Source of the DNA: Bremerella volcania
GTDB taxonomy: Bacteria > Planctomycetota > Planctomycetia > Pirellulales > Pirellulaceae
Assembly (NCBI RefSeq): GCF_007748115.1
Contig: NZ_CP036289.1
Span: forward strand, 2,294,001-2,358,000
Length of the DNA: 64,000 nucleotides
Direction: 5' to 3'
The translations under genes were made by a program, and so were the position numbers. The notes beneath the pieces are model-generated. The model was not told the origin of the DNA, did not search any database, and was given only the letters and a program-made list of their open reading frames with translations. Shown piece after piece: positions 1-64,000 of this stretch. The number at the start of each line of letters is the position of its first letter. Position 1 is the first letter of the stretch.

Positions 1-204
1 GATGTTCTGCGTCTGCAGCGTATAGCGGCCAGGACTGAACGAATCCATCGCCTTGCCGTCCATGAAGAAGACGGCTTCCTGATTCTGCTGCACGATCAGT
101 TGGGCACCATACTTAATGGCGGCCGAGCCCTCAGGCGGCATGCGATGCACGATGGAGCGATTCGAGTTATCGAAAAACTGAATGACTTCCAATTGCAGGC
201 TCAT
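1..204 (-). CDS. SPFH-domain (virion core-like) protein, N-terminal fragment
   Basis: Only the first 68 residues lie in the window; the rest runs off the left edge. The ATG is at 204-202. The fragment has the pattern [18 protein letters not shown] followed by [18 protein letters not shown] and [12 protein letters not shown]. This is the typical start of the YdjP/virion-core-like SPFH family, in which a beta-rich N-terminal domain precedes the SPFH fold. Members are soluble or membrane-associated scaffold proteins of uncertain role, and often end in a zinc ribbon; that end cannot be seen here. The codirectional gene upstream (402-926) may be a partner, although a palindromic repeat separates the two. 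The family call is by recognition of the N-terminal motif only. Confidence 0.75.
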
Positions 205-245
205 CAGGGTTCTCTCTTTCTATGACGTTTATTAGCGATGTTAAT

Positions 246-360
246 TCTTGTCCCCTCTCCCTTCCCAAGGGAGAGGGCTAGGGTGAGGGTTGGTGAAGCG
301 GGTACCCAGTTCGCCCCCTCACCCTAACCCTCTCCCCGCAGGGGCGAGGGGACAGGAATT
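246..360. repeat. GC-rich nested palindrome (REP-like)
   Basis: The outer arms TTGTCCCCTCTCCC and GGGCGAGGGGACAGG and the inner arms GAGGGCTAGGGTGAGGG and CCCTCACCCTAACCCTC can fold into a nested hairpin. Shorter versions of the same arms recur near 5561, 13385, 15368, 18641-18822 and 55257-55425, always between genes. It is a dispersed intergenic repeat of this genome. Confidence 0.75.
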
Positions 361-401
361 GGGACTGGAGAAGAGAACGGTACTCGTTCCTATGTTTACT
401 A

Positions 402-926
402 TCAGGCATCCCCGCCGGCGGCGACGCCTTTGAGCATGTTTTCGCGATGATCGATCTTGGCCAATAGGCCATCGATCTTCGCGGTGATCTCCGGCACCAC
501 TTGGGCTGGGGTCAGCTGCGAGGTGCCCAGGTTCGTGATTTCGTTTGCCAGGCCATCGACTTGTTGGACGAGGGCCAGGTCGTGTTCGTAAATGTCGGTC
601 AGCAGTTCTTCGTCGACTTGCACGAAGTCGAAGAAGCCGCTGTAGCCTGGCATCTGGGACTTCAGTCGATTGATGGCCAGATCCAATCGGCTGCGAAGAC
701 GCTCGAGCATCGGCAATTGATCGATGGCACCCAGGCCGACCAGTGTGTTGCCATACTCGTCGAGCCCCTTCTTCGACTTCTGAAGTTTGTCGGCCAGGAA
801 GTTCCGGGTCATGCTATCGCTCTCGCGGCGATACTCGCGGGCCAGGTAGCCGGAAAAACCAGGGATGTACTGGAGTATCGACTCGACGAGCCCTCGATTC
901 TTGGCATGTTGTTGAGGATCGATCAC
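402..926 (-). CDS. conserved hypothetical protein, helical, next to SPFH gene
   Basis: The product is a 174-residue soluble protein with no signal peptide or membrane segment. It is rich in charged residues with heptad-like leucines (LQKSKKGLDEYGNTL, LERLRSRLDLAINRL), which suggests a helical bundle. I do not recognise the family. I place the start at the GTG at 926-924 because a GGGAGG sits 6 bases upstream. The reading frame stays open to a TTG at 1091, but the added 55 residues look like translated non-coding DNA. It lies upstream of, and codirectional with, the SPFH gene, so the two may work together. They are separated by about 200 bases containing a REP-like repeat. Confidence 0.65.
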   Translation of the reverse strand: MIDPQQHAKNRGLVESILQYIPGFSGYLAREYRRESDSMTRNFLADKLQKSKKGLDEYGNTLVGLGAIDQLPMLERLRSRLDLAINRLKSQMPGYSGFFDFVQVDEELLTDIYEHDLALVQQVDGLANEITNLGTSQLTPAQVVPEITAKIDGLLAKIDHRENMLKGVAAGGDA

Positions 927-1307
927 CGGAGGCCTCCCATTGGGGGTAAAGAGCAAGAGACGCTGTAACGCGTGTCTCGATGAACTGTGCGATGAGTTGT
1001 CATGTGCTAAGGCGAAGTTGGCTTTGAATTTCAGTGAAATCTCCGCCAGTGTTTCGCTGGATTGCGTGGAATCTTGGGATGCATCGGCCAACAGCGATGT
1101 CTGTGGCGGCCCGTAAGATCACGCTAAGCCGTTACCATATCAGGTTTTTGGTGTGGTGGGAAACAATCTCTAGAACTTTTTAAGGGGCCAATCGTAGGCA
1201 TAAAAATTGAGTGGGAATTCGCCTGGAACAGGGCCGATCATTTTGGTAGCGTCTGTGCGGTTACGTCGCAAAAAGTCTTTAATCCTAGGCCAGTTGGACA
1301 AATATTC
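927..1307. other. intergenic spacer between divergent genes
   Basis: This is the upstream region shared by the divergent genes at 402-926 and 1308-2009. The frame of the left gene stays open across part of it (to 1091) without convincing coding character. I see no RNA gene or repeat. Confidence 0.5.
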
Positions 1308-2009
1308 ATGGACCAGCAGTCCCCGCTTTGCGGAATCCTGATCGCCCTTGTTTTGGGGCTGACCGGATGTGCCTCGAACGGAGCGATCGTCGACCCAATC
1401 ATTTGGTGGGACAAAGACGATCCAGCAGACCTCGCCAAATATGGCCCGACCCCAATTCAGCGGATTGAAGCGTTGGACGATTTGGCTTCCGGTGCTCGCG
1501 GCATGTCGGCCGAGCGGCGATCGGAAGAGGCCGCCAAGATCGCCAAGGCCCTTCCGGAAGAGAAGAACGAAGTGATCCGCGTTCATATGCTGCGCAGCTT
1601 AGCTAAATTGAACACTCCCGAGGCGTTCGCGGCGATGAAGTCGTCGATTTACGATAGCGCTGCCGACGTGCGTCGCGAAGCCGTCGTTGCGCTGGGTGAA
1701 TCGAAGAATCCCGAAGCGATCGACGCCCTGGCCGACGTACTGATCCGTGATCGGGACTATGATGTGCGGATCGCGGCCGCGACGGCGCTGGGCCAGTACA
1801 AAACTCAGAAAGCGAAAGAGGCGCTTGTGCCGGCGCTCGATGCACGGGATCCGGCAATGCGTTTCGCTGCCATCGAATCATTACGCAGAACCAGCAATGT
1901 CGACTACCAAGGCGACACGGCCAAGTGGCGCGAGTTTGCCATGGGTGGCAATCCTGAGCCGCCCCCTTATTCGATTGCCGATCAAATTGTGCCCAGCTTT
2001 TTTCGGTAG
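1308..2009 (+). CDS. HEAT-repeat lipoprotein
   Basis: This 233-residue protein begins with a short hydrophobic signal and a lipobox LTGC with the acylated cysteine at about residue 21, so it should be a lipid-anchored envelope protein. Residues 80-200 contain tandem alpha-helical units with the HEAT/PBS-lyase pattern (DVRREAVVALGESKNPEAI, then DVRIAAATALGQYKTQKA, then PAMRFAAIESLRR). These folds bind other proteins. The last 30 residues after the repeats are Pro-rich and unmatched. The ATG follows CAAATATTC and no strong Shine-Dalgarno is seen. Partner unknown; it stands alone on this strand. Confidence 0.85.
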   Translation: MDQQSPLCGILIALVLGLTGCASNGAIVDPIIWWDKDDPADLAKYGPTPIQRIEALDDLASGARGMSAERRSEEAAKIAKALPEEKNEVIRVHMLRSLAKLNTPEAFAAMKSSIYDSAADVRREAVVALGESKNPEAIDALADVLIRDRDYDVRIAAATALGQYKTQKAKEALVPALDARDPAMRFAAIESLRRTSNVDYQGDTAKWREFAMGGNPEPPPYSIADQIVPSFFR

Positions 2010-2382
2010 TTGTCCTTTGCGATTGGCATAACCGGCAAGCGCTGACTTTAGAAAAATTGGTGCGGTTACGGATTCCCATCTTACGCCAATTGACCAATGT
2101 TGATGGGGACGCAAAAACTGGGAATGGCGTCGGTTTCATTTCAGTTCAACCGCCAGGGATGCCGTTTGCTATTAGCGTGGCGTGCCGTATAACTGAAACC
2201 AGAAACGAAGATGCATGAGCCTCGCAACGACAACGCGGTATTTCATCTTTCTCAGCCGCTTGTGCGAGAAACCACGCCACATCACGCATTTTGCCCCACG
2301 TTTCGGTTTGAACTGTTTGATGACTCTCTCGCAGCCTCAATGCCCATCCACCAGGCTGCCTAAGAACTAAAGACGAAGACGC
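2010..2382. other. intergenic region, nothing recognised
   Basis: This is 373 bases between two codirectional genes. Short reading frames on the minus strand have no coding character. The only structure seen is weak, and no clear terminator or promoter was found. Confidence 0.5.
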
Positions 2383-3951
2383 ATGCTAAGACGGAATGTG
2401 AACCTCCTCGGCGCGATCGCGTTCTGGGGTACGACAACGCTCTCGATGACCACGACGCTCGCTCAAGAAGTAGTTGTGGCTCCGATATTGGGTCATGCGG
2501 ACGGCACTCCGGTGGAACTCTCAGCCGACAAGCCGATGATCCGAATTGCGGCGGTCCCGCAAGAAAAGAACGACCCCTTCAAACCAGCTCCTCCTGCGGA
2601 AGAACCCAAGGGGGAAGTGGTTCCCCCTGCTGAGCAAGACGAGAAGTCTGGCGAGACTGCTGGGGATGCCGCTCCTGGTGAGGATGCACCAGCAGAGAAG
2701 AGTGAGCAAAAGAGTCAAAATGCTGAGGCGAAGCCGGACCCATCCAAGGCGATGGATGTACCTGCCGATGCGCTCAAGTCCGAAGAGAAAGAAGAAGAGC
2801 CAGGCAAGCCAGCCGAAGCCGAATCGCGGCAGCCGGCTCCGCTGATGCAGGACAAAGACGCCAAGCCGATCAAAGAGGAAGGCGCGGAGGCTGAGAAGAA
2901 GGCCACCAAGCCGGCCGATTCAGTAACCGAAGACGAGCCCCAAGTCGAGAAGCCGCTGCCGCCGGAAGTGCGATCGCTGCAGCCACGCATCGCCAGGGTG
3001 CTCAACTATTACTATCGAGCCCAGCCATCCGATGCCACGAAGGACGACGTGTGGGAGACGATGCATGGCTTTTTGCCGTGGGGCGTCGATGCCCTGATCC
3101 GCACGTCCCAGTATCGCCAGCCGGTCAGCACGATCGGTTGGATCTGCTGGAACAAGCCTTGTCGCGGCCATCGTCTGTTTGAAATCAAAAACGGCAAACT
3201 GGAAGCCCGGCAAGGGCCGCGCGTCCAAGGGCATCACGGTCAGTTCCTGGCCATGCTCGCCCAGAGCTACGTGCCTGCTTCGTTCGAGATCCAAGTCGAC
3301 GGTCAGTCGTTCACCGTCGCCGACCTGATCGAGTTCGAGAAAGAGACCTGCCAGCCGAAGTCGGAACTGACCTTCAAGCTGATCTCTCTTTCCTATTACC
3401 TGCCAGCGGACGCCAAGTGGACCTCGCGCGACGGGCAAGAGTGGAGCCTGGAGCGGCTGCTCAAAGAAGAAATCACGCAGAAGGTGGTGGGTGCGGCCTG
3501 CGGTGGAACGCACCGATTGACCGGCATTGCGTTTGCCGTGTCCAGCCGCAAGAAGGCCGGCTTGCCGATGGATGGCGTCTGGGCCAAGGCCGAAGAGTAC
3601 ATCAACGCCTACCACCAGCATTCGTTTCAGATTCAGAACCCAGACGGCAGCTTCAGCACCAATTGGTTCGAGGGACGCGGCATGGACCGCGACGTCGACC
3701 GTCGCATTCAGACCTCCGGTCATATCCTGGAGTTCCTGATTTTCTCGCTGCCGCCCGAAGAGCTGACTTCGCCTGAAATCGTGCGGGCCGTGAACTACAT
3801 TACCACGATCCTGGAGCGGAATCCGAAGCATGAGTGGAGCATCGGCCCCAAGGGGCACGCGCTGCACGCATTGGTCTTGTACGACCAGCTTGTCTTCGGA
3901 ACCAAGCCAGGCAGTCGCACCGCCGAGATCCTGCAAGCGTCTCACGACTAA
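2383..3951 (+). CDS. secreted protein with acidic Pro/Glu-rich linker and a toroid-like C-terminal domain
   Basis: The 522-residue product has a signal peptide (cleavage near LAQE, residues 27-29). Residues 60-200 are a disordered linker almost wholly of E, K, A and P. The folded domain is at 200-520. It contains LARVLNYYY-like, WGVDALIRT, CWNKPCRGHRLFE and NPDGSFSTNWFEGRG blocks. The last, with repeated helices and a DGSFSTNW turn, recalls alpha/alpha-toroid (prenyltransferase/terpenoid-cyclase-like) repeats, but this is inference. Conserved planctomycete secreted protein of unknown function is the safest description. It ends 145 bases before the next gene on the same strand. Confidence 0.75.
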   Translation: MLRRNVNLLGAIAFWGTTTLSMTTTLAQEVVVAPILGHADGTPVELSADKPMIRIAAVPQEKNDPFKPAPPAEEPKGEVVPPAEQDEKSGETAGDAAPGEDAPAEKSEQKSQNAEAKPDPSKAMDVPADALKSEEKEEEPGKPAEAESRQPAPLMQDKDAKPIKEEGAEAEKKATKPADSVTEDEPQVEKPLPPEVRSLQPRIARVLNYYYRAQPSDATKDDVWETMHGFLPWGVDALIRTSQYRQPVSTIGWICWNKPCRGHRLFEIKNGKLEARQGPRVQGHHGQFLAMLAQSYVPASFEIQVDGQSFTVADLIEFEKETCQPKSELTFKLISLSYYLPADAKWTSRDGQEWSLERLLKEEITQKVVGAACGGTHRLTGIAFAVSSRKKAGLPMDGVWAKAEEYINAYHQHSFQIQNPDGSFSTNWFEGRGMDRDVDRRIQTSGHILEFLIFSLPPEELTSPEIVRAVNYITTILERNPKHEWSIGPKGHALHALVLYDQLVFGTKPGSRTAEILQASHD

Positions 3952-4096
3952 TCGCAGACGGTTTCTCTAAAAATTGGCTGTCCCTGGTCCTGAAATGCGT
4001 GGGCAGCGCTTGTCAGTGGAGGAGATCTGTCCTACGATTGTCGGCACATGCGCGTTGATAGCCGGCTTTACTTCTGGGAATGAAACTCCGCCGAGG

Positions 4097-5032
4097 ATGA
4101 AATATCAAAAGCTCTCGAGTCAGTTCACCGAGTTTCTGAAGCTCGCGATTCGAATGCTCGAAATCGCCGAGGCGGACGCGGTACTCATTTTCGTGGATGG
4201 CCAGCCAGAGTGGGACAAGCTCAAGGCCGTGGCCGATGACCACAAGGTCATCGTCGCTGCTGATCGCGAAGAGTTCCTGGAAGGCATCGACGAGACCGAC
4301 CTGCACGGCGTGGTGGTCGAACTGGAAGAGAGCCCCATCCTCGAAAAGCTGATGCACGCACTGGTCGAGGCGGTCGCCAACGATCAGCTTTCCACCGGGG
4401 CCAAAGTGGTTGCCCTGTATAGCGGCTTCGACGAAGAACGCATCGATACGATCAGCTTCATTCGCCTCGATGAACGCCTGGGCCGACTGACCTCGCGCGA
4501 TCTTCGCAAGCTCGAAACGAGCGTGCCGCTGGAAACCCTCAAGATCGTCGTCGACCTGGCCGTCGAGATCGGCCGTGAAGGGCGCGAAGGGAAGCCGGTG
4601 GGTACCTGCTTCGTCGTGGGGGATCATCGCAAGGTGTTGGCCAACAGCGCCCCCAGTGGCTTCGATCCGGCGAAGGGATACGCCAAGAAAGAACGCAACA
4701 TCGCCGATCGCAGCGTTCGCGAGAACCTCAAGGAACTCGCCCAACTGGACGGAGCGTTCGTGATTGCCGCCGATGGTACGGTCGAAGCCGCGTGTCGCAT
4801 GCTCGACGTCACCTCGGCCAACGTGACGTTAAGCAAAGGGCTCGGGGCTCGTCATTGGGCCGCGGCCGCGATCAGTAAAAAGACCAAGGGCATCTCCATT
4901 GCCGTCAGCGAGTCAAACGGAACGGTTCGCTTGTTCCAGGACGGTGAAGTCGTACTACGCATCGAGCCTTCACGGCGGGCGATGAAGTGGAAGGATCTCG
5001 ACTTCGACAATATTCAAAGCGCGAACGATTAG
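4097..5032 (+). CDS. DisA_N-type diadenylate cyclase domain protein
   Basis: This 311-residue protein has an N-terminal module of about 170 residues without a family match. A DAC/DisA_N domain follows at about 175-300. The two nucleotide-binding signatures are LDGAFVIAADG with the DGA at 218-220, and GLGARHWAAAAIS with RHW at 252-254. Canonical enzymes that join two ATP into cyclic-di-AMP carry DGA and RHR; here the final Arg is Trp. The catalytic Asp is present. There are no membrane helices, unlike CdaA, and no DNA-binding C-terminus, unlike DisA. I choose the ATG at 4097 because the 41 codons before it look non-coding. A GNAT gene follows 37 bases downstream, probably in the same operon. 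Activity is likely but not certain. Confidence 0.85.
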   Translation: MKYQKLSSQFTEFLKLAIRMLEIAEADAVLIFVDGQPEWDKLKAVADDHKVIVAADREEFLEGIDETDLHGVVVELEESPILEKLMHALVEAVANDQLSTGAKVVALYSGFDEERIDTISFIRLDERLGRLTSRDLRKLETSVPLETLKIVVDLAVEIGREGREGKPVGTCFVVGDHRKVLANSAPSGFDPAKGYAKKERNIADRSVRENLKELAQLDGAFVIAADGTVEAACRMLDVTSANVTLSKGLGARHWAAAAISKKTKGISIAVSESNGTVRLFQDGEVVLRIEPSRRAMKWKDLDFDNIQSAND

Positions 5033-5069
5033 TCACCGCCACGTTGCTTTTCCCAGGCGAGGTTCACGT

Positions 5070-5558
5070 ATGCCTGCATTTTCTGGCGAGATCATTCGCA
5101 TCGATTTAAACGATCTGCGGCACGCCGAAGCGCTAGTGCATTTGTTGGATCAATACTCGCAAGACCCGATGGGGAGCGACGCTCCGCTGCCCCCCGAGGT
5201 GCACGAGAATTTGATCCCGCGCTTGCGGCAAGTCGATCAATTTCGCGGGCTCCTGGCCCAGTTCGAAGGGCGATTCGTCGGGCTGGCAAATTGTTTCCTC
5301 GGTTTCTCGACCTTCAAAGCCCGGCCGCTGATCAATATCCATGACCTGGCCGTCGCCCCGGAAGCGCGCGGTCAAGGTGTCGGCAGTGCCCTGCTTCAGG
5401 CGGTCGATCAACTCGCGAAAGAAGAGGCCTGTGCGTTCGTCACGCTCGAAGTCCGAGCCGATAACCGAGCCCGCCAACTGTATCTGCGCCACGGCTTCGT
5501 CGAAGGCAACCCGGCTACCGACGCGATGAGCTTCTTCAAGAAGCCTGTTGTGTCCTAA
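5070..5558 (+). CDS. GNAT family N-acetyltransferase
   Basis: This is a 162-residue single-domain acetyltransferase. The acetyl-CoA pyrophosphate loop is clear in VAPEARGQGVGSALL (R/Q-x-x-G-x-G/A) at about residues 92-106. The downstream helix pattern ADNRARQLYLRHGFVEG, which forms the end of the GNAT fold, is also present. The acceptor substrate cannot be read from sequence. The N-terminal PPEVHENLIPRL stretch is like that of AmiNH2-type GNATs acting on small molecules. It starts 37 bases after the DAC-domain gene and is probably cotranscribed. A REP-like palindrome lies just after the stop codon, before the convergent nnrE gene. Confidence 0.88.
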   Translation: MPAFSGEIIRIDLNDLRHAEALVHLLDQYSQDPMGSDAPLPPEVHENLIPRLRQVDQFRGLLAQFEGRFVGLANCFLGFSTFKARPLINIHDLAVAPEARGQGVGSALLQAVDQLAKEEACAFVTLEVRADNRARQLYLRHGFVEGNPATDAMSFFKKPVVS

Positions 5559-5560
5559 TC

Positions 5561-5600
5561 CTGTCCCCTCTCCACCGCGAGGCGGGGGAGAGGGGACAAG
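5561..5600. repeat. REP-like palindrome between convergent genes
   Basis: CTGTCCCCTCTCC at 5561-5573 pairs with GGAGAGGGGACAAG at 5587-5600. It is the short form of the repeat at 246-360. It lies between the stop codons of the GNAT gene and nnrE and may end transcription from both sides. Confidence 0.7.
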
Positions 5601-5608
5601 AGATCCCT

Positions 5609-6286
5609 CTACGATCGAAACACTTCGCGCAGCAGTGCTTGGGGTGTGCCGATGTCGACGACGTGGACTTCACCCACATACGGCTCGGCCGATGGTTTGG
5701 CGAAGCCAGGCTTCGAGGTCACGAACGTCGCGGTGAAGTCGGCGACGATCGTTGGCTCGTAAGGCACGCCGCTGTCGCAGTCGAGGCCGCTGGGAATGTC
5801 GATCGCCATGACTTGGGCCGTCGCCGCATTCACTTGGCCAATGGCCGACGCGATTGGCTCGCGCGGCGGCGAAGTGACGCCGGTCCCCAGCATCGCATCG
5901 ATCACCCAGTCAGCCCTATCAAGCGACTGGGCAAACGACGGGCAAAGAGACTCATCGGCGAAATCGAGAATCTCAATGCCAGCGGCTTCGAGAATCGTAA
6001 AATTAATCAGTGCGTCCCCCTGGATTCGCTGGCGAGGGCACAGCAAGGCAATTCTCACCGGTATGCCAGCCAGGTCCAGGTGTCGGGCAATGACGTAGCC
6101 GTCGCCGCCGTTGTTGCCCGGCCCACAGCAGATCAGCACGCTGGCAGGCCGGCGAGCGATCAAGAGTTCGGCGCTGCCCCGCCCGGCGTTTTCCATGAGA
6201 ATCACCCCTGGAATGTGGTATTTCTCGGCGGCCAGCACGTCGACGGCGCGCGACTGTTCTCGGGTAAGCAAGGGTCGATCCGACAT
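5609..6286 (-). CDS. nnrE: NAD(P)H-hydrate epimerase
   Basis: The 225-residue product is a stand-alone YjeF_N domain. It interconverts the R and S forms of damaged hydrated NAD(P)H so that the dehydratase can repair them. Diagnostic features are LLTREQSRAVDVLAAEKY at the N-terminus, LMENAGRG, the Rossmann-like GPGNNGGDGYVIARHL at about residues 53-68, and VIDAMLGTG with the catalytic Asp and DIPSGLDCDSG further on. The C-terminal ADP-dependent kinase domain (NnrD) found in E. coli YjeF is absent, so the dehydratase must be encoded elsewhere. It is convergent with the GNAT gene and divergent from the FmdB-type gene. Confidence 0.92.
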   Translation of the reverse strand: MSDRPLLTREQSRAVDVLAAEKYHIPGVILMENAGRGSAELLIARRPASVLICCGPGNNGGDGYVIARHLDLAGIPVRIALLCPRQRIQGDALINFTILEAAGIEILDFADESLCPSFAQSLDRADWVIDAMLGTGVTSPPREPIASAIGQVNAATAQVMAIDIPSGLDCDSGVPYEPTIVADFTATFVTSKPGFAKPSAEPYVGEVHVVDIGTPQALLREVFRS

Positions 6287-6364
6287 GGATGGAGTTTCCT
6301 GGGTTATGATTTACAATACGGTGAGCTTACTTGACTCTATCCGATTTTGATTTCAGGTGAACCG

Positions 6365-6604
6365 ATGCCCCTGTTTGAATTCACATGCGAGGCCTGCCAC
6401 AGCCAGTTCGAGTTGCTAGTGCGTGGCAGCGAAAAGCCCAAGTGCCCCGAGTGTGGCAGTACCCAATTGGAAAAGGCCTGGAGCGTGCCTGCCGCACATA
6501 CCGGCGGCAAGTCGAATTCGCTTCCGGTATGCGGACCGATGCCCAGCAGTGGCGGCGGCTGTGGTCTGCCTCAATGCGGTAGCGGCGGTTGCCAGTTCGG
6601 TTAA
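6365..6604 (+). CDS. FmdB-family zinc-ribbon protein
   Basis: This 79-residue protein begins MPLFEFTCEACHSQFE and has the two CxxC pairs of the FmdB/CxxC_CXXC_SSSS regulatory family at C8/C11 and C27/C30. The C-terminus is Gly/Ser-rich and has four extra cysteines (GGGCGLPQCGSGGC, preceded by VCGP), which might bind another metal. The ATG at 6365 is preferred over an upstream TTG because the motif begins exactly there. Members are small putative metal-binding or transcription-related proteins with poorly defined roles. It is 58 bases upstream of the PQQ-propeller gene on the same strand. Confidence 0.88.
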   Translation: MPLFEFTCEACHSQFELLVRGSEKPKCPECGSTQLEKAWSVPAAHTGGKSNSLPVCGPMPSSGGGCGLPQCGSGGCQFG

Positions 6605-6662
6605 GTTCACTTCGCCAATCCTCTCTCTCCTAATTCCTTCCCACCCAATCAGGTTCTCGCCC

Positions 6663-7991
6663 ATGACCATCTTTCGCCTACTTACGCTTGCTCTTGTGAC
6701 GGGACTTTGGACCGGTGCGGCCTCGGCCGAAAGCTGGCCGCAATTCCGCGGACCCAGTGGCGACGGCATCGCCCCGGCGAAGAACGTTCCGTTGAAGTGG
6801 TCGGCCGACGAGAACGTCGTTTGGAAGACAGCCATCCCCGGCAAAGGGTGGTCGTCGCCGGTGTTGGTGGGTGACAAGATCTGGCTGACCACCGCCCTGG
6901 TGACGCTGCTGTCGGAAGAGGAGAAGAACGAACGCCTGAAAGACGCCAAGCCATTTCAGCGTGATCAATCGAACCTTGCATCGACCGTCGATTTGAAAGC
7001 CGTCGAAGTCGACTACAAGACCGGCAAGCTCTTGCGTACGGTAGACCTGTTTCACGTGACCGATCCACTGCCGGTGCATCTGACCAATTCGTACGCCTCG
7101 CCCACCCCGGTTGCCGAAGGCAAGTTCGTTTATTGCTACTTCGGAACCTACGGCGCGTGCTGCATCGATACCGAGACGGCCGAGGTCATTTGGAGGAACA
7201 ACGAAAATGCCCTCGAATACAACGTCGGTCCTGGCAGTTCGCCGGTGGTCGTGGGGGGCCTGGTGATCCTGACGTGCGACGGGGTGAACGAGCAGTACAT
7301 CACCGCCGTCGATAAGAAGACCGGCGAGACCGCCTGGAAGACCCAGCGGCCTCCTTTCCGTACCGACGACGGCGATCGTAAGAAGGCGTATGCCACGCCG
7401 CTGGTGGTCGAGGTAAACGGTCAAACCCAGGTCATCATCCCAGGTGCCCAGTGGGTTTGTGCCTACAATCCCAAGTCGGGCAAAGAGCTATGGCGTGCTG
7501 ATCACGGCAGCGGTTTCTCGAACGTACCAGCTCCGGTGTTTGACAACGGAACCGTCTACATCTGCTCCGGTTTCATGCGTCCTCAACTGTTTGCGATTCG
7601 CACCGATGGCGAGGGGGACGTGACCGACTCGCACATCGAATGGACCTTCAGCCGCCAGGTTCCCACGACCCCTTCGCCGGTCGTCGTCGACGGCAGAATC
7701 TACATGGTCAGCGATCGTGGCGTGGCGACCTGCGTTGATGCGGCGACGGGCCAGGAAGTGTGGACCAGCCGCATGGGCGGCAACTACGCCGCCTCGCCGA
7801 CGTACGCCAACGGTCGCATTTACTTCTGCAGCGAGTCCGGCATGACGACTGTGATCAAGCCTGGGGACGAGTACGACGTGATCGCCGAAAACGACCTGGG
7901 CGAACGCATCATGGCCAACCCCATCTTCCTGGACGGCAACCTGGTCATCCGCACCGCCGAGAACCTCTACCGCATTCGTGAAGAGAAGTAA
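6663..7991 (+). CDS. secreted PQQ-binding-like beta-propeller repeat protein
   Basis: The 442-residue product has a signal peptide (cleavage near ASAES, residue 21-23). It then opens with WPQFRGPSGDG, the usual start of planctomycete PQQ-like propellers. Repeated blade motifs are visible: VVWKTAIPGKGWSSPVLVG, TETAEVIWRNN, KTGETAWKTQ, KSGKELWRADHGSG, ATGQEVWTSRMG. The propeller is BamB-like or dehydrogenase-like in shape, but no cytochrome or dehydrogenase active-site segment is seen. A structural or binding role outside the cytoplasm is therefore more likely than catalysis. A second member of the family is at 13985. The start was chosen at the ATG that opens the signal peptide. Confidence 0.88.
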   Translation: MTIFRLLTLALVTGLWTGAASAESWPQFRGPSGDGIAPAKNVPLKWSADENVVWKTAIPGKGWSSPVLVGDKIWLTTALVTLLSEEEKNERLKDAKPFQRDQSNLASTVDLKAVEVDYKTGKLLRTVDLFHVTDPLPVHLTNSYASPTPVAEGKFVYCYFGTYGACCIDTETAEVIWRNNENALEYNVGPGSSPVVVGGLVILTCDGVNEQYITAVDKKTGETAWKTQRPPFRTDDGDRKKAYATPLVVEVNGQTQVIIPGAQWVCAYNPKSGKELWRADHGSGFSNVPAPVFDNGTVYICSGFMRPQLFAIRTDGEGDVTDSHIEWTFSRQVPTTPSPVVVDGRIYMVSDRGVATCVDAATGQEVWTSRMGGNYAASPTYANGRIYFCSESGMTTVIKPGDEYDVIAENDLGERIMANPIFLDGNLVIRTAENLYRIREEK

Positions 7992-8007
7992 TTTGGACGA
8001 GGTTTTG

Positions 8008-8098
8008 CCACGGAGGGAGGATGGGAAGAGTGACCATCCGTGTAATCCGTGGTCACTCTTCCCTTCTTCCCTCAGTGCTCTCTGTGCCCTCCGTGGCT
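8008..8098. repeat. nested perfect inverted repeat between convergent genes
   Basis: The outer arms are GCCACGGAGGG (8008-8018) and CCCTCCGTGGC (8088-8098). The inner arms are GGGAAGAGTGACCA (8024-8037) and TGGTCACTCTTCCC (8051-8064), both perfect. The element lies between the ends of the PQQ propeller gene and the DUF1570 gene. It can form a long hairpin in either transcript and may act as a bidirectional terminator. It may also be a small mobile repeat. Confidence 0.8.
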
Positions 8099-8118
8099 AA
8101 ACCTTCTTCGCCAGAAAC

Positions 8119-9255
8119 TTACGGCCGCAAGCCAAGCATCATCTGGCGGACTTCGTTTTCGAGTTCGGTTAGATCCGCACCGAAGTGTTTTTGGAACAAG
8201 CGAACGCGTTCGGCTTGCGAGGGATCGTGCAGTGGTTGAATCTCGGAAAGCTCTTGGAGGTAGGCGTCGTACTGTTCCGGCTTACGCTTCTGCAGAAAGT
8301 ACGTCACGGCCCAGGCCTGGGCGTAGCGATCCATCGCGGTCGCTGCTTTGCGCAGCGAGTCGTCATTGATCAGCATGTCCGGCAAAAAGGGCTGCGAGCT
8401 TTCGCGGGCCGCTTGCTGGAACTGCTTCAGCCGCGGGGCACTGACCTGTCCGATGCCTCGCCAGCCGCGGCTGCTGGAAACGTCCGGCGTCTCGAAGTAG
8501 ATGGCCAGCCCTTCCGAGAACCACAGCGGCACGTCGGCATAACGCTGCTGAAGACCGGCATTGAAGGCCAACTGGTGGGTCGCTTCATGCACGATCGTGG
8601 CCAGGCTCCACTGGAAGTCAGGCCGTGACATGAGCCGCTGAATGTCTCGAATGCCGATCGTGCGGCGCGACGCGTCCCCTGCTCCGCCGCCGGTCAGGTC
8701 GAACATCACGACGTAATTCGTGTGCATGCTGTAAAAGCCAATCACACTCTTGGCCGCGTCTCCCAGTTCGGCCTGACCGTACTGCGCGAAGCTGTCTTGA
8801 TTGTCGAACACCAGCGCGACCAGCGGCTGCTGCGGCTCTTCCAGGTTCATGCCGCGCTGCGTCCAGTAGCTGGTAAAGCCGCGATGAAGCCGCTCGAGCA
8901 TCCCGGCGACCCACTGGGCGTAGGCCCGCGAAGTGTTGTAGGCGACGATGTAGTGCGAGGTCTCGATCACCTGCGAGCCTGGCGGCATCTCGGCCAGGAC
9001 CGTCTCGATCAGTTGCTCTTTGGTTTGCAATTGGAAGGGAGCGGTCGTCTTCGCTCGCTGGACGATCTCCTCATTTTGAATCGGCCACATCTTCCCGTCC
9101 GGCGTATGCAGAATGACGCCAGCCTCATGCGTGGCGATGACTTCCCCTTTAAGATCGATTCGATTGCCATCGCGTTCAAACGAGATCTCGTCCGCGCACA
9201 GATGGACCGCGGCGAGCAACGCGAGTAACAACGATAGTGAATTCCATAAACGCAT
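8119..9255 (-). CDS. secreted DUF1570-family putative zinc metallopeptidase
   Basis: This 378-residue protein begins MRLWNSLSLLLALLAAVHL, a signal peptide ending near CADE. The C-terminal two thirds match the DUF1570 pattern common in planctomycetes. It contains an HExxH zinc motif (IVHEATHQLAFNAGL) followed by VPLWFSEGLAIYFE, where the Glu about 25 residues on would be the third ligand, as in gluzincins. This suggests a peptidase, though no substrate is known. The N-terminal FERDGNRIDLKGEVIATHE is a small beta domain. I use the ATG at 9255, which begins the signal peptide. It lies 64 bases downstream of the ABC permease gene on the same strand. Confidence 0.87.
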   Translation of the reverse strand: MRLWNSLSLLLALLAAVHLCADEISFERDGNRIDLKGEVIATHEAGVILHTPDGKMWPIQNEEIVQRAKTTAPFQLQTKEQLIETVLAEMPPGSQVIETSHYIVAYNTSRAYAQWVAGMLERLHRGFTSYWTQRGMNLEEPQQPLVALVFDNQDSFAQYGQAELGDAAKSVIGFYSMHTNYVVMFDLTGGGAGDASRRTIGIRDIQRLMSRPDFQWSLATIVHEATHQLAFNAGLQQRYADVPLWFSEGLAIYFETPDVSSSRGWRGIGQVSAPRLKQFQQAARESSQPFLPDMLINDDSLRKAATAMDRYAQAWAVTYFLQKRKPEQYDAYLQELSEIQPLHDPSQAERVRLFQKHFGADLTELENEVRQMMLGLRP

Positions 9256-9319
9256 CGGGACTCCTTGGGTCAAGCAAACGGACACTGGCAGTATAGTACG
9301 CGACTGCGATTTACGGCAC

Positions 9320-10927
9320 TCAATCGCCAAAATCGCTAGGACCGCGCCAACTGACCAGGCGGCGGATGGCCACCGAAAGCACGGCCACTACGCCCAGGTT
9401 CATCAACAAAATGCCGGCGACGTTGTCTTCTCCGCCGAAGTGCAAGAGGCCAAAGATCCTTCGCGAGATGGTATCGATGCCGGCCGGAAGCACCATCACC
9501 GAGGCCGAAACGTCGTTAGCTGCCAGCACCAGCGCGATCAGCGAGCCAGCGACGATCGCCGGGATATTCGCCGGAAGGACCACACGTGTCCACGTTCGCC
9601 ACCAGGAGCTACCGTCGATGCGGGCCATCTCGTACAGCTGCCGCGAAGCATTGAGCGTGTGCCAGTAAAAGAAGGTCACCAGCGGCACCGTCACCGTGAG
9701 GATCGCCAGCGTGGGAGCAAAGATGCTTCGGTCGATCAGTGGTGCCAGCGGTGCCAGCCATGGCCAGTTCGAACCCCAGGCAATGCCGATCCCCACGATC
9801 GGTCCCGGCAATGCGAAAAGCAATGCGCATGTCAGCGAGACCAGGCGGCCTCCCCAGCGGCCGCGTGTTGCAAGATCGCTAAGCAGCAAGCTGATGAGCG
9901 TGGTCACGGCCGCCACGCACATGCTGAGGGCCAGCGTCCAGAGGAGTTCCTTACGGTAGATGCTCGCACTACTAAGCGTAAGCATGAAGACCTTCGCCAA
10001 CGACCAGCCGCGAACGAACTGGCCGTCGACCTGGTCGATGGTGATTCCCACTTTGTAAACCAGTCCGACGATCGGCGGCGCGAGGGCAATCAGAAAGAGC
10101 AGCCACACGGCTAGTGAAGCGATGGCTCGGCGATGCCCCAGCGGCAACAGTTTGGGCTGCCTGACTTCGACGTCGGTGGGTGCCGGTCGCAGACCATGGG
10201 CCAGCCAGGCCGTGAGCAAGATCAGACCGACGATCAAGACGGTGCCGGGGGCAACGGTGAGCGTCGACTGGCTGGTCGATTGCCCCAGCGGAATGCCCGT
10301 GAAGACGACCTCGGCATAGGTTCGCACGTTGCAGACGCTGGCGATGCTCATCTCGCCGAAGACGGTGACGATGATCCATGCCGCGGCCACCAGCACCGCG
10401 TCCCAGTTTTGCCGCAAAGTGACTTTGGCCAGCACGGCCAGCGGCGTGACTTCCAGCCGGGCATCGTCTTCCAGACCAGCGGAACTTCGCGTGAAGGCCA
10501 TGCCGGTGATGAGCACGGCCCAAGGAAACGCGGCCAGGCTGTGCAGCCACAAGAGGCCCGTCCAGCCATCGATCAGGTTGGCGCTGGTGTCAAAAGGACT
10601 GGGAATTTCGAGCCATCCTTGCGGTCCGAACAGATCTCGCCAGCCGGCGATGTGTACGTAGATCGGAATGAACAGCCATATCGTCAGCAGCGAAACCAGT
10701 ACGCCTCGGCCGATGAGGTTCGAGCGAAACAGAAGCAGGCTCGTCGCGGTTGCCGGCGGCAAGGTGATCGCGATCACGGCCAGCGCATAGATGGCCGTCG
10801 CGAAGGTTAAGCGAACCGAGAGGGGATCGCCCCAGATCAGCAGTGCGATAGCCAATGCGGCGGCGGTCAGGGCAAACAGGGCCGCTGGCAGCAGAGGACG
10901 TCGAGCTGGGGTAAGGTGCGAAGTCAC
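9320..10927 (-). CDS. ABC transporter permease, fused double-domain iron(III)/molybdate type
   Basis: The 535-residue membrane protein consists of two permease halves, each with about six transmembrane helices. This is the arrangement of FbpB/SfuB/ThiP-type transporters for ferric iron or thiamine. The ATPase-contact EAA loop is well kept in the second half (YEMARIDGSSWWRTWTRVVLP region, about residue 430) and weaker in the first (LEDDARLEVTPLAVLAKVTL). The substrate cannot be told from this subunit. No binding protein or ATPase gene lies beside it in this window, which is unusual. It stands upstream of the DUF1570 gene. Confidence 0.85.
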   Translation of the reverse strand: MTSHLTPARRPLLPAALFALTAAALAIALLIWGDPLSVRLTFATAIYALAVIAITLPPATATSLLLFRSNLIGRGVLVSLLTIWLFIPIYVHIAGWRDLFGPQGWLEIPSPFDTSANLIDGWTGLLWLHSLAAFPWAVLITGMAFTRSSAGLEDDARLEVTPLAVLAKVTLRQNWDAVLVAAAWIIVTVFGEMSIASVCNVRTYAEVVFTGIPLGQSTSQSTLTVAPGTVLIVGLILLTAWLAHGLRPAPTDVEVRQPKLLPLGHRRAIASLAVWLLFLIALAPPIVGLVYKVGITIDQVDGQFVRGWSLAKVFMLTLSSASIYRKELLWTLALSMCVAAVTTLISLLLSDLATRGRWGGRLVSLTCALLFALPGPIVGIGIAWGSNWPWLAPLAPLIDRSIFAPTLAILTVTVPLVTFFYWHTLNASRQLYEMARIDGSSWWRTWTRVVLPANIPAIVAGSLIALVLAANDVSASVMVLPAGIDTISRRIFGLLHFGGEDNVAGILLMNLGVVAVLSVAIRRLVSWRGPSDFGD

Positions 10928-10932
10928 AAGCG

Positions 10933-10967
10933 GAAAAGAAAAGAGGCCAGGGAAATTCCTGGCCTCT
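10933..10967 (-). terminator. rho-independent terminator of the oxidoreductase gene
   Basis: On the minus strand a perfect 10-bp stem, AGAGGCCAGG with CCTGGCCTCT (10958-10967 and 10942-10951) and a 6-base loop, is followed by TTTTCTTTTC. It lies 38 bases after the oxidoreductase stop codon. It should end that transcript before the ABC permease gene. Confidence 0.8.
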
Positions 10968-11004
10968 AGTGTAATCCGACGGGCTCGCTTGCACGATCCG
11001 TGGC

Positions 11005-12306
11005 TTAAACCAACTTGGTCTTACCAGGAACGGCGATCGGGGTAGGAATGGTGACGGGGCCCCATTCGTACGACTTGGGAGTCAGGTCTTCCTGGCTGTT
11101 CCAGGCTTCGTCCCAGGTCACCTGCTTACCGGTGTAGGTAGCCATACGGCCCATGATCGCACACATGGTGCTCTTGGTCATGTACTCACCGTTGTTGATG
11201 ATGTTACCGGAACGCATGCCTTCGTAGAGGGCTTTGTGTTCCAGGTCGTACATGTTGCCGCCGGGGCCGTCGTACTTCCAGTTGTTCTGACCTTCGATCA
11301 CACCGGCGAGAATCTTGGCGTTCCCCTTGGTGCCCATGATGAAGTCTTCGGTCTGGTTGAAGCAGCCAGCCATCTGACGGGTGTAGTGGAACATCTTCTG
11401 GCCGCCGGCGTACTCGAACATGACGGCGTGGTGGTCGAAGATGTTACCGTACTCTTCTCCTGTGCGGACTTCACGACCGCCCAGACCGTAGCAGCTGACC
11501 GGGGGCTGGTCGTCCATGATCCACTGCGCCTTGTCGATGCTGTGGATGGCCTGCTCGGCGATGTGATCGCCGGAGAGCCAGGTGAAGTACAGCCAGTTGC
11601 GGATCTGGTATTCCATCTCCGACCATTCTTCCTTGTTACCTCGGTGCCAGAGGGTACCGGCCAGGTAGTTTTCCTGCATCGAAACGACGTCGCCGATCAG
11701 GCCTTCCTTAATCTTTTCGACCGTCGCGATCACCGATGGATGGTAACGCCAGCACAGACCGCTGACGATGCTCAAGTTCTTCTGCTTGGCCTTCTCAACC
11801 GTCTCCATCACCTTGCGGCAACCCGGGGCGTCGATGGCGACGGGCTTTTCACAGAAGACGTGCTTGCCAGCGGCAATGGCAGCTTCCAGGTGAGCCGGAC
11901 GAAAGTGCGGCGTGGTGCACAGCAGCACGACGTCGACGTCGGTTTCCATCACTTGCTTGTACGCATCGAAACCGCTGAAGCAGTTTTCGTCGGTCACAGC
12001 CAGGCGATCGCCCAGCTGTCGCGAAAGGATTCGCTTGGAAGCTTCGACCTTGTCCGGGAAGATGTCGGCCAGCACGGTGACCTTCAGGTTCTCGTCACCC
12101 TTGGTCGCGTTGACGGCGGCACCGTTGCCGCGGCCACCACAACCGATCAGAGCCACTTTCAATTCGTCGTTACCAGCGGCATGGGCCGAACGGGCCATCG
12201 TCAAGCTGCCAACCGCAGCGGCGGTGCCAAGTGCGGCGGAACCTTTGAGGAAGGTACGACGCTGGACATTTTTCTGCGGCGAAGGTTTGGTCGTCTTCTC
12301 GGACAT
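11005..12306 (-). CDS. Tat-exported Gfo/Idh/MocA-family oxidoreductase
   Basis: The 433-residue protein starts with a twin-arginine signal (QRRTFLKGSAA, Arg 16-17), so it should be exported folded with its cofactor. A Rossmann nucleotide site follows (VALIGCGGRGNGA, about residues 50-62). The family EKP motif is in HVFCEKPVAIDAPG. The C-terminal half is the beta-sheet substrate domain (YHPSV, GDHIAEQAIHSIDKAQW). Members oxidise or rearrange sugars and inositols with NAD(P); substrate unknown. Exported members are very common in planctomycetes, many beside sugar isomerases. A strong terminator follows. Confidence 0.92.
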   Translation of the reverse strand: MSEKTTKPSPQKNVQRRTFLKGSAALGTAAAVGSLTMARSAHAAGNDELKVALIGCGGRGNGAAVNATKGDENLKVTVLADIFPDKVEASKRILSRQLGDRLAVTDENCFSGFDAYKQVMETDVDVVLLCTTPHFRPAHLEAAIAAGKHVFCEKPVAIDAPGCRKVMETVEKAKQKNLSIVSGLCWRYHPSVIATVEKIKEGLIGDVVSMQENYLAGTLWHRGNKEEWSEMEYQIRNWLYFTWLSGDHIAEQAIHSIDKAQWIMDDQPPVSCYGLGGREVRTGEEYGNIFDHHAVMFEYAGGQKMFHYTRQMAGCFNQTEDFIMGTKGNAKILAGVIEGQNNWKYDGPGGNMYDLEHKALYEGMRSGNIINNGEYMTKSTMCAIMGRMATYTGKQVTWDEAWNSQEDLTPKSYEWGPVTIPTPIAVPGKTKLV

Positions 12307-12494
12307 GGATGATCCTTAGGTGGGTGGTAGGTGGGATATACCGGGATATGTGCTTGTAAAACAGACAAGGTGTGAAACCGAATTCTAGCCAGATCGGCCA
12401 GTGAATGCAACAAAGTTTATCCATACGAAGGGTATGGCCCCTCGAAATGGGATGCCCTTTCGTCGTAAAGATAGCTAGAGAAGCAGCTTGCAAC

Positions 12495-12520
12495 CGAAAA
12501 CAGCCCCCCGGTTAGCGGGG
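12495..12520 (-). terminator. probable terminator overlapping the stop codon of the UVR-motif gene
   Basis: On the minus strand CCCCG-CTAAC-CGGGG forms a hairpin whose loop holds the stop codon. It is followed by GGCTGTTTTCGG. The stem is short and the T run only four, so it is a moderate call. Confidence 0.45.
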
Positions 12521-13264
12521 ATCTTCCCGTCGGTGGATGCGATCACGCAGCTTGGCGGCCTGTTCATAACGCTCGTTGGCCACCGCTTCGGCCAATTGTT
12601 CGTTGAGGGTCTGCCCTACTTCGAACTGCTCGCGAAGCGTTTCCCGCAGCTCGATCAAGCGAACGTGCAGTTCGTCCGACTCGAATTCTTCCCCATCTTC
12701 CATCCCTTCCGCTTCATAGAAGGTCCGCAGCTCTTCGACCCCCTGGGTCAGCTGCTCGATGGCGTGCTCTGGCGTGTGCTTTTCCAGCTCGATCAGGGCC
12801 TTGGCTTGAATGCGGTGGAACATCACAAACGGGCGAAAATGTTCGTGACTGTCGATCCATTCTTCGTCGCTTGAGTGATCGCGGCAGAGGTCCATCAGGG
12901 CTAACGTGTGGTCGGCATCGCGGACCGCTTTCTCGTATTCGCGCAGAGCCAGCCAGCAAATACGGCGGTGATACAGTTGGACGAACTCCCGGTCGATCTC
13001 GACGCAATCGTCTTCGGTCAGAGGAACCGTCGGGTCGATCAGGAACTGCGACTGGAGATATTCGAGATACGAATCAAAGTCGTAAGGTCTTTCACCGTCA
13101 GGCCTTCCATTGATTTCCATCTGCAGCAGGCCCATCTCGATCCGCATCTGCAGCACGTCGCGTCCATCCGAGGCGGTAGTGATCCGGGCCGTCAGCCGGC
13201 CAGGCTCAAAGTTCCACGTATTGAGGATGTGGTCGATGTTTTCAGAGTGATCGGAGGAGTCCAT
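12512..13264 (-). CDS. UvrB/UvrC-motif (UVR) containing protein
   Basis: The 250-residue soluble protein ends with a UVR helix pair (LAEAVANERYEQAAKLRDRIHR), the motif that lets UvrB and UvrC contact each other and that also occurs in McsA and ClpC. The preceding 210 residues are acidic and mostly helical, with a TPR-like segment (FHRIQAKALIELEKHTPEHAIEQL). The N-terminal part describes an alpha/beta module with LTARITTASDGRDVLQMRIEMG. No catalytic motif is seen. I place the start at the ATG at 13264 because AGGGA precedes it by 6 bases; a GTG lies 15 bases upstream. Role unknown: the UVR motif suggests an adaptor function. Confidence 0.82.
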   Translation of the reverse strand: MDSSDHSENIDHILNTWNFEPGRLTARITTASDGRDVLQMRIEMGLLQMEINGRPDGERPYDFDSYLEYLQSQFLIDPTVPLTEDDCVEIDREFVQLYHRRICWLALREYEKAVRDADHTLALMDLCRDHSSDEEWIDSHEHFRPFVMFHRIQAKALIELEKHTPEHAIEQLTQGVEELRTFYEAEGMEDGEEFESDELHVRLIELRETLREQFEVGQTLNEQLAEAVANERYEQAAKLRDRIHRREDPR

Positions 13265-13384
13265 TAGGTCCCTAGTCACGTTAGCGATGCTTTAAGGTCC
13301 AAAGAGATTATAGGCCATCCCGGAAATCGGAAAAGGACGCGCTAAGATGGGATACTTTCATCCCCAAAGCCGATTCTTCGAAAT

Positions 13385-13427
13385 TCTTGTCCCCTCGCCC
13401 TTCCCAAGGAAGAGGGGACAGGAATTG
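13385..13427. repeat. REP-like palindrome
   Basis: TTCTTGTCCCCTCGCCCTTCC and AGAGGGGACAGGAATT are imperfect arms of the same repeat as at 246-360. It follows the arfB stop codon and precedes the UVR-motif gene's upstream region. Confidence 0.65.
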
Positions 13428-13430
13428 TCC

Positions 13431-13871
13431 TCAGTCCTTCCGGTAAGAAATGTTCTTCGACTCGCGTCGCTGGTTCTTGCGATCGCTGTGCTGGCGTTTC
13501 TTTTCCTGGGTCCGTTTGACTGAACTACGCGACGGCTTGGTGGCGATGCGGGGCTTGGGACGCTTGGCCGAGAGGGTCACCATATGTTTCAGCTTTTCGA
13601 GGCAGGCCTCCATGTTGCTGCGCTGCTCGCGGCTTTCCTCGCTGCTGATGACCAGGCAGCCTTCCTTGTTGATGCGAGCCCCCCAGTGCTTTTCAAACCG
13701 CTGCTTGACCGTCGGCGGCAGGGCTTCGGTCTGCTGCACGTCCCATTTGAGCGTGGCCTTGGTGTTGGTCTTGTTGACGTGCTGCCCCCCTGGCCCGCTC
13801 GAACGCGAGTACGAAAACTGCAACTCGCTCCAGGGGATGCGGATGGACGGACTGATATCAAAGGTCGACAT
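13431..13871 (-). CDS. arfB: alternative ribosome-rescue factor, peptidyl-tRNA hydrolase ArfB
   Basis: This 146-residue protein has the catalytic GGQ loop of release factors (SRSSGPGGQHVNKTNTKATL, about residues 20-39), followed by a single domain and a long basic C-terminal tail (SVKRTQEKKRQHSDRKNQRRESK). That is the architecture of ArfB/YaeJ/ICT1. These enzymes insert the basic tail into the empty mRNA channel of stalled ribosomes and hydrolyse the peptidyl-tRNA. The domain that reads stop codons is missing, as expected. The ATG at 13871 begins the conserved part (MSTFDIS). Length and motif fit well. Confidence 0.93.
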   Translation of the reverse strand: MSTFDISPSIRIPWSELQFSYSRSSGPGGQHVNKTNTKATLKWDVQQTEALPPTVKQRFEKHWGARINKEGCLVISSEESREQRSNMEACLEKLKHMVTLSAKRPKPRIATKPSRSSVKRTQEKKRQHSDRKNQRRESKNISYRKD

Positions 13872-13984
13872 GCGACTCACACGCGCTGCTAGGATGATTT
13901 GGGGCAAACTGCCGACTTGGCTATACTGCCAGGATATGTCGTTTTCTCATCGAGAACTACCCTCGTTCGCTGAAGGACCGCAGC

Positions 13985-15328
13985 ATGCCGATACGGGTTC
14001 GCTCCCTTTCTTGTTCGTTCATCCTCCTTGCCGCTTGCCTCTTGCCTGCCCTGCTGGTTGCTGAAGACTGGCCGACCTTCCTGGGACCGCGTCATAATAG
14101 CACCTCCATCGAAACAGGCCTTCAGGTTCCCTGGCCCAAAGGTGGTCCGGAAATCGTTTGGCAGCGCGAGTTGGGGACCGGGTATGGAATCGGCAGCATC
14201 GCCAACGGCAAGTTCTTTCAGTTCGATCGACATGGTGATCAAAACCGGCTGGAAGTTTTGGAAGTCACTACCGGGCAGAAGCTATGGCAGTACGAATACC
14301 CGACCGAGTACGAAGACGCGCTCGGCTACAACAATGGTCCGCGTTGTAGCCCGGTGATCGACGAAGATCGCGTCTACATCTACGGCGCTGAAGGCGAACT
14401 GCACTGCGTCAACATCGAAACGCACGAGGCCATCTGGAAACGGAACTTGTCGGAAGAGTATGGTGTCGTGCCGAACTTCTTTGGGGTGGGCAGCACGCCG
14501 GTGATCTTTGAAGACAAACTGCTGGTGATGGTGGGCGGCAGCCCCGAAGAGTTTAAAGGCCTGGGCCCCTATCAGATCGGTCGCGTGACGGGCAATGGCA
14601 GCGCGATCGTAGCGCTCGATAAGAAGACGGGCAAAGAGATCTACAAGATCTCCGACGAACTGGCCAGCTACGCGAGTCTGACGCTGGCCGAGATCGACGG
14701 TCGCCCGTGGTGCTTCGCGTTCCTGCGTGGTGGTCTTTTGGGTTTCGATCCGCGTGATGGTGCGATCGATTTCCATTACCCTTGGCGGGCCAAGAAGCTG
14801 GAAAGCGTTAACGCCAGCACGCCTGTGGTGGTCGGCGACGAAGTCTTCATTTCGGAATGCTATGCGCTGGGCAGTACCCTGCTGAAAGTGAAGCCAGGCG
14901 GATATGAAGTGGTATGGAAGGACGAAGAACGGAGCCGCGACCACGCGATGGAAACGCACTGGAACACGGCCGTCTACAAAGATGGCTATCTGTACGCCAG
15001 CAGCGGACGCCATTCGCACCAGGCCGAACTGCGGTGTATCGATTGGAAGACTGGCAAAGTCCTCTGGGCCGAGCCCAGTCTGACGAGGAGTTCGCTGCTG
15101 TTGGTCGAGGACTACCTGATTTGCCTGAGTGAATACGGCGCGCTGCGTCTTCTGAAAGCGAACCCCGAAAAGTTCGATGTCATTTCCGAGGTTTCGCTGG
15201 AAGACGAAAACGGCAACGCATTGCTCAAGCCCCCGGCTTGGTCGGCGCCGATTCTTTCCAATGGGCGTTTGTTTGTGCGTGGGGATAACCGGTTGGTTTG
15301 TCTGCAGGTGATTCCACCGGGTAAGTAG
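13985..15328 (+). CDS. secreted PQQ-binding-like beta-propeller repeat protein
   Basis: This 447-residue protein has a signal peptide with a long hydrophobic core (SFILLAACLLPALLVAED). It then shows WPTFLGPRHNSTS, the variant propeller opening of planctomycetes. Blades are seen at TGQKLWQYEYPTEY, ETHEAIWKRNLSEEYG, KTGKEIYKISDELASYA and WKTGKVLWAEPS. It resembles the protein at 6663-7991 in fold but shares little sequence outside the blade motifs. An extracytoplasmic binding or scaffold role is likely, with enzyme function not shown. It stands alone, with a perfect REP palindrome 40 bases after its stop codon. Confidence 0.87.
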   Translation: MPIRVRSLSCSFILLAACLLPALLVAEDWPTFLGPRHNSTSIETGLQVPWPKGGPEIVWQRELGTGYGIGSIANGKFFQFDRHGDQNRLEVLEVTTGQKLWQYEYPTEYEDALGYNNGPRCSPVIDEDRVYIYGAEGELHCVNIETHEAIWKRNLSEEYGVVPNFFGVGSTPVIFEDKLLVMVGGSPEEFKGLGPYQIGRVTGNGSAIVALDKKTGKEIYKISDELASYASLTLAEIDGRPWCFAFLRGGLLGFDPRDGAIDFHYPWRAKKLESVNASTPVVVGDEVFISECYALGSTLLKVKPGGYEVVWKDEERSRDHAMETHWNTAVYKDGYLYASSGRHSHQAELRCIDWKTGKVLWAEPSLTRSSLLLVEDYLICLSEYGALRLLKANPEKFDVISEVSLEDENGNALLKPPAWSAPILSNGRLFVRGDNRLVCLQVIPPGK

Positions 15329-15367
15329 AGTGCGCTCGTACTAACTTTGGTAAAAAGGACTTTCCCA

Positions 15368-15406
15368 CTCATGTCCCCTCTCCCTGCGAGGGAGAGGGGA
15401 CATGAG
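15368..15406. repeat. perfect 18-bp-arm palindrome (REP-like family)
   Basis: CTCATGTCCCCTCTCCCT (15368-15385), GCG, then its exact reverse complement (15389-15406). It is the most regular copy of the repeat family and lies between convergent genes. Confidence 0.8.
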
Positions 15407-15461
15407 GGACGTGCGTTGCTCTCATCATGCGCGAGGCGCATTAAAACTTCGCGACGGATCT

Positions 15462-16271
15462 CTACGTCGCGATCTTCATCGCTTGCAGGAAACCCATGCT
15501 GTGGGCAAGCAGGTGTTCGTATTCCAGTTGCTGGACGTCGCGGCCCATGAGTTCGATGTCGAAGGGGCCGTCGTAGCCGAGTTGGATCAGCTTGGCGATC
15601 GTCGCGTTGAGGGACAGGTGCCCGTCCCCCAGCAAGCATCGGTTAGGCTCTTCCAGCGGTTCGCAGCCGCGGTCACCGACTTGGACCAGGGCGAGGTACG
15701 GCACCAGCAGATGCAGGTTGTCGAGCACCTCGTCCTGATCGCCGAACTCGTAAAGATCCAACACCAGTTTGAATCGGGGCGAGTCGATCACGTCGATCAG
15801 CTGTAGCGCGTCGGTCATGCGGCGGACCAGCGTCCAGTCGCTGCCGTACTTGTGCCGGATCGGTTTAATGGCGAGCGTCACTCCGTGCGCTTCGGCATAC
15901 GGAATGAGTTCTTCGAGCGCTCCGGAGAACAACCGTTGGGCATGCTTATTGATGTGCCCTCCGCGTGCTCCGCTGTAAACGATCAGGCAGCCGGCGTTGA
16001 GTTCCTGGGCGAGGTCGACGGCATGCTTGGCGTCGTTGACGGCATCTTTGAAGTTGCGTCCGTCGCTACCGGTGAAACCGCCAGCCCAACTGAGGGCGGA
16101 AACTTCCAGGCCCAACTCTTCCAGCAGGATGGCACCCTTGGCTTCGCCGAAGTCGTGCAGCTTGTCCCGCCAGACATGAATTGCCGAGAGGCCTGCCTCG
16201 CGGTATCGGAAGCAATCTTGTTCAAACGACCAGCGTAGCGTGGTCATCTGGTTCATCGAGAACTTGGCCAT
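15462..16271 (-). CDS. sugar phosphate isomerase/epimerase (TIM barrel)
   Basis: The 269-residue cytoplasmic protein fits the AP-endonuclease-2-like xylose isomerase TIM barrel (IolE/hydroxypyruvate isomerase superfamily). Metal-binding positions are suggested by FKLVLDLYEFGDQD, VQVGDRGCEPLEEP and FDIELMGRD, which supply the conserved Asp, His/Asp and Glu. The N-terminal MNQMTTLRWSFEQDCFRYREAG is the usual start of these planctomycete isomerases. Substrate unknown, probably an inositol or keto-sugar. It is followed at once by a REP element and is convergent with the PQQ propeller. Confidence 0.87.
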   Translation of the reverse strand: MAKFSMNQMTTLRWSFEQDCFRYREAGLSAIHVWRDKLHDFGEAKGAILLEELGLEVSALSWAGGFTGSDGRNFKDAVNDAKHAVDLAQELNAGCLIVYSGARGGHINKHAQRLFSGALEELIPYAEAHGVTLAIKPIRHKYGSDWTLVRRMTDALQLIDVIDSPRFKLVLDLYEFGDQDEVLDNLHLLVPYLALVQVGDRGCEPLEEPNRCLLGDGHLSLNATIAKLIQLGYDGPFDIELMGRDVQQLEYEHLLAHSMGFLQAMKIAT

Positions 16272-16531
16272 CCGTGCGACACTTTAATACGAAAAGAGAT
16301 CTGCCCAGAGCCGCGCCGTTTCCGTCACGCGCGGCTGCGAAGTGAAGCCAAGTATAGGAATCGAAGTGAATTTGTAAACGGCTTGACGAGATAGTTTTCC
16401 GTGTTCAGTTTTCGATTTTCAGGGAAGCATAAACGCACCCTTCGGTAAACCGTGATAGCACGTGCATCTGCAGGGGGAGACGCTGGCAATAAAAAGAGAA
16501 TGGGTGTTCGTACTGAAAACTGAAAACTTCC

Positions 16532-17419
16532 TCACTCTAGTTTCCAAGCATCCAAATACTCAACCGACTTCAGTTCCATACCAAAGTCTTTCTTCAAACG
16601 GTCGTGCATGTCTTCCAGGTGGCCGGCTCCGTAGAAGACGGCGATGTTCTTCTTGCCATCCTTGATGCTCTTGCCCATCACCTCGAAGGCCTTGGCGTTG
16701 CGCTGCGAGATGATCGTCGAGCCGTTTTCGCCTTCGATCGCTTTCATGGCGTTATCCATGTCGGAGATCTGCGAGGCGAACACGCGGCGGAGCTTCATCG
16801 CGCGATTGCTGGAGAACAATGCCATCATGATGGCAGCGTCACTGGTGTCCCCTTTGGACTGCTGAACCAGCCCCTGCCCCATGGCTCGGGCAAACATATG
16901 CAGCAGACCGTCGCCGCGCGCTTCCATGTCTTTGGCGAACTCTTCGGGGGACATGTCGGCATGGACGAAGTTATCCGGCGAGTAGTCGACCTTTTCCAAC
17001 TGGAACTCGAGTTCGAGCATGTCCTTCATGCCGTTCTGCAGACCGCTGACCGGGCTGCCGGTTCCCTTGTGCCCTTTGGGGACCCGGGTACCTTCCGGAG
17101 CGACCAACTCGTACATGACGGCGTCGTACCCCTTGAAGCGTTTGTTCAGCTCTTGGTAGTAGCTGTCTTCGCCAATGTGAACAGCCCCGACCAGGTCGAT
17201 CTTCAGGGCACCGTCCTTGGACGCGTAATGGGCGATGGCCGTTTGCAGGGCGACTGGACGCTCGCTGGCGTTCTTCTTTACCCGGACGAACTCGGGGGCG
17301 TCGCTTTCGGTTTTGGTTTCGGCCTGGGCACCCGATGCTAGCAGGATCGAGAGGACCAGCGTCCACAGGCGACGGTCGAGAAGCGGGCGTATGGCACTGA
17401 GGAGGGGGAAGCGTGACAT
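16532..17419 (-). CDS. TraB/GumN (TIKI-like) family protein, secreted
   Basis: The 295-residue protein has a signal peptide (LVLSILLASGAQAET). It carries the two signatures of the TraB/GumN/TIKI superfamily: VGAVHIGEDSYYQELNKRF with YDAVMYELV at about 60-95, and VFYGAGHLEDM near the C-terminus. The conserved GxxH motifs, with a Glu, are thought to hold the metal of a peptidase-like centre. TIKI proteins cleave Wnt, but the bacterial role is not established. A Glu-rich helical insert (SPEEFAKDMEARGDG) lies in the middle. No operon partner is evident; the upstream region holds no clear promoter. Confidence 0.85.
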   Translation of the reverse strand: MSRFPLLSAIRPLLDRRLWTLVLSILLASGAQAETKTESDAPEFVRVKKNASERPVALQTAIAHYASKDGALKIDLVGAVHIGEDSYYQELNKRFKGYDAVMYELVAPEGTRVPKGHKGTGSPVSGLQNGMKDMLELEFQLEKVDYSPDNFVHADMSPEEFAKDMEARGDGLLHMFARAMGQGLVQQSKGDTSDAAIMMALFSSNRAMKLRRVFASQISDMDNAMKAIEGENGSTIISQRNAKAFEVMGKSIKDGKKNIAVFYGAGHLEDMHDRLKKDFGMELKSVEYLDAWKLE

Positions 17420-17712
17420 GGGCTATCCTTGAGTATCGCTAGCAAAAAAGTCTTCTAGTATCTTACCCGCAATATACGCAGTTCGTTTCCAGAAGGGAAA
17501 AAGAAAACGAAGAGGCAAAAAATAAGGGCTTGCAAGGGCAATATCTGGGGGGATTTACGGATTAGCCCGAATTTTCGGCAGAGTTTACCAAACTGGTTCA
17601 ATTCCCAATCACGGACGTACCGATACAAACGGCAACGCAGGAACTTTCGTCATCGCGAGTGGTGGCGACGTCCATACCAAATACCGTGGAAGTCACAAGG
17701 TAGAAGTGGACC

Positions 17713-18558
17713 ATGTTGAGCTATCGTAAAGCACTGTGGAGCCTGGTAATTGCAGCCAATCTGGCTGTCGCGTCCAGCGTGCAAGCACAGTATGAAACCG
17801 CATTCCCCGGCGCGATGCAGCCGTTCAGCGACGTCAATCTGGAAAACTACGATTTCCAGTGGTTCGCTCCCCCGATTACCGAACAGTACGGGCAAGACAC
17901 AATCGATCCGAACACCGGGATTTTCTTTGAATATCACCGCTTGTTCATGAACGTCAGCCGTGCCGAATCCGCCCCAGGTCCCTGGGATGGTGACGCCACG
18001 TACGGTAACCGAGTCGACTTCGGTTACATGACCGACGACAACTACGGCTGGCTTTGCAGCGGCTGGCGTTTGGACGGTCCTTCGTACGACCTGGTCAACC
18101 GGGCTGACTTCAACAGCTTTGAAGTCAACCGCACTTGGCGATTGGATCAGTTCCACCAAGGGTTCTGGATCGAACCGATGATCGGTATGCGATTCGCCCA
18201 GTTCAACGACAAGACCACCGTGGTCCCGGAACCGGTCTTCGTGCAGAACAACATGCTGATGGGTCAGTTGGGTGGACGCATCTTCTCGCAGCGTGGCCAG
18301 TGGACGCTTTACTCGACCGTCCGCGGCTTCGGCGGTCAGAACTGGATCTTCCGCGGCGACATCGAAGATTACTCCAACGGGGTTGTCGGTGGTGAATTCA
18401 GCCTGGGCTGTGCCTACCACATCACTCGCGAGATCACCTTCGACGTGGCCTGGCAGCACATGTACTTCGGTACGGGCATCGGCCGCGATCCAAACTTCCA
18501 AGACAGCGACGACATGACGTTCTCCGGCGTGGCCTTCGGCTTCACGCTGAACCGTTAA
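17713..18558 (+). CDS. BBP7-like outer-membrane beta-barrel protein
   Basis: This 281-residue protein has a signal peptide (ANLAVASSVQAQY). It is rich in aromatic residues in alternation (FDVAWQHMYFGTGI, RFAQFNDKTTV, WTLYSTVRGFGGQNW), and ends ...FTLNR with a C-terminal aromatic pattern. These are signs of an outer-membrane barrel. A similar family, BBP7, is widespread in planctomycetes. Function unknown. It stands as a single gene, followed after 24 bases by a strong terminator, and should have its own promoter in the 290-base gap upstream. No close homolog can be confirmed from sequence alone. Confidence 0.7.
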   Translation: MLSYRKALWSLVIAANLAVASSVQAQYETAFPGAMQPFSDVNLENYDFQWFAPPITEQYGQDTIDPNTGIFFEYHRLFMNVSRAESAPGPWDGDATYGNRVDFGYMTDDNYGWLCSGWRLDGPSYDLVNRADFNSFEVNRTWRLDQFHQGFWIEPMIGMRFAQFNDKTTVVPEPVFVQNNMLMGQLGGRIFSQRGQWTLYSTVRGFGGQNWIFRGDIEDYSNGVVGGEFSLGCAYHITREITFDVAWQHMYFGTGIGRDPNFQDSDDMTFSGVAFGFTLNR

Positions 18559-18582
18559 TCACAGCGACTTCCACGACAAATC

Positions 18583-18615
18583 AAAAAGCCTCGCGAGCAT
18601 TCGCGAGGCTTTTTT
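18583..18615 (+). terminator. strong rho-independent terminator
   Basis: AAAAAGCCTCGCGA, a 4-base loop (GCAT), then TCGCGAGGCTTTTT. It is a 14-bp near-perfect stem ending in a T run, 24 bases after the outer-membrane protein gene. The A-rich 5' arm makes it work on the opposite strand too. Confidence 0.92.
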
Positions 18616-18640
18616 CGTGCGCGATAGGACAGATGCTCTT

Positions 18641-18822
18641 ATCTGTCCCCCTCTCCACCGTCTGCGGAGGAGAGGGTTAGGGTGAGGGGGCATCGTGCTT
18701 GCGTGAAGCGTGTGCCCGGTCGGCGTTCAGGGTCGATGGCGAAATATGGGCTGGCGACGTAGAGTAAACATCGCTCGGCAAGCCCTCACCCTAGCCCTCT
18801 CCCTTGGGAAGGGAGAGGGGAC
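18641..18822. repeat. pair of REP-like elements in inverted orientation
   Basis: CCCCTCTCCACCG...GAGAGGGTTAGGGTGAGGGGG at 18646-18690 and CCCTCACCCTAGCCCTCTCCC...GGGAGAGGGGACC at 18784-18822 face each other. Together they could form one long stem. Same family as 246-360. Confidence 0.7.
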
Positions 18823-18833
18823 CGGATCGTCAT

Positions 18834-19856
18834 CTACTTCGCCAGCTTGCCAACCTGAACGGCGGCGCCCATGTTGGCGATGCCTGGGCCGTGATAGTTT
18901 TTACCCAGCGGCAAGATCATCGGTTCTTCGTAGGGGCGATACGGCAAGATCGCCGCGATCTCGTCCAGACGCGCGCGAACGTCCGTCGGCAGTGGGCCTT
19001 TCTCGATGGCCGCGACGCAGGTTTCCAGTTGGTCGATCGTCTTGCAGCCGATGGGGATCGTGTGGATGCGCGGTTCGGCGATGGCAAACCGCAGGCAAAG
19101 CTCGACGGCCGAGATGCCTGACTCATCGAGCAGGCGAACGTACTGCTGGAACTGCTCTCGGCGTGCTTCCGACAGCCAGACCTGGTTGCTGGGATCGGAA
19201 ACGCTGGCTGGGCGTGTCAGGAAGCCTTGTCCCATGACCGAACCGAGGACGATCCCCATATCGTTGGCAGTCGCGGCGGGGATAACCGTTGATTCGGCTT
19301 CGCGAAACAGCGCGTTGTAGTTGAACGCGGTCAGGACGACGTCAAATTGGTTCTGCCGAACGAGGTAGGTCATCTCGTTGACGGTGGTGCCGGCCAGGCC
19401 GGTGAAGCGAATCGTCCCGGCCTGCTTCAGCGCGTCCAGCACCTCGAGGACCGGGCCTTCCAACGGATCGTAGCTGGTCCACCATGGGTATTGCTGCGGC
19501 CGGTCGGGCTCGTGGATCATCAGAATGTCGACGTGCTGCCGGCCGAGCAGACGCAGACTCTCTTCGACCGAAGCTTTCAGGCCGGCGGCATCTTGCGGGT
19601 TGAACGGCGTGGGCCTGCCGCCGAGCTTGGTCGTCACGATCAGCGGTGCCGTCAGGTCGGCAATCGCATTGCCCAGCGTCTGCTCGCTGTCGGCATAGGC
19701 CGGGGCCGTATCGACGGCGTTAACGCCCAGGTCAACGGCCTTGTGCATGATCCGCTTGGTTTCGCTCACGCCGCCAGCGAGCGACGAGGTATACAAGCCG
19801 CCGATGGAGAGCAGACTGATCTCAAGACCCGTCCGGCCAAGTTTTCGCGTTTCCAT
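18834..19856 (-). CDS. aldo/keto reductase
   Basis: The 340-residue protein belongs to the aldo/keto reductase superfamily (TIM barrel, NADPH). The catalytic tetrad is visible as Asp in AVDTAPAY, Tyr in the same AYADSE block, Lys in VTTKLGG and His in MIHEPD. The N-terminal METRKLGRTGLEISLLSIGG is typical of the group that includes D-threo-aldose dehydrogenase. I choose the ATG at 19856 where this motif starts, not the TTG 15 bases upstream. It lies downstream of the large FAAL fusion on the same strand, 66 bases away, and may be cotranscribed. Substrate unknown. Confidence 0.9.
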   Translation of the reverse strand: METRKLGRTGLEISLLSIGGLYTSSLAGGVSETKRIMHKAVDLGVNAVDTAPAYADSEQTLGNAIADLTAPLIVTTKLGGRPTPFNPQDAAGLKASVEESLRLLGRQHVDILMIHEPDRPQQYPWWTSYDPLEGPVLEVLDALKQAGTIRFTGLAGTTVNEMTYLVRQNQFDVVLTAFNYNALFREAESTVIPAATANDMGIVLGSVMGQGFLTRPASVSDPSNQVWLSEARREQFQQYVRLLDESGISAVELCLRFAIAEPRIHTIPIGCKTIDQLETCVAAIEKGPLPTDVRARLDEIAAILPYRPYEEPMILPLGKNYHGPGIANMGAAVQVGKLAK

Positions 19857-19921
19857 GAGGTGCACTTCCAAAAGGAGGGAGCCCCAGCGAGTCGAATCAC
19901 GGAAACGAGCAGGTCAGCAAT

Positions 19922-22900
19922 CTAACCCGCGCTGGCGTGATTCTCTCGTTGCAGCTTCGACCAGAGGGCCGCCAGTTTGTTGATCGTCTGGCGGATCTGA
20001 TCTTTGGTGTGGTGGGCGTTGACGAACAGACGCAGGCGAGCGGCCGATTCTTCCACGGCCGGGTAGGTCAGCGGTCGGGCGTTGACGCCGTCGGCCAGTA
20101 GTTTCTGAGCGAGGATCATCGTCATCATCGAATCGCCGACGATGACCGGCACGATCGGAGACTTATCGCTGCCGCCGATGTTCAGGCCGGCTTTCTTCGC
20201 CAGGTCGCGAACCAGGTCGGCGTTCTGCTGCAGCTTGGTGACCCAGCCGGGGTTTTGCTCCAGCTCGCGCAGGCTGGCCAGGGCCGCGGCGGTTGCCGGT
20301 GGGGAAAGACCGGCACTGTAGACGAAGCCGGAGGCGGTGTGCTTCAGGTAATCGACCAGTTCGTGGCTACCGGCGACGAAACCGCCCGACGAACCAAACG
20401 CTTTGCTGAGCGTGCCGATCCAGATGTCGACCTGGTTGGGGTCGGTGCCGAAGTGTTCGCATACGCCGCGGCCGGTTTTGCCGAGCGTGCCCAGTGAGTG
20501 GGCTTCGTTGACCATCAGCCATGTCTTGTGGCGATTGCGAATTTCGATCAGCTGCGGAAGTGGGCAGACGTCCCCTTCCATGCCGTAGATCCCTTCGGCG
20601 ACGATCAGCACGCGGCGATAGTCTTTGCGGATGTCGTGCAGGATCTCGTCGAGTTCACGCCAATCGTTGTGCGGGTAAGGACGACGCCTAGCACCGCTCA
20701 GGTTGGCCCCGGTGATGATGCTGCTGTGGGCCATCGAGTCGTGCAGGATCAGGTCGCCGGTTCGCAGCAAATGGCCGATCGTCGTTTCGTTGGCCGCGTG
20801 CCCGCCGGACATGAGCATCGAACTGGGAACACCGATGAATCTGGCCAGTTCGCTTTCCAGGTCGCGATGCAAAGCCCGTTCGCCAGAGATCAACCGGCTG
20901 CCGCTGGTCGATACGCCGAGGGTCTCGATGGCTTGGATCGCGGCCTTCTTCACTTCGGGATGCTCGGCCAGGCCCAGGTAGTTGTAGCCAGCGAAGTTAA
21001 TCACTTCCTTGCCATCGACGATCGCCGTGGCCGACGTGGGGCTGTCGAGGACTTGGAAGTAAGGGTTGGGAAGACCGAGGTCTCCCAGTTGTTCCGAGAT
21101 TTGCCGCACCTGGCGATACTCCGGCAATGCCGAGAAGCCGAACATCTCTTGCGGGATTTCACTCGGCGGGGCCGGATGCATGTCATCGGTGGCCAGGTAG
21201 ATCTCGATGCAATCGGCGACCTGGGCGACGGTTCGCATCGACGGCAGAACGTCGTCGGGAAAGCGGGCTCCGTAGTGATCTTCGATCGACGCGATGATTT
21301 CCATGCGTTCGAGCGAATCGAGATCGAGTTCCAGGATGTCGGTTTCGGGTTCGATCTGGCGGCCACGATCCTTGGCGATCTCGCGGATCTTGTCGATCAC
21401 CATCTGCATGGTGCGCTGGCGGACCAGCGGATCGGAAACGGCCAGCCCTTCGGCATCGGCCCGGGCAGCTTCCAGTTGAGCACGCCTCAGCTTGACGCGT
21501 TGGATTTCTTCGGAAACCTGAACCTCGTCCCAGGCCACCCAGCGCTCCAGCACCGGTAGCGTGTGCGTGAGAAAGTGCTCGCGACATGCGTGGCGCTGAA
21601 TTTTGCCGCTGGAGGTTTTGGGGATCGAACCGCGACGAATCAGGGCTACCCCGTCGACCGAGACTTCGTGCTCGATCGCCACTTCACGGCGAATGGCCGC
21701 GATGATGTCGGTCAGGTCCTTGCGCTTCGCCCGAGGCGCTTCGGCCACGACGATCAGGCGTTCCTTGTCGGCAACTTCGGCCATCACCGCGGCGGCCGTC
21801 ATCCCTTCCAGCAGATCGTGGCACTGGGTGACGGTTTGTTCGATGTCCTGCGGATAGCGATTCACGCCGCGGACGATGATCATGTCTTTCAAACGGCCGG
21901 TGATGAACAACTCGCCGTTGGTCTGCATGAAACCGAGGTCGCCCGTTCGCAGGAAAGGGCCTTCGTTGGTGTCGCTGGTGTAGGCATTGAAGATCGCTTC
22001 GGTCGCTTCTTCGTTTCGCCAGTAACCCTTGGCGATACTGGGGCCTTGAACCCAGACCTCGCCTACTTCGTCCGCTTGTCGCTTGGCGAACGTGTCGGGA
22101 TCGACGATCAAAATCCGCTGGTCAGGCAGCGTGTTACCGCAGCCGACGATCAATCGCGCGCCGTCGTCGTCCGGGTCGGCGTCCATCACCTGGTGTTGAT
22201 CGAGTGCGTAGCCATCGACCGCTTGAATTACCGGTGGGCTCTTCTTCATGCCGCCTGAGATGATGAGCGTCGCTTCGGCCATACCGTAACAGGGGTAGAA
22301 CGCCTCGCGCCGGAAGCCGCACGGTTCGAATGTCTTCGCGAAGCGATCAAGCGTTTCCGGTTTGACCGGCTCAGCCCCGTTGAAGGCCAACTCCCAACTG
22401 CTCAGGTCGAGCTTCTCGCGCTGTTCCGGCGTGATCTTCTGCACGCACAGTTCATAGGCGAAGTTTGGCCCGCCGCTGATGTTGCACTGGTACTTCGAGA
22501 TTGCCCGCAGCCAGCGATACGGCTGCTGCAGGAAGGCCATTGGCGACATCAGCACGTTCGGCTGGCCGATCTGCATGGGCTGCAGCACACCACCGATCAG
22601 GCCCATGTCGTGGTACATGGGCAACCAGAAACAGGCCCGGACGCTGCGGGTATGCTCGAACGCATACGAGATGAGCGCCGAGTTGTGCATCATATTGCCG
22701 TGGTTCAGCATCACCCCCTTGGGCGTGCCGGTCGAGCCAGAGGTGTACTGCAGGAATGCAAGCGTTTCGGCCGTGATGCCGGGCTGGTTCCATTGGGCGG
22801 CCAGCTTGTCTTCGACCTTGTCGGTGCTGATCCACTCGATCGTTTTCAGCTTGGGGGTTTCCTCGAACATCGGGACCATGCGGTCGTAGACTTCCGAGAT

Positions 22901-23263
22901 GGTTAGCGCGACCTTGGCCTGGGCATCTTCGGCGATGGCCTGGATACGCACCATGTTGCGGTTGCGGCGCGGCGGATAGGCGGGAACGGCGACCACGCCG
23001 GCGTACAAGCAGCCAAAGAACGCCGCGATGAAGTCGAGCCCCGGTGGGAACAGCAGCAACGCTCGTTCCCCTTCCATGCCGCGTGCCTGGAGTTCGGCGG
23101 CGATCGCCTGGCACCGTTTATCAAGCTGCTCGTAAGTGAGCTTGATCTCTTCGTCTTCTCCGTCGACCAGGAACGTGAAAGCTACCTGCGATCCGAGATG
23201 TTCGGCCCGGTGGCGCAAACGATCGACGATGCTGGTGGAAGGAGGAGTAAACGAGTTGAGCAT
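19922..23263 (-). CDS. fatty acyl-AMP ligase / acyl carrier protein / alpha-oxoamine synthase fusion
   Basis: The 1113-residue protein joins three enzymes. Residues 1-580 are a fatty acyl-AMP ligase (LQYTSGSTGTPKGVMLNH ATP loop, then LRTGDLGFM). About 610-720 is an acyl carrier domain with the phosphopantetheine serine at S650 (LDLDSLERMEI). About 740-1110 is an alpha-oxoamine synthase of the BioF/KBL/SPT class, with VNEAHSLGTLGKTGRG and the PLP lysine K954 in TLSKAFGSSGG. The likely chemistry is to activate a fatty acid, load it on the carrier, then condense it with an amino acid to give an alpha-amino ketone (sphingoid-base-like or acyl-aminoketone signal). The amino acid is not known. The ATG at 23263 begins the first domain cleanly; a TTG lies 45 bases upstream. 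Confidence 0.9.
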   Translation of the reverse strand: MLNSFTPPSTSIVDRLRHRAEHLGSQVAFTFLVDGEDEEIKLTYEQLDKRCQAIAAELQARGMEGERALLLFPPGLDFIAAFFGCLYAGVVAVPAYPPRRNRNMVRIQAIAEDAQAKVALTISEVYDRMVPMFEETPKLKTIEWISTDKVEDKLAAQWNQPGITAETLAFLQYTSGSTGTPKGVMLNHGNMMHNSALISYAFEHTRSVRACFWLPMYHDMGLIGGVLQPMQIGQPNVLMSPMAFLQQPYRWLRAISKYQCNISGGPNFAYELCVQKITPEQREKLDLSSWELAFNGAEPVKPETLDRFAKTFEPCGFRREAFYPCYGMAEATLIISGGMKKSPPVIQAVDGYALDQHQVMDADPDDDGARLIVGCGNTLPDQRILIVDPDTFAKRQADEVGEVWVQGPSIAKGYWRNEEATEAIFNAYTSDTNEGPFLRTGDLGFMQTNGELFITGRLKDMIIVRGVNRYPQDIEQTVTQCHDLLEGMTAAAVMAEVADKERLIVVAEAPRAKRKDLTDIIAAIRREVAIEHEVSVDGVALIRRGSIPKTSSGKIQRHACREHFLTHTLPVLERWVAWDEVQVSEEIQRVKLRRAQLEAARADAEGLAVSDPLVRQRTMQMVIDKIREIAKDRGRQIEPETDILELDLDSLERMEIIASIEDHYGARFPDDVLPSMRTVAQVADCIEIYLATDDMHPAPPSEIPQEMFGFSALPEYRQVRQISEQLGDLGLPNPYFQVLDSPTSATAIVDGKEVINFAGYNYLGLAEHPEVKKAAIQAIETLGVSTSGSRLISGERALHRDLESELARFIGVPSSMLMSGGHAANETTIGHLLRTGDLILHDSMAHSSIITGANLSGARRRPYPHNDWRELDEILHDIRKDYRRVLIVAEGIYGMEGDVCPLPQLIEIRNRHKTWLMVNEAHSLGTLGKTGRGVCEHFGTDPNQVDIWIGTLSKAFGSSGGFVAGSHELVDYLKHTASGFVYSAGLSPPATAAALASLRELEQNPGWVTKLQQNADLVRDLAKKAGLNIGGSDKSPIVPVIVGDSMMTMILAQKLLADGVNARPLTYPAVEESAARLRLFVNAHHTKDQIRQTINKLAALWSKLQRENHASAG

Positions 23264-23484
23264 CTCTGGAGTCACGAGCTTTTCAGTCTCCGCTGGGACA
23301 AATCGCAAAGGGGCACGGTGGTTCGAGGGTGCCGATGTCTTCGGCGGTCATGGTCTTCGGCGGTCACGCTTCCGACGGCAACGGGTACAAACGCGCCGGG
23401 TAGTGAGGAGTAGGACGAGAATAGGTATCAAACTGGTGCATAGGGCCGTATCGCCGATTTCCGCTATTCACTCGGGGCCGTCCA

Positions 23485-23712
23485 TCAGGCCCACGTACGA
23501 CCGCTGCATTTGGTGATGCGGCCCTCATATTCGCCGATCAGACCGCCCACGACGTCCCAGCAATCGGGGCGACGAACTTCGATGTCCCCTTGGCGATTGA
23601 TGCGAACGATGGAAGTCTCGGTAATATGGGACTTCTTTAAATCTTCGGCGGTCAATTCGTCATCGGTTAAGGCATCCATCAATTCTTTGCCTGTCATTTC
23701 GATGAACTGCAT
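23485..23712 (-). CDS. small conserved hypothetical protein
   Basis: This 75-residue protein, MQFIEMTGKELMDALTD onward, is acidic at the N-terminus and ends in PDCWDVVGGLIGEYEGRITKCSG with two cysteines. I do not recognise a family. Codon use resembles that of its neighbours and the frame is uninterrupted, so it is probably real. It begins at the ATG at 23712; a TTG three codons upstream is possible. It lies on the same strand as the FAAL fusion, 222 bases upstream. Confidence 0.6.
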   Translation of the reverse strand: MQFIEMTGKELMDALTDDELTAEDLKKSHITETSIVRINRQGDIEVRRPDCWDVVGGLIGEYEGRITKCSGRTWA

Positions 23713-24035
23713 GGCTTGCAAACTTTCGACTATGAACGAGCTTAAGACATTTTCGGCCCGGCAGAGGGCAATCGTCCATGATAACGTAAACCGATCGTTG
23801 GGGGAGTATCACGTCTGGAGAATTGCAACCGAAAAACCGGCCCTATGGGGGAGGTGAAACGGCCGTTTTCTTAGTTTTTTCGCGGGACATGCACCGAGGG
23901 CAACCGTAATTCATGTGAAGATCTTATTGAGATCAGACGCGAAACAAGTCATCCTGGTTGCCAGGGTAAGCGATCGCGATACCTTACACCCATGCCACCC
24001 ACCTTTGGCAACAATCTTTCCCGGGAGTCCCGCCT
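23713..24035. other. intergenic region with terminator-like hairpin
   Basis: This 323-base region lies between divergent genes. An imperfect hairpin at 23831-23870 (GAAAAACCGGCC with GGCCGTTTTC) is followed on the plus strand by TTAGTTTTTT. No plus-strand gene precedes it, so it might end a small transcript starting in this gap. Confidence 0.4.
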
Positions 24036-25622
24036 GTGTCGCTTCGTTCATTTCAATCCGCCGCCAATACGTTTCTCTCGGACCGCCGTCAGTTCGTGCT
24101 GGGGGCTGGCTCGATGGCTCTGCTTCCCTGGTTGGGGCAATGCGTTCAAGGGGCGATGAAAACCAGTGCGTCGTTCGCCAAAAATCCCTTCACGCTCGGC
24201 GTTGCTTCCGGCGATCCGCAGCCTGATGGCTTCGTGCTGTGGACGCGTCTGGCGCCGGAACCCCTGGGCGGGGGCGGCATGCCCAGTGATACCTTTGAGG
24301 TGACCTGGGAGCTGTCCGAAGACGAAACCTTCAACAAGATCACCCAAGTCGGCAAGGCCTTCGCGACCCCGCAGCTGGGACATAGCGTGCACGTCGAAGT
24401 GCAAGGATTGCCGGCCGATCGATGGTACTACTACCGCTTTCAATGTGGTGACGCGATCAGCCCGGTGGGCCGTGCCCGGACAACGCCCGGCTATGATGTG
24501 ATGGCCGACCAACTGCGATTTGCGTTCGCTTCGTGTCAGCACTACGAACACGGCCTGTTCACCGCCTACGAACACATGGCCCAGGAAGACCTTGACCTGG
24601 TGGTGCACCTGGGGGATTACATCTACGAGTATCCCGCCAACAGCAAAGCCATTCGTCAGCACATTGGTCAGGAGATTCAGTCCCTCAACGATTACCGCAA
24701 TCGATACGCGCTTTATCGAACCGATGAACACCTGCAAGCGGCTCACGCCTTGTGCCCTTGGCTGTTGGTGTGGGACGACCACGAGTTCGACAACAACTGT
24801 GCCGGCGATATTTCGGAAGAGCATGACGTCAGTCCGGAAGACTTCCTGCTGCGTCGCGCAACGGCGTACCAGGTGTATTACGAAATGATGCCGCTGCGCA
24901 GCCGCAGCATGCCGCGTGGCCCCCACATGCAGCTATATCGCCGGATCCCTTATGGCCGCCTGGCGAACTTCGAGATGCTCGATACGCGGCAGTACCGCAC
25001 TGAGCAGCCCAACGGCGACGGCCTCAAGCCGATGAACGACGCCGCCCGGGACCACAAGAACACGCTTTTGGGCGACAAGCAAGAGCACTGGCTGATGCGC
25101 GACCTGATCGCTTCGCAGAGCAATTGGAATGTGCTGGGACAGCAAGTGATGATGGCCCCGGCCGATCGCCTGGAAGGTGAGAAAAAGGCCTACAGCATGG
25201 ATCAGTGGCCTGGGTATACGCACTCGCGTGATCGCTTGCTAGGCTTCATGCGGGATCGCAAGGTTCCTAACCCGGTGGTTTTGACCGGCGACATTCATAA
25301 CAATTGGGTCAACGACCTGAAGGTGAACTTCGAGGACGACAAGGACCCGACCATGGGAACCGAGTTCGTCTGCACGTCGATCTCCTCAGGCGGCAACGGT
25401 CAAAAGGCCGAAGATCGGGCCAAGGTTCTCACCAGCGAGAATCCCTTCGTCAAGTTCTTCAATGCCGAACGCGGCTACGTCAGCTGCACGGTTACGCCGC
25501 AGGAGTGGCGGAGCGATTACCAGGTCGTCGAGTTCATCGATAAGCCTGGGGCACCGAAGATCACGCGTGCCTCGTATGTGATCGAATCAGGCGTGCCTGG
25601 TGCGAAACCTGCTGGCAGTTAG
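24036..25622 (+). CDS. phoD: Tat-exported alkaline phosphatase D
   Basis: The 528-residue protein starts at a GTG with GGGAG 8 bases upstream and has a twin-arginine signal (SDRRQFVLGAGS, Arg 17-18). Metal ligands of the PhoD family are all visible: ASCQHYEHG (Cys), VHLGDYIYEY, VWDDHEFDNN and VLTGDIHNNW. These bind one iron and two calcium ions that hydrolyse phosphate mono- and diesters. The length is as expected. It should be active outside the cytoplasm and be induced when phosphate is short, but no Pho box is visible in the upstream region. A secreted EEP-family hydrolase follows on the same strand. Confidence 0.93.
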   Translation: MSLRSFQSAANTFLSDRRQFVLGAGSMALLPWLGQCVQGAMKTSASFAKNPFTLGVASGDPQPDGFVLWTRLAPEPLGGGGMPSDTFEVTWELSEDETFNKITQVGKAFATPQLGHSVHVEVQGLPADRWYYYRFQCGDAISPVGRARTTPGYDVMADQLRFAFASCQHYEHGLFTAYEHMAQEDLDLVVHLGDYIYEYPANSKAIRQHIGQEIQSLNDYRNRYALYRTDEHLQAAHALCPWLLVWDDHEFDNNCAGDISEEHDVSPEDFLLRRATAYQVYYEMMPLRSRSMPRGPHMQLYRRIPYGRLANFEMLDTRQYRTEQPNGDGLKPMNDAARDHKNTLLGDKQEHWLMRDLIASQSNWNVLGQQVMMAPADRLEGEKKAYSMDQWPGYTHSRDRLLGFMRDRKVPNPVVLTGDIHNNWVNDLKVNFEDDKDPTMGTEFVCTSISSGGNGQKAEDRAKVLTSENPFVKFFNAERGYVSCTVTPQEWRSDYQVVEFIDKPGAPKITRASYVIESGVPGAKPAGS

Positions 25623-25636
25623 ATAATAACAAGGGC

Positions 25637-25660
25637 GGCCCAGAGATAACTCTCCGGGCC
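25637..25660 (+). terminator. hairpin after phoD, possible terminator
   Basis: GGCCCAGAGA (25637-25646) pairs with TCTCCGGGCC (25651-25660) with one A-C mismatch and a 4-base loop. No T run follows, so termination is uncertain. Confidence 0.4.
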
Positions 25661-25711
25661 ACCCAAGATAATCCCCCCTTCCCCGTGATTGATCGAGAAC
25701 AACGCTTATCC

Positions 25712-26578
25712 ATGCGTACTATTCTGCTTCTCTGCGTGGCCCTGTTGGCCGGTATGACCGTTTCGACGCTGCTAGGTGCCGAGCCGGAGGAGGACGCGGT
25801 GAACGTGATGTCCTTCAACATTCGTTACGGCACTGCCAACGATGGCGAGAATCACTGGGACCGGCGCAAGGAGTTCGTGGCTGAGACCATTCAAGAGGTG
25901 AATCCCGATCTGCTGGGCACGCAGGAATGTCTCGGTTTTCAGCGCGACTTCCTGGCCAAGCAGTTGCCTGGGTACCAGGTGCACGCCGCGGCCCGGGAAG
26001 ATGGCAAGGAGCAGGGAGAGATGTGTGCAATCTTCTTTCGTACCGATCGCTTCGAGAAACTCGACGCCGGTCACTTCTGGCTGAGCGAAACGCCGGACGT
26101 GCCAGGCAGCAAGAGCTGGGACAGCAGCCTGCCGCGGATGGCCAGTTGGGTGAAGCTGAAGGACAAGAAGGCCGTGGATGCCAAGCCAATCGTGTACATC
26201 AATACGCACTTCGATCACCGCGGCCCCGAGGCCCGCTATCAGTCGGCCAAGATGATTCGCGAGAAGATCGCGCAGTTGGGCGACGTCGACGTCATCCTGA
26301 CCGGCGACTTCAACGCCGGTGAAGGATCAAAACCCTACGTGGCGATGTTCGCGGAAGAGTCCCCTGTCGTCGATACGTATCGCACCGTTCACCCCGAAAA
26401 GAAAGCCGGCGAAGGAACGTTCTCGAATTTCGACGTCAAGAACACCGGCGGAGCACGCATCGACTGGATCGGCGCCGGCCGCGGCTGGAACATCGTCGAG
26501 GCGAAGATCCTGCCGATCCACCGCGACGGCAGCACCCCCTCGGATCACTTGCCAATCACGGCGAAGCTGGCGCGGTAA
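25712..26578 (+). CDS. secreted endonuclease/exonuclease/phosphatase-family hydrolase
   Basis: This 288-residue protein opens with a signal peptide (ILLLCVALLAGMTVSTLLGAE). It carries the EEP fold landmarks: MSFNIRYGT, LGTQE, HFWLSE, TGDFNAGEGSKP and SDHLPI. The Asp-Asn and Asp-His pairs form the Mg-dependent centre shared with DNase I and exonuclease III. Being exported, it may act on extracellular DNA or on phosphoesters such as lipids or inositol phosphates. The true start is the ATG at 25712. It lies 89 bases after phoD, so a joint role in phosphate scavenging is possible (inference). Confidence 0.88.
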   Translation: MRTILLLCVALLAGMTVSTLLGAEPEEDAVNVMSFNIRYGTANDGENHWDRRKEFVAETIQEVNPDLLGTQECLGFQRDFLAKQLPGYQVHAAAREDGKEQGEMCAIFFRTDRFEKLDAGHFWLSETPDVPGSKSWDSSLPRMASWVKLKDKKAVDAKPIVYINTHFDHRGPEARYQSAKMIREKIAQLGDVDVILTGDFNAGEGSKPYVAMFAEESPVVDTYRTVHPEKKAGEGTFSNFDVKNTGGARIDWIGAGRGWNIVEAKILPIHRDGSTPSDHLPITAKLAR

Positions 26579-26614
26579 GATCGTCCAGCGGATGGGAACG
26601 ATGGTTCGCGTGAG

Positions 26615-27229
26615 TTATGTCTCGGGGGTTGTTTTCAAGGCCTTCAGCTCCGATTCAAGTTCGGCAATTCTCGACTGAAGCTGCTTGACGACCGGAGCGA
26701 TCTGCTGCTGCGTAAAACGCTTGTGGATGTGCTGCGGGCAATTCACATCCCACGCTTCGACGTCAAACAGAATGACTCGTTCGACTTTGCCTGGGTAGCT
26801 TGGATCGCTGAGCTTGGCTTCGAGTACGCTATCCCCTTCTACCACGCGAGCGGTTCCCCATAGCTTGATACGGCGACTTCGTGCGTAATCCATCAGAAAA
26901 ATAAACGCCTTGGGATTCTCTGAGAGGTTACCCAGACTGATGAACTGGCGATTGCCTCCGAAGTCGGCAAATCCCAAAGTCTTTTTGTCCATGACTTTTA
27001 AAAAGCCAGGCGTACCTCCTCGGTATTGAATGTACGGCTGGCCTTCGGAGTTGGCGGTACCCAAATAAAACATGTCCTGTTGCCCCAGGAACGCTTCCAG
27101 CTCAGGGGTCACACTCGTTTCCCAACCGTTCCGCTCTTCCATCCTTGCGTAGGAAGCACGAGAGCCCTTCTCGGATTGGATTGCTTTGACGGCTGGCGTG
27201 AAGGCGACGTCACTTGGGTATAGGTTCAT
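26615..27229 (-). CDS. pyridoxamine 5'-phosphate oxidase family flavoprotein
   Basis: The 204-residue protein has the split-barrel FMN-binding fold. QDMFYLGTANSEGQPYIQYRGGTPGF and GFADFGGNRQFISLGNLSENP are the strands around the flavin, as in PPOX-family proteins. The C-terminus after residue 165 is a Gln/Glu-rich coiled coil (KQLQSRIAELESELKAL), an unusual addition that may serve dimerisation. The ATG at 27229 has AAGGAAT at good spacing. It is the last of four enzyme genes that follow the TetR gene, in order: isochorismatase, alpha/beta hydrolase, DUF1348, PPOX. It begins 37 bases after the DUF1348 gene. Confidence 0.9.
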   Translation of the reverse strand: MNLYPSDVAFTPAVKAIQSEKGSRASYARMEERNGWETSVTPELEAFLGQQDMFYLGTANSEGQPYIQYRGGTPGFLKVMDKKTLGFADFGGNRQFISLGNLSENPKAFIFLMDYARSRRIKLWGTARVVEGDSVLEAKLSDPSYPGKVERVILFDVEAWDVNCPQHIHKRFTQQQIAPVVKQLQSRIAELESELKALKTTPET

Positions 27230-27266
27230 GTCGTAATTCCTTGAATGGAATGCCTGCTCTAAATCG

Positions 27267-27728
27267 TCATGCGACGTTTGGAATCCCCGCGTCCTCTTGC
27301 GGACGCGGTCCGGGGGCCGGCCAGTGGAACGTGCGCTGGTGTTCTTCAATGGCCACATCGTTGATGCTGGCTTCACGGCGACGCATGAGCCCCTCTTCGT
27401 CGAATTCCCAGAGTTCGTTTCCGTAGGCACGAAACCACTGTCCGTCGGCGTTGTGGTATTCGTACTGGAATCGGACAGCGATTCGGTCTTCAGTGAAGCT
27501 CCACAGCGACTTGGTGAGTCGATAGTCGAGCTCCTTTTCCCACTTGCCGGTCAAGAACTCTTGGATTTGTTGACGGCCGCGAATGAACTGGTCTCGGTTT
27601 CGCCACTGCGAGTCTTCTGAGTAAGCCAGGGAAACACGATGCGGATCACGGCTGTTCCAGGCATCTTCCGCGGCTCGAACTTTGGCGGTGGCCGTTTCCC
27701 AGGTGAACGGAGGTCGAATGGCAGACAT
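27267..27728 (-). CDS. DUF1348 (NTF2-like) protein
   Basis: This 153-residue protein matches the DUF1348 family closely in pattern: [51 protein letters not shown] and REASINDV. These are cone-shaped NTF2-like folds that can bind small ligands or act as isomerases; no catalytic assignment exists. The Trp and Tyr residues line the pocket. The ATG at 27728 follows a GGAAAG. It sits in the middle of the TetR-linked gene cluster, 86 bases after the alpha/beta hydrolase. Confidence 0.9.
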
Positions 27729-27814
27729 GTTGATCTTTCCTTGGAAAGCGTAGGTAGTGGTAGAAAAGCCACTTGCTGGAAAGCGCCCCAGCAAGCGTGG
27801 TCACGACAAGGCGT

Positions 27815-28768
27815 TTAGTTACCGGCAACGTGTTTGCCGAGGAATTCCCGGATCAGACTGGCAATCTGTGCTCCGTCCTCTTCCAGTGCGAAGTGCCCGG
27901 TATCGAGAAGATGGAACTCCAGAGTTTCGAGGTCGCGCTTGTAGGGATGCGCCCCAGCGGCGGGGAAAATCGCATCGTTCTTTCCCCAAACGATCAGCGT
28001 CGGCGGCTGGTGGTCGCGAAGGTACTGTTGCCACTTGGGATACAGCGGTGGATTACTGCCATAGCTGTAGAACAGTGCCAGTTGGATCTCCTGATTCCCC
28101 TGGCGGTCTAGCAGTGGCTGCACATGTCCCCAGGTGTCGGGGCTGATCGTTTCGACATTGCGAACGCCATAGGTGTATTGCCACTTGGTTGCTTCCAGGG
28201 TTAAAAGCGAGCGAAGACCGTCCGCTTGCTCTTTCGTTCGATCCTGCCAATAGGCTTTGATGGGCTTCCAGAAATCGTTGTCGATTCCCTCGTCGTAAGC
28301 GTTGCCGTTTTGAACGATCAACGCGTCAACGCGCTGCGGGTGTTTCGTTGCCAGGCGAAAACCGACGGGGGCACCATAGTCCATCAAGTAGAGCGTGTAC
28401 TTCTCCAGACCGACCTTCTCGGTGAACTTTTCAACCACGTTAGCCAGGTTGTCAAACGTGTAGTTGAACTCGTCGACCGCAGGCATCGAGCTGTAACCAA
28501 AGCCTGGATAGTCGGGAGCCACCACGTGATACTTATCCGCGAGCGCGGGAATCAGTTCGCGAAACATGTGCGAGGAGGTTGGGAAACCATGCAGCAGCAG
28601 CACCGTTGGTGCATCCTTCGGCCCCGCCTCGCGGTAGAAGATGTCGAGACCGTCTACTTTAACGGTGCGATAGCGAACTTGCTGGTGCGGCTGGGCGACT
28701 GCCAACGATACAATGGAAAAAAGAGTGGCAAAAGCCAGCAAGGTAGCGGTTGTCTTGAATTTGATCAT
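27815..28768 (-). CDS. secreted alpha/beta hydrolase, epoxide hydrolase/dehalogenase-like
   Basis: The 317-residue protein has a signal peptide ([17 protein letters not shown]). The alpha/beta hydrolase fold follows, with [19 protein letters not shown] (oxyanion HG) and a nucleophile elbow reading [12 protein letters not shown]. Asp rather than Ser at the nucleophile points to the epoxide hydrolase/haloalkane dehalogenase branch. The catalytic His is in [13 protein letters not shown], and [10 protein letters not shown] carries an Asp. It would act in the periplasm on epoxides or halides. It is the second gene after the isochorismatase, 55 bases downstream of it. Confidence 0.9.
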
Positions 28769-28823
28769 CGCTTCGGTTCCTGAATTGGAAGTGTTGAGAA
28801 AAATGGAATTCTGGGTACTGGGC

Positions 28824-29555
28824 TCAAATTGTCGAGAGTCGCTTGGCAGCTTCATCCGCGCTCCACACGTCACTGGCCAAAAAGCGAAAGTTGGTCATGG
28901 CGGCTTCGTAGCCGTCGTAGCCTGGGATCTGGGCAGCCGCAGTGGCATCTCCGACGACGGCCACTTCGAAGCCCTGTTCTAAGAGTTCTCGCAGATGCGA
29001 TTCGACGCACAGGTTGGCCGACATGCCCGCAAGCACGACCTGGTCGATCCCTCGTTTGCGAAGCTGTAAGACGAGGTCATTGGTTTCCGGACCATAGACT
29101 TTGTGCGGACTGGTTACGATCGTCTCGCCGTCGTTGATCAGTGGTTTGTATTGCTCGAGCCAGTCGGCGCCGGATCCCTCGAAATTCGTGAGGTCGAGCG
29201 AACCGGGCCGGTCGAACATGCGGATGTCGTGCATCAAACGCTCGAGCGCGCCCTCAAAGTGCCATCGATGATCTTGCGGATAGTAATAGTGCGGGCTGAT
29301 GAAAAGCGGCACATCGTTTTCCTTCGCCGAAGAGAACAACCGACCGATGTTTTCCACCGTATTGTTTGCGGTGACGTTCTTGCCGACGACCGACCAGGCA
29401 ACACCCTGCGGGCTAAGGAAATCGTTTTGAGGATCGGTGACCACCACGGCGACTTGCCCCTTTCGTGGTTCCAGGCCTGGGCGAGGGATGGCAGCATCCG
29501 GCTTGCGCGACGAGCCGTAAACGATTTCGGATCGAATGGGAGCGGAATCAGGCAT
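28824..29555 (-). CDS. isochorismatase-like cysteine hydrolase
   Basis: This 243-residue protein has the complete isochorismatase-like triad: Asp in [13 protein letters not shown], Lys in [14 protein letters not shown] and Cys in [11 protein letters not shown]. Family members hydrolyse vinyl ethers, ureas or nicotinamide-type amides. The N-terminal 35 residues, before the fold, are an extra tail with no signal. The ATG is preceded by AAGGAG. It is the first structural gene downstream of the TetR regulator; the 60-base gap between the two holds the ACAGAC-AG-GTCTGT palindrome. Substrate unknown, possibly connected to detoxification like its neighbours. Confidence 0.92.
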
Positions 29556-29574
29556 TTCAGTTCTCCTTAAAAAG

Positions 29575-29588
29575 ACAGACAGGTCTGT
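29575..29588. promoter_or_regulatory. palindromic operator upstream of isochorismatase gene
   Basis: ACAGAC-AG-GTCTGT has perfect 6-base arms and a 2-base centre. The same site, with centre CA, lies in the promoter of the tetR gene at 30218-30231. It is 20 bases before the ATG and overlaps the expected start of transcription. The TetR protein encoded alongside is the likely reader. Confidence 0.75.
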
Positions 29589-29615
29589 ACAAAATGCAGT
29601 AAAAAAATATAGGGT

Positions 29616-30206
29616 TTACTTCTTCTTCGATTTCGCAGAAATCAGGGTGATCGCGGCATCCTTGGCGACGTCTGCCGACTTCGATGACTGCTGGATCACG
29701 GCGGTTACGATCGCGCCTTCCACCAGCAGATAAATCGCAGGGGTCACCGACTGGGCGACCTTGGGATCGACCGTTTCGGCGATGATTTCGTGGATCAGTT
29801 CCCGAAACTTGACTTTGTGGGCCGTTGAGAACTGGGAAGCTGGGTGACCGGCGTCCGCCAGTTCCACCGAGGCATTGATAAACGAGCAACCACGAAAGCC
29901 TGGGCTTTTAAACCAGTCTTTCAGCGCCGCGAAGAAAGCATCCAAACGGCTCAGGCCCTTGCTCACATAGCGATCAATCGACTTGGCGAGTGAGTTGCCG
30001 AATTGCTCTTCTCGATATTGCAACACGGCGAGAATTAACTCGTCCTTGGAGGAAAAGTGGTTGTAGAGCGTCATCTTGGCGACACCGGCCTCGGCGATGA
30101 TACGATCAATGCCTACGCTGTGGATGCCTTCGGCGTAAAACAACCGCTCCGCGGTTTCGACCAATCGTTGGCGAGCATCGGATTTTTTGGTTCGTGTCTT
30201 ACTCAT
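29616..30206 (-). CDS. TetR/AcrR-family transcriptional regulator
   Basis: The 196-residue protein has the N-terminal DNA-binding domain (ARQRLVETAERLFYAEGIHSVGIDRIIAEAGVAKMTLYNHFSSKDEL, residues 10-56, with the recognition helix at VAKMTLYNHF). A ligand-binding domain of the TetR_C type follows, containing a FRGCSFINASVELAD motif common in regulators of YcdC/YxaF type. The start is the ATG at 30206; an upstream ATG at 30236 would put the operator inside the gene. Its own promoter (30213-30241) contains the ACAGAC-N2-GTCTGT palindrome between -35 and -10, so it should repress itself. It likely also represses the enzymes downstream. Confidence 0.93.
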   Translation of the reverse strand: MSKTRTKKSDARQRLVETAERLFYAEGIHSVGIDRIIAEAGVAKMTLYNHFSSKDELILAVLQYREEQFGNSLAKSIDRYVSKGLSRLDAFFAALKDWFKSPGFRGCSFINASVELADAGHPASQFSTAHKVKFRELIHEIIAETVDPKVAQSVTPAIYLLVEGAIVTAVIQQSSKSADVAKDAAITLISAKSKKK

Positions 30207-30212
30207 GCCTGA

Positions 30213-30241
30213 AATATACAGACCAGTCTGTTTCATTGCAA
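30213..30241 (-). promoter_or_regulatory. promoter and autoregulatory operator of the tetR gene
   Basis: On the minus strand a -35 TTGCAA (30241-30236) and -10 TATATT (30218-30213) are spaced by 17 bases. The palindrome ACAGAC-TG-GTCTGT (30231-30218) fills the spacer and touches the -10. This geometry, with the operator between the core elements, is that of autorepression. Confidence 0.75.
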
Positions 30242-30395
30242 TAGGTAGAATCGAATTTTTTTTGAGTTTCCGGAAATCCCCATGCGGCTTGGCCAAGGTC
30301 GATGCGGCGCCCGTCTGCCGATGGCTGTTCGCTGGACTGACGGTTCTCTTCAGCATGACCGGCAGGCGAATGTGCGTGTCGAGAAGTAAACGGTT

Positions 30396-31310
30396 CTAAG
30401 AGTCTTGCTCGGCCAACTTCTGGCGGAACAGTTCACACATCGCCAGGATTTCGTCGACGGTGAAGTTCTCGGCTCGGGCAGTTGGGTCTAAGCTCCCCTG
30501 CTCCATCACCTGGTCGACTTCCGCTTTCTCCAGCTTTCCCTTGAACGAGCTTTGCAGCACGCTGCGGAGGAACTTGCGGCGGTGGAAGAAGAGCGAGCGG
30601 TTGAACTCGTGGAAGAACTCGAGGTCGGAAATTGCGGCCCGGCGCTCAGGCTGCACTTCGATATGCAAAATGGCGGAATGCACCTTGGGGGCCGGCCAGA
30701 AGACGCTCGGTGGCAGGATGCGGACCAGTTCGCAGCGGCATTGGGCCTGAATCCAAACGGAAAGCGCGCTGTAGTCTTTGGTGCCCGGCGAAGCGATGAT
30801 CCGTTCGGCGAGTTCCTTCTGGATGGTCACCGTCATGCTCTTGGGGGTGATCTCGGTTCGCAGGAGGTTCGAGATGATCGGCGTCGCCACGTTGTACGGC
30901 AAGTTGGCGGCCAGCTTGAAATGATCGGTGCCGATCTCGGCCATCTTTTCCTTGATGGTCTCGATCATCTCGGGGCGGAAGTTGTTCTTGTTACGCAGCG
31001 CGTCGTAGTTCAGCAGCGTGACGTTCTCGAACTCGTCGAGTTCCTCGGTGGCGAACGTTGCCATGTGAGGATCGATTTCCACCGTCACCAGGTAGCCTGC
31101 CTGGTCGGCCATGCGCGTCGAAAGAGTGCCGGTGCCGGTCCCGATTTCCAGGATGACGTCATCTTTCTGAATGTCAGCCGAACGGACCAGCAGATCCAAC
31201 AGGTTCATATCGATCAGGAAATTTTGCCCGTGCTTCGAGACAGGGCGGATTCCGATTTCGCGGAATTTGCTCGTGAGATACGAGATGGTTTGATTGCGAA
31301 ATTCAGGCAT
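30396..31310 (-). CDS. rsmA: 16S rRNA adenine dimethyltransferase
   Basis: This 304-residue protein is KsgA/RsmA, which dimethylates two adenosines near the 3' end of 16S rRNA during small-subunit assembly. Evidence: SKHGQNFLIDMNLLDLL at the N-terminus, the SAM loop LEIGTGTGTLSTRMA, VEIDPHMA, and the catalytic NLPYNVATPIISNLL motif. FFHRRKFLRSVL lies in the C-terminal helical domain. Length is slightly above the usual 270. The ribE gene is 59 bases upstream on the same strand, so the two may be cotranscribed. Confidence 0.95.
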   Translation of the reverse strand: MPEFRNQTISYLTSKFREIGIRPVSKHGQNFLIDMNLLDLLVRSADIQKDDVILEIGTGTGTLSTRMADQAGYLVTVEIDPHMATFATEELDEFENVTLLNYDALRNKNNFRPEMIETIKEKMAEIGTDHFKLAANLPYNVATPIISNLLRTEITPKSMTVTIQKELAERIIASPGTKDYSALSVWIQAQCRCELVRILPPSVFWPAPKVHSAILHIEVQPERRAAISDLEFFHEFNRSLFFHRRKFLRSVLQSSFKGKLEKAEVDQVMEQGSLDPTARAENFTVDEILAMCELFRQKLAEQDS

Positions 31311-31369
31311 TAGCGAAATCGGTTTCTGTTGGATTCGTGTCGAATGGGCGTGTTGGAGTTGGAAAGGAA

Positions 31370-31960
31370 CTACTTCGTTTCGAGTTGTCGCTGGACGTAT
31401 TTAGCCAGCAGGTCGGTCTCGATGTTGACGGTGTCTCCCTGCTTTCGCCCGCCCAGGGTGGTGGCGTCGAGCGTATGTGGAATCAACGCCACGCTAAACC
31501 GCGTATCGGTCACGTCGACCAGCGTCAGGCTGATGCCGTCGATCGCCACGCTGCCCTTGCTGGCCATTTGCCGGGCATACTCTGGGGAGACTTCAAACCA
31601 CATCGTACACCACTGGCCGTCGTCGTTGCGCTCGACGAGCGTGGCCGTCGTATCGATGTGCCCGGTGACCAAATGCCCGCCGAGCCGATCACCCAATTGA
31701 AGGGATCGTTCCAGGTTCACGACGCTGCCCTTTTCAAGTTGGCCAAGGTTGGTTCTCTTTAACGTCTCTTCGCCTGCTTCAAAATCGGCAACATTTTCGT
31801 CAATGCTGACCACGGTCAAACAGCACCCGTTGACCGCGATGCTATCCCCGATCACGGCGCTACTGGCGATCAGTGGGCTCTCTAATGACAGTCGAACCCC
31901 CGGTCCCTCGGGCTTAAGGGCGACGACTTTTCCTTGCGTTTCAACCAGGCCAGTAAACAT
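31370..31960 (-). CDS. ribE: riboflavin synthase, alpha chain
   Basis: This 196-residue protein is a two-repeat lumazine-binding protein: MFTGLVETQGKV starts it, with GHLVTGHIDTTATL in the second half. The Cys-containing ligand-site segment (AVNGCCLTVVSID) in the first repeat matches the substrate site. It converts two lumazines into riboflavin plus a pyrimidinedione, the last step of the pathway. No FMN riboswitch is seen in the 260-base upstream region. It lies upstream of rsmA. Confidence 0.95.
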   Translation of the reverse strand: MFTGLVETQGKVVALKPEGPGVRLSLESPLIASSAVIGDSIAVNGCCLTVVSIDENVADFEAGEETLKRTNLGQLEKGSVVNLERSLQLGDRLGGHLVTGHIDTTATLVERNDDGQWCTMWFEVSPEYARQMASKGSVAIDGISLTLVDVTDTRFSVALIPHTLDATTLGGRKQGDTVNIETDLLAKYVQRQLETK

Positions 31961-32008
31961 GGTGATCCTTGGGCAGTCCGAATTGGGGTTTCACATGCGT
32001 GGGAATGA

Positions 32009-33508
<1,500 letters not shown>

Positions 33509-33564
33509 GGCCTTCCGGGGACTTACTCCAATCGTTCCTTTGGTGACGATTGACAAGCCTTGGT

Positions 33565-33595
33565 AAGGGGCCCATTCGTGGCCCCTTGCTTTTTC
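33565..33595 (+). terminator. rho-independent terminator after enolase
   Basis: AAGGGGCC (33565-33572) pairs with GGCCCCTT (33580-33587) around a 7-base loop and is followed by GCTTTTTCTTT. It separates eno from the small membrane protein gene. Confidence 0.85.
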
Positions 33596-33626
33596 TTTCG
33601 CCCAAAATGCCAGGGTGGGTTAGACT

Positions 33627-33983
33627 ATGGGCATGAGCGAGCTTCCTACCCCACAGCAAGAGCCGATTACCGATTCCCCTTGGTTTTGGCTGTATCTGTT
33701 CGCTACGGTGGCCTTGATCCTGCTAGTCGTCTTCCAAGGGAAGCTCGATATCCGGCAGGCCGACATCGAACGGCAACATCAAGCCCGACAGCTTGCCAAT
33801 CAGCCCGACGAAATTACCGGCGACGCGCCGGTGGCCGTATCGAGCCCTGGCAATACGTTGATCGGATGGAACTACCTGGTCGGCGTGTTGGCCGTATTGG
33901 TCGCCGTGGGCTGGATTCGGCTGTGGTATGTACGGTTTCGCCATTGGGGCAAAGAGGCACCCGAGACTTCATCCTCACGGTGA
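33627..33983 (+). CDS. small two-helix membrane protein
   Basis: This 118-residue protein has two transmembrane segments, at about 20-40 (FWLYLFATVALILLVVF) and 82-100 (YLVGVLAVLVAVGWIRLW), joined by a hydrophilic stretch of 40 residues (GKLDIRQADIERQHQARQLAN). Both ends would lie on the same side. I do not recognise a family. An ATG two codons further on (33633) is possible. The next gene begins 7 bases after the stop, so the two form an operon. Confidence 0.75.
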   Translation: MGMSELPTPQQEPITDSPWFWLYLFATVALILLVVFQGKLDIRQADIERQHQARQLANQPDEITGDAPVAVSSPGNTLIGWNYLVGVLAVLVAVGWIRLWYVRFRHWGKEAPETSSSR

Positions 33984-33990
33984 TTAGCGT

Positions 33991-34575
33991 ATGTGGATCT
34001 TCGAACAATCATTGCCGATCATCATCATGGCCGTCATCGGCGGGGCGATTCTCGCCGGCACGATGCTGCAAACCGGAAAACAGCTCTTTCTGTACCTGCT
34101 AATCGGTTGGATCGCCATTTGTGCCCTGTTGTTGGCGCTGGAGTATTCGATCGTGACCGACGGCGAGCGAATTGAAGCGGTCATCTATCGCATCGCTGAA
34201 GCCCTGGAGGCCAACGACGCCGAAGGGGTCAAATCCTATATCTCCAGCGACGCCCCCCAGCTCAAAGCCGAGGCCGAACGGCAGATGGCCTACGTGCAGA
34301 TCGAGAGCGTCAAGCTGAAGCGAAACCTTGAAGTCACCATTAATCCCGGCAGCACGCCCATCATCGGGGTGGCCAAGTTGAATGTGAAAATGATGGGGCA
34401 TCTCAAGAACAACCAAGAGTGGAACGGCGATTTCGCCACGTTCATGGTTTTGACCTTCCAGCAAGATCCCGACGGCGAGTGGCGCGTGATCGGCTACCAG
34501 TTCTTCGATCCACGCGGAGAGCAAGCCGGTGAGATCACTCCGCCAATTTCTGCCGTGATCCTTCCGGGATTTTGA
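33991..34575 (+). CDS. membrane-anchored NTF2-like protein
   Basis: The 194-residue protein has one or two N-terminal membrane helices (IIIMAVIGGAILAGTML and FLYLLIGWIAICALLLALEY). A soluble domain follows with the NTF2-like sequence pattern (RIAEALEANDAEGVKSYISSDAP, then VTINPGSTPIIGVAKLNV, then FATFMVLTFQQDPDGEWRVIG). Such domains often act as extracytoplasmic binding units. Family not known. It shares an operon with the two-helix protein just upstream. A strong hairpin with an 8-T tail lies 127 bases after the stop. Confidence 0.75.
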   Translation: MWIFEQSLPIIIMAVIGGAILAGTMLQTGKQLFLYLLIGWIAICALLLALEYSIVTDGERIEAVIYRIAEALEANDAEGVKSYISSDAPQLKAEAERQMAYVQIESVKLKRNLEVTINPGSTPIIGVAKLNVKMMGHLKNNQEWNGDFATFMVLTFQQDPDGEWRVIGYQFFDPRGEQAGEITPPISAVILPGF

Positions 34576-34701
34576 AGAATTTTGCGCCGAATACCAATTA
34601 CGGTGATTCACGTAGCCGCAGAAAAGGTAAAATTCGATTTGCAATTCGGGGGCTGATTTCCTCGCTAAGCGGTATTTGAATCAAAGATCGCTCAAACCCA
34701 A

Positions 34702-34779
34702 GCCCCAGCCCGGCCATATGACCTGAGTCGCTTTATCAGCGGCACGCTGCCCTTGGTCATGTGGCTGGGCCTTTTTTTT
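34702..34779 (+). terminator. large structured hairpin with eight-T tail
   Basis: CCCAGCC (34704-34710) and ATATGACC pair with GGTCATGT and GGCTGGG (34755-34769) around an inner AGCGGCACGCT stem-loop. Eight Ts follow directly. It would end the membrane-protein operon or a small RNA made from the gap. Confidence 0.75.
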
Positions 34780-34946
34780 GCGCTGACCGAAGAGGAGAGG
34801 GATTCAGCACTGATTGGAGTTAGTCATCCGACCGTTCCAATCCCCAGGGTGGTCCAGAGAGTCATCTCTTCCTTCCTTAGGGCACGAGTATCTAGCCTGT
34901 GTTGTCCGCGGTTTCCATCGACGGTCACTATTCTGAATTGAGGGAC

Positions 34947-35111
34947 TTTGGCAATTCTTCCTCTGCCAAATTGTCATTTCGACAAATCTAGTTGCCAAAT
35001 CATTGGAAATTTGTACACTACTTGGCAGGCAGGGAAATGAACAGATTTACACTAAAATCAATGGAATGAACCATTTAGGACAAAATCGCGTCGTTTGGTC
35101 ATCGTTTGGCA
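34947..35111. promoter_or_regulatory. cluster of TTTGGCA half-sites upstream of csrA
   Basis: TTTGGCA/TGCCAAA occurs at 34947-34953, 34964-34970, 34993-34999 and 35105-35111, with a shortened TTGGCA at 35022-35027. The first two form an inverted repeat with a 10-base spacer. The cluster lies in the 600-base gap before csrA. No other gene in the window shows it. It may be a binding array for an activator. Confidence 0.45.
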
Positions 35112-35122
35112 CGGGCTGTGCG
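35106..35122 (+). promoter_or_regulatory. sigma-54-like promoter of csrA
   Basis: TTGGCACG-N4-GTGCG has the GG-N10-GC spacing of RpoN promoters, with a perfect TGGCACG at -24 and one mismatch at -12. Transcription would begin near 35131, giving a leader of about 57 bases with GGAG nine bases before the ATG. Confidence 0.5.
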
Positions 35123-35187
35123 AAAGCCTAGAGACGCCAAAACAACCACCTAAGGATTTCCCCTTTTTTGCAACGGAGTGTAAGCCA

Positions 35188-35556
35188 ATGTTAGTTCTGA
35201 CTCGCAAGCAGCAGCAGCAAATTCAAATCGGCGAAGGCGTCACCATCACCATCCTGAAGGTGAAAGGAAACACGGTTCGCATCGGGATCGAAGCACCCAA
35301 CGACGTCAAAATCGTGCGGGCCGAGCTTGAGCCGGAAGAAGAAGCTACTCCGGCTGAGGAATCTGAGCCTCAGTCAACGCTGTCGCGCATCGATCAAGTC
35401 GAGTCCGCAACGGCTGGTAGCCACAGCAAGGAAGATTACCGGGTCCTCTCGTTTCGCGTGAAGCAAGAGACGACCGATAGCAAGCGTAACGAGTCCCCCC
35501 GGGCCGCGAGCATGCGAGACTTCCTGGCTGCCCGAGCCGCTAACTCGGTAGGTTAG
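35188..35556 (+). CDS. csrA: CsrA-family RNA-binding regulator with C-terminal extension
   Basis: The 122-residue protein begins MLVLTRKQQQQIQIG and has the CsrA core to about residue 55 (VTITILKVKGNTVRIGIEAP, then VKIVRAELE). The RNA-contact residues Leu4 and the Arg aligned with Arg44 of E. coli CsrA are kept. Usual length is 60-70. The extra 65 residues are acidic and Ser/Thr-rich, then basic, ending SMRDFLAARAANSVG, and look disordered with a terminal helix. CsrA dimers bind GGA in mRNA leaders and block or stabilise them. Start: ATG with GGAG upstream. A second CsrA (39105) lies 4 kb away. A sigma-54-like element precedes it. Confidence 0.9.
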   Translation: MLVLTRKQQQQIQIGEGVTITILKVKGNTVRIGIEAPNDVKIVRAELEPEEEATPAEESEPQSTLSRIDQVESATAGSHSKEDYRVLSFRVKQETTDSKRNESPRAASMRDFLAARAANSVG

Positions 35557-35584
35557 TCGCAGGAAACGACTCCCCTGATAACGC

Positions 35585-37690
35585 TTAGTTGGGCGACGGG
35601 GGAGTCGTATAGATGCTGGGCCGCAGTGGATTGGTTTGCTGAGGAGCAAACCGCTGGACTGGGGCCAAGTGACTTGCCGGCATCACAGGATCGTGCATCG
35701 TCGGTTCGATCGCCGGCTGTTGAAGCGAGCTGTAGTATTCCTGCTTTAACTGCTCGACGTGTTCTCGCAAGATACGTCGCACCTCGATCACGCTTTGTGG
35801 ATTGCGATGGACCGTATTGTGATCCGCAGTGACGATCTTCTCCGATACCGCCTCGTCTAGGTGGGCACTCTCGTACTTCACAATCCCATCGCTACGCCCC
35901 GAGAAGTATCCCAGCCAGGTGTCCTGATCGACCACTCCAATCACCGTATGGTACTTGACCCACGGTGCTTTCGGGGCGTCCAGAATCTCAGGCAGCACGG
36001 GCGAATCCGGTGCCAGCGAGTCGACGCTGGTACTGATTTCCAACAGTTCTCGATTGCGGAAGAAGCCTGGGTTCTCGGCGATCAACCGGTTGCTGCTGCC
36101 GGTAACGAAGCTAGGCAGAGCAATCAAGTTCTTGCCCAGCCAGCGTGTGGTCGAGTTGGCGAAGTCGCTTCCGCGATGCGGCGTGCCCATGGTGATCACG
36201 CGGCGAACGGACGTGTTGGGTTCAAAGAACAGGACGTTCTTCAAAGCCTCGGTGTCTTCTGGACTGCCTTTGAGTTGGCTTGGTGGTTGATCGGAAACCA
36301 GGTTCCAGAAGTCGTTCTGACTTTCGATGGTCTGCATGCGTGAGACGAGACCGCCCATGCTGTGACCGACGAGCACCATCTGATCGAGTGCTATCGCCGT
36401 GTGCTGCGGATCGAGATCTGCGCGCATGGCGTCCAGGTCGGCTCGGAACTGCGCGGCCGAGATCCAGAATGGCTGCCCTGTCGGGTAGAGATAGAACCAG
36501 AATTGGTAGTCTTTTCGGATCTCAGGCTGAGCCCGCAGGTCGTTGAACATTTCCAGCCAGGTCATGGGGCTGGACCACAAACCATGCACCATCATCACCG
36601 GGATCTTCTTGGGATCGTACGGTTCGAGCATGTAGATGCCGCGTTGTTCGGTCTGTTCGCCGGGGCTCAACAAGCCTAGCGTCGCCATGTAGGTTGGCGC
36701 GAGGGAACTCGAATCGAGCAGGTAGGCCAGCGGCGTGCTGATGTCGGCTTCGAATGGAATCGTCCGGCCATGAATCTCGATCTCGGGCTTTTCCAGCGGA
36801 TCGTACAAGTGGATCTTGCAGTAGTGGATCTTCTTGTTGGTTTCCGGATCGATCTGCGGCGTGTGTTCGACCTGCAAAAACGCGGTAAGCGCGAACGTTA
36901 GATTCGGCGGAAAGTAATCGGCACCCGGTGCCTGCGGCGGATTGTCCTTGCATTCGGCAATCAGCGGCACGCCTAAACCATACTGGCGATGCTGGTTCTT
37001 GAGCCCTTCCACCTGGTAGTCGGAGGTGAACTTGAAGTCTTGAAACTGGGTATCTTTCCAGCGACCGACCGTGTCGAGCGAAACGTGGAAGACGTGATTG
37101 GGCGTCTTGATTCGGTAGGTTTCCCCTTGCTTCAAGCGACCTTGCGCTTTGACCAGCCGCAGCGATCCTTCGAGCGACTTGTTGTAGATGTCGCAGGCCT
37201 GGCGGAAGCGCGGATCGTAGCCATTGGCCGAGACTCCTTCTTTGCATTCAAAGAGAAAGTAATAGGCATGCGACACGCTGCCGGCGTACAGTTCCAAGGC
37301 CGTCGCGTCCTTGCCCATTGCATCGGCTCGCGCGGCGGCGATGTACGAAAGTTCGGCGAACGTATAAAGGTTATCCCCAGTCGGTTCCTTTTCGATGATC
37401 GCGGCCAGTTCGGCCAGCCCCTTTTCGTAGCTGCCGTCGGCATACTTTTCGAGGCCCAGTACTCGCAACGATTGCCGGGTACGGTCGGTGACCTTAGGGC
37501 CAGTGTGCGACATCAACTGCAGCGGGCCTTCCAGCGGATTGTTGGGAGACTTGCGAACGCTGGCCCACTTTTGCGTGGCACAGCCTGAGGTGATCGAGAC
37601 TGCTAAGAGTAGAAGAATGATTCCTTTGGATTCCCAGCGCGAACCTCGCCTGACGGTAGCGGGCATGAACCAGTGTTGGAGATGGATCAT
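35585..37690 (-). CDS. lipase-like alpha/beta hydrolase lipoprotein
   Basis: The 701-residue protein has an N-terminal lipobox (SITSGC, Cys37), so it is lipid-anchored. Residues 60-200 are TPR-like helices (YEKGLAELAAIIEKEPTGDNLYTFAELSYIAAA). Residues 350-620 form an alpha/beta hydrolase of the PGAP1/DUF676 lipase type with VMMVHGLWSSPMTW as the oxyanion segment, nucleophile Ser444 in VLVGHSMGGLVS, and TMGTPHRGSDFA after it. A His near SEKIVTADHNTVHRNP completes the triad. The C-terminal 60 residues are Pro/Gln-rich. It is convergent with the csrA gene. Substrate unknown. Confidence 0.88.
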   Translation of the reverse strand: MIHLQHWFMPATVRRGSRWESKGIILLLLAVSITSGCATQKWASVRKSPNNPLEGPLQLMSHTGPKVTDRTRQSLRVLGLEKYADGSYEKGLAELAAIIEKEPTGDNLYTFAELSYIAAARADAMGKDATALELYAGSVSHAYYFLFECKEGVSANGYDPRFRQACDIYNKSLEGSLRLVKAQGRLKQGETYRIKTPNHVFHVSLDTVGRWKDTQFQDFKFTSDYQVEGLKNQHRQYGLGVPLIAECKDNPPQAPGADYFPPNLTFALTAFLQVEHTPQIDPETNKKIHYCKIHLYDPLEKPEIEIHGRTIPFEADISTPLAYLLDSSSLAPTYMATLGLLSPGEQTEQRGIYMLEPYDPKKIPVMMVHGLWSSPMTWLEMFNDLRAQPEIRKDYQFWFYLYPTGQPFWISAAQFRADLDAMRADLDPQHTAIALDQMVLVGHSMGGLVSRMQTIESQNDFWNLVSDQPPSQLKGSPEDTEALKNVLFFEPNTSVRRVITMGTPHRGSDFANSTTRWLGKNLIALPSFVTGSSNRLIAENPGFFRNRELLEISTSVDSLAPDSPVLPEILDAPKAPWVKYHTVIGVVDQDTWLGYFSGRSDGIVKYESAHLDEAVSEKIVTADHNTVHRNPQSVIEVRRILREHVEQLKQEYYSSLQQPAIEPTMHDPVMPASHLAPVQRFAPQQTNPLRPSIYTTPPSPN

Positions 37691-37862
37691 GGGACGCGTT
37701 CTCGACTCGAGTATATGGGAACTCCGCGGTTACGATTGCCTGGTGTTTTGTCAAATCGTGGGGTGCCAGGGATTTGACCGTTCGAGACACCAGAGCCAGG
37801 TCCTACGCTGGACATGGCAAGAGGCCGGAAGACAATACAAAGATCGAGAAAAGTACGTCAAT

Positions 37863-39044
37863 GTGAGATCGGCAAGAATTTCATTGCCCCAGTCGAGGAA
37901 CTTTACGATCAGCGATCGCGACGATCTTCCCCCGTTTGATCCCCGCTGGAGCGAGTGGCCCTGTCCTGGCGACCAGGCCATTCGTGAGGCCCTGCTCCGC
38001 GCGCATGAAGACGGTAGTTGGGGCCGCTATCACGGGCCAAACGTCGAGCAGTTAGAAGCAGAACTGGCCGCGTTTCACGAGGTGCCAGCAGCGCTGTCGT
38101 GTGCCTCGGGGACGATCGCCGTGCAGATTGCCTTGCGCAGTTTGAACCTGCCGGACGGCTCGGAGGTGATCCTGGCGGCGTATGACTTTCCGGGTAACTT
38201 CCGCGCGATTCAAGATAGCGGGCTGTTTCCCGTGCTGGTCGATATCAACCCACGCACCTGGTGTCTGGACGTCGAGACGATTGAAGCGGCGATCACCGAG
38301 AAAACATCCGCCGTGATCGTATCGCACCTGCATGGAGGCATCGCCGATATGCCAGCGATTCGCGAAATGGCCGATCGACGCGGGATTGCGATCGTCGAAG
38401 ATGCCTGTCAGGCCCCGGGTGCCCGATTACACGGTAAGCGTTTGGGGACGTTCGGAGATGTAGGGGTACTCAGTTTTGGTGGCAGCAAACTGCTGACGGC
38501 CGGGCGAGGTGGTGCGATCCTGACCGAGCGGGCCGACGTGCTGCAGCGGGCCAAGATCTTCTGCGAACGGGGCAACCACGCGTTTCCGCTGAGTGAACTA
38601 CAGGCAGCGGTAATACGGCCTCAACTCAAGCGTCTTGACCAATGGAATCAACGAAGATGGTCAAGTGTGCAGCGTCTCAGGGAACTGCTAGCATCTTGGG
38701 AGGGCTACCTCAGTCCGATTCAGTTGCGGGCAGACAGCGAGCCGGCATTCTACAAGCATGCATGGCTTGCCAAGAGTGAGCAGGTAGCCACACGACTAGT
38801 GGGACGATCGGAAAAGCTGGGATTACCGGTTGGCTCAGGTTTTCGTGGTTTCACGAAACGTCCCAGTAGCCAAGCCCGAAAGGTGGGAACTCTTAATGAT
38901 GCCGAAAATGCTGCATCCCGAACGGTGCTTCTTCACCATCCAATTCTGATGCATGAGTTGGCAGCCATGGACTGGATGGCCCGATGGTTCTCGTGGGAAT
39001 TAGCTGCAATGGTTGGCAGTCGGCCAGACAGCGAAAGCATCTGA
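37863..39044 (+). CDS. DegT/DnrJ/EryC1/StrS-family PLP aminotransferase
   Basis: The protein of about 393 residues belongs to the sugar aminotransferase family. Landmarks: DGSWGRYHGPNVEQLEAELAAFHEVPAALSCASGTIAVQIAL, EVILAAYDFPGNFRAI, VIVSHLHGGIADM, VEDACQAPGA and the Schiff-base lysine in LSFGGSKLLTAGRGGA. These enzymes make amino sugars for surface glycans or antibiotics, or act as reductive dehydratases. No other sugar genes are near. The start is uncertain: the frame stays open to 37488, but the part before the GTG at 37863 looks non-coding and overlaps the divergent gene. The C-terminal 60 residues are less typical. Confidence 0.85.
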   Translation: MRSARISLPQSRNFTISDRDDLPPFDPRWSEWPCPGDQAIREALLRAHEDGSWGRYHGPNVEQLEAELAAFHEVPAALSCASGTIAVQIALRSLNLPDGSEVILAAYDFPGNFRAIQDSGLFPVLVDINPRTWCLDVETIEAAITEKTSAVIVSHLHGGIADMPAIREMADRRGIAIVEDACQAPGARLHGKRLGTFGDVGVLSFGGSKLLTAGRGGAILTERADVLQRAKIFCERGNHAFPLSELQAAVIRPQLKRLDQWNQRRWSSVQRLRELLASWEGYLSPIQLRADSEPAFYKHAWLAKSEQVATRLVGRSEKLGLPVGSGFRGFTKRPSSQARKVGTLNDAENAASRTVLLHHPILMHELAAMDWMARWFSWELAAMVGSRPDSESI

Positions 39045-39104
39045 CTCCCAACGCCGCGAACCAACGATGTGGTTGTTGAAACAGGCGGCGTTGGGGCATG
39101 TGCA

Positions 39105-39332
39105 CTAGCTCGCCGAGTGGCTATAGCTGGCGGAGTCGGCATTCATTAGGCCAGTCAGGGCCAGAACGGCATCGTCGTCGAGTTCGAGTTCGACTTCACC
39201 ACGCAGGATACGAACGTCCTTCGGGGCATCGACGCCAATGGTGACTCGGTTGCCAGAAATGCGATTCACGACGATTTCGATGTTGTCGCCAATCTTGATG
39301 GAATCGCCAACTTTTCGACTCAAAACTAACAT
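39105..39332 (-). CDS. csrA: CsrA-family RNA-binding regulator
   Basis: The 75-residue protein is a normal-length CsrA: MLVLSRKVGDSIKIGDNIEIVV, then GNRVTIGVDAPKDVRILRGEVELE. Leu4 and the Arg aligned with Arg44 are present. A short acidic Ser-rich tail (DDDAVLALTGLMNADSAS) follows. The ATG at 39332 has an excellent GGAGG 12-16 bases upstream with a second AGG closer. The frame runs 39 codons further upstream but without coding character. A TGGCCC-N5-TTGCA sigma-54-type element at 39445-39460 gives a leader of about 100 bases. Duplicated csrA genes can divide roles or form heterodimers. It is convergent with the aminotransferase gene. Confidence 0.93.
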   Translation of the reverse strand: MLVLSRKVGDSIKIGDNIEIVVNRISGNRVTIGVDAPKDVRILRGEVELELDDDAVLALTGLMNADSASYSHSAS

Positions 39333-39444
39333 GACCTCACTCCTCCGTGGCTTATGAAATTGGATCGTCTTGACCGGGTACAGTGCCCTCGGTGAGGCCT
39401 CGACACCCATCGTGTCGAACACCCTCGCCTCGCTGCCCCCTAAG

Positions 39445-39460
39445 TGCAACTCAAGGGCCA
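39445..39460 (-). promoter_or_regulatory. sigma-54-like promoter of the second csrA
   Basis: On the minus strand TGGCCC-N5-TTGCA reads as an RpoN site with a single mismatch from TGGCAC-N5-TTGCA and the exact GG-N10-GC spacing. It lies 112-128 bases before the ATG. No sigma-70-like pair was seen between it and the gene. Confidence 0.55.
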
Positions 39461-40118
39461 GAAATCAACAAAACTGTCTAGGATGACCTTGAGTTTTTTG
39501 TAAGTTGTTCTGTTTCAATGTCTTTCGCTTGGAGAAAAATATTCACTTCGGCTAAAGAAAACGAGCCGCTTGGTCGACGCGCTGTCTTAAATTGAGAACC
39601 GTCCATCAAACTGAGATGAAAACCGGCTCATTTCGGCCTCTTAAGGTTGATTCTTCTGATTCACGATAAGTTCACATTGGCCTAATTCAGCAGTAAATAC
39701 GCGTGCTGAAGGCAGAGATTGGTCAATTCCTGGCCAGAAGGGGATAATAAATAGTAGCATGTAGGGGGTTCTGAGGTTTTGAGGTATGATCGAATCGACT
39801 GGTCCAAGTTCGGTAAGAACTCACGCAGATAGCTAGCACGACAGGGGTTGGACGCTCGTCAATCAGATCGGTTTGCGAAAAACCAACGAAGAAACCCGGA
39901 GATATCGGACAGTTAGTTTGAGAGATCGATGAAGGCCAGAAACACCTGAATGTAGGGTCTAGCTACCCTCGTCCAGGTGGTAGTTTGTCGAAATAGTCTG
40001 GTTGGCGCTCTCAATCGTTGCCGATACGTTAAATGTGCAGTACCATTTCAGAGGGACCCGCCAATGGGCTGCGTGCCGTAATTCGCTGCTAATGGACCTT
40101 ATCTAAAAACGACCTCGA
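39461..40118. other. long intergenic region, nothing firm recognised
   Basis: This 658-base gap lies between divergent genes (minus csrA and plus Nudix-like gene). It is AT-richer than its surroundings at 39480-39760. It has no plausible open frame, no tRNA, and no strong hairpin with a T tail. A few GGA triplets are scattered in it. It could hold regulatory sites or an RNA that I cannot identify. Confidence 0.4.
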
Positions 40119-40547
40119 ATGCCCCAGGGAAAATGGATCTGTGCTGTGGTCGTCCGGCGAACGCAACTGGGAATGGAGTTCTGGCTCAAGTCCGACCAAA
40201 AGAGCGCACGCTGGGCTTTTCCTGACTTCCCATTGGCCGACCACTCGGATCACCACCAGATCGTGCATCACATTCAAGACCGTTGGCATCTCCTTGTTCG
40301 TCCGCTAGCATCTAAGCCAGTCGCCACCCTGCGTCGCTCGCGAAACGAAGAGCCCGGTGTGATCAAGGCCCATGTGTTTCAGTACATCGGGAAGTACCCC
40401 GAAGCCACCGGCCCGGTCGACTTTCGCTTTCGCTGGTGCCTGTTGGAAGAGGCCCAGCGACGCATCCGCCGAAAGCCCCTGCAACGGATCGTTCAAGATG
40501 TGCATCGAGAATTCAGTGACCATGTCCCGCTGTTTGATCCTCCTTAG
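40119..40547 (+). CDS. degenerate Nudix-like protein without Nudix box
   Basis: This 142-residue protein has the first strand pattern of Nudix hydrolases (ICAVVVRRTQLGMEFWLKS, then RWAFPDFPL where enzymes have WxFPKG). It also has an end segment (VDFRFRWCLLEEAQRRIRRKPLQRIVQDVHREF) like the last strand and helix of the fold. The Nudix box GX5EX7REUXEEXGU, which binds the metal, is missing. It might therefore bind a nucleotide or be a regulatory relic. The family call is inference. The next gene starts inside it, overlapping by 26 bases, so translation is probably coupled. Confidence 0.6.
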   Translation: MPQGKWICAVVVRRTQLGMEFWLKSDQKSARWAFPDFPLADHSDHHQIVHHIQDRWHLLVRPLASKPVATLRRSRNEEPGVIKAHVFQYIGKYPEATGPVDFRFRWCLLEEAQRRIRRKPLQRIVQDVHREFSDHVPLFDPP

Positions 40548-41310
40548 CTTCGTGCTTCTCTTACCGACTCTAGCCGTCGCTCAAGAGCCTTCGTTTGACA
40601 AGCTGAACATGCAGCTGCGCGAGGCACTCGACAAAGACGATCACAAGCAAGCGATCGCGCTGCTCGACCAAATGATCGAAATGAAACCGGCGCTGCCCAG
40701 TCTCTACTACGTCCGCGCCACCGAGAACTACATGGCCGAGAACTTTCGCGCGTCGGTGAAAGACTTCGACAAGCTGATCGAGCTTCAGCCGGCACGTAGC
40801 GACAGCCTGTGGGAACGGGGCATCTCGTGCTACTACGCCGGGGACTACGCCGCCGGAGCGAAGCAGTTTCTCGACTACCAGAACTATCACGATCAGGACG
40901 TGGAAAACTCGGTCTGGCGGTACCTCTGCCTGGCCAAGTCCGAGGGGTTGGCCAAAGCCCGCGAAACGTTGATTGCCATCGAGCGCGATCCGCGCCCTGG
41001 CTTGCAGGAGGTATTAGAGCTTTATCGCGGGAACGTGACGCCGGAGAAACTGCTCGAGCAGATGGACCAGACCAAGCTCACCGGGGAAGCCGCCGCCGGC
41101 TATCGCTTTTACACGCTGCTGTACGTCGGACTGTACTACGTCGCCGAAGGCAAGGACGACCTGGCGGCCAAGTACCTGAAGACGGCCGCCGATCCGAAGC
41201 TGCTCGAAGCAGGCCCTTCGCGGATCAGCACCTACATGTGGGAGACGGCAGGGATCGCGCATCGTGACGTCTTGCGACGTCAAAAGAAGCAGGCCGCTGG
41301 CGAAAATTAG
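40522..41310 (+). CDS. secreted tetratricopeptide-repeat protein
   Basis: The 262-residue protein begins with a signal peptide (ILLSFVLLLPTLAVAQEP). TPR-like helices fill the rest: REALDKDDHKQAIALLDQMIEMKP, PSLYYVRATENYMAENFRASVKDF, WERGISCYYAGDYAAGAKQF, YRFYTLLYVGLYYVAEGKDDLAAKYLKTA. The overall form resembles NlpI-type adaptor proteins but without a lipobox. It probably scaffolds envelope proteins. The ATG at 40522 overlaps the Nudix-like gene by 26 bases. A sulfatase gene follows after 83 bases. Confidence 0.85.
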   Translation: MSRCLILLSFVLLLPTLAVAQEPSFDKLNMQLREALDKDDHKQAIALLDQMIEMKPALPSLYYVRATENYMAENFRASVKDFDKLIELQPARSDSLWERGISCYYAGDYAAGAKQFLDYQNYHDQDVENSVWRYLCLAKSEGLAKARETLIAIERDPRPGLQEVLELYRGNVTPEKLLEQMDQTKLTGEAAAGYRFYTLLYVGLYYVAEGKDDLAAKYLKTAADPKLLEAGPSRISTYMWETAGIAHRDVLRRQKKQAAGEN

Positions 41311-41393
41311 CTATTCGTGCCGGTCTGCGTTATTCTGAGACACGTAGATCGCAAGTCACTCTCTTCAAGCTCCCACCCCTCGAGATCCCTCCC

Positions 41394-42812
41394 ATGAAAC
41401 GATTTTCTCTTTTCATCGCGCTCGCGCTATTGGTCGTCGTCCAGCAAACGGCCACCGCCCAGCAGCGTCCCAACTTCCTGGTCATTCAGTGCGACGACCT
41501 CGGCTATGGCGACCTGGAGTGCTACGGCCATCCGGCCATCAAGACGCCGAACCTCAACAGGTTGGCCTCCCAAGGGGTGCGTTTCACGTCGTGCTATAGC
41601 GCGGCACCCGTTTGTTCCCCTTCGCGTGCCGGCCTGGTGACCGGGCAAACGCCGACCCAAGTTGGAATCTACGATTGGATCCCCGGCGGTTCGCCGATGC
41701 ACGTCCAGGCGAGCGAAATCACCGTCGCCAAGCTGCTGAAGGAAGCGGGCTACCACACGGGCCTGTTCGGCAAGTGGCACTGCAACGGAATGTTCAATTC
41801 CCCCCAGCAGCCGCAGCCAGGGGACCTTGGGTTTGAATATTGGTTCGCCACGCAGAACAATGCGTCCCCTTCGCACGAGAAGCCTGTCAACTTCGTCCGC
41901 AACGGCGAGAAGGTAGGTCCGACGAGTGACTTTTCGTGCCAGGTGGTTGCCGGCGAGGCTGGCCACTGGCTCGAAGAAATTCAAGACGACGGTAAGCCCT
42001 TCTTCGCGCTGGTGACGTTTCACGAACCGCACGAGCCGATCGCCTCGCCGGACGATCTGGTAAAGACCTACCCCGATGCCGACAAAAAGGGGGAAGCCCT
42101 TTACTATGCCAACGTCACCAACATGGATCGTGCCGTCGGCCGCTTGATGCAGACGATCGACAAGCTGGGCCTGGCCGACGACACGCTTGTGCTGTTCACC
42201 AGCGACAACGGCCCCGAGACGCTCAACCGTTATCCTAACGCCTGGCGTTCGCATGGCTCGCCGGGGCCGTTGCGGGGGATGAAGCTGCACATCTACGAAG
42301 GCGGGATTCGTGTACCAGGCATTGCCCGCTTTCCTGGTAAGCTCGAAGCGGGTACCGAGTCGGACGTGCCGGTCTGTTCGCTTGATATCCTGCCCACGTT
42401 CTGCGAACTCGCAGGAGCCGAGATTCCGGCCGGTGCCAAGCTCGATGGAACCAGCCTGGTCGGCCTGATGCGCGGCGAGCCCATCGAACGAGCCAAACCG
42501 CTGTTCTGGCACTACTATCGCGCCTTCCACAATGCCAAGGTGGCGGTCCGCGACGGCGACTGGAAGCTGGTCGCCCTATGGGACCAAGGGGAAGTCAAGC
42601 CAGGAGCCGCCTATCACAAGGGGGACTACTCGAAGATCAAAGACGCGAAGTTTACCGCGTTCGAGTTGTATAACCTGACCGAAGACATCGGTGAGACGAA
42701 AGACGTTTCGGCAGATCATCCCGAGATCGTCGGCAGGCTGAAGAAGGCCCTGCTCGAAAAGTACGACGAAGCCACTGCCAACGCTCCCGACTGGTTCGCG
42801 GAAGCGAAATAG
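41394..42812 (+). CDS. secreted sulfatase (arylsulfatase type)
   Basis: The 472-residue enzyme has a signal peptide (SLFIALALLVVVQQTATAQ). It has the S1 sulfatase core: NFLVIQCDDLGYGDLECYG with the metal Asp pair, and AAPVCSPSRAGLVTGQ with the cysteine that is oxidised to formylglycine (C-x-P-S-R-x-x-L-x-x-G). Later come FGKWHCNG, FTSDNGPE and the C-terminal domain. It cleaves sulfate esters from polysaccharides outside the cell. Planctomycetes use many for algal glycans. No maturing enzyme gene is in the window. The TPR gene lies upstream. Confidence 0.95.
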   Translation: MKRFSLFIALALLVVVQQTATAQQRPNFLVIQCDDLGYGDLECYGHPAIKTPNLNRLASQGVRFTSCYSAAPVCSPSRAGLVTGQTPTQVGIYDWIPGGSPMHVQASEITVAKLLKEAGYHTGLFGKWHCNGMFNSPQQPQPGDLGFEYWFATQNNASPSHEKPVNFVRNGEKVGPTSDFSCQVVAGEAGHWLEEIQDDGKPFFALVTFHEPHEPIASPDDLVKTYPDADKKGEALYYANVTNMDRAVGRLMQTIDKLGLADDTLVLFTSDNGPETLNRYPNAWRSHGSPGPLRGMKLHIYEGGIRVPGIARFPGKLEAGTESDVPVCSLDILPTFCELAGAEIPAGAKLDGTSLVGLMRGEPIERAKPLFWHYYRAFHNAKVAVRDGDWKLVALWDQGEVKPGAAYHKGDYSKIKDAKFTAFELYNLTEDIGETKDVSADHPEIVGRLKKALLEKYDEATANAPDWFAEAK

Positions 42813-42928
42813 TTATCGACAAATCGTAGGATGGCTACGTCTTCTGAGGCGATAGCCATCCTGCAAAGACTGCAACAGCAATTCATGCAGCGGTTCTAGT
42901 TCGAATGGTTGCCACCGCCTGGACCCGG

Positions 42929-43345
42929 TTAGGGCCTGAGGTACGGATACCGATACGGGAAGTTCTGGTAGATCGGTCCTAAGCCGCCGTAAGGCTGTCC
43001 CCACAATTGATAGGGAACCGAGTACGGACGGAACGGTCGTTCCCATTCGCCATACGGACGCACCGGACGGCCCCACTCCTCGACCACATGGAATTGGTCC
43101 AGGCTACCGTCGCCGGTTCGGATGGTCGAGCGGCGATGGTGATACCCTGACTTGAGGTAGGTTGGGTTCTCGTACACGAACGCAGGCTGCGGCTGAGCAT
43201 ACTGCACGGCACGATCGCCGGTTTGCGGATCGTGGCTGTAGTAGCTAGGCGCGAGCAGCCAATCGTTCGCCGAAACTTGGTCAGAAGCTACAGCAATGGC
43301 GGCCAGGGACAGAAGTCCGAGTAGAGTCACTTTTCGTACGAACAT
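42929..43345 (-). CDS. secreted Tyr/Pro-rich small protein
   Basis: The 138-residue protein has a signal peptide (VTLLGLLSLAAIAVASDQVSAND). The mature part is rich in Tyr, Pro, Arg and Trp (GQPYGGLGPIYQNFPYRYPYL), a composition of cell-wall or scaffold proteins. I do not recognise a family. The ATG at 43345 gives a compact signal; an in-frame ATG 15 bases upstream is possible. No obvious partner. It lies between the sulfatase and surE genes, convergent with the sulfatase. Confidence 0.65.
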   Translation of the reverse strand: MFVRKVTLLGLLSLAAIAVASDQVSANDWLLAPSYYSHDPQTGDRAVQYAQPQPAFVYENPTYLKSGYHHRRSTIRTGDGSLDQFHVVEEWGRPVRPYGEWERPFRPYSVPYQLWGQPYGGLGPIYQNFPYRYPYLRP

Positions 43346-43464
43346 GGCAATGTCGATCATTCACGCGCAGCGACGCGGAATCCATCCACGCACAGGTGCG
43401 CACTTCGACGCCGGCCTCAGTTGCCGGTAAAGGAAAATGAAAAGTGAATCGGGGTACTTCTACC

Positions 43465-44238
43465 CTAATCAAGGACTTTCAGATTCCAAGGCTTCATTTC
43501 ATCGATTTGCGCACGTTCGGTCATGTCGAAGTGCAGCGGCGTGAGGGTCAGATACCCTTTCTCGAGCGCCGAGAGATCGGTTTCTTCCTCGCCGTGTTCC
43601 GGCGGTGGATCGCCGGTAGCCCAGTAATAGTCCCGGTTTCGCGGGTCTTTTCGCTTGATGAAGTGCTCGCCGTAGCGGGCCACTCCCATCGGCACGACCT
43701 TTAGTTCCGCCTTGCCGGGAGGTAGCTTCGTGGCGGGGGTGGGAATGTTCAGGTTGTACAGCCTGGGGGAGTTCGACTTGTGCTCGAGAATCTGGCTGAT
43801 GATCTGGCGAGCCATCTCCGCTGCCCGGTCGAACTGGGCATGCTCGTTCCATTCCAGGGAAACGGCAATGCTGGTGATGCCGAAGAAGGCTCCTTCAATG
43901 GCCGCGCCCACGGTGCCGGAGTACAGGACGTTGATCCCCGCGTTCAGCCCGCCGTTGATCCCGCTGACAATCAGATCCGGCCGCCCGTCCATCAACTCGA
44001 CGACCCCCAACTTCACGCAGTCGGCCGGGCTCCCTTCCACGGCATACCCGCGCCGCCTATCGCCGTCGTAGATCTCTTTGCAGACCAGCGGCGACAGGAA
44101 AGTGATCGAGTGCCCTACCCCGCTCTGCTCGGTCGCCGGCGCGATGACCGTCACGTCACCAATGGCACGCAAAGCCTTTTCCATGGCCGCCAAGCCCGGA
44201 GCATAAATGCCATCGTCATTCGCAAGAAGTATTTTCAT
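43465..44238 (-). CDS. surE: 5'/3'-nucleotidase SurE
   Basis: This 257-residue protein is the SurE nucleotidase, which dephosphorylates nucleoside monophosphates and needs a divalent metal. MKILLANDDGIYAPG holds the two metal Asp residues, followed by VIAPATEQSGVGHSIT, YAVEGSPADCVKLGV and VSGINGGLNAGINVLYSGTVGAA. It is cytoplasmic and helps survival in stationary phase in other bacteria. Its length is normal. It is divergent from the pilin-like gene at 44671. Confidence 0.95.
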   Translation of the reverse strand: MKILLANDDGIYAPGLAAMEKALRAIGDVTVIAPATEQSGVGHSITFLSPLVCKEIYDGDRRRGYAVEGSPADCVKLGVVELMDGRPDLIVSGINGGLNAGINVLYSGTVGAAIEGAFFGITSIAVSLEWNEHAQFDRAAEMARQIISQILEHKSNSPRLYNLNIPTPATKLPPGKAELKVVPMGVARYGEHFIKRKDPRNRDYYWATGDPPPEHGEEETDLSALEKGYLTLTPLHFDMTERAQIDEMKPWNLKVLD

Positions 44239-44670
44239 CGTGGTTCCACCTCGGGTTTTTCTTTCATCTTACGGCAATTTGAACGTCGGTACATGTGGCT
44301 CACGAAGGCTTAATGATTTGCCACAGACACGCCGCGATGCGAGTGATCAGAGGTTTTACGACATGAGCGGTCGCATTTTTACAGGTAAAAGTGTGTGGCA
44401 TCGTTGTGCAATCTTTCATGGGTTGCATTCGAAAGAAAAACTAAAATAAACATATCGCTCAGCGAATCCGGCCAAGGTTAGCTGCCAGGTCAGCAACCTT
44501 GATGACCAACTAACCACGGCCTTCCCAACGCAATGCGAAGTAGCGACTGTTTGCTACGAGTTTTTTCTTACTTTCACCTGTCGCGGGTTCAATAGAAACC
44601 CTGACGAACGCGGCCTCGCTGACTTATCGGTTGTCGCGTCCGTCGAACTCTTATTCAGAGGTTCCTGCCG
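44239..44670. other. intergenic region between surE and the first pilin-like gene
   Basis: This region is 432 bases. A hairpin AAGGTT-A-GCTG...CAGC-AACCTT (44474-44500) without a T tail lies in it. A near sigma-54 pattern at 44397-44411 has the wrong spacing. No reading frame is convincing. Confidence 0.4.
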
Positions 44671-45681
44671 ATGTCTCCAGCTACCGCTCTCGTCGTATCT
44701 CGCCCATCGCGGCGTGGTTTTACCCTGGTCGAACTCTTGGTGGTGATTGCCATCATTGGGGTGCTGATCGCGTTGCTCTTGCCGGCGGTGCAGCAAGCTC
44801 GTGAAGCAGCTCGCCGGATGCAGTGCACCAGCAACTTGAAGCAGCTCGGGCTGGCCGTACACAACTTCCACGACACCTATGACAAGATGGTCCCCCTGGC
44901 CATTGCCAAGGAAGGACACTCGGCTTTCTCGCTGCTGCTTCCTTACCTGGAGCAAGACAACCTCTACAACCAGCTAAACACCATGGGCCAGCCTGACCGC
45001 GACGTGAGCCTGACCGCGCTCACTTCCGATGGTGCCAAGGGGTTGAGCGTCTTTATGTGCCCTTCGCGATCGGCTCGTGAAATGAGCGGCAACGGCGGCA
45101 ACCACTACGAAGGTACCGGTTTCGCGGCCTACGACTACGGCATTCTTACCTACCACGGCGGCAACACCGGTTGGGACGAGTGGAATCTGCACAACGATGC
45201 CAGCCAGTCGAACCAGCGACAAGCGCTGCGAATGGCCAAGACGAACTTCAGTCACGTTCCCAACCTCGACACCGAAACGGTTACCACCTGGAGCGGCCGC
45301 GACTCGTTCGCTCGCGTGACCGACGGTCTGAGCAACACGGCCTTGTTCGCCGAAAAGCACGTTCCGGCTGAGAAGCTGGGTGCCTGCTGCACGCCAGAAA
45401 ATGGTGAACGTGACGGTGTGATCTTCAACTTCGGTAGCTGGGGACGTGCTCACGGCGTGCTGCTGCCGGTGCGTGGCCGTGGTTTCGCCAAGGGGCCGCA
45501 AGACGTGATCTACAACCTGCACAACGCCGGCGAACCGCAACTGGGCAGTTGGCACTCAGGCAACGTGGTCAACATGCTGATGGCTGACGGTGCCGTGCAG
45601 ACGATCGCCCCAACGCTGAGCCAGGTCGTTCTGGAACGCCTGGTCATCTGCAACGACGGCGAAGTCAACTCGATTCCTTAG
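44671..45681 (+). CDS. DUF1559 prepilin-like secreted protein
   Basis: The 336-residue protein starts with a class-III signal ([36 protein letters not shown]), where a prepilin peptidase would cut before Phe. It continues as the DUF1559 domain typical of planctomycete pseudopilins. The C-terminal signature here is [19 protein letters not shown], equivalent to HPGG...DGSV. These proteins form large families in this phylum, probably surface fibres or secretion pseudopilins. The lipoprotein gene 45738 follows after 56 bases. Confidence 0.93.
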
Positions 45682-45737
45682 TCGCTCTTTTGAAATTGAA
45701 GAGTTCCTGCCAACAACCTATTCCAATAAGTGTGACT

Positions 45738-46160
45738 ATGAAACGTTTTTGTATCGCCCTGTTTGCCCTCGTGGCGGTCCTTCCGCTGGTCGGCTGTGGT
45801 TCGTCCGGTAATTCGACGGTGACCGGCACCATCACCACGACTGACGGCCAGGTGGTCTCTGGCGGTCGGATCACGTTCACTTCGGTCAGTCCGCCAATCA
45901 GCGCTTCGTCTCGCATCGCCCCCGATGGCTCGTACGAGCTTTCCTCGGTTCAGCCTGGCGACGGCGCCCCGGCCGGCAATTACCAGGTAGCGATCGTCTC
46001 GAAGATCAGTTCAGTCGGCGGCGACCGTAACGGCCGCTCGGTGGCAACATCCAAGTCGCTGGTTCACGAAAAGTACGCCGACGTGCAGACCTCGGAACTG
46101 ACCGCCCAGGTCAAGCCAGGGGCCAACACGATCGACTTCCAGGTCGAACCACCGAAGTAA
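45738..46160 (+). CDS. small lipoprotein partner of DUF1559 protein
   Basis: This 140-residue protein has a lipobox (LPLVGC, Cys near 20). It then forms a beta-sandwich of the carboxypeptidase-regulatory type (STVTGTITTTDGQVVSGGRITFTSV, SYELSSVQPGDGAPAGNYQVAIV). The pair of a DUF1559 gene with such a lipoprotein recurs three times in this window (here, 46396/47450 and 60248/61287). They probably act in the same envelope structure, with the lipoprotein as anchor. The ATG is at 45738. Confidence 0.88.
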   Translation: MKRFCIALFALVAVLPLVGCGSSGNSTVTGTITTTDGQVVSGGRITFTSVSPPISASSRIAPDGSYELSSVQPGDGAPAGNYQVAIVSKISSVGGDRNGRSVATSKSLVHEKYADVQTSELTAQVKPGANTIDFQVEPPK

Positions 46161-46345
46161 CGATCAATCGTACGACCCCCTACGACGTCCATACGACAGG
46201 TGGCGGGCTCGAGCAACTTCCCTTGTTTGGCAGAACCAAGGAAGAACCGCTCGGCCCGCTTTCTGCTTGAGAAGGTGGGTGTTTCTCGGGTTTTCTTGTC
46301 CTAGGTTTCTTTCGTGTGCCGCTGCCGCCCCCAGCCTACGAATCC

Positions 46346-46369
46346 GGCCCCGGAAACTCGTCCGGGGCC
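46346..46369. terminator. perfect GC-rich hairpin between convergent genes
   Basis: GGCCCCGGA, AACTCG, TCCGGGGCC: perfect 9-bp arms with a 6-base loop. No T tail on either strand, so it may rely on Rho or act in mRNA stability. It separates the two DUF1559 modules. Confidence 0.5.
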
Positions 46370-46395
46370 ATTGAATCCGACATCCTAGGACGTTT

Positions 46396-47358
46396 CTAAA
46401 ATTCGCCAGGAACGTTGCCATCGGCGATGGAAAGCAGGAACTCAAACGTCGAGTTCACGTTGGCGTTGGTATTGTGTTCGATCGTTTCGGCAATGAAACG
46501 GACCGAACCATCACCCAGGCAGAACTGTGCTCCGCCAGGATGCATGCTGGTGTAGGAGCGGCGACACTGGTTGTTCTCGGGGCAATTGATTTTGCGATGG
46601 CCGCCAGCGGAAACCGAGCCGAGCCCTTTGCCATCGCCGTCGAAATAACCACTGGTGCCCCAGAACATGGCGCCTTGAGGTTCGTTATTCCCAGCCAGCG
46701 GATGCAGATAGCTGCGCTCGCCGATCAGGATTGTATTCGAGGTCCCATCGACCAGGTCGCGAAATCCGACGTCACTATTTCGGTAGAACGCACCATCGGC
46801 ATCGCTGTTGGGCGTTCCGCGGAAATTGCGAATCTGCCCGCTGCTGTTATTCACCACGTAGTTCGACACGATTCCGTGACGGTTCACGTCCGCGATCGTG
46901 TCTCGATACTTCCGCGCGGCAACGGAGTCATTGTGCTTCTCGGGGCCGGCGTCCGATGGGCAGCGCACGGCGGAAAGTGGAGTTTGAATGATATTCCGCT
47001 TGGCATTGTTGTTGACGGCAGCAACGGCCGTATTGCCTCGGATATCTAAGCGGTCGTAAGCAGAGTTCTGCTCGAAGTAAGGTGCCAGCATGGCGCCCCA
47101 GGACCACAGGGCAATCCGGTCGTGCGACGTGTCGCCGGTAAACACATACGCCGGCGGCAAACTGCCGACGACGTCATGATAGTTGTGCATTGCCAACCCC
47201 AACTGCTTGAGGTTGTTGGTGCATTGCATCCGCCGTGCTGCTTCCCGGGCTTGCTGAACCGCCGGCAAGAGCAACGCAATCAGAACGCCGATGATCGCGA
47301 TCACGACAAGTAGTTCAACAAGCGTGAACGCATGTCTTCGAAATGAGAAATGAGACAT
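46396..47358 (-). CDS. DUF1559 prepilin-like secreted protein
   Basis: The 320-residue protein has a class-III signal ([37 protein letters not shown]) and the DUF1559 body, ending with MHPGGAQFCLGDGSVRFIAETI. Both the processing site and the C-terminal HPGG...DGSV motif are perfect. The ATG at 47358 has AAGGAG upstream at good spacing. It is convergent with the first module. Its lipoprotein partner lies upstream, 91 bases before it. Confidence 0.93.
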   Translation of the reverse strand: MSHFSFRRHAFTLVELLVVIAIIGVLIALLLPAVQQAREAARRMQCTNNLKQLGLAMHNYHDVVGSLPPAYVFTGDTSHDRIALWSWGAMLAPYFEQNSAYDRLDIRGNTAVAAVNNNAKRNIIQTPLSAVRCPSDAGPEKHNDSVAARKYRDTIADVNRHGIVSNYVVNNSSGQIRNFRGTPNSDADGAFYRNSDVGFRDLVDGTSNTILIGERSYLHPLAGNNEPQGAMFWGTSGYFDGDGKGLGSVSAGGHRKINCPENNQCRRSYTSMHPGGAQFCLGDGSVRFIAETIEHNTNANVNSTFEFLLSIADGNVPGEF

Positions 47359-47449
47359 GGCAACTCCTTGTAAATACCAGATAAGAAAAAGAAGAGAACG
47401 GTGTGCCCGCTCGAACAATCGCCGCAGGCACCGTTGAATCTATGGCTTA

Positions 47450-47929
47450 TTACTTGCGACCCGCCTTCTTGGGTTGGAGATCGAAATCCCACTTGTTGTC
47501 ACCCTTGTTGGCGGTGACGGTTAACCCGGAACGATCAAAGTCGCCGTACTTCTTCGCCACAGGATTCTTGCCGACGATCACATTCCCCTGGGCGTCTTCC
47601 GTTTCACTCGGTTCGTAGTAGATGGCTACCTGGTAGTCACCTGGGGCCAGTCCGATCGTTTGGGCGTCGGTCTCGACAACGTAGGTACCGTCGGGACGAA
47701 TCTTCCCGAACGCGGACGAGCCGCGACCGACCGGAGCGAACGCAATTGTGCCCCCGTCAAGCGGAACCCCATCGATCGTCACCAGGCCCGAAGCCGTCGC
47801 ACCGGCCGTAGTGCGGCCATTGCCACAACCAGTAAGTGACAGGCAAAGGAGACTGACCGACAAGATCGCAGGAATCGCGAGGCCATTCTTCGCGCGAAGC
47901 AAAGAAAAGAGTCTGCAGAGTTGGTCCAT
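47450..47929 (-). CDS. small lipoprotein partner of DUF1559 protein
   Basis: The 159-residue protein has a signal with a lipobox (CLSLTGC, Cys near 35) and a beta-sandwich body (ASGLVTIDGVPLDGGTIAFAPVG, RPDGTYVVETDAQTIGLAPGDYQVAIY). The C-terminus is basic (LQPKKAGRK). In this module the lipoprotein gene comes before the pilin-like gene, the reverse of the order at 44671 and 60248. The N-terminal region is longer than in the other two. Confidence 0.87.
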   Translation of the reverse strand: MDQLCRLFSLLRAKNGLAIPAILSVSLLCLSLTGCGNGRTTAGATASGLVTIDGVPLDGGTIAFAPVGRGSSAFGKIRPDGTYVVETDAQTIGLAPGDYQVAIYYEPSETEDAQGNVIVGKNPVAKKYGDFDRSGLTVTANKGDNKWDFDLQPKKAGRK

Positions 47930-48357
47930 GGCAACCTCAATGGATGAGACGATGGTTGGCTCGTTGGAACAGTATAAATTTGAAAAGTTGGGTGGCTGAC
48001 CGGCTAACCAGAGGGGTAGTGTAACCGCAGATTATCAGAAAAAGGATTTAAATCCAATGAATTTGTACGGCAGTGCGTTACGAAATATTCTCATCCTTAG
48101 AATAGGCAATTTGGTTAAATAAGGCGCCATTCAGGCTATTCAGCGGCCTATTGGTTCGTATGCTAAGGGGCTGCCAAGCCCCTTTGGCCGGCAAAACCGT
48201 CCGGCTCACTCGTTCGTTTCACCGCTCGCCTACCTTGGCCGAGAAAGCCCGTCGTTCGCTACTCTCATCACACCCAGGATTTCGCGAACCATTTGCTGCC
48301 AGGGTAGCACTAATGACTTAGTCCATCGCACCACGAATCCAGCCAAGGCAGCCATTG
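47930..48357. other. intergenic region with a GC hairpin
   Basis: 428 bases. AAGGGGCT-GCCA-AGCCCCTT at 48165-48184 is a perfect 8-bp hairpin, with only TTT after it on the plus strand. The rest has no reading frame or RNA signature that I recognise. Confidence 0.45.
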
Positions 48358-48915
48358 ATGTTCTCGTATCACCTCGAACCCAATCTTCGGCTTGAACTCC
48401 TCGCACCGCGACACGCGCAGGAGATCTTCGAGGTCGTCGATGCCAACCGCGAGCATCTTCGCCCGAGGATGCCGTGGGTGGAATCGACCCAGTCGGTCGC
48501 CAACGTCGAAGCGTTCATTGCTACCACGCTTCAGCAACTCGCCGGCAACTCAGGCTTCCAGACGGCCATTCGCGCCGGCCAGGAAATCGTCGGCGTCATC
48601 GGCATGCACAAGATCGACTGGCAAAACAAGTCGACTTCCCTCGGCTATTGGCTGGCCCAAAAAGCCCAGGGCCAAGGGATCATGACCAAGGCCTGTGCCG
48701 CGTACATATCCCACTCGTTCACCCAGCTGGGCCTGCACCGCGTCGAGATCCGCTGCGCGACGGAAAACACCAAAAGCCGAGCCATCCCCCAGCGGCTAGG
48801 CTTCACCATCGAAGGAACCATCCGCGAAGCGGAGGCAATCGACGGGCGTTACTTGAGCCACGTTGTTTATGGGTTGTTGTCGAGCGAGTGGCAGAAGACG
48901 CTCTCGCAGGCTTGA
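48358..48915 (+). CDS. RimL-like GNAT acetyltransferase
   Basis: The 185-residue protein follows the RimJ/RimL protein N-terminal or ribosomal-protein acetyltransferase pattern (LRLELLAPRHAQEIFEVVD at the N-terminus, MPWVESTQSVANVEAFI, GVIGMHKIDWQNKSTSLGYWL, QGQGIMTKACAAYISHSF as the acetyl-CoA loop, and RVEIRCATENTKSRAIPQRLGF). Acceptor not known. The start is the ATG at 48358 with AAGG upstream. It stands alone and faces the guaA gene downstream. Confidence 0.9.
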   Translation: MFSYHLEPNLRLELLAPRHAQEIFEVVDANREHLRPRMPWVESTQSVANVEAFIATTLQQLAGNSGFQTAIRAGQEIVGVIGMHKIDWQNKSTSLGYWLAQKAQGQGIMTKACAAYISHSFTQLGLHRVEIRCATENTKSRAIPQRLGFTIEGTIREAEAIDGRYLSHVVYGLLSSEWQKTLSQA

Positions 48916-49301
48916 GATCTTTCAGTCGGCAAGACGTCGGCATCCGAATTCTGTGAGGCCTTCGGAAATCCCATCGCTTAGAAGGCCGGCTGACTGCACT
49001 GCGATGGTGATCAACGAAAATCGGATAACCGGCAGCCAAACGGTATCCAGCACAAGCAACGCAAGCGCGCACTATCTTCCGGTAACAACAGGCTGATATA
49101 ACCGAATTGCCGTGGCGGGGTCGAGACCCAGCCTTGTATCTTCAACTTACAGTTGAGCAGCATACCACCATCCCCACCCGAACGGGGTGAATCTGGACAG
49201 CAGGTTACCTTTCCATCTTCCTGCTGAAAACGGAACACTTCAAACTTCCAAACTATGGGCAAGGTTTCCCGCGACTTCACCTCAAACGGACTACGAGACG
49301 G
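48916..49301. other. intergenic region upstream of guaA promoter
   Basis: 386 bases with no convincing frame, no repeat family and no RNA family that I recognise. The guaA promoter begins right after it. Confidence 0.4.
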
Positions 49302-49330
49302 TTGGACGGCTGCGGAAGTCGCGATATAAT
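49302..49330 (+). promoter_or_regulatory. sigma-70-type promoter of guaA
   Basis: TTGGAC (49302-49307) and TATAAT (49325-49330) with a 17-base spacer match consensus in 4/6 and 6/6 positions. It lies about 90 bases before the guaA ATG. Transcription should start near 49337. Confidence 0.75.
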
Positions 49331-49344
49331 CGCCCGTTTCCATG

Positions 49345-49372
49345 TCCCGCCCCATAGTTCGGCGGGATTTTT
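49345..49372 (+). terminator. hairpin with T run in the guaA leader, possible attenuator
   Basis: TCCCGCC (49345-49351) pairs with GGCGGGA (49361-49367) and is followed by TTTTTC. It begins only about 8 bases after the expected start of transcription. A second hairpin, GTCAGGC with GCCTGAC, follows at 49382-49401. The arrangement could lower guaA expression in some conditions. Confidence 0.5.
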
Positions 49373-49418
49373 CATTTCCCGGTCAGGCCCGATTGCCTGA
49401 CGATCACGGACGGAAACC

Positions 49419-51002
49419 ATGCCTGATACCGCCTCCGTCGGTTCCCCTGGGACAAACGACATCTACTCGGAACGCGTGCTGGTGCTCGACTTTGGGTCGC
49501 AGTATGCCCAGTTGATCGCTCGCCGCGTGCGGGAACAGCACGTTTACTGCGAAATCGTGCGGCACGACATTACCGCCGAGCGGATCCGGGAACTGGCCCC
49601 CAAGGGAATCATTCTTTCAGGCGGGCCTTCCAGCGTGTACGAGCCGGATGCTCCGAAGTGCGACCCAGGCATCTTTGACCTCGACATTCCGATCCTGGGC
49701 ATCTGCTACGGCATGCAGTTGATGTGCGATCGGTTTGGCGGCAAGGTGCGTAACGCCTCGGCCCGCGAATACGGCCATGCCCACATCAAAATCAACGACG
49801 CCAAAGACCTGCTGTCCGGCCTGCCGGACGAAACCGACGTGTGGATGAGCCATGGCGACCAGGTCGAGCAGATCAGCGGCCTGTTCCGCCCGTTGGCTTC
49901 GACCCGCACCTGCCCCGTGGCGGCGATGCGTCATGTCGAGCACAAGCAGTACGGCATCCAGTTCCATCCGGAAGTCACGCACACGCCGCTGGGCAGCCAG
50001 ATCCTGCGGAACTTCGTGATCACCATTTGCGGCTGCGAGGGAACCTGGAAACTGGGTGACTTTGCCCGCGAAACGATCGCCCGGATTCGCGAAGAAGTGG
50101 GGGATGCCCGCGTCATTTGCGGCCTTTCAGGCGGGGTCGATTCGTCGGTGGTGGCCGCCCTGCTTTACCGAGCGATTGGCGATCAACTGTCCTGCATCCT
50201 GGTCGATAACGGCCTTTTGCGGAAAGACGAGGAAGGTGCGGTGATCTCCGAGTTTTCCTCGCACTTCAAGACCGACCTGCACGTGGTCAGCGCGAAGGAG
50301 CGTTTCCTGAACAAGCTGGCAGGCGTCTCCGATCCGCAGGAAAAACGCCGCATCATCGGCTATGAATTCATTGAGTGTTTCAAGGAGGAAGCGACCAAGA
50401 TCAAAGACGCCAAGTTCCTCGCTCAAGGGACGCTGTATCCGGACGTGATCGAAAGTGGTGCAGCTCAAGACGGGCCGGCCGCGGTGATCAAACTGCACCA
50501 CAACGTCGGCGGTCTGCCGAAGGAACTGGGCTTCGACCTGGTCGAGCCGCTACGCGACCTGTTCAAGGACGAAGTCCGCAAGCTGGGCATCGAACTGGGG
50601 CTGCCGGAAGATATCGTCTGGCGGCATCCCTTCCCTGGTCCAGGCCTGGCTGTGCGTTGCCTGGGCGAGGTGACCGAGGAAAAATTGGCCGTGCTGCGAG
50701 AAGCCGACGCGATTGTGGTGAACGAGATCAAGTCGGCCAACCTGTACCGGTCGACCTCGCAGTGCTTCGCCGTGCTGCTGCCGGTGCAAAGCGTGGGCGT
50801 GATGGGCGATGCCCGCACGTACGACAACGCCGTGTGCGTCCGCTGCGTCGATACGGACGACTTCATGACGGCGACCTGGAGCGACCTGCCGTACGAGGTG
50901 CTGGCACGGATCTCGACGCGCATCATCAACGAGGTCAAAGGGGTCAATCGCGTGTGCTACGACATTAGCACCAAACCCCCGGCTACGATCGAGTGGGAAT
51001 AG
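49419..51002 (+). CDS. guaA: GMP synthase (glutamine-hydrolysing)
   Basis: The 527-residue enzyme makes GMP from XMP, ATP and glutamine. The class I glutaminase half has the nucleophile Cys in [13 protein letters not shown] and the His-Glu pair in FHPEVTHT. The ATP-pyrophosphatase half has [18 protein letters not shown] and the dimerisation segment with [16 protein letters not shown]. The C-terminal end is KPPATIEWE, the typical end of the family. It is preceded by a good promoter and a structured leader. It ends 31 bases before the terminator of a minus-strand RNA candidate. Confidence 0.97.
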
Positions 51003-51032
51003 GCTTTCCCGCGAGCAGGCCGGCAAGAAACG

Positions 51033-51157
51033 AAAAAAGCGTGACTAGGGGGACTAGCCACGCTGTTGATCGGGAAGGTGCGATGTAAATTCAGTTTTTG
51101 GCGGGGCGAGGAATGGGGATGGTAATCCTCGAAACTGAACCTTACTCGTACCGACAA
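51033..51157 (-). ncRNA. candidate small RNA with intrinsic terminator
   Basis: On the minus strand, a long stem TTCAGTTT/AAACTGAA (51132-51139 with 51090-51097) encloses a hairpin CGAGGA...TCCTCG (51107-51131). Downstream is an 11-bp terminator stem (AGCGTGGCTAG with CTAGTCACGCT, 51038-51064, one G-U pair) followed by six Ts. A promoter-like TTGGAA-N18-TAATCT (51193-51188 and 51169-51164) would start the RNA near 51157. No open frame fits. It is about 125 bases. I do not recognise a known RNA family. It lies between guaA and ettA. Confidence 0.45.
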
Positions 51158-51376
51158 GATATGAGATTAGTGAGCGTTGGAGTGTGCTTCCAACACTTCG
51201 GATGGTACCAGAGAATCGTGAGCTTGCAAGCATTAAAAACTGGTTGATGGCAGATAATTTTCCGGCGGAAAACGGTTTGCGGTGTCTAGTTTTTCATTAG
51301 GCCTCTTGAAAGCTTAACGGTACGGTAAAGCGCAAGGACTAGAACTTTTCCCCTAAAACGGGATTTGAAGATTTCA

Positions 51377-53050
51377 ATGAGCAAGAAATACATCTTCCAG
51401 ATGGAACAACTGACCAAGAAGATTGGTCCTCGCGAGATATTAAAGGAAGTCTGGCTAGCATTCTATCCAGGTGCAAAAATTGGAGTTCTTGGCCGCAATG
51501 GGGCCGGAAAATCGACCCTGCTCAAGATCATGGCGGGGATCGATAAGGAATTTGACGGAGAAGCCCGTCTTAGTGATGGTTTTACGGTAGGCTATTTGCC
51601 GCAAGAGCCGCAGCTCGATGAGAGCAAGAATGTGCTCGAGAACGTCGAGCAGGCGGTCGCTGAACGCCGTGGTTTGCTGACGCGTTTTAACGAGATTACC
51701 GGCAAGCTGGGCGAGGAGTTGCCCGAAGACGAGATGAATGCCCTCTACGAAGAGATGGCAAGCTTGCAGGACAAGATCGAGGCGACCAACAGTTGGGAAC
51801 TCGATCGCGAAATCGAAATCGCCATGAGCGCGATGAACCTGCCGGAGCCAGAGTCGGGCGTCACCAACTTGTCTGGTGGTGAACGCCGGCGTGTCGCTTT
51901 GTGTCAGCTGCTGCTTCGCAAGCCGGACCTGCTGCTGTTGGACGAACCAACGAACCACTTGGACGCCGAATCGATTCTGTGGCTCGAGCATCACCTGGCC
52001 GAATACCCCGGTACGATCGTCGCCGTGACCCACGATCGTTACTTTTTGGATAACGTCGCTGGCTGGATTCTGGAACTCGACCGCGGCAAAGGCATTCCGT
52101 TCGAGGGGAACTACTCGTCGTGGCTCGAGCAGAAGCAGAAGCGTCTGGCCGTCGAAGAGAAGCAAAGCGAAGCCCGCCAGAAGACCCTGCAAAAGGAATT
52201 GGAGTGGATCCGCTCTTCCGCCAAGGCGAAGCAGTCCAAAGGGAAGGCCCGTATCAACGCCTACGAAAAGCTGGTCGCCGAGCAATACGAAGACCAGCCC
52301 GACGAATTTGAAATCCAGATCCCTTCGGGCAAGCGACTGGGGGATCAGGTCATCGACGTCAAAAACGTCAACAAAGGCTTCGGCGATCGGCTGTTGGTCG
52401 AAGACCTCAACTTCCGCCTGCCCCCTGGGGGTATCGTCGGGATCATCGGTCCTAACGGTGCCGGTAAGACGACGCTGTTCCGCATGCTGACCGGTCAAGA
52501 CACGCCGGACTCGGGTGAAATCGTGATCGGCGATACGGTCGAACTCGGCTACGTCGATCAGTCGCGCGACGCGCTCGATCCCGACAAGACCGTCTTTCAG
52601 GAGATCAGCGGAGGTCACGACACGATCGAACTGGGCAAACGCAAGATCAACGCCCGGGCGTACGTCTCGCGCTTCAACTTCAAAGGCCCCGACCAGGAAA
52701 AGAAGGTCGGCGTACTCTCGGGTGGTGAACGCAACCGGGTGCACCTGGCCACGCTTCTGCGTCGCGGATCGAACGTCCTGCTGTTGGACGAACCGACGAA
52801 TGACTTGGACGTCGATACGTTGCGGGCGCTGGAAGAAGCCATTTTGAACTATGCCGGCTGCGTGGTCGTCACGAGCCACGATCGCTGGTTTCTGGATCGG
52901 ATTGCCACGCATATCCTGGCCTTTGAAGGGGATGGCTACGTCCACTGGTGTGAAGGAAACTTCGACACCTACGAGCGTCAGCGGAAAGAACGTCTGGGAG
53001 TCAGCGCTGACGAGCCCCATCGATTCAAGTACAAGAAGTTGCAGCGCTAG
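51377..53050 (+). CDS. ettA: energy-dependent translational throttle protein EttA
   Basis: This 557-residue protein is an ABC-F ATPase of the EttA subfamily. It has two ATP-binding halves: [15 protein letters not shown] with [13 protein letters not shown] and [15 protein letters not shown], and [13 protein letters not shown] with [15 protein letters not shown] and [14 protein letters not shown]. The arm between the Walker A and the signature of the first half and the inter-domain linker, rich in Lys and Gln ([19 protein letters not shown]), are present. It binds the ribosomal E site and senses ATP. Start: ATG at 51377 (an in-frame TTG is 4 codons earlier). Length is normal. Confidence 0.95.
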
Positions 53051-53154
53051 TGGGTTGGTCCTTGACCTGTCGACGAAAAACGTTTTTAACTAACACAATG
53101 ATTCACCTGCCTGACATCCATTCAGGACTTAGTAGTTTCTAGGAGGTTTTTACC

Positions 53155-53349
53155 GTGTCTATCATTCGCGTGGGTTCCACCGAAAAGTACGCTTCCGGTT
53201 GGGAATCGGCTTTTGGCGCCGCCCCTGCCAAAAAGAAGTCCACCACCAAGAAGTCGACTAGCAAGGCTGCCGCCAAAACAAGCGGCAAAAAAACTAGCAC
53301 GGCTGCACCGAAGAAGAAGGCCGCTAAAAAGAAGACTGCCAAAAAGTAG
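53155..53349 (+). CDS. small Lys/Ala/Thr-rich basic protein
   Basis: The 64-residue protein has a conserved N-terminal 20 residues (IIRVGSTEKYASGWESAFG), then a tail of K, A, T and S repeats (KKKSTTKKSTSKAAAKTSG, then KKKAAKKKTAKK). This is the composition of histone H1-like C-terminal tails, which bind nucleic acids. It starts at GTG, with a perfect AGGAGG 8 bases upstream, so it should be strongly translated. A strong terminator follows. It is a single gene between ettA and the next minus-strand gene. Function is inferred from composition only. Confidence 0.85.
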   Translation: MSIIRVGSTEKYASGWESAFGAAPAKKKSTTKKSTSKAAAKTSGKKTSTAAPKKKAAKKKTAKK

Positions 53350-53402
53350 TCGGCGATGCCGCCTGGTGGAATGATCCGGGAAAGACTTTAATCTTGAAAA
53401 AC

Positions 53403-53435
53403 AAGGACCTGACCCTTTGCTGTCAGGTCCTTTTT
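53403..53435 (+). terminator. strong rho-independent terminator
   Basis: AAGGACCTGAC (53403-53413) and GTCAGGTCCTT (53422-53432) form a perfect 11-bp stem with TTTTT after it, 54 bases after the small basic protein gene. Confidence 0.93.
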
Positions 53436-53468
53436 ATATGGTGTGTTAGCTTGAATGGTGAATTCGGG

Positions 53469-53720
53469 TTACGACCAGTTCTCGAAATCGGACCCCCCGG
53501 CGTCCAGGTCGTCCCCAGTATGCCACTTTTCGAGAACCTTCAGGACTTCATCGCGTTCCTCGCGATTGGTCCATAGTGATTCGCCTTGTTCCAGGCGAAC
53601 TTCGTAGCGGCCTTCGCACTGGCAATCGTCCTCACCACAGAAGTGTGGTACGTCCGAGATCCATAAGATGCGATAGATCGGTACGTGTTTGTCGTCGATG
53701 ATGCAAAAGAGCGAACTCAT
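53469..53720 (-). CDS. small acidic hypothetical protein
   Basis: The 83-residue protein begins MSSLFCIIDDKHVPIYRILWISDVPHF and has a cysteine cluster CGEDDCQCEG at about residue 28-37. The rest is acidic (TGDDLDAGGSDFE). The cysteines could bind a metal. I do not recognise the family. GGAGT lies upstream of the ATG. Codon use agrees with coding, and it is on the strand opposite to the previous gene. It sits upstream of proC's 3' side but faces the same way. Confidence 0.65.
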   Translation of the reverse strand: MSSLFCIIDDKHVPIYRILWISDVPHFCGEDDCQCEGRYEVRLEQGESLWTNREERDEVLKVLEKWHTGDDLDAGGSDFENWS

Positions 53721-53792
53721 GGGCGACTCCTTTTCATACAGGCAGTCTCTTTAACCATTTCATTATATTACTGGCATCGGCGGTTTGCGTTG

Positions 53793-54608
53793 TCAATCCT
53801 GCCCTAATTCTTTAGAACGCTCTGCCGCGGCCGAAATCGCGTCGATAACTGCCCCCCGGAAGCCCTTTTTCTCGAGCTCATGCACGCCTGCGATTGTTGT
53901 CCCGCCGGGGCTGGTCACGTTGTCTTTCAGCGCCGCGGGATGCTGCCCGGTCGCCAAAACCATTTCGGCGGCACCCTTTACGGTTTGGGCTGCCAACTGT
54001 AGCGCCACCGCTCGCGGCAAGCCCTGCCGGACGCCGGCGTCGCTCATCGCTTCGATCATCATGTACACAAACGCCGGGCCGCTGCCTGAGAGCCCGGTCA
54101 CCGCGTCCAGTTGCTTTTCGGGGACCTGAACCGCAATGCCGGTGGCTTCCAGCAGCGTTTTGGTGAGCGTGACGTCTTCGTCCGAGATCCCTTCGTTTGC
54201 GGAAAAGGCGCAAGCCGAAAGCCCCACCAGGCACGGCGTGTTGGGCATCACGCGAATGATCCGCTTGGTGGAAAATAGCGAGTTTAGCTTGTCTAGCGAA
54301 ATGCCGGCCGCAATCGAGATCAACAGGCAGCTACCAGGGACTTTCGTCAGCGACTTGGCCGCGTCGGCCATCATCTGCGGTTTGACCGCAAGGATGACGA
54401 CGTCGCTCTGGTCGATCACCTCCTGGTTGGACGCCGTGGTCTTCGCGCCGGAAATCTCTTTCGCGAAACGAGTTCGAGCTTGCTCGAAGGGATCGGCGGC
54501 CAGGATGTTCGCCGCGGGTACGCCACCACGAGCGACAAACCCATGCGCCATTGCCAGTGCCATTTGCCCGGCACCCAAAAAACCGATGCGGGGTGAATTC
54601 GTTGACAT
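53793..54608 (-). CDS. proC: pyrroline-5-carboxylate reductase
   Basis: This 271-residue enzyme carries out the last step of proline synthesis, reducing pyrroline-5-carboxylate with NAD(P)H. RIGFLGAGQMALAMAHGF is the Rossmann loop, VVILAVKPQMM follows, and VTGLSGSGPAFVYMMIEAM and VTSPGGTTIAGVHELEKKGFRGAVIDAI are the C-terminal signature. The start is the ATG at 54608; the TTG before it is less likely. No other proline genes are near. Length is normal. Confidence 0.96.
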   Translation of the reverse strand: MSTNSPRIGFLGAGQMALAMAHGFVARGGVPAANILAADPFEQARTRFAKEISGAKTTASNQEVIDQSDVVILAVKPQMMADAAKSLTKVPGSCLLISIAAGISLDKLNSLFSTKRIIRVMPNTPCLVGLSACAFSANEGISDEDVTLTKTLLEATGIAVQVPEKQLDAVTGLSGSGPAFVYMMIEAMSDAGVRQGLPRAVALQLAAQTVKGAAEMVLATGQHPAALKDNVTSPGGTTIAGVHELEKKGFRGAVIDAISAAAERSKELGQD

Positions 54609-54781
54609 CAATGCTTCCTATTCTCTTGGTAAGTTGCCGTCACTCTAAGTCATATCGGTTTGCGGGACAATCGGCATGCATGCTGGCACCGGGTCAGAAA
54701 ATGTTCAAATTGACCTGGACACGCACCGGCAAAGTTGCAACTATCCGCCCCTGCCAAATTTCTACAGAGGGAGTCGGAGAA

Positions 54782-55162
54782 ATGATTCGTAACAAACAAT
54801 TGGTCATCTGGACACTCGTTTGCGTATGTGTGGTTTCCGTGCCGACGATGGCTTCCGCCGAGTGGTACAATCCAATGAGCTGGATGGGTTCCTCCTCGAG
54901 CAAAAAGTCGAAGGGCCCCAGCACGCTCTCGAAGATCAACACCAACACCAAAAACTTCTTCTACAAAACGGCGGACTACATGAATCCGTTCAACGACGCC
55001 GACGATCATAAGAAGAAGGAGCGATACAGCTACAACGGCGGTTATCGCGATAATAAGAAACAAAAAGAGCCCGGTTGGTTCGACTGGTTGTCTCCCGAAC
55101 CCGAACCAGGCCCACCCCAAACGGTCAGCGACTTCTTAGACCTGGAACGCGCCAAGTTCTAA
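54782..55162 (+). CDS. secreted basic hypothetical protein
   Basis: The 126-residue protein has a signal peptide (LVIWTLVCVCVVSVPTMASAEW). The mature part is rich in Lys, Ser, Tyr and Pro (SSSSKKSKGPSTL, KNFFYKTADYMNPFNDADDHKKK, WFDWLSPEPEPGPPQ). The end SDFLDLERAKF recurs in planctomycete envelope proteins, but I do not recognise the family. GAGGGAGTCGGAGAA lies before the ATG. It is divergent from proC and followed by a strong terminator. Confidence 0.72.
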   Translation: MIRNKQLVIWTLVCVCVVSVPTMASAEWYNPMSWMGSSSSKKSKGPSTLSKINTNTKNFFYKTADYMNPFNDADDHKKKERYSYNGGYRDNKKQKEPGWFDWLSPEPEPGPPQTVSDFLDLERAKF

Positions 55163-55189
55163 GCGAGTCCGCAACAAGCCAATTCCTAG

Positions 55190-55221
55190 AAACCGCCCTG
55201 GCTCCCCACAGGGCGGTTTTT
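55190..55221 (+). terminator. rho-independent terminator
   Basis: AAACCGCCCTG (55190-55200) pairs with CAGGGCGGTTT (55209-55219), 8-base loop, TTTTT at the end. It is 27 bases after the secreted basic protein gene. Confidence 0.92.
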
Positions 55222-55256
55222 CGTTGCGCACGCCCAAGAGTCGCAGCCGGCTATCT

Positions 55257-55425
55257 GGTCCCCTCGCCCCTTGGGGGTTAGTGTGAGGGGGCATCTCGCA
55301 AGTTGACAGCGCATGCGCGACCAGAGTTCCGATCGATAAGAACATCCATCGGCGACTCACTTCAAACCTCGCTCAAAAACCCTCACTCTAGCCCTCTCTC
55401 CACGAGGAAGAGCGGACAGCAATTC
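55257..55425. repeat. pair of degenerate REP-like elements
   Basis: GTCCCCTCGCCCCTTGGGGG with TGTGAGGGGGCAT at 55258-55294 and CCCTCACTCTAGCCCTCTC with GAGGAAGAGCGGACAG at 55380-55420 are diverged members of the 246-360 family, about 85 bases apart in inverted order. Confidence 0.6.
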
Positions 55426-56035
55426 AGGGAGGCCCGCGTTCTTTCGTGTTGCCCACGGTGGGTGCCACGCCCAAGTCCGCGTGGGCGTGTCTTGGCTTTG
55501 TGCCTGCGAGAGTGCCAATCGATACTTCTGCGGCGACCTCCTTCGCACGCCCAAGCGGACTTGAGCGGGGCACCCGATCCATCGAGCGCTGCTTGAGCAG
55601 TTTCTGCAGACGTTTCAATTCGCTCCCTTGGCGGTCGAGCACTTTCAAGTGAAACGAAACCCACGCCAGCGCGCGGTCCAACTGTTTCCCAGAGGGCACG
55701 CGGAGCCCGTCAATGATTTCGCCAACGAGAGAAACACGCTCTGGTTGCTCAGGACGTTTCGGCCGTGATGGCCGCGCTGGCCTGATCTTCTTTGGCCGAG
55801 AAGGGCGTGTCTTCGCTTTAGCAGGAACCCTACCCTCAGGCTCGGTCTCGACTGCTTCGTCCTGCGGCGAAGGATCGACCGCATGGACCAACTGACCGAC
55901 GACGTCCACTGGCACTTCCACCAGCGTCCCACAGGCCGAGCACACGAACGTCTTCCCAGCGCGCACGACGACCTGCGGTCCGCTCTCAGGCGAGAGCGAT
56001 CCGCGGCGATCCGTTTGTGCTGGGGTTGATGACAT
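55424..56035 (-). CDS. hypothetical protein with CxxC and repeat-derived C-terminus
   Basis: The 203-residue protein has a single zinc-ribbon-like CxxC (TFVCSACGTLVEVPVDVVG, residues about 28-46). A Pro/Arg/Lys-rich linker with RPSRPK repeats follows, then helices (LDRALAWVSFHLKVLDRQGSELKRLQKLLKQ). The last 50 residues (RSSPLGRAKEVAAEV...RHAHADLGVAPT) are encoded by a stretch that contains an inverted repeat. This suggests an inserted intergenic element that altered the end of the protein. Only one CxxC is seen, so metal binding would need a dimer. Family unknown. Confidence 0.6.
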   Translation of the reverse strand: MSSTPAQTDRRGSLSPESGPQVVVRAGKTFVCSACGTLVEVPVDVVGQLVHAVDPSPQDEAVETEPEGRVPAKAKTRPSRPKKIRPARPSRPKRPEQPERVSLVGEIIDGLRVPSGKQLDRALAWVSFHLKVLDRQGSELKRLQKLLKQRSMDRVPRSSPLGRAKEVAAEVSIGTLAGTKPRHAHADLGVAPTVGNTKERGPP

Positions 56036-56496
56036 GGTGATAATCAGAAAAAAGGGGATTAGCGGTTACATTGCGTCTACCAACGAGACGTCTCTGGCGT
56101 GTGCCACTGGCATATGGCAAGTGTGAAGGAGTACACGTGAGCCAACGCAACTTTAGCATGAAAGAAACTGGCCAGAGGCCCGCGGCACACCGATTTAAAT
56201 GAGTGCTTTTGGGGAAGAGTCCCCGTGCAAGAGTTAGGTATACCAGCCTGGGTGTGCCGGAAGATAGTGCGCGCGCCGATTTTGTTGATAGGGCTACCGA
56301 GTTCGCCACTTAGAAGATTCATTCCCACGTGTGCCACTGCCGAGGGCGGCAGTGGCACACGTCGGGAAGCCTGACCGAGTGGTTGAGTTACCTGTTTCGC
56401 TCACCAGGCAAAAATTCTACCTCCCCTACCGTTTTAGACTGGGGCACCTGGCTGGCATAATGGGGGCATGCTTCGTTACCTGAGGAGAGTTGCCCC
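56036..56496. other. intergenic region with palindromic repeat
   Basis: 461 bases with no convincing frame. It contains the perfect palindrome at 56327-56362 and a related, broken copy (GTGTGCCACTGGC...ATGGCAAGTGTGA) at 56098-56127. The SelA-like gene's Shine-Dalgarno (GAGGAG) is at its right end. Confidence 0.5.
56327..56362. repeat. perfect 16-bp-arm palindrome
   Basis: ACGTGTGCCACTGCCG (56327-56342), AGGG, then its exact reverse complement CGGCAGTGGCACACGT (56347-56362). The GTGCCACTGCC core is a second repeat type in this genome, distinct from the CCCTCTCC family. Confidence 0.85.
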
Positions 56497-57888
56497 ATGT
56501 CGGATTCACCTGTCAATCGTATTCCTTCCATCTCACAGCTGATGGAACTGCGGCCGCTGAAGGACCTGGCACATAAGGTTTCCAGCAGCACGGTCGCCGA
56601 GGGCGTGAAAGCTTACTTGCAGCCGTACCAGAAGATGGCCATGGAGGCCGCCCCGACGCTGCCGTATGCGTCGCTGCAGAGCCTGGCCAGTGAGATCTCG
56701 GATTGGATTCTCGGTCAGCGCGGACTGAGCCGGCCGGAGGTGATCAATGCGACCGGGCAGGTACTTGGGGCCGACTTCCCCACCGGGCCGATCGCCGAAG
56801 AAATTCTCGTGCAGGCGCATGCCCGGCGGCATGATTACCGGCAAGCGACTGCCCAGGAAAACTACCGCCAGGCGATCGAGCAGCTGTTGTGCGAGATGAC
56901 CGGCGCCGAAGCGGCGCTGGTCGTCAGCGATCGCCAGGCAGCCGTCTATCTGTTGGCGCAAGCACTGAGCGGCCAGAAGACGCTCGTACCGCGTTCGCAA
57001 ATGTCGGCGACGTTCGACCGGATCGCCGTGCCGAAGCTGCTGGAAGAAGCCGGCGTGCAGGAAGTAGGATCGAGTAATGCGATCGACCTGGCTTCGCTGG
57101 CAGGCGAGATCGAATCGAGCGCCGAGAATCTGCTGTGGCTCGACAAGACGAACTTCTCAGTCAGCGGCGCGAACGTCGTTCCGCCGACGCTCGAAGCAAT
57201 CGGCGCGTTGAAAACATCAGGCGTGTCGCTGTGGGCCATGCTGGGGGTGGCTGGGCTGTTGCCCGATGAAATCCATGAAGACCTAGGTCTCTGCAGCGGG
57301 AAGCAGGCGCTGGAAGCTGGGGCTGATGCTGCACTTGTCGGCGCGGGCTTTCTGCTGGGAGGCCCTGGCTGCGCGATCGTGTTGGGGAAAGCGGAGTGCG
57401 TGTCGAAGTTGTCCAAGCTGCCGATTGCCCAGTACTTACAGGCACCGCCAGCGAGTCTGGCGGAGTTGGAAGTGGCGCTGCGGATTCATCAGTCCGGCCA
57501 GCGCGTTGACGATCGCATCCCGGTGATGTCGCTTCTGTCGACGTCGGAAGAGAACTTGGATCTTCGCGCGACGCGGCTGGCCGATCAGCTCGCAGTTTCG
57601 CCCTGGATTGCCGAAGCGGTGACGGGTTCGGCCGAGACGTTCGTCCTGCCAGGAGGCATCAAGTTGCCCAGCCGACACGTAACGCTCAAAGCCGCGCCGG
57701 ACGCCGCCGATACGCTGCAAACTCAGCTGCAAGGTTTTCCTGCGGTGGCATGTTGGAGCCAGAATGCCGAGGAAGTCGTACTCGATTTGCGGACGTTATT
57801 CCCCCGTAATGATGCCCAGTTGGTGAGCAAGCTGGTGCCAGAAAATAATACCATCGAGGGGGGCGATAGGGGAAATGCCGAAAAATAG
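56497..57888 (+). CDS. SelA-like protein lacking the PLP lysine
   Basis: This 463-residue protein is related to L-seryl-tRNA(Sec) selenium transferase over its full length. The N-terminal domain begins IPSISQLMELRPLKDLAHKV; VINATGQVLGADFPTGPIA parallels VINATGVVLHTNLGRAPL of SelA. LLCEMTGAEAALVVSDRQAAV matches the active-site helix; LGLCSG replaces the DLGSGS region. The key SelA segment GDKLLGGPQAG reads GAGFLLGGPGCA here, so the Schiff-base lysine is Phe285 and the Asp before it is Gly. It should not bind PLP covalently. No other selenium genes are in the window. It may be an adaptor or a new function. Sequence identification is by motif memory only. Confidence 0.8.
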   Translation: MSDSPVNRIPSISQLMELRPLKDLAHKVSSSTVAEGVKAYLQPYQKMAMEAAPTLPYASLQSLASEISDWILGQRGLSRPEVINATGQVLGADFPTGPIAEEILVQAHARRHDYRQATAQENYRQAIEQLLCEMTGAEAALVVSDRQAAVYLLAQALSGQKTLVPRSQMSATFDRIAVPKLLEEAGVQEVGSSNAIDLASLAGEIESSAENLLWLDKTNFSVSGANVVPPTLEAIGALKTSGVSLWAMLGVAGLLPDEIHEDLGLCSGKQALEAGADAALVGAGFLLGGPGCAIVLGKAECVSKLSKLPIAQYLQAPPASLAELEVALRIHQSGQRVDDRIPVMSLLSTSEENLDLRATRLADQLAVSPWIAEAVTGSAETFVLPGGIKLPSRHVTLKAAPDAADTLQTQLQGFPAVACWSQNAEEVVLDLRTLFPRNDAQLVSKLVPENNTIEGGDRGNAEK

Positions 57889-58037
57889 TGAGAGTTGAAG
57901 GGCTAAATCGACCCTCTTGGATGCAAGCGGACCCAGGATAAGGTAGCTTAGGCAAGATAAGTCTCTAAGCAGCGTCCGTTCCGTGCGCACGCTGCTTTGC
58001 GTATTTTGGTCCACAATACTCTCTTGCGAGTTGTTTG

Positions 58038-58877
58038 ATGCTTCGAGCGGTTGCCATGATGTTCGTGCTGGTCTTGCCCATGTGGGGGCAAGCGCAGGAA
58101 CTGCTCGTCCCGCATCAACATCACGAGTGGGCCAGCTTTCCTGAAGGCTCGTGGAAGCAGGTTCGTCAGGTAACCGAAACGTTCAAGGAAGGCGAACTGG
58201 TTTCGTCGATGACGACCACGCTGACCATTCGCTTGAAGGAAGTGGGTAAGGACTACATTGTCCTGGAACGGGAAGCCAAGTCGGAAGTGAGCGGCCAGGT
58301 TTTCGAGAAACCGATCCGCGAGTTCCGCAGCGGGCTCAACGGGCAGAGCGGAGCGCAGCGCGTTCGCATCACGCCCGGAGGCGAGCAGAAAATCTCGATT
58401 CTGGGCAAGCCGTACACTTGCGAAGTACGTCAGATGGAAGTCTTGGGCGAGCCGACGAAGATCACTGGCAAGGTCTTCTACAATGCCAGCACGCCTCCGT
58501 ACATCCTGCGGCGCGAACACACGTTCACGCAGGAAGGAGCCGACGCTCCGCAGAAGGAAATGGTTTCGGAAGTGGTCGCACTGAACAAGCCATACCCGGT
58601 GCTGACCGAGATCAAAACGGTTGCGTTCATCGTGCAGAAGACGACGGCCACCGACGAGACGACCGAAACGGTCGAGGCCCAGTGCACCGAGGTGCCAGGC
58701 TTTGTAGTCGGCACGTGGATGACCGCCTACGACGCCAGCGGAAAGCTGAAGTCGAAGACGACTGTGCAACTGTTGAACTACGAGGTCGCCGCCGAGACCA
58801 CCAACCCAACGGCCACCAAGACCGGCCTCTTCCGGAACAAGCGTCAGCAGCGACGGCTGTTCGACGACGGCAACTAA
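58038..58877 (+). CDS. secreted hypothetical protein
   Basis: The 279-residue protein has a signal peptide (RAVAMMFVLVLPMWGQAQE). The mature part is a set of beta strands with repeating TxTL and ExR patterns (TTLTIRLKEVGKDYIVLEREAKSEV, GEQKISILGKPYTCEVRQMEVLG, KTVAFIVQKTTATDETTETVEAQ). This suggests a lipocalin- or LolA-like open barrel (inference). The end is basic (FRNKRQQRRLFDDGN). Family not recognised. It starts at an ATG after GAGTTGTTTG. The next gene follows after 67 bases on the same strand. Confidence 0.72.
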   Translation: MLRAVAMMFVLVLPMWGQAQELLVPHQHHEWASFPEGSWKQVRQVTETFKEGELVSSMTTTLTIRLKEVGKDYIVLEREAKSEVSGQVFEKPIREFRSGLNGQSGAQRVRITPGGEQKISILGKPYTCEVRQMEVLGEPTKITGKVFYNASTPPYILRREHTFTQEGADAPQKEMVSEVVALNKPYPVLTEIKTVAFIVQKTTATDETTETVEAQCTEVPGFVVGTWMTAYDASGKLKSKTTVQLLNYEVAAETTNPTATKTGLFRNKRQQRRLFDDGN

Positions 58878-58944
58878 CGGCGACTTCTGCAAATTTCTCG
58901 CGGTCGATTCCCGTCACGGATAGAATTCCGTTGGGAGGTCGGAA

Positions 58945-59994
58945 ATGAATCGACTATCTTTTCGCGAAACCGTATCGAACCTGGGTTTGGGCACGCTCTT
59001 TCTGACGGCGCTCGGTCTGACGTTTCTCTTCCAGGGAAGCGGCCAAGGAGAGCCCTCGGCCGAAGAGTTGATCATCTATCCGGCGACTCACAAGTCTGCC
59101 TACCCGGTGTGCCTCAATGATACGTGGGCCGTTTGGGCAACGTCCGAAGTGATCAGTGCCGTTCCAACGCGACGCGGGCCCGATTACCTGCATCGGTACT
59201 ATCGCCAGCGGCTAGGAGAGCAAGACGCGCGCTACGCGTATCAAGCGGTGTATGGATCGGGCGTGGTTCCGCCGGTGGAGATCCAGGAGAGTGGCTTGAT
59301 TACGCATTCCACCTACAACCGACTGACGTGGTACGACGTCGACGGTCAGGTTCATTCGCCGAAGGAAGAAATTCACGGAATCACCAGCGTCTACTCAGAT
59401 GGCGTCATCCAAAAGAAGTCTCACAGCACCAGGGACGCACGTGGTGAACATGTGGTCTGGATACCCTTTGATGGATTCCAGTTGGACCAGCAACGGGAAT
59501 TCGAGTTGGCCCCGATCGGTAAGGAGACGCAGTGGGTGCCTTATCGAAACATTCGCTCAGGCGACGTGCTTTTGTGGATGTCGCCCGAGAGCTTGCACCT
59601 GGTGGATCTATCGTCTCAAACCGAAAAAGTAGTGCCCATCGGTGACCCGGACTTAAACGAATACGAACGAAAGCATAGTCGGTTCACTGCCTTCGATGAT
59701 GGGTTGCTGCTGTTGGACGACGACTACGTCATCGACGTTCAGACCGGCAAACGCGTTACGTCTTACCGCGACGACAAACGCATCCACGGGCTGTTCATGA
59801 TGAAGCACCGCGTGGGCTATCGAATCCATGAAGCAAACCTCGAGGCGATCGATCTGAGCAACCCGAACGCACCACCTCGCAAACTGCATTCGTTCGACAA
59901 AATCGCCAAGCTTTTTCCTAATGACTCGGGACTGCTGTTCTGGACCGGCAGCGAGTGGAAGACGATTCCGTGGGTTCAATTTGCCCGCCGCTAG
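58945..59994 (+). CDS. secreted or membrane-anchored hypothetical protein, propeller-like
   Basis: The 349-residue protein has an N-terminal hydrophobic segment (LGTLFLTALGLTFLFQGSGQG) that is a signal or an anchor. The mature part has repeats of short beta-strand blocks ending in W/Y-D-V-type turns (TYNRLTWYDVDGQVHS, RSGDVLLWMSPESLHLVDLSS, RFTAFDDGLLLLDDDYVIDVQTGK, SGLLFWTGSEWKTIPW), as in beta-propellers. No catalytic motif is seen. Family not recognised. GGGAGG lies before the ATG. It follows the other secreted gene and may be cotranscribed. Confidence 0.75.
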   Translation: MNRLSFRETVSNLGLGTLFLTALGLTFLFQGSGQGEPSAEELIIYPATHKSAYPVCLNDTWAVWATSEVISAVPTRRGPDYLHRYYRQRLGEQDARYAYQAVYGSGVVPPVEIQESGLITHSTYNRLTWYDVDGQVHSPKEEIHGITSVYSDGVIQKKSHSTRDARGEHVVWIPFDGFQLDQQREFELAPIGKETQWVPYRNIRSGDVLLWMSPESLHLVDLSSQTEKVVPIGDPDLNEYERKHSRFTAFDDGLLLLDDDYVIDVQTGKRVTSYRDDKRIHGLFMMKHRVGYRIHEANLEAIDLSNPNAPPRKLHSFDKIAKLFPNDSGLLFWTGSEWKTIPWVQFARR

Positions 59995-60247
59995 GCGATG
60001 GGGCGGAACGATGAGTCGATCGGCGATGCTTACGTACGAACCGAGACGCTACCATGGCCGATGAATAAACGAGCTCAGTTCTTGGGCGAATCTTTTCTGT
60101 TTTGGCCATGCGTAACATCTTGTCTTTGCCACGCTTGCGCAAATACATGTTGAGATGTTGATCTATCTGGCTTAGTTTATTAGATAACTGCTAATTAATT
60201 CTTACCTCTCATTTCCCACCCTCCTTCCCCTCTCAAGGAGTTCCCTC

Positions 60248-61222
60248 ATGCGACACTCCCCTGCGGCACCAGCACGCCGTGCGTTTACGCTTGTTGAACT
60301 GCTCGTTGTTATTGCCATTATTGGGGTGCTTATTGCCCTGCTACTTCCTGCGGTGCAGCAGGCGCGCGAAGCAGCTCGGCGGATGCAGTGCAGCAATCAC
60401 TTGAAACAGATCGGCCTGGCCGTGCATAACTATCACGATACCTACGGTAGTTTTCCGCCAGGCATCATCGTGAATTACAACCGGGCCGCCACGTGGGACG
60501 TATTGACGTCCCCCAGTGCGTGGAATTGGTCGGCATTGATTCTGCCGTTTATCGAACAACAGGCCCTGCACGACGGGCTGGGCATTACCCAGGGGGTGTA
60601 CGCGGACGAGGCCTATCAGGATGCGACTCGCCTGGCTTTGATGCAGACGCCGATCAGCGGCTACCGCTGCCCTTCGGATACGACCGACGATTTGAATGGC
60701 AACCTCGGCTGGTCGATGTCGAAAGGGGCGAATGACGTCGCCACGATGAATTACGTCGCCATGGCCCACTTCAAGCGAGATGGTGATAGCTCTAAGTTCG
60801 CCAGCGGCGCCGATACGCAAACCGGTTCGTTCCTCGTCAGCCGCGGGCTGACCTTCTCGGACCTGACCGATGGTACGAGCAACATTCTGGGTATTGGCGA
60901 ACGCTGTAACCGACTGGGGAGCCAGCATTATCGCGCGGCCGTGTGGGCGTGTTCGGCGGCGACCACGCACGCGTGCGATCACCGTTACGACTGCATGGCC
61001 TCGACGGCCTTGTCCCCTAACTCGAATCACCCAGATAACTGGCGACTCAATGGCAACCTGTCAAGCAACCATCCCGGCGGCGTGATGGCGATGCTGATGG
61101 ACGCCTCGGTACGTTTCATTCCCGAAACGATCGATCACGATCCGCTTCAAGACAACAACATCGATTCGGTGTACGAGAAGCTGGGTGCCCGGAGCGACGG
61201 TCAGCCGGTGGGCGAATTCTAA
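60248..61222 (+). CDS. DUF1559 prepilin-like secreted protein
   Basis: The 324-residue protein has the class-III signal ([36 protein letters not shown]) and a full DUF1559 body. At the C-terminal motif it reads NHPGGVMAMLMDASVRFIPETI, with DAS in place of the usual DGS. AAGGAG lies 7 bases before the ATG. The lipoprotein 61287 follows after 64 bases. This is the third such module in the window and is most like the one at 46396. Confidence 0.93.
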   Translation: MRHSPAAPARRAFTLVELLVVIAIIGVLIALLLPAVQQAREAARRMQCSNHLKQIGLAVHNYHDTYGSFPPGIIVNYNRAATWDVLTSPSAWNWSALILPFIEQQALHDGLGITQGVYADEAYQDATRLALMQTPISGYRCPSDTTDDLNGNLGWSMSKGANDVATMNYVAMAHFKRDGDSSKFASGADTQTGSFLVSRGLTFSDLTDGTSNILGIGERCNRLGSQHYRAAVWACSAATTHACDHRYDCMASTALSPNSNHPDNWRLNGNLSSNHPGGVMAMLMDASVRFIPETIDHDPLQDNNIDSVYEKLGARSDGQPVGEF

Positions 61223-61286
61223 GCCGGCTCGGATCGAGAACCATTCCTTACTTATTCATCTTTTATCCTTCCAGGAACAAGTCTTC

Positions 61287-61712
61287 ATGATTTCTATGCT
61301 GAACAAGCATCGCCTGATGGCGATGCTTTTGGGTGCTGTGTTGATCTCCGCTGTTGGCTGTGGCGGCGGCCAGTATGACAACCTAGGCGAGGTAAGCGGC
61401 ACGATCACGCTCGATGGCGAGCCGCTCAAGCACGCCGTGATCACGTTCCAGCCGCTTGGCGGCCGGCCTGCCTATGGGAAGACTGGTGAAGATGGCAAGT
61501 ATAAAATGATGTACACCGGCAGCCAGGCCGGCGCGACCGTTGGTGTGAACACCGTCACCATCACCAACGGCGGCGAAAAGCGAGACGAAGAGACTGGCAA
61601 GATCTGGTTCCAGAAGGAACAAGTGCCGGCGAAGTACAACACGAAGACAGAACTTGAGTACGACGTTCAGCCTGGCTCGCAGACGCACGATTTCGAGCTG
61701 ACGACGAAGTGA
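61287..61712 (+). CDS. small lipoprotein partner of DUF1559 protein
   Basis: The 141-residue protein has a signal with lipobox (LISAVGC, Cys near 23) and a beta-sandwich body (GEVSGTITLDGEPLKHAVITFQPLGGRPAYGKTGEDGKYKM, then VGVNTVTITNG). This is the carboxypeptidase-regulatory-like fold of the DUF1559 partner lipoproteins. The ATG at 61287 follows CCAGGAACAAG. It pairs with the gene before it. Confidence 0.88.
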   Translation: MISMLNKHRLMAMLLGAVLISAVGCGGGQYDNLGEVSGTITLDGEPLKHAVITFQPLGGRPAYGKTGEDGKYKMMYTGSQAGATVGVNTVTITNGGEKRDEETGKIWFQKEQVPAKYNTKTELEYDVQPGSQTHDFELTTK

Positions 61713-61829
61713 GAGCAGTCGCCCTTTTTTCTTCAGCGTTGTAGCCTGGGACGATCCCCAGCAATATCCAGCCGCTCATTCTAAGCGGATCGGTGGCTGG
61801 CTTCCTAACAGGAATCGTTCGGTTCGTAG

Positions 61830-63263
61830 TTAATGCGGTTGCGCTTTCGACCTTTTCACGAACCCGCGTTCGGTCACCACCGGATCGGTATCGTCCCACC
61901 TGGTTAGCCAGGTCTTGAGTTCCTGCTTCAGTCGCTCGGCGTCCTTGGCATACTTAGAGTCATCGATCAGGTTGGTCAGTTCTTCCGGATCGGCCGTGCG
62001 ATCGTATAGGGCCCACTCGGGCCGGTGATGAAGGCGGTGGACGAGTTGGTCGTCCTTTTCGGTCTTAGTTCGCTTTGCCTTGCGAACCCAGGTGGCGGCG
62101 GGGCTGGCCTTGCCATCCTGGGGTTCCGACTCGAGCCAGGCCAAGGCCTCGGTCAGCGTGGTGTTCGAGGTGATCTCTTCGTCGTGCTGAGGGGACCAGA
62201 TCAGCGTGAAGCGGTCGTCACGGATCGAGCGGATCGGGTAGACCCGCTCGCGGTTGTCGATGATGTTGCAGTTGGTGAACGCACCATAGGCGTACTTGTG
62301 GACTTGCTCGTTGCCGCCGGTCCAGTTCCGCCATTGGCTTTTGCCGTCGAAGTCATCGGCGGTGCCCTTGCCGCCGACTGCTTCCAGAAGCGTCGGAGTG
62401 ACGTCGGCGATCCAGGTAAGTTGAGCATTGCTTTTGCCGGCGGGAATTTTGCCAGGCAGCGCGACCACCATGCCGCTGGCCAGCCCGTCGTTGAAGCAGG
62501 TCCACTTGGCAAACGGGAACGCGTTGCCTTGTTCCGAGCAGAACAGGACGAGCGTCTTGTCGGCCAGCTTTTCGTCGGCCAGTACGCCGCGAAGTTCGCC
62601 GAGCAGCTTATCGAGGTTGGTCACTTCAGCCAGATGCAATTGAAGTTCGCTGCGATAGGCAGGCGTGTCGATCTTGTCGGCTTCCAACTCGAAGGTCTCT
62701 TGGTCGTACTTTGAAGGATCGCCGGTGGTGTATGGGCCGTGACCATCGTGCGAGGCGACCACCAGACAGAACGGTTCGCCTGCGGCCTTGGCCTCTTGGA
62801 TGTAGGCCGTCGCACGGCGGACAAGTTCCGGGTTGCCATCTTTCTGCTTGCTGACGTCGCCGAGATAATCGAACGGGTAAGCATCCCTTGGACCGATATG
62901 CGTTTTGCCCAAGAGGCCCACGCGATAGCCCAGCGGCTGCAGGTAATGGGGCAGGCTCTTGGTCCCCTCGACCGACTTGCTGTGATTGGGCATGGCCCGC
63001 GTCCGCCAGGCCGTGCGCCCGCTGTAAAGCTCTTGCCGAAACGGAGCACACATGGCGACGTTCGCATAAACGCCATCGAGCCGCATGCCATCCTTGGCCA
63101 ACTGATCGAGATTGGGCGTGTGAGCCTGACCACCCCACGGGCCGAGCGAGTCGCGGTCGATGTCATCGCCGATCAAGATCAGGATGTTGGGACGAGTCGT
63201 TTCCGCAGCCAGCCAGGAAGAGGCCAGCAGAACAAGCACGCAGCTCAGAAGAAGCGTTCGCAT
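61830..63263 (-). CDS. secreted sulfatase with CAPFR active-site variant
   Basis: The 477-residue enzyme has a signal peptide (LLLSCVLVLLASSWLAAE). It carries the sulfatase fold (NILILIGDDIDRDSLGPWGG with the metal Asp pair, GLLGKTHIG, ASHDGHGPY, EQGNAFPFAKW). The formylglycine site reads MCAPFRQELYSGR: Cys, Pro and Arg are present, but the usual Ser/Ala before the Arg is Phe. It should still be matured. It probably removes sulfate from glycans. It is distant from the sulfatase at 41394 in sequence. Convergent with the third DUF1559 module. Confidence 0.92.
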   Translation of the reverse strand: MRTLLLSCVLVLLASSWLAAETTRPNILILIGDDIDRDSLGPWGGQAHTPNLDQLAKDGMRLDGVYANVAMCAPFRQELYSGRTAWRTRAMPNHSKSVEGTKSLPHYLQPLGYRVGLLGKTHIGPRDAYPFDYLGDVSKQKDGNPELVRRATAYIQEAKAAGEPFCLVVASHDGHGPYTTGDPSKYDQETFELEADKIDTPAYRSELQLHLAEVTNLDKLLGELRGVLADEKLADKTLVLFCSEQGNAFPFAKWTCFNDGLASGMVVALPGKIPAGKSNAQLTWIADVTPTLLEAVGGKGTADDFDGKSQWRNWTGGNEQVHKYAYGAFTNCNIIDNRERVYPIRSIRDDRFTLIWSPQHDEEITSNTTLTEALAWLESEPQDGKASPAATWVRKAKRTKTEKDDQLVHRLHHRPEWALYDRTADPEELTNLIDDSKYAKDAERLKQELKTWLTRWDDTDPVVTERGFVKRSKAQPH

Positions 63264-63375
63264 GGTGTTTTTCGGTTTGAAAAGAAGAACAGAGCGAGGG
63301 TGGGTTGGTGGCTTTTAGTATAGAAGGGGCGGTGGCGAGTTCCAAGTTTTGGTTTGCCGATGCAGACAGATGCCG

Positions 63376-63795
63376 TTAGATCGCAAACAGCCCAAAGGCC
63401 TCGTCGACGGCTTCACGGCCAGAGTCGATCTTGGCGATGCACGCGTGGCAATAGACCATGTCTGGATAGTCTTTGAGATTCTCAATCGGGCGGCTGCAAA
63501 CGGTGCAGTTCTTGCCTTGCCGATAGGGATAGAAATCGTTCTCCGAAGGGATCTCGGCGAGATGGGTGAGTTGCTGCTTAAGCAGAACGATCGCTGCGGT
63601 CTGTTCGGTTGACTCGCCCCATCCTTCGCGTTGCAGCTCGCGCATGCGCGTGAAGTGAGGATTGGCAGATTCAAGTAATTCGCGTTTCGCTTCCGTCGAG
63701 ACGAGTGTCATCCGCCTGGCGATCGAAAGGATGGCGTCGTCTTCACGTGCGACGGCAACGATGAACCGGGACATCGGGTGGTCGAGGTCAAGCAT
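63376..63795 (-). CDS. small zinc-ribbon hypothetical protein
   Basis: The 139-residue protein has two CxxC pairs near the C-terminus (KNCTVCSRPIENL and VYCHACIAKI), spaced to bind one zinc as in DksA/TraR or rubredoxin-like knuckles. The N-terminal 80 residues are helical (DDAILSIARRMTLVSTEAKRELLE). I do not recognise the family, and it lacks the coiled-coil of DksA. The ATG at 63795 begins MLDLDHPMSRFI; another is in frame 7 codons on. Located 112 bases upstream of the sulfatase. Confidence 0.7.
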   Translation of the reverse strand: MLDLDHPMSRFIVAVAREDDAILSIARRMTLVSTEAKRELLESANPHFTRMRELQREGWGESTEQTAAIVLLKQQLTHLAEIPSENDFYPYRQGKNCTVCSRPIENLKDYPDMVYCHACIAKIDSGREAVDEAFGLFAI

Positions 63796-63902
63796 GGAAC
63801 CGACTCAGTTGTCGAGATGAGCTTGGGTACGAAAAGCAGTGCTTTGGGGAACTACTCGTATCGTACGTTACCAGAGAGAGTCGTGCCAACTTGCGTTTGA
63901 AC

Positions 63903-64000
63903 TTAAAATCTCGTCGGACCAGCATTCGGAATGGAGCCAGCTACCGGTGTTGGATCGCTGGGCGCAATCTCTTCCAGGCGGAGTTCCAGCCACGAGGTGG
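63903..64000 (-). CDS. 3' end of an unidentified gene
   Basis: A minus-strand frame enters from the right edge and ends at a TAA at 63905-63903. The visible residues read TSWLELRLEEIAPSDP, then a short Pro/Gly-rich tail. There is no other stop in this frame within the window. The coding call rests on the codon pattern alone, and the function cannot be known. Confidence 0.5.
   Translation of the reverse strand, partial: TSWLELRLEEIAPSDPTPVAGSIPNAGPTRF

Follow-up and report, generated by a model that had tools for sequence, protein, structure and literature searches.

A SelA-family protein without the PLP lysine, a candidate pseudoenzyme, in Bremerella volcania and other Pirellulales

Introduction

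The N-terminal domain of SelA binds tRNA-Sec (PMC4607533). In the numbering of the A. aeolicus enzyme, Arg86, Arg312 and Arg315 bind selenophosphate, while Arg119 and Asp284 position two of these arginines (PMC4607533). SelA proteins are also known from outside selenocysteine (Sec) decoding. Nine homologues were reported in organisms lacking the Sec trait, and a new function was proposed for them (Zhang et al. 2006, PMC1794560). The orphan SelA of H. pylori (HP1513) has lost the N-terminal tRNA-Sec domain and keeps Lys285, Arg86, Arg312, Arg315, Arg119 and Asp284 (Cravedi et al. 2015, PMC4607533), and orphan SelA proteins receive no assigned function in the sections of that 2015 study devoted to them. 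For planctomycetes, there is a published account of Sec genes and of an operon (PMC4807772). Among the matches listed by our searches of the open-licence literature, none deals with a family of SelA proteins that lack the lysine, and the same holds for the search for SelA in Blastopirellula.

Here, we analyse a SelA-like gene found in a stretch of 64,000 nucleotides of the Bremerella volcania chromosome (hereafter the window), together with its relatives among the Pirellulales.

Results

The gene lies at 56497..57888 on the forward strand and is an open, complete frame with an ATG start, encoding 463 amino acids. Its product scores 110.3 bits against Pfam SelA (PF03841, residues 82-434, cut-off 22.8), which places it in the SelA superfamily, and 148.7 bits against the TIGR00474 selA profile (residues 7-446, E 2e-43), below the equivalog cut-off of 267.9. 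The AlphaFold2 model of the monomer (pLDDT 84.9, pTM 0.77) has as top PDB matches the A. aeolicus SelA structures 3wcn and 3w1h (E about 1e-26), and its TM-score by target length reaches 0.83 (with 3wco). A preliminary description of the window had proposed a full-length SelA-like protein of 463 residues and advised a structure prediction; the intact frame, the Pfam score and the predicted SelA fold agree with it. The possibility, raised there, that the frame results from a sequencing or assembly error can be discarded, because, of nine genomes in the genus, eight (that of B. volcania included) carry the gene, at 61-100% identity, with zero inner stops, and with F (six copies) or L (two copies) in the lysine column. 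The ninth genome is 68% complete.

The former site of the PLP lysine is the motif AGFLLGGP (codons 283-290, at 57343..57366 on the forward strand). Phe285 had been assigned by eye to the Schiff-base lysine, and two methods place it in the same way: HMMER alignments to solved SelA (8uzw, 3w1h) set the F of GAGFLLGGPG opposite the K of GDKLLGGPQA, and a MAFFT alignment of 50 relatives puts Phe285 in the lysine column. Judged from alignment and model, the window protein is a member of the SelA family with a predicted SelA fold and without the PLP lysine. Beyond what had been noted before, and as far as the alignments tell, much of the active site is gone together with this single residue. All three selenophosphate arginines are lost (T96 at Arg86, Q312 and Q315), Gly284 occupies the position of Asp284, and the equivalent of Ser282 is also replaced; the Arg119 equivalent is kept as Arg166.

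The same erosion is seen when non-redundant representatives are compared column by column, 40 of them lysine-less and 39 lysine-bearing (L245 was left out here and in the comparison of N-terminal arginines and charge). Fifty-one columns conserved at 90% or more in the lysine-bearing set drop below half in the lysine-less set. The column alignment that the preliminary description had called for finds K285 in 0/40 lysine-less representatives, and retention is low for R312 (6/40), R315 (7/40), R96, equivalent to Arg86 (4/39), S282 (5/38), D284 (12/40) and D248 (16/40). Another 23 columns conserved at 90% or more in the lysine-bearing proteins stay conserved in the lysine-less ones, and 8 of these 23 are glycines.

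One might argue that such a protein is still a fold-type I enzyme that holds PLP or PMP despite the missing Schiff-base lysine, or that it uses another cofactor. Its fold and GGP loop are preserved, some known PMP enzymes have histidine in place of the lysine, and the four g19 copies (Blastopirellula type) have His in the lysine column. Yet, across lysine-less relatives the residue in this column varies freely among 13 kinds (F, L, N, H, R, Q, G, S, Y, A, C, E or P) and therefore suggests no single replacement chemistry. The loss of the active-site columns, and of about 80 residues of the PLP domain in ten copies (see below), also speaks against this explanation, to which we give hardly any credence; in our assessment of the sequences, it is nearly certain that the window protein is not a PLP enzyme.

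The genome of B. volcania is one 6.5-Mb contig, 99.5% complete, with a single SelA match. Neither SelB nor SelD was found over cut-off in the whole genome. The best tRNA-Sec match has 43.8 bits, against a gathering score of 47, and the two best tRNA-Sec-like places are tRNA-Ser according to ARAGORN, which called tRNA-SeC all three controls taken from Sec-positive relatives. The 64-kb window contains no tRNA genes. The survey of tRNA-Sec, SelB and other SelA that had been recommended thus yields neither of the first two over cut-off and one SelA match only; by these profile searches, the genome is without a known route to selenocysteine. It has two dense clusters of tRNA-like genes, several of them low-scoring (G000:C1:726497-730101 and 3314592-3315242); degenerate tRNA clusters are mentioned for planctomycetes in the published account of their Sec genes (PMC4807772).

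For comparisons across genomes, we defined Sec machinery as SelB over cut-off or a tRNA-Sec match scoring at least about 62 bits. A threshold of 47, the Rfam gathering score, is too permissive, as 39 of 60 relatives pass it, and all three matches checked at 49-51 bits (G041, G025, G037) are tRNA-Ser by ARAGORN. A genome of the same family (G010) has a tRNA-Sec scoring 65.8 bits and, over cut-off, a SelD that carries an in-frame TGA; it yielded neither a SelA match nor a SelB over cut-off, possibly because of an assembly gap.

We searched two overlapping samples, 60 relatives and 196 genomes of the order. With alignment A1, 126 order genomes matched, the lysine column being left unread in 16; over both samples it was read in 129 Pirellulales genomes. 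The search of planctomycete proteomes proposed earlier gave a lysine-less copy in 70 of these 129. Lysine-less copies only are found in 57 genomes, among which 10 have just a divergent far-group copy and one a poorly aligned copy (L268), and 55 of the 57 are without Sec machinery. Lysine-bearing copies only are found in 59, of which 54 have it. At least 13 genomes carry both kinds, a lower bound since several second copies are unread, and 13/13 have Sec machinery. The link of lysine status with Sec machinery is near complete: the machinery is present in 2/57 lysine-less-only genomes versus 67/72 with a lysine-bearing copy (Fisher p 6e-28, a value that overstates the association, since shared phylogeny means that genomes do not count as independent). 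Among the five genomes that have a lysine-bearing copy and lack Sec machinery are G208, with SelB at 227.8 bits, just under the cut-off, and G091, which is 70% complete. The two lysine-less-only genomes with Sec machinery (G196 and G205) may simply be missing a SelA.

Within the order, lysine-less copies are spread over families f1, f2, f7 and f17. The core clade (see below) is represented in 46 of the 57 lysine-less-only genomes and in 10 of the 13 with both kinds, which also include two with a far-group copy (G139, G143) and one with L245 (G187); some copies outside the core are very divergent. The presence of Sec machinery in 13/13 genomes with both kinds might suggest that the lysine-less protein is a regulatory or structural partner of true SelA, in a mixed oligomer, in Sec-positive cells. 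But 55 of the 57 lysine-less-only genomes are without Sec machinery, and we find this explanation exceedingly improbable.

A scan of named genomes gave no relative when the single window protein was the query. With alignment A1 it gave 83 matches, of which 80 loci were kept, 75 lysine-bearing and from several phyla, and 5 lysine-less. All five of the latter are planctomycete: Blastopirellula sp. NORP48, B. marina DSM 3645, Aeoliella straminimaris and two MAGs. The suggestion that the protein would represent a separate family if conserved across planctomycetes thus holds at the scale of one order, the Pirellulales, where a lysine-less clade is supported.

The phylogenetic analyses excluded the lysine region from the alignments. 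On a tree of 137 proteins, 69 without the lysine and 68 with it (five fragments dropped), lysine status needs two changes only. The rooted trees used chosen representatives and outgroups from other phyla (62 rows and 44 rows), far lysine-less rows being left out. In them, the core lysine-less proteins are a clade nested among lysine-bearing planctomycete SelA (SH-aLRT 96; 22, 24, 16 rows), recovered in the careful 44-row tree at 94/96 (bootstrap/SH-aLRT), where the outgroup split is weak (63/29). L245, with Gln at the lysine, represents a separate later loss within the lysine-bearing clade. This protein (G187, family f7) groups with a subgroup of family f17 (L233, L236, L237, L239, L240, L243) whose lysine-bearing SelA have SADK or STDK instead of SGDK.

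Two proteins, L017 (G041) and L042 (G025), keep the lysine and join the lysine-less clade (98/90), and their genomes are without Sec machinery. This suggests an order of events in which Sec decoding would have been lost first and the lysine later. A third lysine-bearing SelA, L024 (G037), was observed along with these two in genomes without SelB or SelD over cut-off, where the tRNA-Sec-like place checked is a tRNA-Ser only, and L024 has His at the Arg86 equivalent. From their sequences, L024, L017 and L042 look like intermediates of an orphaned SelA.

These trees must be interpreted with some care, since the monophyly of the lysine-less core rests on fast-evolving, long-branch sequences. Several independent losses of the lysine, following separate losses of Sec decoding, might have been united by long branches, in line with the separate loss in L245 and with G037, whose lysine-bearing SelA, in the absence of Sec machinery, has His at its Arg86 equivalent. 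Still, two changes suffice for 137 rows even with the lysine region excluded, and 94% of bootstrap trees recover the core set as a single clade, so that we consider multiple independent losses unlikely.

The organisation of the locus points to its ancestry. In five Sec-positive genomes (G029, G047, G155, G115, G156) the gene order is tail protein, selB, selA, exported beta protein; variants are found in G207, where the last gene is inverted, and in G072, where it was not found nearby. The window has the same flanks around the selA-like gene, and no selB. Upstream, at 54782..55162 (forward strand), lies a gene for a small exported protein with a conserved C-terminal tail, whose homologues stand directly upstream of selB in Sec-positive relatives. 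Directly downstream, at 58038..58877 (forward strand), lies a gene for an exported all-beta, weakly LolA-like protein; both signal peptides were judged by eye. In G048 and G049, which lack Sec machinery, the flanks are present with no trace of selA or selB between them. Because these two genomes have no trace of either gene there while the window keeps a lysine-less selA, Sec loss can apparently end either in the loss of selA or in its retention without the lysine.

The beta protein is directly downstream, on the same strand, of 35/69 lysine-less versus 18/63 lysine-bearing genes with room for it. Where both kinds occur together (13 genomes), it stands behind the lysine-less copy in six cases (G097, G118, G201, G209, G212, G215) and behind the lysine-bearing copy in none, a reading that is limited in G016, where the lysine-bearing copy ends at a contig edge. 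This pattern would fit an old locus persisting beside a later-acquired selA. The beta protein also occurs in six relatives without a SelA match in the 60-relative search, two of which (G049 and G054) show a weak far SelA match in the 196-genome search. Its homologues are found in 33 of 60 relatives; the window copy has no Pfam family and shows weak structural matches to the LolA superfamily (E 3e-4 to 7e-4, TM-scores < 0.4).

Homologues of the upstream protein occur in 101 of 196 order genomes and are diverse except for a C-terminal tail of the type TVxEFMxxxR. The tail motif, which was chosen after the sequences had been seen, was counted in 25/55 core lysine-less loci with room, 1/13 far loci and 1/62 lysine-bearing loci, the regions of the last reaching about 1.5-2.5 kb upstream and hardly past selB. 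We had considered the tail protein and the LolA-like protein as specific partners of the lysine-less protein in a dedicated operon. This was dropped because the tail protein is present in 101/196 genomes and the gene maps show both as flanks of the ordinary selB-selA locus; on these maps they are ancestral neighbours.

Further upstream, proC (pyrroline-5-carboxylate reductase; 53793..54611, reverse strand) belongs to a family that adjoins lysine-less selA in 25 genomes versus 1 for lysine-bearing selA, in upstream regions of unequal length. A tail-specific protease family, one member of which is named by Pfam, is near the gene in 26 lysine-less versus 0 lysine-bearing genomes, again in unequal regions. 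It is speculation that this protease might cut tails of the TVxEFMxxxR type. Between the tail protein and the selA-like gene, on the reverse strand at 55424-56035, is an open reading frame for a basic, proline-rich protein of 203 amino acids, with a homologue only beside L068 (G001) among the compared loci; it may be a recent insertion.

We then asked which parts of the lysine-less protein are constrained. The best-conserved large part is the N-terminal domain, corresponding to the tRNA-Sec-binding domain of SelA (codons 5-78; 56509..56730, forward strand). Residues 5-78 are better conserved than residues 79-445 in 21/21 disjoint close pairs of lysine-less proteins versus 3/32 lysine-bearing pairs (Fisher p 6e-12); this comparison excluded 4 fragments with the lysine and 13 lysine-less rows that were far, fragmentary or poorly aligned. 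The conservation profile of lysine-less proteins is highest at residues 5-104 and 345-364, that of lysine-bearing ones at residues 85-104, 145-204 and 305-324. The second conserved spot (codons 345-364; 57529..57588, forward strand) includes N353, R357 and R360 and overlaps a helix of the model (351-365); N353 and R360 are invariant in 40 lysine-less representatives and have 46% and 56% conservation in lysine-bearing ones. By these statistics, constraint has moved away from the catalytic core and towards the N-terminal domain and a single C-terminal helix.

The old contacts of the N-terminal domain with tRNA-Sec have probably changed, because R38 and R45, present in 39/39 lysine-bearing representatives, are kept in just 15/40 and 18/40 lysine-less ones; the window protein has K38 and Q45. 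The net charge of the domain is slightly more positive in lysine-less proteins (+1.3 vs -0.2). Of seven lysine-less proteins scanned, three (L010, L036, L209) exceed the cut-off of Pfam Se-cys_synth_N (PF12390); the window protein, L256, L044 and L048 stay below it, though the N-terminal region aligns.

At least 10 copies (10 of 18 tabulated) have nothing aligned to window residues 161-240, and thus have lost about 80 residues of the PLP domain. All belong to the genus-level group g99, and in each a single open frame still encodes the N-terminal domain as well as the C-terminal part. Within the genus, dN/dS is 0.08-0.15 overall (seven pairs; synonymous sites are near saturation in wider pairs); the lowest values mostly fall in the N-terminal half, and the highest in residues 157-242 (6/6 computable pairs). 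By this measure, the window protein is under purifying selection.

The fastest evolution is seen in a part of the catalytic domain, and nearly all lysine-less-only genomes are without Sec machinery, as would be expected of an unselected relic of a lost Sec pathway, decaying and on its way out. This is at odds with the low dN/dS in the seven pairs and with the absence of inner stops in the 8 same-genus copies. It is also at odds with the spread of lysine-less copies across families f1, f2, f7 and f17, with their retention beside a lysine-bearing copy in 13 genomes, and with G048 and G049, whose flanks enclose no trace of selA or selB and indicate that removal is possible. We regard a relic as very unlikely.

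Discussion

The preliminary description had called the protein a likely pseudoenzyme. The replacement of the lysine and of the Arg86, Arg312, Arg315, Asp284 and Ser282 equivalents, the lack of Sec machinery, and the ten relatives without about 80 residues of the PLP domain strengthen this view. We propose that an ancestral Sec-insertion locus would have consisted of the exported tail protein, selB, selA and the LolA-like protein, and that selB was lost from it, leaving the window gene as the surviving selA. Its active site has been erased while the protein is kept under purifying selection, and it presumably works as a non-catalytic binding protein. This is the simplest reading because the N-terminal domain is the most protected, the catalytic residues are lost and part of the PLP domain can be deleted. 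It is highly probable, in our view, that the protein is retained for a selected non-catalytic role, and quite likely that the whole account, a neofunctionalised SelA pseudoenzyme surviving from a Sec locus minus selB and acting as a non-catalytic binding protein, is correct.

What might it bind? By descent, RNA would be the likeliest ligand, with a protein ligand as the main alternative; that the role is RNA binding is a serious candidate with the odds leaning somewhat against it. The frequent loss of R38 and R45, the only slightly more positive charge of the N-terminal domain and the window protein's score below the Se-cys_synth_N cut-off speak against RNA. We put forward more tentatively still, as a possibility that we would not bet on, that SelA became an RNA-binding protein whose N-terminal domain, formerly specific for tRNA-Sec, now serves another tRNA or RNA and whose PLP domain is a scaffold, partly deleted in one lineage, the protein being kept beside lysine-bearing SelA too (both kinds coexist in 13 genomes, and in 10 of these the lysine-less copy belongs to the core clade).

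With PLP chemistry a very unlikely function, attention should turn to the N-terminal domain and to one helix. The family may show in nature how an enzyme becomes a binding protein, and successive stages can be recognised: the lysine outlasts Sec decoding, is then itself lost, and part of the PLP domain finally disappears. For annotation, 'selA' in these planctomycetes need not mean selenocysteine use, and the lysine column, SelB and tRNA-Sec together make a quick check for the Sec trait in Pirellulales.

Compared with functional SelA (A. aeolicus, 3W1H and 8UZW), the window protein is alike in being a full-length homologue with the predicted fold, an aligned N-terminal domain and flanking genes as at selB-selA in five Sec-positive relatives. 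It is unlike it in lacking the PLP lysine, the selenophosphate arginines, a score at equivalog level and genomic Sec machinery. DgaE-type and MJ0158-type proteins (TIGR01437, TIGR03576) are fold relatives outside Sec synthesis, and 7lc0 and 2aeu are among the structure matches; neither profile matches the window protein at E 0.001, and they match some other members weakly, e.g. L010. By their names, these relatives would be PLP enzymes. The homologues of Zhang et al. 2006 (PMC1794560) are similar in standing outside Sec decoding, and loss of the lysine is not reported in the part of that article describing them. The pattern of H. pylori, N-terminal domain lost and PLP residues kept, is absent from the window protein, which shows the reverse: it keeps the N-terminal domain and loses the residues listed for HP1513 (PMC4607533) except the Arg119 equivalent. 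Orphan SelA proteins were already known; the window protein would be a pseudoenzyme of the SelA superfamily that lacks the marks of a working SelA.
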